A stretch of DNA of 29,439 nucleotides from IMG/VR virus record IMGVR_UViG_3300046012_000410, positions 1-29,439 of that record; one strand, given 5' to 3'. This document shows, in pieces, positions 1-29,439 of the stretch. The translations under genes were made by a program, and so were the position numbers. Within the stretch, counting starts at the first letter, position 1, and each line of letters opens with the position of its first letter. The notes beneath the pieces are model-generated. The model was not told where the DNA came from. It saw only the letters and a program-made list of their open reading frames with translations, and did no database searches. The stretch comes from a virus.

Positions 1-248
1 ACGTCCCATTGGCCCATCTTCTTGGCTTCGTCTTTGAGCAAGAGCGCGGCCATCCGGGGGCCGGCGGTTGCGCCCAAAGAGTCTTCATCATCGCCATGGA
101 TGGCAGAGAATGTGCGTCCCAGCACGCGGAAATAGGTCTCGAACACCTCGCGGCTGATCGGGGTGGCATGGACCCATGCCGTTACCTGATCGCCATCGCC
201 ATAAATCGGGATGACGAGCTTGAAATTGCGATCGATGCTCAGCGCCAT
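1..248 (-). CDS. Probable tail assembly chaperone, N-terminal part (runs off window)
   Basis: The open frame starts with ATG at 248 and is still open at base 1, giving 82 codons (begins MALSIDRNFKLV). It lies three bases after the tail tube gene in the late operon. No diagnostic motif is visible. The chaperone call rests on position: in contractile-tailed phages with this sheath and tube arrangement the next gene is normally the tail assembly chaperone that coats the tape measure protein. Such chaperones often carry a programmed frameshift, which would lie outside this window. The start has only a weak ribosome binding site. Function is inferred; the reading frame itself is well supported by composition and context. 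Confidence 0.6.
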   Translation of the reverse strand, partial: MALSIDRNFKLVIPIYGDGDQVTAWVHATPISREVFETYFRVLGRTFSAIHGDDEDSLGATAGPRMAALLLKDEAKKMGQWD

Positions 249-251
249 CTA

Positions 252-689
252 TCAGCCATAAATCGACGAATTGATATTGTAAGTGCCGTCGATCTCGACT
301 GCGTAACCCGCGTCCTTGCCGTTCACGCGCATATCGCCGACGCGGCCGATGCTTGTATTCGTGAACTGATAGACGCCAAGCGTGACGGCATCAGTACGGA
401 AGGTAAGGTCACCCAGCAGCGAGTTGAGTTCCTGCTGCGTCTTATACTGATCGGCAAGGGATTGGGTTCGCAACAGATTCACTGTGAGCCGGACCGGGAT
501 GAACGGCTCGGGCGATGTCACCTGCCCCGTCATGGTGTCGATCCGGGTCGTGGCGCCATTCCCGAAGGAAACGGATATTCCCTCGACCCCTAGATTCGAA
601 ACTATGACATTCAGAGCCGAATTATCGGAATAGGAAAGGCTTCCTCTGGCGCGGTTTAACGTGCCTTGGGGGGTGTTAGTGAAGGCCAT
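252..689 (-). CDS. Tail tube protein
   Basis: A 145-residue protein, the usual size for the inner tube subunit of a contractile tail. It forms the stacked hexameric rings through which DNA passes. It is rich in beta-strand residues (V, T, S, G, N) and follows the sheath gene directly, 13 bases apart, which is the standard order sheath then tube. A good ribosome binding site (AAGGGG, 8 bases before ATG) fixes the start at 689. No single catalytic motif is expected for this family, so the call rests on size, composition and synteny. A related small virion protein is the main alternative. Confidence 0.72.
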   Translation of the reverse strand: MAFTNTPQGTLNRARGSLSYSDNSALNVIVSNLGVEGISVSFGNGATTRIDTMTGQVTSPEPFIPVRLTVNLLRTQSLADQYKTQQELNSLLGDLTFRTDAVTLGVYQFTNTSIGRVGDMRVNGKDAGYAVEIDGTYNINSSIYG

Positions 690-702
690 GTTCTATTCCC
701 CT

Positions 703-2082
703 TTAGGCGAAATTCGTTGCATCGAGATTGAAGATAATTTTGTCGAACCCGCGCAGCGGCGTGAACACGATGGTGTAGCCCGCGTATTTTCCGATCTTGT
801 AGTCGCCCGGGTTATCCTTCGTGTAAGAGACGAAAGGAACCGCGTTCACGATGGTGAAGTTGTCATAGGTCCCAGCATCAATCGCCGCACCCAATTGAGA
901 CGAGGTCAATTCCAACTGGATCACCGGGTTCAACACCATGCCGAAAGTGATGCCGCTCGCCATCGTCGAGGCCGCGACGGCTTCAAGGCGATTGATACCT
1001 GGCTGGTTGTAATAGAGAGGATTCGTCGGATTGTTGGAACCATTGATGACAGCGTTCGACACATTGAGGTTCGTGTTTATCGCCGCCCAATCGATCGCGT
1101 ACCAGTAATTGACCGGGTTCCCATCGGCGTAGTTTCCGCCGAAAATGATCGCGTCCGAGATCCCGCCTTCAGCACCGGTGCCGATATAGCTCACATTCGC
1201 GGCGGTCAGTTCGGCAAGAAGAGCTGCGTTGCCGATTTGCGGGTACGGGGTGACATCGAACACGAAGGTGTATTCGAACGGCGTGACCTTGTTCGTGCTC
1301 GAAGGCTGGTAATGCAGCAGCGTGAAGAAATCCGCCGCCATCGTGAATTCGGTGGTCGGAATCGTTGGCGCCTCGACCTGCAGGAACACCGACTTCATCA
1401 GTGTGGTGTAACTGTCGTAGGTGTCGGTCGTGGTCGTCACGTAGAAGTAGGTCTTGGCCGTATTGCTCTCGAACTCCGCCACAAACGCCAGAAACTGAGA
1501 AACGCCATCCCAGCTTCTCGGAACAAGATAGGCATAAAAGAATTGCGGCGAAGCGGTTATGAAATCGCCCAGCGCCGTGACGCCATCGGCTGGCTCACCT
1601 GCACCAAGCTCGAGAACGTAAACAGCAGTGTTCGCACCTTGGGCGAAGAAGGTCGTGGCCATCGCCACCAACTCCGCGGAGTTCCGCGGCGTGTATTTGA
1701 TGGTGCCGGTCGCCGGGGTCGTGCCGCCATCCGATGCGAGGGCATACGTGAAGGTCGATGCGCCCGTCGCTGTCGCGAGAACCGTTCCATTATAGACGGC
1801 TGGGGTCGCTCCGGAGATGGTAGTCAGGAATTCGTCTCCCGACGTAATCCCGTGCGCCGCCGTGGTCGTTGCGGTAACGGTTCCGCCCGACCACGCCAGA
1901 GACGTGACGGCCAGCGGCGCGGCGAGGATCGGCGTCAGATCGGCAAGTTGCGTGAGAAGGGAATACGTGCCGTCCGACAGCGTCGTGCCGCCCTGCGAGA
2001 TGAACGCTCCCGTCTGTTGGAGCGTGTTTGGCGTCGGCGCAACGATCTGATTGACGTTTACGATTACGATCGGGTTCGCCAT
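703..2082 (-). CDS. Contractile tail sheath protein (DUF3383-like)
   Basis: A 459-residue protein whose start MANPIVIVNVNQIV, aromatic-rich body and C-terminal block around FTPLRGFDKIIFNLD are typical of the DUF3383 sheath family of myoviruses. Sheath subunits surround the tube and contract to drive injection. Residues about 57-130 look like an inserted small beta domain (TSLAWSGGTVTATTTAAHG, then YNGTVLATATG, then a closing ATGTI) resembling the E1-FCCH-type domains found in phage structural proteins. The same type of insert occurs in the capsid-associated protein at 6174-7046. A strong ribosome binding site (AAGGAG, about 8 bases upstream) supports the ATG at 2082. This gene is the main reason for calling the phage a myovirus. 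Confidence 0.85.
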   Translation of the reverse strand: MANPIVIVNVNQIVAPTPNTLQQTGAFISQGGTTLSDGTYSLLTQLADLTPILAAPLAVTSLAWSGGTVTATTTAAHGITSGDEFLTTISGATPAVYNGTVLATATGASTFTYALASDGGTTPATGTIKYTPRNSAELVAMATTFFAQGANTAVYVLELGAGEPADGVTALGDFITASPQFFYAYLVPRSWDGVSQFLAFVAEFESNTAKTYFYVTTTTDTYDSYTTLMKSVFLQVEAPTIPTTEFTMAADFFTLLHYQPSSTNKVTPFEYTFVFDVTPYPQIGNAALLAELTAANVSYIGTGAEGGISDAIIFGGNYADGNPVNYWYAIDWAAINTNLNVSNAVINGSNNPTNPLYYNQPGINRLEAVAASTMASGITFGMVLNPVIQLELTSSQLGAAIDAGTYDNFTIVNAVPFVSYTKDNPGDYKIGKYAGYTIVFTPLRGFDKIIFNLDATNFA

Positions 2083-2135
2083 CCGGCGCGCTCCTTACGA
2101 GGTGATTGGCTTAGTGCGGCGACGCGCCACGAGGG

Positions 2136-2591
2136 TTAGGCGAGGCGATAGAGCGTCCACGCTCCGGCTGCGGTCTTACGGGCACGGAAGCGGCCCGCAT
2201 TCCCGACGACGGCGGTAAAGGTCATCGCGCCGACCAGGGTCCAGCCCGTATTCGTCGTGAGCGTGGGAAGATTGGTGCTGCCCGCGATGCTGATAACCGA
2301 GAAGTCGAGCGCATTCTCCGCGACCGTGCTCGGAAGCGCGGTATCCATCGCAGTCGCCAGCGGGAGTTGCAGATTGACCGCACCACTCGGATTCGAGGTG
2401 AGGATGCCTGCAATGAGTTGCGCGGCCGTCAGCGTTGCTGCTGTGTCTTGTGAACTCGGCGCGCCTTGAGTGGTGAGGCCATTACTCGTGATCGTGACGA
2501 TGCCGGTTCCGCTTGCCGGCGAAACGGTAAGGCTGGAGCCAGGGATGATCTTGGTGACGAGAAGCGTGCTAGGAGTGGGATTCTGCGCCAT
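2136..2591 (-). CDS. Small virion surface or neck protein, hypothetical
   Basis: A 151-residue protein rich in T, A, S and L. The N-terminal half has repeated short beta strands (SSLTVSPASGTGIVTITSNG). The C-terminal end GRFRARKTAAGAWTLYRLA matches a tail seen on many small phage structural proteins, where it probably forms a trimeric beta fold. It sits between a clear terminator and the sheath gene, so it could be transcribed with the tail genes. A role as decoration, neck or fibre-like protein is possible. No enzymatic motif is seen. Confidence 0.65.
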   Translation of the reverse strand: MAQNPTPSTLLVTKIIPGSSLTVSPASGTGIVTITSNGLTTQGAPSSQDTAATLTAAQLIAGILTSNPSGAVNLQLPLATAMDTALPSTVAENALDFSVISIAGSTNLPTLTTNTGWTLVGAMTFTAVVGNAGRFRARKTAAGAWTLYRLA

Positions 2592-2614
2592 GAGGGATTG
2601 GCCTTTCGGACAAG

Positions 2615-2637
2615 AAAAAGGCCCCTAAAGAGGGGCC
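2615..2637 (-). terminator. Rho-independent terminator inside the head-tail gene series
   Basis: On the minus strand a perfect 7-bp stem (GGCCCCT / AGGGGCC) with a 4-base loop is followed by five T. The stop codon of the upstream gene (TAG at 2627-2625) lies inside the hairpin. It should end or attenuate leftward late transcription before the tail sheath and tube genes, which would set the ratio of head to tail proteins. Confidence 0.85.
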
Positions 2638-3644
2638 GGGATGTAGGTGATGACCGCGTCGGTGATTATCTGCCGTGCGATGTCGTTCGCTCGGAATTGG
2701 TAGTAATTTATTTCGAACTGGATCGTCTTCTTCATGGCGATCGCCTGAAGCTCGACCTGGCCTTTTTTCTCGTCGCGCACGACGGGGACGTTCATCATGC
2801 CCATGACGTATGGATTGAATTCTGTGAACTGGTCTACCCAGGCGATAAAATCCATCGCCTCATCGTTCCGGTATCCGTAGAGCGTTACGACGACTTCATC
2901 GACGCAAAGCTGAGCAAGCCCCGATTTCGGAAGGAAGGTTTGCGCCGATGCTAACCCCACCGTACCCTGCGGCTCGATGTGGACGACCCCATAAGGGGGG
3001 GCCAGATTCCGCGGGACAAGATATGACGGATAGAGAACGATGCCCGGGTTCTCGTGCAACGCGACGGCCGGCGTGTAGCCTTGAAGTCGCAGCCAGATTG
3101 GCAGGCTGTTGCTGACTACCCGTTCGCAAATCGCATCCAGCTGCTCCTGGGTGTCGATGATTTGCGACGCGAGATCGGACCACCGCGTAGACCCTTGGTA
3201 ATGCCAGACATCGGCCTGGCGGTAGAACGGCTTTCTCGCTGAAAAGGAGAAGCGGATATCGTCGATCTGACCAAGATAAATGATCGAGGGCGTCGAGAGG
3301 TTGAGGAATGTGACCTCCGCCTCGGACGTGAACACCACGGCGTTCGTGGTGAAGGTCTCGGTCTCGTCCTGGTGCGTATCCGTTGCGTAGTGCAGGCTTC
3401 CCTTCTGGGTGAAGGTCAGCGGCGCATCGATCGCGAATGTATCCGTCCCAGCCGCGGAGGCCAATTGCTGCGGCGTTACCAGATCAGCGCGAACGAGGAA
3501 CACAAACCCGTCGACCGGCAGGACGAGCCGCACATATTTCGTAAACTTGAGTTCTTGACCGAGAGAAAGAGAATCGACGCCCAGTTGCAGAACGTCGCCA
3601 ATCGGTGTTCCTGCCGTGGCGGCGGCTTCCGTAACGCCAGCCAT
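2625..3644 (-). CDS. Phage structural protein, probable tail or neck component, hypothetical
   Basis: A 339-residue protein located between connector-type genes and the sheath, in the late operon. It contains long beta-rich stretches (TDTFAIDAPLTFTQKGSLHYA) and a C-terminal half with aromatic and acidic residues. No family motif could be named with certainty. Its place in the gene order, ahead of the sheath, fits a tail terminator, neck or tail-associated protein. Its stop codon is embedded in the terminator hairpin at 2615-2637. Its start ATG at 3644 overlaps the preceding stop by one base, showing translational coupling. Confidence 0.7.
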   Translation of the reverse strand: MAGVTEAAATAGTPIGDVLQLGVDSLSLGQELKFTKYVRLVLPVDGFVFLVRADLVTPQQLASAAGTDTFAIDAPLTFTQKGSLHYATDTHQDETETFTTNAVVFTSEAEVTFLNLSTPSIIYLGQIDDIRFSFSARKPFYRQADVWHYQGSTRWSDLASQIIDTQEQLDAICERVVSNSLPIWLRLQGYTPAVALHENPGIVLYPSYLVPRNLAPPYGVVHIEPQGTVGLASAQTFLPKSGLAQLCVDEVVVTLYGYRNDEAMDFIAWVDQFTEFNPYVMGMMNVPVVRDEKKGQVELQAIAMKKTIQFEINYYQFRANDIARQIITDAVITYIPAPL

Positions 3645-4138
3645 CAGCCGTCGATTTCAGCGATGAAACTTGCGAGATAGAGTCCCGTATCCACGAAAGA
3701 CGGGCGCCTAGGATGCTTTCCATGCGGGCGCTTGAACCGATGCGAAACGCCGTCGAGCGCGGCTTTCGTCGGAACGCCAGGATATCCTAAATTCTCCATA
3801 AGGCCTAGCGTGATAAATTGATCGAAAGCCTCTTTGATCTCGCTCTCGGCCGCGGCATAGGGCGGAGGTCCATTACTGCCTCCCTGCATCACGGTTTCCA
3901 GCGCGCCAGCAAGAGAATGAGCGATCACATCGCCAATGCGCTCAGCGCTCGCCTCAAAGAAATGCTCCATGATATGGTATTTTTCTTCGAGGATTTCCGC
4001 GACATCACCGGTAGAAACCGCCTCGCTTTCAGCCGCAGGCGCTTTGCGGTTCTTTTTCGCACGAGATCGCTGTTGAGATGCAGTCTCCCTCTTCTCGGCG
4101 TAGGGAATGTCGATGACGCCGAGCCGTAGGGTGGTCAT
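3644..4138 (-). CDS. Late structural or head-tail connector protein, hypothetical
   Basis: A 164-residue protein. I chose the ATG at 4138 (MTTLRLGVIDIPYAEK) because it forms an ATGA overlap with the previous stop; an ATG four codons upstream also exists. A basic segment (QQRSRAKKNRK, residues about 23-33) is followed by a helical acidic stretch. Near the C-terminus HRFKRPHGKHPRRPSFVDTG has the look of a neck or tail-completion protein, in which a closing RPSFVDTGLY segment is common. This is inference from composition; the frame is well supported by coupling on both sides. Confidence 0.65.
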   Translation of the reverse strand: MTTLRLGVIDIPYAEKRETASQQRSRAKKNRKAPAAESEAVSTGDVAEILEEKYHIMEHFFEASAERIGDVIAHSLAGALETVMQGGSNGPPPYAAAESEIKEAFDQFITLGLMENLGYPGVPTKAALDGVSHRFKRPHGKHPRRPSFVDTGLYLASFIAEIDG

Positions 4139-4596
4139 GTTATTCCCCACATCGTTCCGAATTTCATGGCGATGCCGAGGTAGATCCGACCATAAGGCGT
4201 CTTGAGATTCTGCAATTGGTCGATGGTCAGATTCTGCAGGTTCTCAATAACCTCGATGCCAGCCGATGTCGCCTCGTCGCTGGCATTCGTTACCACACCA
4301 GAGGCGAATTGGCCGCATTTGAACTTCTCTCGAAGCCCTTTGAAGTAATCTGGCGTTACCGCCGTATCCGGGGCCAGATTTATGAGGAGATCGCCCGCCA
4401 GATTATAGACGGCGGTATTGTAGACAAGAGGCGACGCCACGCAGATCGCGCGCAGCACCGTATCGAGCGAGAATTGGAAAACATAGCAGATTACCGGTGC
4501 GTCAGAAGGCAGGCTGATCACCGGTATCTGCATTATATCGCGGATAAAAGCCTGAAACCCCGCAAGCGTTGGCGGCCCCGGATGTTTCAGGCTCAT
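4135..4596 (-). CDS. Head-tail connector-type protein, hypothetical
   Basis: A 153-residue protein starting MSLKHPGPPTLAGFQAFIRD. The middle (LVYNTAVYNLAGDLLIN) suits a helical adaptor that packs against the portal, and the C-terminal block NLKTPYGRIYLGIAMK looks conserved in phages with this kind of capsid operon. It lies two genes downstream of the major capsid gene. Head completion or connector function is inferred from position; I cannot name a family with certainty. Confidence 0.65.
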   Translation of the reverse strand: MSLKHPGPPTLAGFQAFIRDIMQIPVISLPSDAPVICYVFQFSLDTVLRAICVASPLVYNTAVYNLAGDLLINLAPDTAVTPDYFKGLREKFKCGQFASGVVTNASDEATSAGIEVIENLQNLTIDQLQNLKTPYGRIYLGIAMKFGTMWGIT

Positions 4597-4602
4597 CTTC
4601 GA

Positions 4603-5130
4603 TTAGGCAGCTTTGCGCGGACGACCGGGACCGCGGCGCGTCTCGGTTGGCGTCAAAACTGGGCCACCGTCTTCCGATACGATCACGGCCTCATCGAGAT
4701 TCGGCGCTTCGGTATCGTTTGCCTCGGTTTTCACCGCGACCTCGAACACGCCGGTATCGACAAAGCTCGACGCAGCGATTGCTGCCGCCTTGCGGCGATC
4801 CTTACCGTCCAATGTCTTCACCCCCTTATTGTGATCGCGAACCGCGCGAATGGCGGATTCGGGAACGGGCTTGTCGACATTGAACACGTAAGGAATGACT
4901 GATCGCTGAGGCATGCGATTGAGTTCGACGACACCGATCATGCCATGGCGCGTGGCCTGCTTGACGATATTCTCGACCGCCTCCATCGGAGCGTCCTTGG
5001 CATAAATCAGCCGTTGCTTGCCAGCAGGGATATCCTGCAGGCGCGGCGCCGAGCCCGGAGAATTGAAATCCGGGCGATAGAAGAATTTCTGCTGCTGATC
5101 GGTGCAGTTTGCGACGTAAAGCGTGGGCAT
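4603..5130 (-). CDS. Hypothetical late protein with AT-hook-like C-terminus
   Basis: A 175-residue protein. The start ATG at 5130 has a ribosome binding site (GAGG, five bases upstream) and lies seven bases after the capsid gene stop, so I prefer it to the longer frame that would overlap the capsid gene. The first half (MPTLYVANCTDQQQKFFYRP) is a compact mixed fold. The last residues include RRGPGRPRKAA, which contains the GRPRK core of an AT-hook minor-groove DNA-binding motif. A virion protein that contacts packaged DNA is one reading, but basic C-termini also arise without DNA binding. The segment before it is acidic and probably disordered. Confidence 0.65.
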   Translation of the reverse strand: MPTLYVANCTDQQQKFFYRPDFNSPGSAPRLQDIPAGKQRLIYAKDAPMEAVENIVKQATRHGMIGVVELNRMPQRSVIPYVFNVDKPVPESAIRAVRDHNKGVKTLDGKDRRKAAAIAASSFVDTGVFEVAVKTEANDTEAPNLDEAVIVSEDGGPVLTPTETRRGPGRPRKAA

Positions 5131-5137
5131 ACTGACC

Positions 5138-6160
5138 TCAATCGCTATAGGGCATGGAGACAATCGAGAGCGCCTGGGGGCGCGGAGCCCAGCCAGAGGT
5201 GAGGCGCCATTCCGACAGAACGTCGGTCGCGCCACCGGCCAGCGGGGAGACGATCTCTCGCGGCGCCGCCATATCGCAGTACTGCGTAAGGCAGACCGGG
5301 CTACCGGGCGAAACCGAGGCGAAGATATTCGTGTCTACCGGATTGCCGTCGATGCGCTCGACCTCCGGCATAGCGATGATCACGGCATCCGATCCGTTAT
5401 TGCCCTTGCCGATCAGAGTATCGTCATACCCCCAGACAAGCTCATCGCCGTTGTCCATCATGACCTTTTCCAAGGTCTCTTTGGTCGACGCGGTGCCAGC
5501 GCCGATGCGCTGGTACTGGGTCAACTGGACAACGTTGTACTCGAACAGGCCGAGCGTCCGCTGCGGGCCGAGAATTGCGAACTTCCGACCCTTGCCGAGC
5601 TGATACGTGCGGGTCTTGATGTCCAAGACCTGCTGCATCAGGAAGAACGCCATCTGGCCGTTGTCGTAGGTGACGACCGTATCGTTGCCATTGCTGTCCG
5701 GCGGTAGATTGACCGCGGTCGCGCCAGGGGCATTCAGCAAGCCCTCGCCGTTCTGCGGATTCATGCCGTAGAGAGCCGCATCACGAGCAAGCTGATTGTT
5801 CGCCTGTCGCATGCCTAGGCGATACGCCTCCGGGACAGCGAAACCCCAACGACCGCCTGCGGCGACATCGTGGTGGTTGTATTCGCTGCGGACCTGGAAG
5901 AGATAGGTTGCGGTCGAGAGCATGGCAGTCGAGATATCGACGCCCGGAAGCTCGTTGAACGAAGCCTGACCCGCCGCAATCTTGGTGCGGAGATTCATCT
6001 GCTTCATGTAGACAAGCAGATCGTCTTCGGCGATGCGGACGCGAAGTTGCCCCTCCGCAAAGAGGTCGGTGAAGCTGGACGCCTGGTTATATTGAACCAG
6101 GATCTCCGGCTCCATGAAGTGCGGCGAGACGGTGACGTATGCCGCGGCCTGAATGGTCAT
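5138..6160 (-). CDS. Major capsid protein (DUF2184-like, HK97-type fold)
   Basis: A 340-residue protein of the DUF2184 type, the major head subunit. Supporting features are the length, the block AVPEAYRLGMRQANNQLARDAALYG, and the closing segment with WRLTSGWAPRPQAL typical of this family. It assembles into the icosahedral shell around the scaffold, which here is probably supplied by the fusion protein encoded at 7046-9127. The start at 6160 has a good ribosome binding site (GGGAG, eight bases upstream). It is 13 bases after the capsid-associated protein gene, matching the usual order protease/scaffold, accessory protein, capsid. Confidence 0.85.
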   Translation of the reverse strand: MTIQAAAYVTVSPHFMEPEILVQYNQASSFTDLFAEGQLRVRIAEDDLLVYMKQMNLRTKIAAGQASFNELPGVDISTAMLSTATYLFQVRSEYNHHDVAAGGRWGFAVPEAYRLGMRQANNQLARDAALYGMNPQNGEGLLNAPGATAVNLPPDSNGNDTVVTYDNGQMAFFLMQQVLDIKTRTYQLGKGRKFAILGPQRTLGLFEYNVVQLTQYQRIGAGTASTKETLEKVMMDNGDELVWGYDDTLIGKGNNGSDAVIIAMPEVERIDGNPVDTNIFASVSPGSPVCLTQYCDMAAPREIVSPLAGGATDVLSEWRLTSGWAPRPQALSIVSMPYSD

Positions 6161-6173
6161 TGCTGGTGCTCCC

Positions 6174-7046
6174 TTAGATCAGAATGACGGCAGCCGCGCC
6201 GTCGTAATCCCATGTTGCATTTGGACTGGAATAGTCCACGATCTGGCAGTTGCTTGCCTGGATATCCAGAATCTGGACCGGCAGCGCGCCGCCGAACCCT
6301 GCGATCGTGCCGCCCGACGAATAGGTGCCAGGAGACGAAGGCGAAGCCTGCGACACAACGACATGCGTGCTATCGACCGATACGACGATGAAGTTGCCGT
6401 TGTATCCAGCACCTGTGCCGCCCGTCGACACGACACCGGAGACATCAATATCGTCGCCAGCGCTCAAATCCGAGGTAAGATCGGTTCCGACCGTGAACGT
6501 GGTCTGACCGCCGCCGGTGGAGGCCCACGTCGCTCCGGTGATCGCCACTGAACTGTGCTCAGCAGAGAACGGAACAAGCTTTTGGGCGACGAAATCCCAA
6601 GAGACTTGGGCATTTGTTAGGCCGCCCTGCAGGCTAACCAGGGAAGCATCTGCCGAAACCGCAATGCGCGCACCGGAGCCGAGGCGGTAATAGTTCACTT
6701 GGCCGCCAGAGCCGATGAGCGGAACCGGCGATTGCGGGGTGTTGACCATCGCATAGTTCTGATCGAATACCGAGAAGCCCAGCAGGTTCGTAAGGCTACT
6801 CGCTCGGCCGATAATGGTACCAAGCGCCTGGATGGGACCGCCCGACGCGCCACCGAGATCGGTATAAATACCGACGCCACCCCACATCGGGAGCGTCTCG
6901 CTTTGCGAGAGCGTTCCCTGTGCGAGTTTGTAGCGGATTGCCGGATCAGGATAGGCCGTGCCCTGCACAAGGCCGTACGAGGTCTTGCCGAAAAGGCCCT
7001 GCCCAACCGTGGTCGAGAAAGGGTTGAACGGAATGGTCGCGACCAT
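6174..7046 (-). CDS. Capsid-associated structural protein with inserted beta domain (cement or decoration candidate)
   Basis: A 290-residue protein beginning MVATIPFNPFSTTVGQGLFG. It lies between the scaffold/protease fusion and the major capsid gene, the place of a head accessory or cement protein. The part around residues 20-160 is rich in glycine and short strands. Residues about 168-248 form a distinct repeat-like beta module (GATWASTGGGQTTFTVGTDL, then YNGNFIVVSVDSTHVVVS, then a closing SSGGTI) similar in type to the insert of the sheath protein. The start overlaps the preceding stop by one base and has AGGAG upstream. The exact role is inferred. Confidence 0.72.
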   Translation of the reverse strand: MVATIPFNPFSTTVGQGLFGKTSYGLVQGTAYPDPAIRYKLAQGTLSQSETLPMWGGVGIYTDLGGASGGPIQALGTIIGRASSLTNLLGFSVFDQNYAMVNTPQSPVPLIGSGGQVNYYRLGSGARIAVSADASLVSLQGGLTNAQVSWDFVAQKLVPFSAEHSSVAITGATWASTGGGQTTFTVGTDLTSDLSAGDDIDVSGVVSTGGTGAGYNGNFIVVSVDSTHVVVSQASPSSPGTYSSGGTIAGFGGALPVQILDIQASNCQIVDYSSPNATWDYDGAAAVILI

Positions 7047-9127
7047 CAGTTGGCACTCCTATTGCCGAGATTCCATCGTTTGACGTAATTGCGCTGAGGG
7101 CCGGCGAGCGGGTTCATCCACGACGCCGGATGACCGACGAAGGTATTGATGGTGTGACCGGTTTCAGTGCGTTCGCTGATCATGCGGAGGCCAGTGTTGC
7201 CTGCGCTCGACGGGCTCTTGGCGGCCGCCATCGCATCCTTTCGGATTTGCGTTTCGGCGACCCCAAGGGTGCTTTCGTCCAGCTTCGCCAGATCGATGTC
7301 CTTCCACGCCGGGCTGTGCGCCTGCATCGGGGCAAGAAGGCGGCGACGATAAGCCATCGGCATCTCGCCGGGCAGCGCTTGGCTGGCGCTGTCGCCGAGC
7401 GCGATCATGATCGGATTGGTGGCCGTCCATGTGGACGCAATCGTTGCATTGTCCGCGTCGGTACGAGCCTTCGGGATGAGATTCTGAAGCGCCTCAATCT
7501 GAGCCTGAAGGCCCGTGACCACGGCATCTTTGCGGGCCTCATCGGCGCGCTTTTCCTCTTCCTTCTTCTCATCCTCGGCGTCTTTGCGCTCTTCTTCCTT
7601 TTCGGAATCCTTACGCGCATCCTTGCGGTCTTCGCGCTTCTCGTCTTCCTCGGCATCCTTCCGAGAATCCTTTTTGTCGGCCGCCGTCTCTTCCGGTTTT
7701 CCGGCTTCCATGGCGTCCATGCGAGCGGTCACCGCATCCATGCGCTTCGTGACGTTGTCGCAGGCTTTCGTGATGGAATCGATGCCAGCAAGCAACCGCT
7801 CCATCTTGTCACCATCTTCATCTTTCCGAGCGTCAGCACGCGCCTGCTCGGACTTGTCTTCGGCGTCCTTGCGGGCGCGCTCTTCGTCGCTCATCGATGC
7901 ATCCTTTCTAGCTTCGATTGATTCAACACCAGCGGCGTCGCCGCCCTTGTCCCAAACGCCGCGGGGACAAATCGCGAGATGGTCGAGCAGAGCTGGCTTC
8001 CCTTCGACGAGAAGCTTGCTGCCGTCTTCCATTGTCAGTGGCACATTGGTCCCGCCGACGAACACAACGCCGGGAGATGTGGATAATTGGGTTTCAGACA
8101 TTGCCTGTGCGGCAAGTTCATTGAAAATCTTGGCAACCGCCCAGACTTCATCGCCCTTGATGTAAGGCAGGAAAATCGTACCAACGACGCGGCTGCTGAA
8201 TTCCTGGCCATCCAGCATGTTCCCTTCAGGGTGCTGGATGACGACCGGAAGTCCGTTGCAGCGCGCGAGAAATTCTGCGGTTAGATAATTCTCCGGTCGG
8301 CGATAAACGTATTCAGCTTCCCGTTTGATTTCGCCCGTCTCCGGATCTTTGACTTCATCCCGGTATGAGACATTCGTTCCGGTGACGCGGATCGCGAACA
8401 GCCAGATATTTTGATATTTCTGCGGGCTGACGAGACGGCCATCGGCAATGGATTGAGCAATCCCGAGCTCGTCCATCGTGAACCGATCGAGCGCGACCCG
8501 ACATCCAGGGTGAAGCGGCTCCGGCGGTTGATCGACGGGTGCCCAGGCATAGGCAACGTGCTCTCCCGACTTATCGATATCGGGGACGAATTGCTCGGCT
8601 CCGCGAAGCAGGAAGGTCGCAAAATCGACTCGCCCTTCCGCGACAATCGCATCACCGGACGGAACGCCACTGATGGGCAACGGCGCACCGCCGGCAGCGG
8701 TAATAGGACCGACCTCACCGGGAACAGGCGTAGGCACCGCGCCGGTTGTCTCGCGATTACTGATGCTCCGGACCCACGGCAGAAGCTTCGAAGCTTCCGC
8801 TTTGAATCCAGACTCTTCCTCGGTCTCCCGGATAGCGGCGTCAATCTGGCTTTCGCCATCTTCGAGACGACCGCCGGGAAAACACCACTCTCCGGGATTA
8901 TCGCCGCCGGGACCACGCTTAAGGAACAGTGCCCTACCGTCTTTATCGACGATGAGAATGCCAGCCGCTCGAATAAGCGCAGGACGCTGCTCCGACGATT
9001 GAGAAGCTCCACCCTGCGCATCGGCAGAGACAAATTCCTTGCCGACACTCTGCGGAATGCCGAGCGTGCTATTGCCGTGCGCCGCAGCCTCCATGGCGCG
9101 GTGTTGTTTTTCCGAAACGGAAGGCAT
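7046..9127 (-). CDS. NUDIX hydrolase + DUF2213 (prohead protease-like) + charged scaffold fusion
   Basis: A 693-residue fusion. Residues 1-36 form a small phage motif (KQHRAMEAAAHGNSTLGIP). Residues about 50-215 are a NUDIX domain with a complete NUDIX box at 86-108: G86, E92, R100, E101, E104, E105, G107. NUDIX enzymes hydrolyse nucleoside diphosphates linked to another group and need the RExxEE residues for metal binding. Residues about 235-400 resemble DUF2213, a phage head-maturation family (NGLPVVIQHPEGN, later STSPGV). Residues about 405-535 are a highly charged segment with repeated RKDA units, like a scaffold coiled coil, followed by a C-terminal capsid-interacting part. The start is fixed by GGAGG seven bases before ATG. 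It precedes the capsid genes, fitting a protease/scaffold that would also carry an enzyme into, or onto, the procapsid. Confidence 0.85.
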   Translation of the reverse strand: MPSVSEKQHRAMEAAAHGNSTLGIPQSVGKEFVSADAQGGASQSSEQRPALIRAAGILIVDKDGRALFLKRGPGGDNPGEWCFPGGRLEDGESQIDAAIRETEEESGFKAEASKLLPWVRSISNRETTGAVPTPVPGEVGPITAAGGAPLPISGVPSGDAIVAEGRVDFATFLLRGAEQFVPDIDKSGEHVAYAWAPVDQPPEPLHPGCRVALDRFTMDELGIAQSIADGRLVSPQKYQNIWLFAIRVTGTNVSYRDEVKDPETGEIKREAEYVYRRPENYLTAEFLARCNGLPVVIQHPEGNMLDGQEFSSRVVGTIFLPYIKGDEVWAVAKIFNELAAQAMSETQLSTSPGVVFVGGTNVPLTMEDGSKLLVEGKPALLDHLAICPRGVWDKGGDAAGVESIEARKDASMSDEERARKDAEDKSEQARADARKDEDGDKMERLLAGIDSITKACDNVTKRMDAVTARMDAMEAGKPEETAADKKDSRKDAEEDEKREDRKDARKDSEKEEERKDAEDEKKEEEKRADEARKDAVVTGLQAQIEALQNLIPKARTDADNATIASTWTATNPIMIALGDSASQALPGEMPMAYRRRLLAPMQAHSPAWKDIDLAKLDESTLGVAETQIRKDAMAAAKSPSSAGNTGLRMISERTETGHTINTFVGHPASWMNPLAGPQRNYVKRWNLGNRSAN

Positions 9128-9147
9128 GCGTCAGCCTCCCCCTTCAA

Positions 9148-9296
9148 GGATGGCGGCGGAATTGAACAGATAGGCGTGTAAACGCTAAAATCAGCGTATG
9201 TGACAGAATACGGCCGGTATTGGTTGGAAACTCAGGCTGGCGATGAGATCATCGTCGCTACGATTCCTTGAGCTAACGCGCACTACCAGCGCGCGC
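9148..9296. other. Non-coding gap between head genes with two short dyads
   Basis: A 149-base gap in an otherwise gapless late operon. It contains two small inverted repeats: ACGCT-6-AGCGT at 9182-9197 and CGATGA-2-TCATCG at 9241-9254. A GC-rich imperfect hairpin near 9280-9295 has no T-run. These could be operator or RNA structures that control the NUDIX/scaffold gene starting at 9127. A 23-codon GTG-started plus-strand frame at 9200-9271 is also present but unsupported. No convincing promoter could be read. Confidence 0.4.
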
Positions 9297-9740
9297 CTAC
9301 ACCACTTCCGTCGCAATGCAGGAGCCCTGAGACCCTTGCGTAACCACCGTCCCGTCGCTCAGCGTGGCTGACGCAACAAATCCATAGGTAACATTTGCAA
9401 TCCCCGGACCCCACTGCCGACGCACACCAGAGAGCGGCCAACCCGTCCCGTAGGGCGGAGCAAGGCCGTTCACAACTGCGGCCTCGCCGACCCAATGCAT
9501 GTTGGCGTCAGGATCGGTACCTTGGATCACATAAGCTGAGATCGAGAAAGTGTCGCTTATCGTAACATTCGCCGCTTGAAGCAGCCGGCCGAAATCAGCC
9601 CCTGCCCAGAACACCTGCGTGTCATCGAACGTCGCCAGCGGCAGCAAGACCTGCCCGCCCAGAGGCATGACCGGCAGCATCGAGGGCCAAGGTGTGCCGG
9701 GAAGCGTCGACCATGGATAGCAAAATGGATTGCCGCTCAT
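9297..9740 (-). CDS. Hypothetical structural protein
   Basis: A 147-residue protein beginning MSGNPFCYPWSTLPGTPWPS. It is rich in prolines and aromatics at the start and has a beta-rich C-terminal domain with the segment TYGFVASATLSDGTVVTQG, which resembles immunoglobulin-like or fibre-adaptor repeats of phage tails. It is co-transcribed with head genes, between the signal-peptide protein and the NUDIX/scaffold fusion. Function unknown; a head fibre or adaptor is a guess. Confidence 0.62.
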   Translation of the reverse strand: MSGNPFCYPWSTLPGTPWPSMLPVMPLGGQVLLPLATFDDTQVFWAGADFGRLLQAANVTISDTFSISAYVIQGTDPDANMHWVGEAAVVNGLAPPYGTGWPLSGVRRQWGPGIANVTYGFVASATLSDGTVVTQGSQGSCIATEVV

Positions 9741-9747
9741 ATCGGCA

Positions 9748-10374
9748 TCAATAGATGCTGAACAGATTGACGGACCACACGGAGTTCGCGATCGGCGTGA
9801 AGCCAGTCGTTACCTCAATCGTCCCATAAAGCGTTGTCGACGATCCGGGGCCACCTTGGAACCGCAACGGCTGGGCCAGGATATTCGAGCCAGAGCACTG
9901 GGCGTAATAACCCGGCGTTCCGTCCGTTGTGGGAGAAAAGGTCGAGCACGTCAGATAGCCGATGAATGACGGGAGATCGGCCTTATAGGGGCCGGCATAA
10001 GTGCTGCCGTCTGCTAGTCCGGTCAGCGTGGGGGTAGCCGAGAATAGGGAGACTTTGACCGCCGCGCCGGATGCCCCTGTATCGGTCGTCGCCACTCGCG
10101 CATCGATCAGAAGATCGCCATTGCCCGGCGTGGTGTTGTTGATCGTGATGGTAACGGGCGTCGCATTACCTGTCGTATTGCTGGCGAGAAGCTTAGTAAC
10201 GGACCCCGTCCCGTAACTCGTCATATTATTCGGACGCGTGATCGATCCGGTGCCGTTCGGACCGGGAACCTGAGCCAGTGTCGCGACGGGCGCGAAGATA
10301 AGGCCAGCGGCGATCAGCGCGACGGCGTGTTGCGCCCGCGGAAATGTAATAGCGGTCATTAGATCGATCCTCAT
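9748..10374 (-). CDS. Virion-module protein with an N-terminal signal peptide
   Basis: A 208-residue protein with a clear Sec-type signal: positive start, hydrophobic core AVALIAAGLIFAPVA and a likely cleavage after TLA (near residue 34). The mature part is rich in T, S, G and N and looks like a beta-sandwich with two cysteines (TCSTF and QCSGS) that could form a disulphide outside the cytoplasm. A signal peptide is unusual for a gene inside a head operon. The ATG at 10374 overlaps the previous stop by one base; an ATG at 10359 with AGGA in front is an alternative start. It could be a periplasmic or outer-surface factor such as a superinfection-exclusion protein, or a virion protein with a hydrophobic start. 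Confidence 0.68.
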   Translation of the reverse strand: MRIDLMTAITFPRAQHAVALIAAGLIFAPVATLAQVPGPNGTGSITRPNNMTSYGTGSVTKLLASNTTGNATPVTITINNTTPGNGDLLIDARVATTDTGASGAAVKVSLFSATPTLTGLADGSTYAGPYKADLPSFIGYLTCSTFSPTTDGTPGYYAQCSGSNILAQPLRFQGGPGSSTTLYGTIEVTTGFTPIANSVWSVNLFSIY

Positions 10375-11198
10375 CAGGCGACGCGCGTTCGCTCTAGCTC
10401 TGACCGCCCTTTAGCGGTCAGCATGTCATCAGGCAGTGATCGAAGCGCATAAAGATACGTGTACAGGCAGCGACAGAACGGCTCTTCCGCCGGTTCCGTG
10501 ATTTCGTCTGTGTAGCCCGCGCCTTTGTTCATCAGACCCTTATCGAACGCCCAACTACCGCGGATGGCATAGATCAAACCATCACGCTCCTTGTGATCTT
10601 CTCGATAATTATATCCGGGTTGGCGCCAATGACTTTTCCACCGAGCTGCAATCGCTCCGTTATCAACGGCAACGATATCGTTGATCGAGTATATGAGCTT
10701 GTGGCCCTGATCAATCGCAACGCGTCTGGCTTCGAAATTCATTTGCGCCAGCGGCTTTCGGACCTCGGCTTTGATCTTGTTCCGATCCGTTTGATCCGTG
10801 CCGCCTGCGGGAATAGACGTTGCCCAGCCAGAAAACCGCCTCAGTGTGTGGGCAATGGATTGCTGGCGGTTTAGCTTAATCAGGTCGGCAGAGGCCAATA
10901 TCCTCTTGTCGAGCTCCAATCGAAGCCGAGGCTTCAGCTTCTCAATGGTCCAGCGCTGAATGCCGGGATGATGTTTTAGAACACCCTGCTTTTCGACCAT
11001 GCGGCGGTAGATGTCCCGCATAGATCCTTTAAGCATCTCGTCCAGTTGCTGGACAGGAACTAATGTCGTCTCAGCCGCTTTCCTTAGTGCCGCTTGCCAC
11101 TTTGCAACGCGGCTGGAGTCGTCAAATCCGTGCTCGGCAATATCGGCAACGGCTGCGGTCAGGACTTCGTAGAATGAATCCTCACCGCTCCTTGCCAT
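10374..11198 (-). CDS. MuF/SPP1 gp7-like head morphogenesis protein
   Basis: A 274-residue protein. The C-terminal third (YNYREDHKERDG, IRGSWAFDKG, then EPFCRCLYTYLYALRSLP) carries the H-x-x-R-D-G and C-x-C pattern of the MuF minor head protein family. These proteins bind the portal and act during head assembly or DNA ejection. The N-terminal part is helical. It is encoded soon after the portal gene, as usual. Its start overlaps the 79-residue gene by 17 bases. Confidence 0.8.
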   Translation of the reverse strand: MARSGEDSFYEVLTAAVADIAEHGFDDSSRVAKWQAALRKAAETTLVPVQQLDEMLKGSMRDIYRRMVEKQGVLKHHPGIQRWTIEKLKPRLRLELDKRILASADLIKLNRQQSIAHTLRRFSGWATSIPAGGTDQTDRNKIKAEVRKPLAQMNFEARRVAIDQGHKLIYSINDIVAVDNGAIAARWKSHWRQPGYNYREDHKERDGLIYAIRGSWAFDKGLMNKGAGYTDEITEPAEEPFCRCLYTYLYALRSLPDDMLTAKGRSELERTRVA

Positions 11199-11421
11199 CA
11201 GGTTTAGTCCCTAGCGCCACGCGCTGCGCCGACATAAATTCATCTAGACATACTTCCAATGCCGCGAGGGTTTCGGCCCGGGCAATTTCAGCGGCTATCC
11301 AGTCACCGGTAGCGCATGCTGTTTGAAACCGCACCATCGCAGCGCGACACGATTCCGTCGCTCGCAGACACGCAGCGAGACCCTGCATTGCCGAAACAAT
11401 GTCAGAGAACATCTCTCCCAT
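11182..11421 (-). CDS. Small hypothetical protein between portal and MuF genes
   Basis: A 79-residue helical protein with several cysteines (residues about 18, 25, 36 and 58) and no clear metal motif. It starts three bases after the portal stop and overlaps the MuF-like gene by 17 bases, so it is translated as part of the head cluster. Function unknown. Confidence 0.6.
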   Translation of the reverse strand: MGEMFSDIVSAMQGLAACLRATESCRAAMVRFQTACATGDWIAAEIARAETLAALEVCLDEFMSAQRVALGTKPDGKER

Positions 11422-11424
11422 CAG

Positions 11425-12894
11425 CTATGCCGCGCGGAGACGATGCGCTTTTGCGCCTTCCGCTTCGACGGGTGACAGAGACATTTTCGGTTCGTCCTCA
11501 TCATCGGAGACGCCAAGCATATCGGGCGGCACATACTCCAACAAGGCATCGAAATCGATGTCCAATTGGGTCGGGAACAGAAGCTTTAGGGCGTTTAAGT
11601 TATCCTGCAACCATTCAAGAACACGCGCCTTGTTCTCCGGATCGATGGCCGGATTAGCCAGCATCACTTCGGCCGATGCAATCAGAGCGTCCAAGCGCAC
11701 CTTATCGGCCTTCGCCCGCTCACTCTCCGGTTCGATAAGGAATGACGGCCATTCTGCCGTAAACGCTTCCGTCCATTTGTAGAATGCCTCAGCGTACTCC
11801 ACGCCACCATACTGCTCAGAATATTCAGCCTGGATTGTCTTATAGAATTCCGGGTTCCAAGCACGGTACTGAACAATGCCGTCCATCCAATTGTAGACCG
11901 GAGCCATTTGCTCGCGGATATCGTCTATGAATTGGGCTTCTTTCTTCGCATCCTCGGAGCCCTCGCCGAAACCCTTCACAAAAGTTTCGTTATTGAGCCA
12001 CGTCGCCGGCATGTCCGAGCCCGAAGCAATATTCTTCAGGATATTTTCCCGAGCCATGCCATAGGCACCGTCGAGATTTTGCAGGTTGAGCGTCGTGATA
12101 TCGTCGGTGTCGCCGACCGAAATCACATTGCCGATTTCGGCCTCTTTGAGAATCGAGCGTTTGAAGCCAGTCAATCGAGCCCAGAGATTATCGGCCGCTG
12201 AACTGACCTGTTTGATCTTGGCGATGAATACGCCGGCCTTACGGGTCACCAGGTCATCCGTCACCATCGTATTAATAAAGGACTTCAGCGGGAACAAAAC
12301 CGTCTGATAAACAGACCTGCCGACGAATCCGAATGCCGACGACGTATATTCGATATAGATCGGTTCTCCGTGAAGGATTACCTCCGTGCGGCTCCGATGA
12401 TAGGTGACGCCATTTACCCGGATATCGTCATGCTTCTGGAAATCCAACGCATTTGGATCTTGGTTTAGCACCAATGAGCCGGCGGTATTCAGCGGGTCGA
12501 ACACGTTGAACGCGATCTTGCGTTTATAGAGCGTTTCCATGTCCGGAGGCTGGGACATATCTTCCCCCGGCTCCAGCAAAGCAATCGAGGCAATCCCATA
12601 AGCGCGGGACAGCTTCATCACATTGCGGATATTGCGCGTCGCGTTGAGGCGCAGCCACTCCTTGCGAAAGGCATCTTTAACTCGATCGGGCGCGCCGGGA
12701 ATCTCAATGGTGCGCTCTTGGCTCTGGGCCCGCTTGACAGGCGATTCTGTCATCTTCCCGCCAAGCGGGTGATAGACGAGGATCGTTTTACAAGTCTGGT
12801 AGCTGGGCTGATCCCCCGGAAGAATATCGGCAGCAGCCAAGAACTTCTGCAGCGCATTCCCGAGATTTGGACCGGTAATCGTGAATGCTGCCAT
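11425..12894 (-). CDS. Portal protein (DUF1073-like)
   Basis: A 489-residue protein. Typical portal features include the segment LSRAYGIASIALLEPGED, the block SGSDMPATWLNNETFVKG, and a helical C-terminal half with a closing acidic tail. The portal forms the ring at one capsid vertex through which DNA is packed and to which the tail attaches. It lies directly downstream of the large terminase and upstream of the MuF-like gene, which is the canonical order. Databases now label this domain family after the anti-CBASS protein Acb1, so automatic names may be misleading here; the position argues for portal. Confidence 0.85.
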   Translation of the reverse strand: MAAFTITGPNLGNALQKFLAAADILPGDQPSYQTCKTILVYHPLGGKMTESPVKRAQSQERTIEIPGAPDRVKDAFRKEWLRLNATRNIRNVMKLSRAYGIASIALLEPGEDMSQPPDMETLYKRKIAFNVFDPLNTAGSLVLNQDPNALDFQKHDDIRVNGVTYHRSRTEVILHGEPIYIEYTSSAFGFVGRSVYQTVLFPLKSFINTMVTDDLVTRKAGVFIAKIKQVSSAADNLWARLTGFKRSILKEAEIGNVISVGDTDDITTLNLQNLDGAYGMARENILKNIASGSDMPATWLNNETFVKGFGEGSEDAKKEAQFIDDIREQMAPVYNWMDGIVQYRAWNPEFYKTIQAEYSEQYGGVEYAEAFYKWTEAFTAEWPSFLIEPESERAKADKVRLDALIASAEVMLANPAIDPENKARVLEWLQDNLNALKLLFPTQLDIDFDALLEYVPPDMLGVSDDEDEPKMSLSPVEAEGAKAHRLRAA

Positions 12895-12905
12895 TCAAAC
12901 CTCGG

Positions 12906-14411
12906 TCAGAACCCGTCAGCGTTGCCTAGCGCGATCGCCACGCCATAACTAAAGCAATCGAGCAAATCGTCATCGCCCATGTCCTTCGTTCCGATATGGA
13001 ACCCAAGAATCTGGGACAGCAAATGGTTTTTAGAACTTCCCTTGTACGGCTTCACATGGTCATAGGCGGTTTGGCTAAACTTTACCATTTTACGGAAGAC
13101 GTAACCGCTGATATTGATCGCCCGTTCCACCTTGCCGACACTGGTTAGCTTGCTATCAATTGGTTGGGCCATCCAGCCGCGCCGTTGCGCTTGCTGCAAC
13201 AGGATCATGCCAGAGGCCTTATCCTCAACCCAGACGCCGACGCTGCCCACCCTGGCTTTCGTCGTGGCCGCGAATTCCTCTAATTGTTTGAACACCTGCG
13301 GCAACCACGTTTCGAGCAATGCCCCTTCGATTTGGACAATATCATAATCCAGAATTACGAGCGGGTGCCCGACATTCTTGGAGCGCGCCCAATAAATAAC
13401 AGCCGTTCCGTCATTATCCTTGCCGGTCTTCGTCGCAGAATCTATCGTTGCGAACACATAATCGCATAGACTCGGCATAGGCACAGGAGCGTGATTATCC
13501 CCGTTTTGAATAAGAAGGTCGTTTACAGAGAAGAATGACCCCTCAACTGGTCTCGGTCTCTGCTCATATAACGATGCCCAGTCGTAAGGCGACATAACCT
13601 TACGCATCTGGTCCAGAACCGGGCGCGGATAAGACTCTTCCCAGAGAGCTTTTCCGTTCTCGTCAATCGCTGGGAGAATAAGCTTCTCCCACTTATCGCC
13701 GCCATTTTCTTCCGCAGCCAGCAAACGCCCGGCTAAATCATCCTCGTGCCAGCGCGTCATCGTGAGGATGATCGCGCCGCCCGGCATCAGGCGGTTGTAG
13801 GCCGTACCCGAATACCAGTCCCAGGCTTTCTTGCGCTCGACCTCTCTTTCGGCCTCGGCCCGGCTCTTCACCGGATCATCGATCGAAAGGACATGAGCGC
13901 CGCGACCCGTAATGCCGCCGTCCAATCCGGCAGCGATATAGACGCCGCCCTGCTTAGTGTGCCACCGATTTTTCGCTTGGCTATCTGCCGCCAACGTGAC
14001 ACCCGGAAACAGCGCTCTGTATTCGGCCCCGTCGATCAGATTTCGAACCTGCCGCCCGAAGTCGAAAGCCAACTCCGCCGCATAGCTCGCCGAGATGAAT
14101 TGGTGGTTCGGATGCTTGGCCAAATAGTAGGCCGGGAAGCGTACCGAAACATGCTCACTCTTCCCATGCCGCGGCGGCATCGAGATCATGAGCCGCTTAA
14201 TATCACCTCGCTCTACCGCTTCGAGATGTCCCGCAATTATGTGATGGAATGAGGCCGGCCGATAATCAGGCTTTGTGTATTCAGTGAATGCGATCAGACC
14301 CGATCGCGCCTTTGCTCGGCGCTTCAGTTCCTTCGCCGCTATCTTCTGAGCCTGCGAACGCAGCAAGTTCCTCGTCGGTAAACTCGCTGATGTTTCGTTT
14401 GATGGTTGCAT
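12906..14411 (-). CDS. terL: Terminase large subunit
   Basis: A 501-residue packaging motor. Visible motifs are the Walker A-like SMPPRHGKSE, the Walker B segment HVLSIDDP, and the ATPase coupling block LTMTRWHEDD. The C-terminal nuclease half starts at YVFATIDSATKTGKDNDG and has later acidic residues (VEDKA, DDDLLDC). It translocates DNA into the procapsid and cuts it. I placed the start at ATG 14411, which overlaps the small terminase by 131 bases; a TTG at about 14366 with GAGG just in front is an alternative that keeps the family's helical N-terminus. No intein or frameshift is visible. Confidence 0.9.
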   Translation of the reverse strand: MQPSNETSASLPTRNLLRSQAQKIAAKELKRRAKARSGLIAFTEYTKPDYRPASFHHIIAGHLEAVERGDIKRLMISMPPRHGKSEHVSVRFPAYYLAKHPNHQFISASYAAELAFDFGRQVRNLIDGAEYRALFPGVTLAADSQAKNRWHTKQGGVYIAAGLDGGITGRGAHVLSIDDPVKSRAEAEREVERKKAWDWYSGTAYNRLMPGGAIILTMTRWHEDDLAGRLLAAEENGGDKWEKLILPAIDENGKALWEESYPRPVLDQMRKVMSPYDWASLYEQRPRPVEGSFFSVNDLLIQNGDNHAPVPMPSLCDYVFATIDSATKTGKDNDGTAVIYWARSKNVGHPLVILDYDIVQIEGALLETWLPQVFKQLEEFAATTKARVGSVGVWVEDKASGMILLQQAQRRGWMAQPIDSKLTSVGKVERAINISGYVFRKMVKFSQTAYDHVKPYKGSSKNHLLSQILGFHIGTKDMGDDDLLDCFSYGVAIALGNADGF

Positions 14412-14622
14412 TGATTTGCTGCGGAATGATGCGCCCGACCAGAGCGAGGAATGATGCGGGTGTGTCCAGCGCACGGTCCACGAGGTAGTTGATGCCACCA
14501 GCCTTATCCAAGGCCATCAGCACCATTTCCTTCACCTCGCGGGTAACCTTGTTCTCTGCGCCTTTCGGGCGGCCTTTGCCTGCGGCTGGGGGGCGCGTAC
14601 CCTTCGGGGCTCCTTTTGGCAT
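14281..14622 (-). CDS. terS: Terminase small subunit-like protein
   Basis: A 113-residue protein with a basic, glycine and proline-rich start (KGRPKGAENKVTREVKEMVL) followed by a short helical domain. This architecture is common to small terminases and terminase-associated DNA-binding proteins. Position directly before and overlapping the large terminase supports the role of recognising the packaging site. The start at 14622 has no strong ribosome binding site. Confidence 0.75.
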   Translation of the reverse strand: MPKGAPKGTRPPAAGKGRPKGAENKVTREVKEMVLMALDKAGGINYLVDRALDTPASFLALVGRIIPQQINATIKRNISEFTDEELAAFAGSEDSGEGTEAPSKGAIGSDRIH

Positions 14623-14866
14623 TGCTGTAAATCACACTTGTTTAGTGGACAATTCAATATCTTCCCAAAACGGGAATCGGATCACCATTGAGATGGCTTG
14701 GAAGATCCACACCGAATGGAACGTGCCGCTCGAATCAATCGCGCGGCCTTACGAGGCCGCGGCGTAATTGAAGGGCCTGAAATGAAAAGTGCCCGGCGCG
14801 TTTTTCAGCGGCCAGGCACAATTCCGATTAGCTATTAAGGAGACATGCCACAATTCGCTGGTCTGG
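14623..14866. other. Gene-free early/late boundary
   Basis: A 244-base stretch without a convincing gene. It contains the leftward terminator at 14785-14819 and a small dyad TTCCC-5-GGGAA at 14662-14676, close upstream of the small terminase gene. The late promoter is expected here but no clear -35/-10 pair can be read. A 24-codon plus-strand frame at 14693-14767 is present but not supported. The region could also hold the packaging (cos or pac) site, since it borders the terminase genes. Confidence 0.5.
14785..14819 (-). terminator. Leftward terminator ending the early operon
   Basis: On the minus strand a 9-bp stem (GTGCCTGGC pairing with GCCGGGCAC, one G-T pair) with a 13-base loop is followed by TTTT. 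It lies 48 bases after the last early gene stop, between replication genes and terminase genes, so it would insulate late genes or be the target of an antiterminator. Confidence 0.72.
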
Positions 14867-15481
14867 TCAAGCAGCTTTAGCGCGTGACTCTTCCAAATCG
14901 ACTAGCCGTTGTAGCCCGTCGCGCACCAGGGCGATTTCCCGCTCATCTGTCGCTCTCGGGAATAGCCCTTGTCGCCGCACCATAACGAGCCGGGGCATGC
15001 GGAGATATTGCGCGACGTTCTGAACCGCGGTGAGCATTTCACGGGACTGCCCGGGCGCACGAAGCGTGGCATACATTGCGGCGAGCCGAGCGGACGAGCG
15101 TATCTGTCCGGCGCTATCGCCGTCATGCGAGGACCGTGGGCTACCTACGCCCTCCCCTGATCCCGCCACCATGCGTTGGTAGACGGCCTCGCAACCGGCG
15201 AACGGTGCGCCGTATGCCGACCATGCCATCGAAGCGAAGTGCCAAGCCTTATCGCGCCGGGCCGATGCTTCCCGGGGGTCTTCACCAGCGTATGCGCTCA
15301 GCATGCCGAGCGAGAACATAACCTCGATCGGGAAGTCGACTGGCGTTTGCTCGTCACCGGAAAGTGCGAGCCGCTTTAAGCGCATCATGTCCGAACCCCT
15401 ATCAACTCGCTGCCGAAGGTCTCGTTTTTGCTCTGCCTTTGAACGCCGGGCGAGCCCGGCCTTGCGTCCCGATCGTGCCAA
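14867..15481 (-). CDS. Hypothetical protein, last gene of the early operon
   Basis: A 204-residue protein. It begins with a very basic stretch (SGRKAGLARRSKAEQKRDLR) and continues with helices containing FPIEVMFSLGMLSAYAGEDP and later SREMLTAVQNVAQYLRMPRL. No family could be named. Position just before the terminator and the small terminase gene suggests a DNA-binding late regulator or packaging helper, but this is only context. Confidence 0.6.
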   Translation of the reverse strand: MARSGRKAGLARRSKAEQKRDLRQRVDRGSDMMRLKRLALSGDEQTPVDFPIEVMFSLGMLSAYAGEDPREASARRDKAWHFASMAWSAYGAPFAGCEAVYQRMVAGSGEGVGSPRSSHDGDSAGQIRSSARLAAMYATLRAPGQSREMLTAVQNVAQYLRMPRLVMVRRQGLFPRATDEREIALVRDGLQRLVDLEESRAKAA

Positions 15482-15513
15482 TTGTCAGTTCCCCTTCTAT
15501 CCGTAGCTGAGTG

Positions 15514-15771
15514 TTAAGCCGTTCCGTTCAAAATCTTAGTCGCCGTTTCACGCGAAATATCGAGCGGACCGCTGCTTTCCTTGGCGGCAACAGCATCATC
15601 GTAATCCTCAAGATCGGCCATCACGCCGTCTTGCCATCCCTTGATCGCGCCATATACGAGCCGCGTTACGCGGTCGATTTCGGCCGGTGAGGCCCGTTTT
15701 TCCTCCCACGCGGCATTAACCATGGATTTGATTTTTTCTTCGTCGATCTCAATGTGAAGCTGCGCCATCAT
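15514..15771 (-). CDS. Small acidic hypothetical protein
   Basis: An 85-residue protein starting at the ATG that makes an ATGA overlap with the previous stop (15771). It is helical and acidic (HIEIDEEKIKSMVNAAWEEK) and ends with DISRETATKILNGTA. No known domain recognised. Confidence 0.6.
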   Translation of the reverse strand: MMAQLHIEIDEEKIKSMVNAAWEEKRASPAEIDRVTRLVYGAIKGWQDGVMADLEDYDDAVAAKESSGPLDISRETATKILNGTA

Positions 15772-15965
15772 CCAAACCTCCGCTTTGCCATATTCCGAAA
15801 CCACGCCAGCACGATCACGTTGTCGGCGCAGTCCCCTTCCTCGATTACGATCTTCCCGCGCTCCCGGAAGAGTCTCGCCTCGTAGGCGTGCTGACGGTCC
15901 GATATCTGCTCATCCGTGAAGGCGGATGGCGCGCGACGGAGCGATGTCGATACGAAGCCGTCCAT
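15768..15965 (-). CDS. Small hypothetical protein
   Basis: A 65-residue protein. The ATG at 15965 overlaps the preceding stop by one base; a GTG one codon upstream (15968) would make a GTGA overlap. The central part ARLFRERGKIVIEEGDCADN may form a short helix and strands. Function unknown. Confidence 0.55.
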   Translation of the reverse strand: MDGFVSTSLRRAPSAFTDEQISDRQHAYEARLFRERGKIVIEEGDCADNVIVLAWFRNMAKRRFG

Positions 15966-16195
15966 CACGGATGCGCCCCAGGCGATGTTTCACGTGACGC
16001 TGGATTCGCCAGAATTTGCCCGGTCTCTAAATTGGCAATCATGTTATGGAAGGCAGATTTCTTCATCCGCCACTTCCCGGACCATTTGAAAGCGGGAAGC
16101 TTGCTCCGCTCCAAAAGGTGATAGGTCGCGGCTTCTGTCTCACCGATGAACTCAGCGATGGCGCGACAACCCTTCAGGATGTCGGCCGAAGTCAT
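15965..16195 (-). CDS. HTH DNA-binding protein (excisionase/MerR-like fold)
   Basis: A 76-residue protein. The segment AIAEFIGETEAATYHLLERS followed by KLPAFKWSGKWRMKKSAF has the helix-turn-helix plus wing pattern of excisionase-type or HTH_17 proteins, which bind DNA and often read a short site. It could regulate late genes or act in excision, but no integrase is seen in this window. ATGA overlap at the start. Confidence 0.65.
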   Translation of the reverse strand: MTSADILKGCRAIAEFIGETEAATYHLLERSKLPAFKWSGKWRMKKSAFHNMIANLETGQILANPASRETSPGAHP

Positions 16196-16368
16196 GACTC
16201 ATCCTTTATGCTGCCGATCACGACCCCGCCCACCATGAGGCCAGCCGAGCCAAGCGCAAGATGCCAAACACCATCAGGCATCCCCATTCCATAGTGCGAG
16301 ACCAGGTCGCCAAGCATCGAGCCGCCGAGGACAATTAGACCTAAGCCGATCATGTTTAGGGTGGTCAT
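16192..16368 (-). CDS. Small membrane protein with two transmembrane segments
   Basis: A 58-codon protein read directly from the sequence: ATG at 16368 makes an ATGA overlap with the helicase stop and its own TGA overlaps the next ATG. Two hydrophobic segments are visible, MIGLGLIVLGGSMLG near residues 6-20 and a glycine-rich one (ALGSAGLMVGGVVIGS) near 38-53, joined by a polar turn. Both termini would lie on the same side of the membrane. It sits among replication genes, away from any lysis cassette. Function unknown; membrane anchoring of replication or an exclusion role are guesses. Confidence 0.75.
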   Translation of the reverse strand: MTTLNMIGLGLIVLGGSMLGDLVSHYGMGMPDGVWHLALGSAGLMVGGVVIGSIKDES

Positions 16369-17798
16369 GCGACCTCACCGTAACCCTGCTCGTGCGAGAT
16401 GATTTCGTATCGGCCTTGATCGCGGAGGAAAATCGCTTCCAGCTCGCCGGGCACGCCGATTTCGTCGTGGTAGCGAGATTTCTGCACCATGATCCGGGTG
16501 CGCTCTTTCTCGCGATAGATCACGATGCCAACATCCGGCTTGTTCGCCCAATTCGCGCTGCCGGCGATCGAGTAGAGCGTTGGAACCGGAATTTTCCCGT
16601 CCTTGCCATCCATCTTCGTAGGATGAGCGGCTACGATTAGGTGGATATTCAGCCGTTGTGCGAGGCGGCGTAGCTGGCGCAGCGCATCGCCCGTATATTC
16701 CGTCTCGCTCATATTGTCGGGGCGGCGATGCTCAAGTTCGTTCCACGGATCGATCCCGACGATCTTGGCACCGTGCTGGATCACTGCGGCCTGGATACGC
16801 TCGATAAGCCAAATCAGCGTGGGGTCGTCGTCCTCATCGGGAACGATGAACGAGAATTTTTCATCGATCCATTTGTCGGCACAGGCGATTTCGCCCTCGG
16901 ACTGGTCCTTCTCATATTTCCGGTTGAGAAATGTCCGCAACGCGCGACGATGGTCATTCTGTGGCCGCTGCTCGAAACTGGCGAACGCCCCCACCCACCC
17001 GTATTGGATGGCCATGCGGGCAAAGACCTCATTGATGAAGGTGCTCTTGCCGTGACCAGGAACGCCAGTAACGACGCAGAGATCGCCCAGTCTGACCTTG
17101 TAATGCCGATCCAGCCCCGCGATGCCGATTGAATGCGCGACTGCTTGACGCAGCGGCGGCAGTTCCGACATCCGATAGATGCCAGAGACTTTGCACCACT
17201 GAGCGCGGTTGATGGTCTCGACGACGCCCTTGTGCCCGTACTTCGCTAGTGTTTCGTTCAGATCCTTGAGGCCCTTCGGGTATCGCAGCCATTTGCAGCG
17301 AGCCTTGCCTAATCGGATGGCCAGATCGTTCATCAACGCGATACCCGGCTCATCGCTGTCTGTCGCTAGAATGATTTCATTGCAATCTCGCAGCAGCGGG
17401 CGTGCGTCCTCGAGGAAGTCGTATCGGGTGCCGCTGTCGTCCTTTGTCGTTTGAGCTGGAGCGCCGTTGGGAACGGAAATCGTGCGCTGATAGCCGCACT
17501 GGATCGCGGACATGGCGTCAAATTCGCCTTCCGTGACGATTACGGGCTGAGAAGCTAGTGTCGGATCACGCAGGCAATCGATGTTCCAAAAGACCGCCCG
17601 CTTGCCGGCGTCCTGATAGAATTTCTTATCGCCCGCGATCGTGCGGTACTTGTGGCTGATCGTCTCGCCGCTATCGACATACGGGATTGCGACCCAATCA
17701 CCAGACTGCTTGTCGAAGCTGTCCACGCCAAGCCGATCGAGCAGCTCCGCGTCGAGTCCGCGGGCTTCCAGAATTTCTTGGTGGTGTTTGCTCAGCAT
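16365..17798 (-). CDS. TOPRIM primase-helicase (T7 gp4/Twinkle-like), lacking its own zinc domain
   Basis: A 477-residue replication enzyme. An N-terminal DNA primase part includes the TOPRIM motifs VTEGEFDAMSA (catalytic Glu) and ILATDSDEPG (metal-binding Asp). The C-terminal DnaB-type helicase carries Walker A GVPGHGKST, an aromatic-rich block ending FASFEQRP, Walker B-like IVGIDPWNEL, and the later LIVAAHPTK. It unwinds DNA and primes lagging strands at the fork. The zinc-binding domain normally found at the start of T7-like primases is missing here and is encoded by the overlapping upstream gene. It has its own ribosome binding site (AAGGGG, seven bases before ATG), and a TAG two codons upstream in this frame blocks a simple longer form. 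Confidence 0.88.
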   Translation of the reverse strand: MLSKHHQEILEARGLDAELLDRLGVDSFDKQSGDWVAIPYVDSGETISHKYRTIAGDKKFYQDAGKRAVFWNIDCLRDPTLASQPVIVTEGEFDAMSAIQCGYQRTISVPNGAPAQTTKDDSGTRYDFLEDARPLLRDCNEIILATDSDEPGIALMNDLAIRLGKARCKWLRYPKGLKDLNETLAKYGHKGVVETINRAQWCKVSGIYRMSELPPLRQAVAHSIGIAGLDRHYKVRLGDLCVVTGVPGHGKSTFINEVFARMAIQYGWVGAFASFEQRPQNDHRRALRTFLNRKYEKDQSEGEIACADKWIDEKFSFIVPDEDDDPTLIWLIERIQAAVIQHGAKIVGIDPWNELEHRRPDNMSETEYTGDALRQLRRLAQRLNIHLIVAAHPTKMDGKDGKIPVPTLYSIAGSANWANKPDVGIVIYREKERTRIMVQKSRYHDEIGVPGELEAIFLRDQGRYEIISHEQGYGEVA

Positions 17799-17988
17799 TG
17801 TCTATCCCCTTCCATCCACAGCGGAAGCAATTCCATTTGATGCCGCCTACTTCGACACGTACCGAGAGATCTTTCGCCCCTCGCCGCTTGACGTGCGTGT
17901 GAGAGCATTTCGGGCATGAGGCCTTGTGATTCCCGAGCGCGGAATTTCGCAAAGTGATGCCGTTTCGGCGAAGCAGATCGGCGCTCAT
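17698..17988 (-). CDS. Primase-type zinc ribbon protein, separate from the primase-helicase
   Basis: A 96-residue protein with Cys25-x2-Cys28 and Cys54-x2-Cys57 in the pattern CPKCSHTH ... WNCFRCGWKG. This matches the zinc domain at the start of T7-like primases, which recognises the priming trinucleotide. After residue 64 the frame overlaps the helicase gene by 101 bases in a different frame and becomes arginine-rich and uninformative. The helicase frame lies at +1 relative to this one. A split form of the primase-helicase is the simplest reading. ATGA overlap with the upstream gene supports the start. Confidence 0.78.
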   Translation of the reverse strand: MSADLLRRNGITLRNSALGNHKASCPKCSHTHVKRRGAKDLSVRVEVGGIKWNCFRCGWKGIDNAEQTPPRNSGSPRTRRGAARSAWRGQLRQAVW

Positions 17989-18695
17989 CCGAACGGCCTT
18001 TCAACCTCAGGCGTCGGCGCGTTCCGGTGATTGATCACACCAGCGACCCATTCCGCCTTGTTGTCTTTGAATTTTGCTTCGTTAAAAACCGCAAGCACGG
18101 CAACATCATCGAAACCTAAAGCCTTGCGGAGTTTGGTAATTTGGCCTCCAGCTTTCCCGCCCAAAAGCTCCTTGCCACGGCGGAAAACTTCAGCTTCAAG
18201 CGAAGGCGCGTCGGCGCCCGAAGCTTTAGCTTCGGAAGATTGGCATCTAGCCTCTGGCATATGGGCTTTATCCGGTGGGTTAACCCCATCGTTATCCGGT
18301 GGCTTATAGCCGCCGTTATTACCGCTCTTAAGCCTGGGGTTTCCTCCCCTTCCGCCGTTTGCTTTATCGGCGTCCGCCTTAGCCTTATCCCTGACCATGC
18401 GGCGCGAATACGGAACGCTTTCATCGATGCTGAAGACGCCATTGTTCTTCAGTTCTTCGAAGCAGCGCAACACGGTTTTCGGATCGCTGCCGACAAGCGC
18501 CGCCAATTCTTTCATGTCGGGGACACGGGATGCGATCAGCAGCCGGCCGTAAATTTCCGCCTCGTGCATATAGCCGAGCATTTCAATCCAAAGGCCGCGC
18601 GCAGCCAGTGAGCACATGTGCAATTTCGGATCGGCTCGCCAGTCGGTCGGATACCACTTGATCCAGGGCTGGCGCTTTTCTTGTTCCGATTTCAT
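17985..18695 (-). CDS. Replisome organiser-like protein
   Basis: A 236-residue protein. The start ATG 18695 gives an ATGA overlap. The first part (PWIKWYPTDWRADPKLHMCS, then ARGLWIEMLGYMHEAEIYGR) is a winged-helix domain seen in phage replication initiators and DUF1376-related proteins. A low-complexity linker rich in N, G and P (about residues 117-147) leads to a C-terminal helical domain ending with AEWVAGVINHRNAP, which recalls the helicase-loader half of such proteins. It is expected to bind the phage origin and load the helicase encoded two genes downstream. The origin itself may lie inside the linker-coding DNA, as in other phages, but I see no clear iterons. Confidence 0.72.
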   Translation of the reverse strand: MKSEQEKRQPWIKWYPTDWRADPKLHMCSLAARGLWIEMLGYMHEAEIYGRLLIASRVPDMKELAALVGSDPKTVLRCFEELKNNGVFSIDESVPYSRRMVRDKAKADADKANGGRGGNPRLKSGNNGGYKPPDNDGVNPPDKAHMPEARCQSSEAKASGADAPSLEAEVFRRGKELLGGKAGGQITKLRKALGFDDVAVLAVFNEAKFKDNKAEWVAGVINHRNAPTPEVERPFG

Positions 18696-19246
18696 TGCCG
18701 CCACTCTTCTGGCGTTCTGGCGCCCTTCTCTTGATTGCAGTCGCGGCAAGCCGTGGCAAGGTTCTCAAGGCTAAACGTGCCCCCGCGCGACGCCGGTATC
18801 ACGTGGTCGCATTCAAAAGGACCTTCAGTATCGCCGCAGTAAACGCATGTGAACTTGTCCCGCTCGAAGACTGTGGCCCTTAGACCTGTCGCCATGCGGC
18901 GGCTGAGGTGGGCCAGCCGTTTGCGCTGCTCTTCCAACGCGATCGCGCAGAGCACGGTATGATAAAGACGGCCATCCTCGCAGACGGTGAAACCGCGAAG
19001 TGCGACCGCCTTAACCTTCTTCCATTTTGAGCCAGCGCCGGACAGCGCCGCTAACAGGCGGTCGTCGCTTGGGAGCGATCCGGCTGGCACTTGGTGCCAC
19101 GCGCGACACCAGAGCGTCACAGCGGCCTTTGCTTCGTCGCCAGTAGCCAATAGCCACGTATCGCTTGATAGCAGCCGATTGACCATCAGCGGCAAGTAGT
19201 CGAGCGATGACAGGTCGAGATCAGCCGGTACTGGCGCTTGTTTCAC
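18692..19246 (-). CDS. DUF1376 + HNH endonuclease fusion
   Basis: A 184-residue protein starting at a GTG that makes a GTGA overlap. Residues about 9-105 look like DUF1376 (LDYLPLMVNRLLSSDTWLL, then WCRAWHQVPAGSLPSDDRLL), a fold linked to phage replication initiators. Residues about 120-183 are an HNH nuclease: CVYCG, then CDHVIPASRGG, then NLATACRDCNQEKG. These hold the zinc ribbon cysteines and the catalytic His-Asn-type residues. HNH proteins nick DNA during packaging, homing or recombination. It lies directly before the replisome organiser gene, so the fused domain may direct nicking to the phage origin; this is inference. Confidence 0.82.
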   Translation of the reverse strand: MKQAPVPADLDLSSLDYLPLMVNRLLSSDTWLLATGDEAKAAVTLWCRAWHQVPAGSLPSDDRLLAALSGAGSKWKKVKAVALRGFTVCEDGRLYHTVLCAIALEEQRKRLAHLSRRMATGLRATVFERDKFTCVYCGDTEGPFECDHVIPASRGGTFSLENLATACRDCNQEKGARTPEEWRQ

Positions 19247-19431
19247 TCTGCGGCTCTTTTCTCGGTGTTACCCGACTCGTGCCCGATTTTTGACGCGGTG
19301 AGCGGTGATGCTGCTGACGGTGAAATAGGCCGCTGCGCCCGCACCCAAGACATGAGGACGCTGGCGTGCATATGCTCGCGGGGAGCGCGGCGCTTGATGA
19401 ACTGGCGTTTGATGATGAGATGTCGCTTCAT
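19243..19431 (-). CDS. Small basic hypothetical protein
   Basis: A 62-residue protein with a strongly basic first half (MKRHLIIKRQFIKRRAPREH) and a polar second half. ATGA and GTGA overlaps at both ends support it. No domain recognised. Confidence 0.55.
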   Translation of the reverse strand: MKRHLIIKRQFIKRRAPREHMHASVLMSWVRAQRPISPSAASPLTASKIGHESGNTEKRAAE

Positions 19432-19631
19432 GCGACTATCTCATCTAACAGAGATTTCCCACCGTCCCTCAAATTTATTTCTGCGCCGGCCGCTTTACTT
19501 GCGGAAAACGGACGGTGGAAATTCCATTGTCCCTTATCGCAGAAATGGCGCTGGGCAAAGCGGCCTGGACGCTCACTAGGACGGCGGATGAGTTCCTTGC
19601 CACAGGAGGGGTATTCGCAGATGCGGGTCAT
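19428..19631 (-). CDS. Small zinc-finger-like protein
   Basis: A 67-residue protein. The pattern C5-x4-C10 and a later C31 following HFC (TRICEYPSCGKE ... RHFCDKG) suits a small treble-clef zinc site, although one ligand would have to be histidine. Such proteins occur in phage replication operons and are thought to bind nucleic acid. ATGA overlap with both neighbours. Confidence 0.62.
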   Translation of the reverse strand: MTRICEYPSCGKELIRRPSERPGRFAQRHFCDKGQWNFHRPFSASKAAGAEINLRDGGKSLLDEIVA

Positions 19632-19786
19632 TTCTTTCCCCTCGCGTTTTTCGGCTCCGATGGGATCTCGATCAAAGTCCCGTATTTTCCGTGAGGTTGT
19701 CCCTCGAATTTGGAAACGAGCTTGGCGTTCTCTGGTAATGGATCGCCGTGAATCAGGCGTGCGTAGATGCGGATGCGCTGGGTCAT
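19628..19786 (-). CDS. Small hypothetical protein (52 residues)
   Basis: Read from the sequence: ATG at 19786 overlaps the methyltransferase stop (ATGA) and its own TGA overlaps the next gene's ATG in the same way. The product (begins MTQRIRIYARLIHGDPLPEN) is basic, with a short beta-like middle (GKYGTLIEIP). Function unknown, but the double overlap and smooth codon use make it a real gene. Confidence 0.68.
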   Translation of the reverse strand: MTQRIRIYARLIHGDPLPENAKLVSKFEGQPHGKYGTLIEIPSEPKNARGKK

Positions 19787-20748
19787 GACGCCACCATCAT
19801 GTCGAATAGTGTCCCACGCGTCTTGGCGTGTTCGGCTGCGGTCAGATTCGCAACGGCCTGTTTGTAGTAGCTCTCCTTGAGTTCGGCGCCGAGGAAACGG
19901 CGCTGAAGCTCAAGTGCGACATAGCCTTCGCTGCCAATGCCGGCGAAGGGCGATAGAACGGCATCGCCTGGGTTGCTCCACAGATCGATACAGCGGCGGA
20001 TTACCGTAAGCTGCAGAGGCGATATATGACGTTCGTCTGCTTCCGCCCTAGCCGCTGATCGGCTCAGAACATCGGATTGAGCAATGTCCATCCAGACAGG
20101 TTCGGCGTAACGCTGCCAAACTTGGACGCTGTATTTATCGGCGGGATGCCGGCCCCATTCATCGCGCGGCCCCTCTTTCGCCGGGCCACTATCGGCACCG
20201 TAATAAGCATCGAACTCTCCCGCGATTGGCTCTGGATTGTCACCGGGCTTTCGCATCGTCACCACATAATCGGCAACCGCCATGCGGCTCATGGCGGAGT
20301 CTTTGACGAGTTGCTTATGCAATAGGCCGATCGATTTGGACCGCTGCATAGCCGACACCGGATCTTTCCGGATGCAGACTTCGGAATGGTAGATCATCCC
20401 GGCCGCTTGATGCGCGCGGATAATGTCGCCGCGGAAATCCCGGAGACCGATAAACCCGTCGCGCAGTTTCGATGTCGGAAGCTGCATGCAATGGATTGAA
20501 ACGAGACGCCCCGGCATCGTCACGCGGAACAGTTCTTCACAAACGAAGCGGTAGTGCTGCCAGAAGGTCTCATCGTCGCGACAGTTCGATAGATCGCGCG
20601 GATCGTCCGAAAAGACGTAAAGGCTGGCGAACGGTGGAGAATAGATTGTGTAGTGGATTGAATCGCTGGGCAGACCGCGCAGCATTTCCACGCAATCCGC
20701 CCGGTACAGGGCGAAGTTGTCGCCTTTGGTTTGGTCGAGAACTTTCAT
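19783..20748 (-). CDS. Beta-class DNA methyltransferase (N4-cytosine or N6-adenine)
   Basis: A 321-residue enzyme. Catalytic motif IV is SPPF (residues 37-40) and the S-adenosylmethionine motif I comes near the end as LSPFAGIGSEG (about 265-275), followed by a GAELKESYY block. Motif IV before motif I is the beta order. SPPF/SPPY with a serine first residue is more usual for N4-cytosine enzymes, but N6-adenine cannot be excluded. No restriction partner is present, so it is probably an orphan enzyme protecting phage DNA from host restriction. I chose ATG 20748 because it forms an ATGA overlap; ATG 20760 is an alternative. Confidence 0.85.
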   Translation of the reverse strand: MKVLDQTKGDNFALYRADCVEMLRGLPSDSIHYTIYSPPFASLYVFSDDPRDLSNCRDDETFWQHYRFVCEELFRVTMPGRLVSIHCMQLPTSKLRDGFIGLRDFRGDIIRAHQAAGMIYHSEVCIRKDPVSAMQRSKSIGLLHKQLVKDSAMSRMAVADYVVTMRKPGDNPEPIAGEFDAYYGADSGPAKEGPRDEWGRHPADKYSVQVWQRYAEPVWMDIAQSDVLSRSAARAEADERHISPLQLTVIRRCIDLWSNPGDAVLSPFAGIGSEGYVALELQRRFLGAELKESYYKQAVANLTAAEHAKTRGTLFDMMVAS

Positions 20749-22145
20749 GCCGCCAGCCATCCGGGCAATTCCATCGTATGCGAGGGTTGATAAATTGGCG
20801 CTTCGTGATGCGAACCCCTCACCGCCTCGCAGGTCAGGTCTCGCATATGCTCAGCCATGGCGTCGCACATGCGTTCGTAGTCGCGCTCTTTGGCGTTGAG
20901 ATTTTCGACCACAGCGCCTTCAAGTTCTGATGCGATCAGATAGACATTGACGGGCCTCGTCTGGCCAAATCGCCAGCAGCGTCGAACGCCTTGGAACAAT
21001 TGCTCGAAGCTATCGTTGAGGCCGACAAAGATCATGTCGGCGCAGTGCTGATAGTTGAGCCCGAATCCGGCGATCGAGGTTTTGCTGATGAGGTAGAGAG
21101 GATCGCCCTCCTTAAAGCCGAGCAGTCGCTTTGCTTTAATGCCGCGCTCGTCGGACCCCTGGACCTGCACGGCCCCGCGAATGGCCTTTACTAGCGCATC
21201 TGCTTCTTGGTTAAGGCCGCACCAGATTAGCCAAGGCGCATCGGGCTTTTGAGCAACCAGTTTTGCCGCCGCCGCCACGCGATCATCGATGCTATCGCGC
21301 CGCGCCGCGATGCGTTCTCCTAGGGTCCGCGCTTCCATCGGGAACAGCATCCCCGCCTGGGGCGCATACTCGACGGGAACCGTTACTTGGTGCTTGTGTA
21401 GTGGCGGAAGATCATAACCCGCTTCTTCATATCCGAGGTCGCGGGGTGAGCGGATCACCACGGCCCAAGACGCGAGCCAGCGCCAAAAATCTTTCTCGGC
21501 GTGACGTTTCAGCCGCCATTCGGCATCGCCATGCGCCCTGACAGATCCATCATGGACAAAGAATGTCGCGAGCATTTCCTTTTCGGTCATGACGCCAAGG
21601 AACTCCGCGTGGTTCCCGAGCTCGACCCAATCGTTCGGCGCCGGGGTTGCTGAGCATGGGAACTTCCACGGCGTCCGCGCATACGCATCAATCATCGCGA
21701 TGCGCGTTTGGCTATCGTGCGCCTTGATTATGCTCGATTCGTCCGCGACCACGCCGGCGAATACCGAAGGATCGAATTTCTCGAGCCGGTCGTAATTGGT
21801 CACGGTGATGCGCGACGTGACCGATTGGCGATCAGGCGCATAGGCCACGCCGGGGATATCGAACTTCGCAGCTTCCGAGATTGTCTGTTCTGCCACGGCA
21901 AGCGGCGTCAGGATTTGAACCGTCCCTTGCGTGTGCCGTTGGACGGCATCGGCCCACGCAAGCTGCTGAATGGTTTTACCGAGCCCAGTCGCACAGAAAT
22001 TAGCGGCCCGGCCGCGACGCAATGCCCAGGACACGATGTCGCGCTGGAATGGTTTGAGCGCACGGTGAAGCGGCGGGACCTCTTTCATACCGGTCATTGG
22101 CGCGACGGATTCTTTGCGATCGAGGAAATCGAGATAGCCACTCAA
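20745..22145 (-). CDS. SNF2/DEAD-type DNA helicase
   Basis: A 466-residue superfamily 2 helicase. Motif I is CATGLGKT (about residues 51-58), motif II is VVADESS, motif III is SATPAPNDW, and the late motifs include LISKTSIAGFGLNYQH and GVRRCWRFGQTRPV. It would remodel or unwind DNA using ATP. The start is TTG at 22145, which forms a TTGA overlap with the previous stop, with GGGGAG upstream; it gives the N-terminus SGYLDFLDRK, similar to other phage members. The longer frame back to 22181 is less likely. It lies directly upstream of the beta-class methyltransferase gene, and the pair may act together. Confidence 0.85.
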   Translation of the reverse strand: MSGYLDFLDRKESVAPMTGMKEVPPLHRALKPFQRDIVSWALRRGRAANFCATGLGKTIQQLAWADAVQRHTQGTVQILTPLAVAEQTISEAAKFDIPGVAYAPDRQSVTSRITVTNYDRLEKFDPSVFAGVVADESSIIKAHDSQTRIAMIDAYARTPWKFPCSATPAPNDWVELGNHAEFLGVMTEKEMLATFFVHDGSVRAHGDAEWRLKRHAEKDFWRWLASWAVVIRSPRDLGYEEAGYDLPPLHKHQVTVPVEYAPQAGMLFPMEARTLGERIAARRDSIDDRVAAAAKLVAQKPDAPWLIWCGLNQEADALVKAIRGAVQVQGSDERGIKAKRLLGFKEGDPLYLISKTSIAGFGLNYQHCADMIFVGLNDSFEQLFQGVRRCWRFGQTRPVNVYLIASELEGAVVENLNAKERDYERMCDAMAEHMRDLTCEAVRGSHHEAPIYQPSHTMELPGWLAA

Positions 22146-22519
22146 GCCCGCTTCTCCCCGTTCACAAACTCCCGCAAACACCAGACCGTGCTATCGGTTC
22201 GCGCTGTGCCGAATTTCCTTTTTCCTCCGCTGTCAACGAGAGGCGGATAAGAGAAGCCGCACTTCTCGGCCCATTTCGATTTGGTGAGCTCGATGCGCCG
22301 GGCGCGGATTGTGCTTTCGCGGCCACGGAAGCCAGCGCCAATCATTTCGGCGAGCAGCTCGGGATCGGTCATTCCAGCTAAGCCGGCGCGGCGGAAGGCG
22401 CTCAGAACAAGAGATTGCAGCGACGGGACGGCATCACGGATCGATTCGGCTGCGTCTACGCTCGTCTCGCTGTGGCGCTGGGCGGGTGGCTGGTAGGCGA
22501 GAAGGTCCATCTGAATCAT
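22142..22519 (-). CDS. Winged-helix phage protein
   Basis: A 125-residue protein. The middle (TSVDAAESIRDAVPSLQSLV, then GMTDPELLAEMIG, then RESTIRARRIELTKSKW) is the pattern of a common phage winged-helix family in which the TIRARRIEL segment is the recognition helix. Its role is unknown but it is frequently found beside helicases. Start ATG 22519 overlaps the previous stop (ATGA). Confidence 0.72.
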   Translation of the reverse strand: MIQMDLLAYQPPAQRHSETSVDAAESIRDAVPSLQSLVLSAFRRAGLAGMTDPELLAEMIGAGFRGRESTIRARRIELTKSKWAEKCGFSYPPLVDSGGKRKFGTARTDSTVWCLREFVNGEKRA

Positions 22520-22725
22520 GCCCCGACCTTTCGCTGCCGGAAATAATCGGTGTGGTTCCGGTACGATTGATCGGTTCGACGGGCGAGATCGAGCTCGCGC
22601 ACCCGCCGAAGAATTGCGCCACGCTTGCGGCCAAGGGCTTCGGCGATCTGGGAGCCGGTTTTCCCAGCGGCCCACATGAGACGAATGGTGGCATCGTCGG
22701 GCATTTCGATCCTGCCCCGTTTCAT
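22516..22725 (-). CDS. Small HTH protein (GcrA/SANT-like)
   Basis: A 69-residue protein. The segment PDDATIRLMWAAGKTGSQIA followed by EALGRKRGAILRRVREL is a helix-turn-helix of the GcrA-like or homeodomain-like type. It is very small and likely binds DNA as a regulator. Start ATG 22725 (MKRGRIEMPDD) makes an ATGA overlap with the DUF1064-like gene. Confidence 0.7.
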   Translation of the reverse strand: MKRGRIEMPDDATIRLMWAAGKTGSQIAEALGRKRGAILRRVRELDLARRTDQSYRNHTDYFRQRKVGA

Positions 22726-23087
22726 GCGGCCACCTTCGTCTTGAACTTCCGCACCTTCGATGCGTTCTTGCCGATGATCGTGACGGTCAGGCCGTAACAC
22801 GCCTCGAAAACGCGGATACGGAGCGAGGCGGCTTGCGTCATCGTGCCCTTCACATCCTCGATCACGAGCGTGCCGGTAGCGTTCTGGTAGCGGAAGTCTG
22901 GCGTAAACGTGCCGATCTTCACTCCGCCGATTGTCAGCTCGTATTTCGGATGCACGCGCAGGTCGGATATCTCCCCCGCCTTCTGCATCAGGACGAGATC
23001 GCAATACCTTCCGCGCTCTGCCATTGAATCGAAGGAATGGCCGTCGAGCGTGCAGCGCTTGGCGTGGAATTTGTTGCCCTTAGGCAT
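22722..23087 (-). CDS. DUF1064-like PD-(D/E)XK nuclease
   Basis: A 121-residue protein. The start MPKGNKFHAKRCTLDGHSFD and the block SMAERGRYCDL are typical of DUF1064. Likely catalytic residues are the Glu in MAERG, the PD of TPDFRY and the E-D-V-K of VIEDVKG, which make a PD-(D/E)XK-type active site. Such proteins are probably endonucleases or resolvases in phage recombination. I chose ATG 23087, which overlaps the preceding gene by eight bases; the longer frame upstream is not coding in character. Confidence 0.8.
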   Translation of the reverse strand: MPKGNKFHAKRCTLDGHSFDSMAERGRYCDLVLMQKAGEISDLRVHPKYELTIGGVKIGTFTPDFRYQNATGTLVIEDVKGTMTQAASLRIRVFEACYGLTVTIIGKNASKVRKFKTKVAA

Positions 23088-23436
23088 CGGCGCGTACCTC
23101 GCCGGTAACGGGGTCGAAAGCGGCAGAAATAAAAGTTTGCCGCCCGATGCCGAGCATGTCGGCATAGGCCGTTGCCGTATCCGCCTTTTTGAGAATGTTT
23201 GAGACGCGCTCTCCGTCATCGTCTCCGTCGAGAATTTCCGCCTTGAGAAGCGCTTTAAACTGCGACCAATCGATGCCCTTCTGAGTGGCGGTAGTTCGCG
23301 CGCCGGCCAGGATCACAGCCGCGTCGATCATCGCGCGAATGGATGGGACGGAGGCTTCCCGCAAGTCCTGCAAATCCTTCGCCGTGATCGGCTGGTTTGT
23401 GTCGAGCTTGTCTTTCGCGCGCGGCTTGCGAGCCAT
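23080..23436 (-). CDS. Hypothetical early protein
   Basis: A 118-residue helical protein (begins MARKPRAKDKLD). It contains LREASVPSIRAMIDAAVILA and a C-terminal segment TAYADMLGIGRQTFISAAFD that could be a helix-turn-helix. Unknown function; may be a small DNA-binding or terminase-like regulator. Confidence 0.6.
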   Translation of the reverse strand: MARKPRAKDKLDTNQPITAKDLQDLREASVPSIRAMIDAAVILAGARTTATQKGIDWSQFKALLKAEILDGDDDGERVSNILKKADTATAYADMLGIGRQTFISAAFDPVTGEVRADA

Positions 23437-23694
23437 TCACCCCTCCTCGGAAAGAGCGGCCGAGCCGTGAAGCCCGGCCGCGAGTTTAGGGAGGTTCACG
23501 CCATGACGGCGCAGGCCGAATGAAGCGGCCCCTTCCCCTTCGGGAAGCTCTGAAATTGGTGTCGGGCTTCCACCGACCGCGGCTAGGCCACCGGGCGAAC
23601 CGATCGTAACCTTTGCCTCTGAGACGGCTGCACGCTCATACGGCGCCACACCGTCTCCCCGGGTCTCTGCACGAAGCTCTTGAACGGCGCTCAT
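23437..23694 (-). CDS. Hypothetical early protein, low-complexity
   Basis: An 85-residue protein rich in G, A, S and E, with no visible domain. ATGA overlap with the upstream small membrane gene and direct abutment with the next gene support it as part of the operon. Probably disordered. Confidence 0.5.
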   Translation of the reverse strand: MSAVQELRAETRGDGVAPYERAAVSEAKVTIGSPGGLAAVGGSPTPISELPEGEGAASFGLRRHGVNLPKLAAGLHGSAALSEEG

Positions 23695-23822
23695 AGCCCT
23701 GTCTTTCGGCTAGAGTTGCGCCCGTAGTTCCGATTAGGCTGGGCGTGGTTGATCACGTAAAAGATCGCTACCACGACGATGCAGATACCGATGATGCCGA
23801 GAGTGGAAAGAGCGGCGATCAT
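23691..23822 (-). CDS. Small single-pass membrane protein
   Basis: A 43-codon gene read from the sequence: ATG at 23822 overlaps the methyltransferase stop (ATGA) and its TGA overlaps the next ATG. One transmembrane helix is visible (residues about 4-23, ALSTLGIIGICIVVVAIFYV) followed by a basic polar tail. Function unknown. Confidence 0.72.
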   Translation of the reverse strand: MIAALSTLGIIGICIVVVAIFYVINHAQPNRNYGRNSSRKTGL

Positions 23823-24616
23823 GCGGCGACCTCATAATCTTTCGGTCGGTAAGTCGCGGCGATGTGTCGGCTGAGCGGCAGCGGTATCTTGGCGATCATC
23901 GCACTGGCGAATTTGCGGGCGGGTGATTTGCTGTTTCCTTGGCGCATCGGCGAATCGTTCTCCATGAACCAAGAGCTGCCGGCGCCTTTCATGCCCGCAA
24001 GTGCATGCACGGGATTACGATTTGTTTCTTTTTGTCCTGGTGATCCGATGTTGAACCAAGAGCCACCGTTATTTTTGATCGCCTGATTGCCAGCGATGCG
24101 CGTGAAGTCCTGCCCGCGCTTCGTCTGGTCGCTCCAATTCATGCCAGTTGATTTGTACGCCTTAAATGTCAGCGGCATCAGCGCCGGCACATCGCCCCAA
24201 AGATAAAACGATCCGAAGTTCCACCGAGCTCGCCCCACCCATTTCTGCGCTCCGCGGACGTTCTCGACCACCAGCGGGATATGATGCCCGGCGGCTTCGC
24301 AAGCCTCTTTCTGGATACGGAAGCACGCCTCGAATAAGCTGTTGTCGGGCGGCGGCAATGCCTTCGCGCGCTTCCATGGCATGGCGCGATAGCTGTATGC
24401 CTGGCACGGCGGCGACGCGACGATTAGCGCGGCGTCGCGGAATTGCGAGCCGTGGAGCGTCAGCACGTCCTGCACGACAAGTTGCGCCGGATAGCGATGC
24501 TCGCCGTAAACGTGCCGCTCGATATCGAAGCCGATTACGTCATAGCCCTCGGCAAGCAAGCCTTCTGTCCAGCCGCCCAGACCGCAATAGAGATCGATCG
24601 CGAGAGGCCGGATCAT
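23819..24616 (-). CDS. DNA cytosine-5 methyltransferase (Dcm-like), phage orphan
   Basis: A 265-residue enzyme. Motif I DLYCGLGGWTEGL, motif IV SPPCQ (the Cys at about residue 71 is the nucleophile) and motif VI VVENV (about 117-121) are all present. Full-length bacterial C5 enzymes are usually longer and have a QxRxR motif, which I do not find, so the target-recognition part is short or diverged. Motif X is not clearly recognisable. No restriction gene is present. Together with the beta-class enzyme it gives the phage two kinds of base methylation, likely to evade restriction. Confidence 0.82.
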   Translation of the reverse strand: MIRPLAIDLYCGLGGWTEGLLAEGYDVIGFDIERHVYGEHRYPAQLVVQDVLTLHGSQFRDAALIVASPPCQAYSYRAMPWKRAKALPPPDNSLFEACFRIQKEACEAAGHHIPLVVENVRGAQKWVGRARWNFGSFYLWGDVPALMPLTFKAYKSTGMNWSDQTKRGQDFTRIAGNQAIKNNGGSWFNIGSPGQKETNRNPVHALAGMKGAGSSWFMENDSPMRQGNSKSPARKFASAMIAKIPLPLSRHIAATYRPKDYEVAA

Positions 24617-24732
24617 CGCATCCCCTCGCTGTCATCCTGCCGAGCCGCCATGGAGCACAAAGCCAGCACGATCAGCAGCAGAGGGGATGCCGATAGCCAG
24701 CCAATGATGAGGCCGTACCAGAAACTAGACAT
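24613..24732 (-). CDS. Small single-pass membrane protein
   Basis: A 39-codon gene read from the sequence: ATG at 24732 lies eight bases inside the previous gene and its TGA forms an ATGA overlap with the C5 methyltransferase start. It contains one hydrophobic helix (about residues 5-27, WYGLIIGWLSASPLLLIVLA) and a charged tail. Function unknown. Confidence 0.7.
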   Translation of the reverse strand: MSSFWYGLIIGWLSASPLLLIVLALCSMAARQDDSEGMR

Positions 24733-24940
24733 TCCCCCGATCCCTTCCATCACGGTCCCGCAGCGGCTCGCGCGCTATGTGGAACGTCGCGGTCGAGTGC
24801 TTGACGGCCATGTCCTTCGAGTAAGCTTCGAGCGCGTCGTACTTGCTCGCGCGCAGCCAAAGATCGGTGATTCTGGGCTTCTTCCCCTCAGCCCTAAGGC
24901 GGCTGAATTCTTCGAGAAGGGGCGACCGTTGTTTGCTCAT
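24725..24940 (-). CDS. Hypothetical early protein
   Basis: A 71-residue charged protein beginning MSKQRSPLLEEFSRLRAEGK. Likely helical. ATGA overlap with the HTH-like gene. Function unknown. Confidence 0.58.
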   Translation of the reverse strand: MSKQRSPLLEEFSRLRAEGKKPRITDLWLRASKYDALEAYSKDMAVKHSTATFHIAREPLRDRDGRDRGNV

Positions 24941-25317
24941 CGGCCATCCCCGTTCTCAGGGAGGCTCAGAGCAAGTTGCGCTGCTTCATCAGGCGATCCC
25001 GAATCCAAAGCAGGATTCGGCCCCACATTCGTCTCACGGCGATGCGCCGCTCTATCTGCCACTTCTTGTAGCTCAATTTGGCGTAGCTCCTGCTGTAGAG
25101 CCTCTAATCCCAGCCGGTTCTTTTCTATTTCCCGGTCTGTGACCCTTAAGAATATTTTCGTAAGACCCGCCGGCACGCGGCCGGTTGTGATAATGCGCTT
25201 AGCCTGCCTCGGGGTGCATCCAGCCACCGCCGCGAAATGCTTCGCGGTCGAGTATGGCCAAACGCTTGTCAAGATGCTTGCTGCGTTCATGAGGGGTCCG
25301 CGTGGTCTCTGTCGCAT
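24937..25317 (-). CDS. HTH-like protein, first gene of the early operon
   Basis: A 126-residue protein. I chose ATG 25317 because GGAG lies six bases upstream; an inner ATG at 25290 has no ribosome binding site. The segment YSTAKHFAAVAGCTPRQAKR then IITTGRVP resembles a helix-turn-helix, followed by a long coiled-coil-like helix (DREIEKNRLGLEALQQELRQ). It is transcribed divergently from the two-gene plus-strand cassette, and the 32-bp dyad at 25324-25355 lies between, so it may regulate both directions. Confidence 0.68.
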   Translation of the reverse strand: MRQRPRGPLMNAASILTSVWPYSTAKHFAAVAGCTPRQAKRIITTGRVPAGLTKIFLRVTDREIEKNRLGLEALQQELRQIELQEVADRAAHRRETNVGPNPALDSGSPDEAAQLALSLPENGDGR

Positions 25318-25323
25318 AGTGGG

Positions 25324-25355
25324 CTCCGTGTGCGAGAAAGTTCTCGTTCACGGAG
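25324..25355. promoter_or_regulatory. 32-bp inverted repeat between divergent genes
   Basis: Two 15-base arms (CTCCGTG-x2-CGAGAA and TTCTCG-x2-CACGGAG) match at 13 of 15 positions around a 2-base centre. On the minus strand the outer arm holds the GGAG ribosome binding site of the gene starting at 25317, while on the plus strand the repeat lies about 18 bases before ATG 25374. It could be a repressor operator serving both directions, or an RNA hairpin that hides the ribosome binding site. No T-run follows, so it is not a terminator. Confidence 0.65.
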
Positions 25356-25373
25356 ACACGGAGTTGAGTTGGT

Positions 25374-25577
25374 ATGGACGAGATCGACAAGCTGAGCGCC
25401 GGAGCCCTGGCAGGAAGCGACGCTGAGCGAGGTCGAGTGGTTATCAATATCGGAGACGAACCGGCGCAGAGAGCCATTACGAGGCTTGCGCGCTGGCTTA
25501 AATGGCGTAGATGGCTCGCCGACGAAGGGGCTGGGTTCATCCCACAGAGGAACCGAGTACCGGCGAGGAAACGATGA
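25374..25577 (+). CDS. Hypothetical protein, first gene of rightward cassette
   Basis: A 67-residue protein (begins MDEIDKLSAGALAGSDAERG). It has an RNY-like codon pattern, with GC at positions 1, 2 and 3 of about 66, 54 and 63 percent by my count, which is coding-like; the opposite frame is flat. It ends in an ATGA overlap with the next gene. The sequence has a basic tryptophan-rich middle (RLARWLKWRRWLAD) that may bind nucleic acid or membrane. Function unknown. Strand choice is discussed in the findings. Confidence 0.58.
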   Translation: MDEIDKLSAGALAGSDAERGRVVINIGDEPAQRAITRLARWLKWRRWLADEGAGFIPQRNRVPARKR

Positions 25578-25795
25578 CCTGTTCATGCTGTAAACGCTCG
25601 AAAGCGCTTTGGGCAGCATTGATCGGGGACGACGGTAAGCCCGTGGTCATCAACCTCAGACACGGACAGGACACTGCCATCAAGGCGCGACGCTTCTCCA
25701 TCCACTTTGCACATGGCGTGGTGGAGATCGACACGCGGGGAGAGGAAATTACGGCGGTGGCTCATGTCAGCGCGGCCGTCGAGATGGCGGAATGA
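25574..25795 (+). CDS. Hypothetical protein with N-terminal cysteine cluster, second gene of rightward cassette
   Basis: A 73-residue protein starting MTCSCCKRSKALWAAL. A ribosome binding site GAGG lies five bases upstream and ATGA overlaps the previous stop. The rest is strand-like (VVINLRHGQDTAIKARRFSI). Cysteines 3, 5 and 6 could bind metal or lie in a reducing site, but only three are seen. GC by codon position is about 60, 47 and 70 percent, strongly coding-like. It ends five bases from the stop codon of the convergent gene at 25801. Function unknown. Confidence 0.62.
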   Translation: MTCSCCKRSKALWAALIGDDGKPVVINLRHGQDTAIKARRFSIHFAHGVVEIDTRGEEITAVAHVSAAVEMAE

Positions 25796-25800
25796 TGCGG

Positions 25801-26172
25801 TCATTGAGCGGCTCGCGCTTTGAGAGCGGCGATGCAGAGGGCAAGTGCGGGAGTCGGCGCAAACGATGGCGGCTGATTGTGGAAATCGTCAGCGCCTTCG
25901 AAACAAAAAGCACACGCCTTACACGCGGCCCTCGGATGCGATCCTTGCTGGTATCCCCACCCTTCCGGCACGAGCGTCAGCGCGGCATCAAGCGATTCGG
26001 TAAATGGGCTAGGCACAGCGTTATGCGCGCCTTGTGGATCAAGCCAGTGATACGAATAGACGGTTCCTTTATTGAAACGCCATCCACAGGCGAGCGCGAT
26101 TTCAGCATCAAGCTCGCGCGACCCTTCCGTAGCGGCTTCCAGCTTCTCGATGAGAGCTTGCAGATCGCTCAT
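25801..26172 (-). CDS. Hypothetical phage protein
   Basis: A 123-residue protein starting at ATG 26172 (MSDLQALIEKLEAATEGSRE), an opening found in many phage proteins of unknown function. It includes WRFNKGTVYSYHWLDPQG and CKACAFCFEG, the latter giving three closely spaced cysteines. ATGA overlap with the 21-codon ORF supports this start. It is the last gene of the left operon and converges with the plus-strand cassette. Function unknown. Confidence 0.7.
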   Translation of the reverse strand: MSDLQALIEKLEAATEGSRELDAEIALACGWRFNKGTVYSYHWLDPQGAHNAVPSPFTESLDAALTLVPEGWGYQQGSHPRAACKACAFCFEGADDFHNQPPSFAPTPALALCIAALKARAAQ

Positions 26173-26234
26173 CCCCTCACCTGTTGAGCCGCACGGGCTT
26201 CCTTGACGAGAGAAGAGATGCGCTTGCGGGTCAT
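26169..26234 (-). CDS. 21-codon coupled ORF
   Basis: ATG at 26234 overlaps the DUF551-like stop by four bases and its TGA overlaps the next ATG by four bases. The peptide (begins MTRKRISSLVKEAR) is basic and helical. A double ATGA junction exactly filling the gap between two genes strongly suggests real translation. It may be a small functional peptide or simply carry ribosomes from one gene to the next. Confidence 0.55.
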   Translation of the reverse strand: MTRKRISSLVKEARAAQQVRG

Positions 26235-26458
26235 GCGGACACCGGAGGCTCGGGGAGCGGTTGCCAGTGCGTCGGGTCGATATCAAGCATCCCGCCGTGA
26301 TCGCCCGCCTCCCACCACCAACCGATACAGTCGGAAGGGCCATCCGAATCCCATCGCATAAAAACAATTTCGGTTGCGTAGCATGAGCCTGGAATCCAAC
26401 CGAATATGAGAGAGCCATCCTTCGGTGCCGTATCGATCGGTTGCCACCTGTTCATCAC
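26231..26458 (-). CDS. DUF551-like small phage protein
   Basis: A 75-residue protein. The start MNRWQPIDTAPKDGSLIFGW and the end THWQPLPEPPVSA match the DUF551 signature found in many phages. The function of the family is unknown. Four-base overlap with the Mug113 gene upstream. Confidence 0.8.
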   Translation of the reverse strand: MMNRWQPIDTAPKDGSLIFGWIPGSCYATEIVFMRWDSDGPSDCIGWWWEAGDHGGMLDIDPTHWQPLPEPPVSA

Positions 26459-27033
26459 GAGGCACCTTTCGCATGAAGCGCCGCGAGGAAATCGGAGAGC
26501 TGGAGAACGGCACCCATCGCCCGCTCGACGTGCCGCTCCATTGCACGTGCGGCGGCTGGAGTAATTTCGTCGTCAGAGAGGCAATGGTCGGCCATGCAAA
26601 CGCCAACTTTCGCCATCTCGCGGGATGCCAGCCGTAGCGCTTTTTCCGGAGAATCAAGATTGATGACGACGGCCTTAAGTCTTTGCGCCTCCGCAGCAGC
26701 AAGCACGGAAAGGGCGGACGTAACCCCTACTTCTTCGAACGGCGCGGCGACGCGCTCGTTTCTGGGCTTCGCTGGCTCATCATCGACACATCCAAGCGGT
26801 TCGATGAAAGCAAGAAGCTCGGGAGTAGCCTCAAACCACTCGCCAGTTACCCGGGCTGAATGGAATCGCTCGTGAAGCGCCTTCTCCTCTTTGGCCTTCC
26901 CCGGAATCGCAGCCAACAGCCTGAGATGCGTAGGCAAACCGACTTGAAGATTGATCAGCCTTTCTCTCGGCCGTTTGGCGGTGCCGATCTTTATCCGGCG
27001 AGTGGCCGTATCTTCGATGAAGTAGACGGCCAT
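26455..27033 (-). CDS. Mug113/T5orf172-type (GIY-YIG-like) protein
   Basis: A 192-residue protein. Residues 1-75 are a Mug113/T5orf172 domain: VYFIEDTATRRIKIGTAKRP (GIY- and YIG-like strands), an R-x-R-E-R-L-I-N-L-Q helix, and KALHERF followed by VTGEWFEA. This superfamily includes nucleases and DNA-binding modules. The rest is helical with an acidic linker and no known domain. It is adjacent to a paralogous domain in the next gene upstream. Start ATG 27033 overlaps the previous stop by one base. Confidence 0.78.
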   Translation of the reverse strand: MAVYFIEDTATRRIKIGTAKRPRERLINLQVGLPTHLRLLAAIPGKAKEEKALHERFHSARVTGEWFEATPELLAFIEPLGCVDDEPAKPRNERVAAPFEEVGVTSALSVLAAAEAQRLKAVVINLDSPEKALRLASREMAKVGVCMADHCLSDDEITPAAARAMERHVERAMGAVLQLSDFLAALHAKGAS

Positions 27034-27467
27034 CAGGCGGCCTCGCCGAAGATGTCGGGCCGCAGCTCTTGTCGCGAGATACCGGTCAGCCGCTCGATCT
27101 GGATTGCGCGCTCAACGGGCACCTTGTCCCACTGGTATATGGCGGCGGCAGAGCAGCCGAGTTTCTTTGCAAGTTTCGGAAACCCGCCAGCCGACCGCGC
27201 GGCGCGGTCAAGCGGCGTATCCAAAGCTGTCGGGGGTTCTATGGTCATCATGGTCGGGCAATATTCGAACCACTCGCCCAAGCCTCGGCGGCTATCGTAA
27301 TGGCGATGCAACCAGCCCTCTTCGGCTGCGGTGCCGTCGATGGTGCGGATGATTTTGAGCGGCAGAAAATGCGCACACTGCAAATCGCGGCGTCGCAACT
27401 CAGCGTCAATCGCCCATCCGATCTTCACCCAATCGGTATCCCCGGCGCGGATGAAATATACGGTCAC
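27033..27467 (-). CDS. Mug113/T5orf172 domain fused to YdaS/Cro-type HTH
   Basis: A 144-residue protein with a GTG start at 27467, two bases after the Cro-type gene stop. Residues about 2-70 are a Mug113 domain (VYFIRAGDTDWVKIGW, then LHRHYDSRRGLGEWFEY) paralogous to the neighbour. Residues about 85-142 are an HTH of the YdaS/Cro type: SAGGFPKLAKKLGCSAAAIY, then VPVERAIQIERLTGISRQEL and RPDIF. YdaS proteins are phage repressor or antitoxin-like regulators. A nuclease-like module fused to an early regulator suggests sequence-directed DNA action or simply a regulator with an extra binding module. Confidence 0.78.
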   Translation of the reverse strand: MTVYFIRAGDTDWVKIGWAIDAELRRRDLQCAHFLPLKIIRTIDGTAAEEGWLHRHYDSRRGLGEWFEYCPTMMTIEPPTALDTPLDRAARSAGGFPKLAKKLGCSAAAIYQWDKVPVERAIQIERLTGISRQELRPDIFGEAA

Positions 27468-27469
27468 GA

Positions 27470-27676
27470 TCAGGCCGCCTCGCCCTTCGCCTGCGGCACG
27501 TTCGCAACAACCCGGCGCCACACGTCGAGCCGCGGCGTCGTGCGGCCATCATCGGTGCGCTTCCAGCGCTGCCACGTCGCGCGGTCGATTTCACATTTTT
27601 CGCAGAACTCATCGACCGTGATCCCCGCCTCTCTCAGGCGCGTCTCGATCTCTGGAATCGTCAAATTGAGGTCCAT
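27470..27676 (-). CDS. Cro-type small HTH regulator
   Basis: A 68-residue protein starting at ATG 27676, divergent from the repressor. LTIPEIETRLREAGITVDEF, then CEIDRATWQRWKRT, gives a helix-turn-helix followed by a short C-terminal helix. Position and size fit Cro, which competes with the repressor for the shared operators and favours lytic growth. The longer frame back to 27814 runs through the operator region and is not credible. Confidence 0.75.
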   Translation of the reverse strand: MDLNLTIPEIETRLREAGITVDEFCEKCEIDRATWQRWKRTDDGRTTPRLDVWRRVVANVPQAKGEAA

Positions 27677-27688
27677 GTGCGCACTTTG

Positions 27689-27704
27689 AGCGCATATTTG
27701 CGCA
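27689..27704. promoter_or_regulatory. Repressor operator, leftward side (site 1)
   Basis: A near-palindrome AGCGCA-TATT-TGCGCA lying 12 bases upstream of the Cro-type start. It is one of four matches to TGCGCA-N4-TGCGCA in the immunity region. An extra perfect GTGCGCAC lies at 27677-27684 beside the Cro-type ATG. Confidence 0.75.
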
Positions 27705-27744
27705 CATGCAAGCGCATTTTTTCTTGCTGCATTGCACACAGAGA

Positions 27745-27760
27745 TACGCATTAATGCGCA
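27745..27760. promoter_or_regulatory. Repressor operator at the repressor gene start (site 2)
   Basis: TACGCA-TTAA-TGCGCA, with a perfect 12-bp core CGCATTAATGCG. It overlaps the ATG at 27754 and lies just before ATG 27763, so binding would block transcription or translation of the repressor gene: autoregulation. Confidence 0.75.
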
Positions 27761-28512
27761 CCATGGACCAACTACTTGAAAAGCAACGCGCTTACATCCG
27801 CGCCGTGCTCGCAAAGACGGGGCTGGACGGCAAGGGCCTTGCGTTGCGCGCGGGCGTTCATGCGTCCACGATCAACCGGCCCCTAAACGATCCTGAATGG
27901 GCGGGGCGCTACAGCCTGACGACGCTTCTAAAGGTGCAGGATGCGAGCAAAGTGACTATTCCACCGGAACTTATTTCCAGCAGCACCCCCGCTAACGATT
28001 CGTTAACCGGCGATTCCCAAGATGATAATCAGTATATAACGAACGAAGCCATTCCCGCAGATGGGGTAAGGGGTCTCCCAAATGTGCGGTCTTGGCCCAG
28101 GGATGTGCCTATTTATGGGACTGCGGTTGGTGGTGATGGTTCGGGCGAGTTTTACTTTAATGGCGAGACGGCGGGTTATGCCCCTCGCGTACCGGCGCTG
28201 GCCGGCGTGATGAACGCCTTCGCGGTTTACATTTCTAATGACTCGATGAGCCCGGTTTTTCGGCCAGGCAAGCGCGTCTATGTAGATCCAAATCGACCGG
28301 CAACGCCCGGCGATTGGGTGTTGGTCGAACTTCACCCAGAGAATGGCGATCGCAACGGTGCCGCCCTCATCAAGAAACTCAAACGCCGCACCGCCAAGGA
28401 ATTGTTCCTCAACCAGCTCAACCCGGAAAAAGCTCAAGACATTGTGATACCGATGTCGCGGGTAAAGAACGTCTATCGAGCGCTCGACCCCTACGAATGG
28501 CTGGGCGAATAA
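27754..28512 (+). CDS. CI-like repressor with HTH and S24 peptidase-type domain
   Basis: A 252-residue protein. The N-terminal HTH region includes LRAGVHASTINRPLNDPE, followed by a linker rich in S, D and N. The C-terminal LexA/S24 fold has the serine motif SNDSMSPVFRPG (Ser in DSM), and a lysine in ALIKKLKRR. The normal Ala-Gly or Cys-Gly self-cleavage pair is not clear; the matching region reads TAVGGDGSG. It would bind the TGCGCA dyads as a dimer and keep the phage dormant, with loss of repression after DNA damage if cleavage works. Start is uncertain: ATG 27754 or ATG 27763; neither has a strong ribosome binding site, and the first overlaps operator site 2. Confidence 0.85.
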   Translation: MRTMDQLLEKQRAYIRAVLAKTGLDGKGLALRAGVHASTINRPLNDPEWAGRYSLTTLLKVQDASKVTIPPELISSSTPANDSLTGDSQDDNQYITNEAIPADGVRGLPNVRSWPRDVPIYGTAVGGDGSGEFYFNGETAGYAPRVPALAGVMNAFAVYISNDSMSPVFRPGKRVYVDPNRPATPGDWVLVELHPENGDRNGAALIKKLKRRTAKELFLNQLNPEKAQDIVIPMSRVKNVYRALDPYEWLGE

Positions 28513-28530
28513 CGCTCCGCTAAAATAATT

Positions 28531-28546
28531 TGCGCAAGCGTGCGCA
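28531..28546. promoter_or_regulatory. Repressor operator, rightward side (site 3)
   Basis: TGCGCA-AGCG-TGCGCA, an exact match of both half sites to the consensus. It lies 18 bases after the repressor stop and just upstream of the rightward promoter. Confidence 0.78.
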
Positions 28547-28553
28547 TTTATTC

Positions 28554-28582
28554 TTGACCGTGTGCATTTATGCGCATAAGGT
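28554..28582 (+). promoter_or_regulatory. Candidate rightward promoter with operator between -35 and -10
   Basis: A -35 hexamer TTGACC at 28554-28559 is followed by a 17-base spacer and TAAGGT at 28577-28582 as a weak -10. The spacer contains the operator TGTGCA-TTTA-TGCGCA at 28561-28576. Repressor bound there would block RNA polymerase. The -10 match is poor, so the exact start is uncertain. Confidence 0.58.
28561..28576. promoter_or_regulatory. Repressor operator inside the rightward promoter (site 4)
   Basis: TGTGCA-TTTA-TGCGCA, one mismatch from the consensus, filling the spacer of the candidate promoter. Confidence 0.75.
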
Positions 28583-28606
28583 TTGCTCACCAACTTGGAG
28601 CGCCTT

Positions 28607-28861
28607 ATGTCCATCCCGCTATCCCAATTCGAGACCATCGCCCGCCTGGTCGTTGACCGGACGGAAGCGCAGACGCGCCTTGAGCGCTACGCGCGGGCTT
28701 CGGCCTTCTCAGTATTCATTGCCGATGACGGGACAGCCTCAGAGCCGGTCCCTGACGCTCTCCTAGAGAGATTCCGCAACGCGCTAGTGGCGCACGCGAC
28801 GGCAGAGCTTGCCGCCGTGGACGCGGCCCTGCGCGCGCTCGACGTTGATCCCCAAGCGTAA
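28607..28861 (+). CDS. Hypothetical protein, first gene of rightward operon
   Basis: An 84-residue helical protein (begins MSIPLSQFETIARLVVDRTE). ATG 28607 has GGAG six bases upstream; the longer TTG frame is not needed. It is the first gene under the candidate repressed promoter. Function unknown. Confidence 0.68.
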   Translation: MSIPLSQFETIARLVVDRTEAQTRLERYARASAFSVFIADDGTASEPVPDALLERFRNALVAHATAELAAVDAALRALDVDPQA

Positions 28862-28887
28862 TCGGAACGAACCCGGCGGAGACGAGA

Positions 28888-29229
28888 ATGGCACAGCAGG
28901 CGAAATTTTTCGAATACAGCCAGAACAACAGCGGCGGTTCATTCGACATTGACGATGCGAAGGGCATTGGCCCACGCGTATGGATAGAGGCGAGGGACGC
29001 GCAAGAAGCCGATTCCCTCGCGGGCCGTCTCGGCATCTATTTCGATGGCTGCGAAAGCGGTCTCGATTGCTCTTGCTGTGGCGATCGATGGTCTTCCGCT
29101 TGGGGCGAAGGTAGCGCCGAGCCTGAGATTAGCCAGGAATACGACTTCAACTGGCACGACACGGTTTACCTGCATCGTCTCGACGGCTCCGTGGAGCGCA
29201 TCAAGCGCGCATCCTCGGCGGAAGCCTGA
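28888..29229 (+). CDS. Conserved phage hypothetical with CSCCGDRW motif
   Basis: A 113-residue protein. The start QAKFFEYSQNNSGGSFDIDD and the motif GLDCSCCGDRW (Cys61, Cys63, Cys64), with IYFDG just before, match a conserved phage family of unknown function. The cysteine cluster may bind metal. GGAG lies about eight bases upstream of the ATG. Confidence 0.75.
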   Translation: MAQQAKFFEYSQNNSGGSFDIDDAKGIGPRVWIEARDAQEADSLAGRLGIYFDGCESGLDCSCCGDRWSSAWGEGSAEPEISQEYDFNWHDTVYLHRLDGSVERIKRASSAEA

Positions 29230-29232
29230 CCC

Positions 29233-29439
29233 ATGTCCGACACCCTCCGCATTGTCGAAGTCGATACGACACGCCCGCTCGCTGGCTCTGACTATTTGAA
29301 CAGGCCCATCCGCTCCCTCGATCAAGTCGCCGCCGCTCAAGCGCAGGCCGTGAAAGACCGTGCCGAACGGAGCTACGCCGCCCGCGCCACCCTGCTTCTT
29401 ACCGAGGTCGCCTCAGAACTCGACAGCCTCTTAGAGGAC
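29233..29439 (+). CDS. Hypothetical protein, N-terminal part (runs off window)
   Basis: An ATG at 29233, three bases after the previous stop, opens a frame with 69 codons still open at the window end. It starts MSDTLRIVEVDTTRPLAG and becomes alanine- and glutamate-rich and helical. Function unknown. Confidence 0.62.
   Translation, partial: MSDTLRIVEVDTTRPLAGSDYLNRPIRSLDQVAAAQAQAVKDRAERSYAARATLLLTEVASELDSLLED

Follow-up and report, generated by a model that had tools for sequence, protein, structure and literature searches.

Repeated TGCGCA sites flanking a CI-like repressor gene as probable operators of a lambda-type immunity region in an uncultured phage

The operators OL and OR of phage lambda are 2.3 kb apart and are brought together by a loop (PMC3708714), and for the lambdoid phage 933W only five operator sites are reported (PMC10742460). 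The locus described here lies in a 29,439-base viral record of IMG/VR that was analyzed over its full length (hereafter the window). As in the lambda CI/OL/OR system, the window repressor combines a helix-turn-helix (HTH) domain with an S24-fold domain and its gene has putative operators on both sides, one set lying between the repressor and a divergent Cro-like gene, with a site placed for autorepression. The two systems differ in the site itself, which in lambda has 17 bp and in the window has 16 bp, is GC-rich and is made of palindromic half-sites, in the number of operators (six in lambda, whereas the window has four whole ones and a left site cut to a half-site), and in the compactness of the region, the left and right sets of the window being separated by only about 0.8-0.9 kb; for its relatives the figure is about 0.8-2 kb. 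These relatives carry three left and two right sites and can be likened to 933W by reported site number. The same three-left, two-right plan, including a site over the repressor start, is found in Acetobacter phage phiAX1 (repressor BCZ75881.1), which differs from the window in its HTH and in its likely operator, TGCGGG-N6-CCCGCA.

The C repressor of Rhizobium phage 16-3 resembles the window repressor in the C-terminal domain, where 109 residues align at 44.6% identity, but the match is confined to window residues 134-242 and excludes the HTH, and no whole-protein homology to the 16-3 C repressor family was found. The operators of phage 16-3 are ACAA-based. A literature search found no paper on TGCGCA phage operators. 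The switch design is the already known lambda one. The repeated TGCGCA sites are almost certainly the DNA switches by which the repressor holds the virus dormant, and we put at about 0.9 the probability that they are the operators of a lambda-type OL–cI–OR immunity region bound by the repressor HTH.

Sites, promoters and repressor of the window

The features of the region, with operators designated O (left) and R (right), are as follows.

27470..27676, minus strand: divergent HTH protein of 68 aa, Cro-like by position, recognition helix RATWQRWKR
27678..27683: additional half-site, TGCGCA, situated over the leftward start region at 11 bp from O1
27689..27704: left operator O1 (putative), AGCGCATATTTGCGCA, occupying the 17-bp spacer of the putative leftward promoter
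27706..27711, minus strand: -35 TTGCAT of the putative leftward promoter, 17-bp spacer, weak -10 CAAAGT at 27683-27688
27711..27716: left O2 (putative), AGCGCA half-site alone, distal half lost, 22 bp from O1, overlapping the -35
27745..27760: left operator O3 (putative), TACGCATTAATGCGCA, ending 2 bp ahead of the repressor ATG, in a position for autoregulation
27763..28512, plus strand: CI/LexA-like repressor of 249 aa, N-terminal HTH and C-terminal S24 domain
28531..28546: right operator R2 (putative), TGCGCAAGCGTGCGCA, exact copy, upstream of the rightward -35
28554..28559, plus strand: -35 TTGACC of the putative rightward promoter, 17-bp spacer, -10 TAAGGT at 28577-28582
28561..28576: right operator R1 (putative), TGTGCATTTATGCGCA, within the 17-bp spacer of the putative rightward promoter
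28607..28861, plus strand: first rightward gene, 84 aa, without family match, with a TTGGAG Shine-Dalgarno-like stretch upstream

The whole record was scanned with the pattern TGCGCA-N4-TGCGCA at up to one mismatch, using 100 dinucleotide-preserving shuffles as control. Four matches were obtained against a shuffle expectation of 0.20 (sd 0.45), and at least four sites were reached in 0 of the 100 shuffles. A previous sequence-only reading of this DNA had given the same four positions, 27689-27704, 27745-27760, 28531-28546 and 28561-28576, and had described the copies as sharing one sequence; all four do agree within one mismatch, but only 28531-28546 is exact, single mismatches being present at 27689 (AGCGCA), 27745 (TACGCA) and 28561 (TGTGCA). 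It had also named an equal motif density outside the immunity region as an observation that would speak against it, and outside this region the record holds zero sites at up to one mismatch. At three mismatches the count of 19 is not in excess of the shuffles (28.6), thus the signal resides in the near-exact copies. Single TGCGCA hexamers are likewise concentrated here, with six of the eight in the record falling within 27678-28576, and two half-sites (TGCGCA at 27678-27683 and AGCGCA at 27711-27716) add to the four sites reported previously. Every site is intergenic.

The putative operators overlap the promoters that they would control, two of them lying within -35/-10 spacers of putative promoters with weak -10s, in the arrangements TTGCAT-[GTGCGCAAATATGCGCT]-CAAAGT (leftward) and TTGACC-[GTGTGCATTTATGCGCA]-TAAGGT (rightward). 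The sequence-only reading had one copy filling a 17-base spacer, which is right for 28561-28576 in the rightward promoter but falls short in the count, since 27689-27704 does so in the leftward one. A sigma-70 scan with strict criteria yielded no promoter call and the -10 hexamers of both putative promoters are poor; the argument for these promoters is therefore that they recur in relatives, whose -35 frequently reads TTGACG or a near variant. R2 might also serve the repressor gene as a weak terminator hairpin. As to the repressor start, which one copy had been said to overlap, the site 27745-27760 stops 2 bp short of the likely ATG at 27763, and an overlap with the start would require use of the in-frame ATG at 27754. 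The start of the longest open reading frame (27706), which would place O3 inside the gene, was rejected because the O3-type site of relatives abuts the start codon.

The window protein fits a lambda-type (CI-like) repressor both in its N-terminal HTH and in its C-terminal S24/LexA fold with Ser-Lys dyad motifs. A Pfam search matched PF00717 (S24) with an E-value of 1.2e-9 and gave no HTH match, whereas the PHROG match (phrog_4 transcriptional repressor, 1.4e-16) comes from a profile that covers the N-terminal HTH, and a profile comparison with solved structures retrieved full-length lambda repressor (3bdn, 6.5e-11) and also the 434 repressor HTH. The HTH comprises helices 23-30 and 34-42, with recognition helix A-S-T-I-N-R and an AlphaFold pLDDT of about 90, and in fold comparisons the C-terminal domain of the AlphaFold model matched LexA at Z 11.9 and lambda CI at Z 11.4. 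The Ser-Lys dyad motifs are NDSMSP and LIKKL; the window segment 28130-28455 corresponds to the cleavage region and the S24 dyad. At the usual place of the Ala-Gly cleavage bond the repressor reads TAVGGDG (Val-Gly), with low pLDDT, which makes SOS self-cleavage (RecA-dependent induction) uncertain.

Relatives and the association of the sites with the HTH domain

HTH-based protein searches of IMG/VR led to the loci L007, L008, L010 and L011. Each has one dyad (T/C)CCGCA-N4-TGCGG(A/C) in the left promoter spacer, and the promoter beyond the repressor has a spacer dyad (T/A)CCGCA-N4-TGCGG(A/G). Scans of genome contigs with the repressor or its HTH gave no confirmed relative, the repressor HTH alone found nothing convincing in the phage collection (best E 0.3), and the L020 HTH had no convincing match among plasmids. 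One candidate, L012, was discarded as a false HTH match in a tail-like protein. For L005 and L006 the sharing is limited to the C-terminal domain, and their repressors had no recurrent TGCGCA-N4-TGCGCA dyad in the vicinity.

The full plan of three left and two right sites, with the repressor gene read rightward, is seen in L020, L093 and L084. On the left side of relatives, O1 lies in the promoter spacer, O2 typically over the -35 (TGCGC-TTG) and O3 one base before the start codon; the two right sites flank and fill the right promoter and in most relatives are 22-24 bp apart. The position of O1 is matched in L007, L008, L010, L011 and L212, and by layout in L020, L093, L029 and L084; O2 is whole or near-whole at 22-24 bp from O1 in L020, L093 and L034, and at 33 bp in L084; the equivalent of O3 reads TGCGCA-C-ATG in L020, L093 and L084, with a similar arrangement in L029; R1 is matched in L007, L008, L010, L011, L212, L029 and L084. 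In L007, L008, L010, L011 and L212 the half-site at 27678 is kept as TGCGGA or TGCGCA, again 11 bp away from O1. Conservation in phages with a similar repressor had been put forward as a check, and in those with a similar DNA-binding domain, few of which were found, the position of the sites with respect to the genes is indeed preserved. Of this plan, O1, O3, R1 and R2 are complete in the window, O2 is reduced to a half-site and R2 and R1 are spaced 30 bp apart; both features depart from the pairs of relatives, which are 22-24 bp apart, so that cooperativity may differ in the window.

Further repeats were observed near these regions. In L007 (5618-5782), L008 (3590-3720) and L010/L011 (3590-3720) the repressor gene is immediately followed by four to five tandem repeats, each about 35 bp long and made of a TTGACA-like stretch and a palindrome that varies by phage (TTGCGCGCAA, AAAAGCCATGGCTTTT, GGGTGCGCGCACC), and a tandem-repeat protein (repeated HSAETRAKMSEAQRGKA) is encoded next to the immunity region in L084 (1632-2018).

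IMG/VR was also scanned at the DNA level only, for two sites 5-35 bp apart, with the scrambled pattern CGGCA-N4-TGCCG as control, and the resulting loci were screened with an HMM built solely from the HTHs of the window, L007, L008 and L010. The HTH was present in 14 of 101 site-pair loci, in 13 of them within 1.65 kb of the pair, and in 0 of 91 control loci (Fisher p 9e-5); near-duplicates among the 14 (L041/L058; L020/L108/L098/L053) reduce them to about ten lineages. The other 87 site-pair loci are without HTH, many of them presumably being chance matches in GC-rich DNA. When the pattern was anchored to a -35, over the whole collection TTGACG followed by CCGCA-N4-TGCGG occurred in only five stretches, all at such a repressor and including the new locus L212, and TTGAC followed by TGCGCA-N4-TGCGCA occurred in six, five of them with the HTH (L029, L084, L214, L215, L217), the sixth (L216) having a site adjoining the -35 without HTH match.

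Natural domain swaps indicate that the operator tracks the HTH. The phiAX1 repressor and that of L108 have the C-terminal domain in common, at 77% over 211 aa and almost without differences toward the C-terminus, and differ in the HTH; phiAX1 (L208) contains no TGCGCA dyad and has its own sites, likely operators, at 2749-2836 and 4493-4541. Conversely, in L084, L112 and L102 the HTH is carried by short proteins with a quite different C-terminus and the TGCGCA-type sites are retained. The residue that follows S-T-[ILV] in the recognition helix is N or V in proteins whose phages carry TGCGCA sites; with TCCGCA sites it is Q or H, a combination that characterizes the clade of L007, L008, L010/11 and L212. 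In the tree the window adjoins this clade with modest support, and the replacement of N by Q/H together with that of TGCGCA by TCCGCA was probably a single evolutionary change, so that the link between residue and base stays hypothetical. We offer only tentatively the proposal that HTH and operator form an exchangeable specificity cassette, placed on unrelated C-termini (active S24, degenerate S24, short non-S24) with the operators staying matched, in which one recognition-helix position (N38 in the window, Q/H in the L007 clade) sets base 2 of the half-site (TGCGCA vs. TCCGCA).

The analysis yields a predicted operator and immunity specificity, obtained from sequence alone and backed by natural domain swaps, for uncultured temperate phages of one group. 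The HTH-operator pairs, from about a dozen lineages, represent a ready-made small set for testing the DNA choice of recognition helices, and they can be used to predict prophages with common immunity.

Two side observations concern the patterns themselves. Two or three pairs of the control pattern CGGCA-N4-TGCCG, separated by about 0.4-1.9 kb, are present in L179, L185, L188 and L193, where they may represent the operators of another repressor family. In L066 (2994-3029) and L073 (3718-3753) TGCGCA recurs uninterrupted every 10 bp (four half-sites), and the HTH was not found in these loci.

Model of the switch, alternative readings and neighboring genes

Repressor binding, dimerization, cooperativity and autorepression at the window sites are inferred. 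The repressor HTH would bind TGCGCA-N4-TGCGCA presumably as a dimer, one subunit per half-site, the half-site centers being 10 bp apart, i.e. one helical turn. Repressor at O1 and R1 would fill the -35/-10 spacers and silence two operons, the divergent Cro-like one and the rightward one. When bound at O3, which adjoins the repressor start codon, it would limit its own transcription; R2 and the O2 half-site would assist through adjacent binding. The left and right sets may be joined by a loop, which their distance would allow. The proposal of the sequence-only reading that a single repressor acts on the left, the right and its own promoter remains the best one, given the rarity of the site elsewhere and its conserved positions next to a similar HTH.

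The sites could instead serve mainly the divergent Cro-like protein (27470-27676), the repressor binding elsewhere or weakly. A short divergent gene, HTH-like in most cases, is present beside O1 (within about 40 bp) in 16 of the 16 related loci examined, and in several phages the Cro-like protein (APSTFTRWK, APSTFNRWR) and the repressor have similar recognition helices. We consider this reading improbable, since the operator changes together with the recognition helix of the repressor in the L007 clade, and since the -35-anchored scans and the HMM enrichment tie the sites to the repressor HTH, a comparison made for the repressor HTH only. CI and Cro of lambda share operators, and the window Cro-like protein may use the same sites as the repressor.

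Even less credit can be given to the dyads acting as RNA hairpins, i.e. attenuators or terminators, rather than as DNA operators. TGCGCA-N4-TGCGCA can indeed fold into a 6-bp stem with a 4-nt loop and a T-rich stretch follows 28531-28546, but the folding is unexceptional (z -0.4 to -2.0), and on these scores the hairpin reading was rejected. Moreover, two sites lie inside promoter spacers and thus upstream of the transcript of that promoter, several relatives have separate terminators (GC-rich hairpin and T-run) before the right sites, and the pair spacing is near-constant at 22-24 bp. That a host regulator binds the sites and that their placement around the repressor gene is coincidental seems hardly conceivable: TGCGCA is a common short palindrome, yet the rest of the record lacks such sites altogether, and across IMG/VR their presence follows one phage HTH type.

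With the sites read as repressor operators, the gene order (Cro-like gene, operators, repressor, operators, rightward operon) gives the lambda arrangement. The divergent 68-aa gene is by its position the Cro-like counterpart in such a region, and its product has weak HTH_31/HTH_26 and PHROG regulator matches. Farther along the minus strand, the protein encoded at 27033-27521 shows a weak MUG113 domain (E 0.002) fused to a YdaS/P22-Cro-type HTH, and 26455-27033 encodes a protein of MUG113/T5orf172 type whose CII-like match is weak; nuclease-like domains are here combined with phage regulators.
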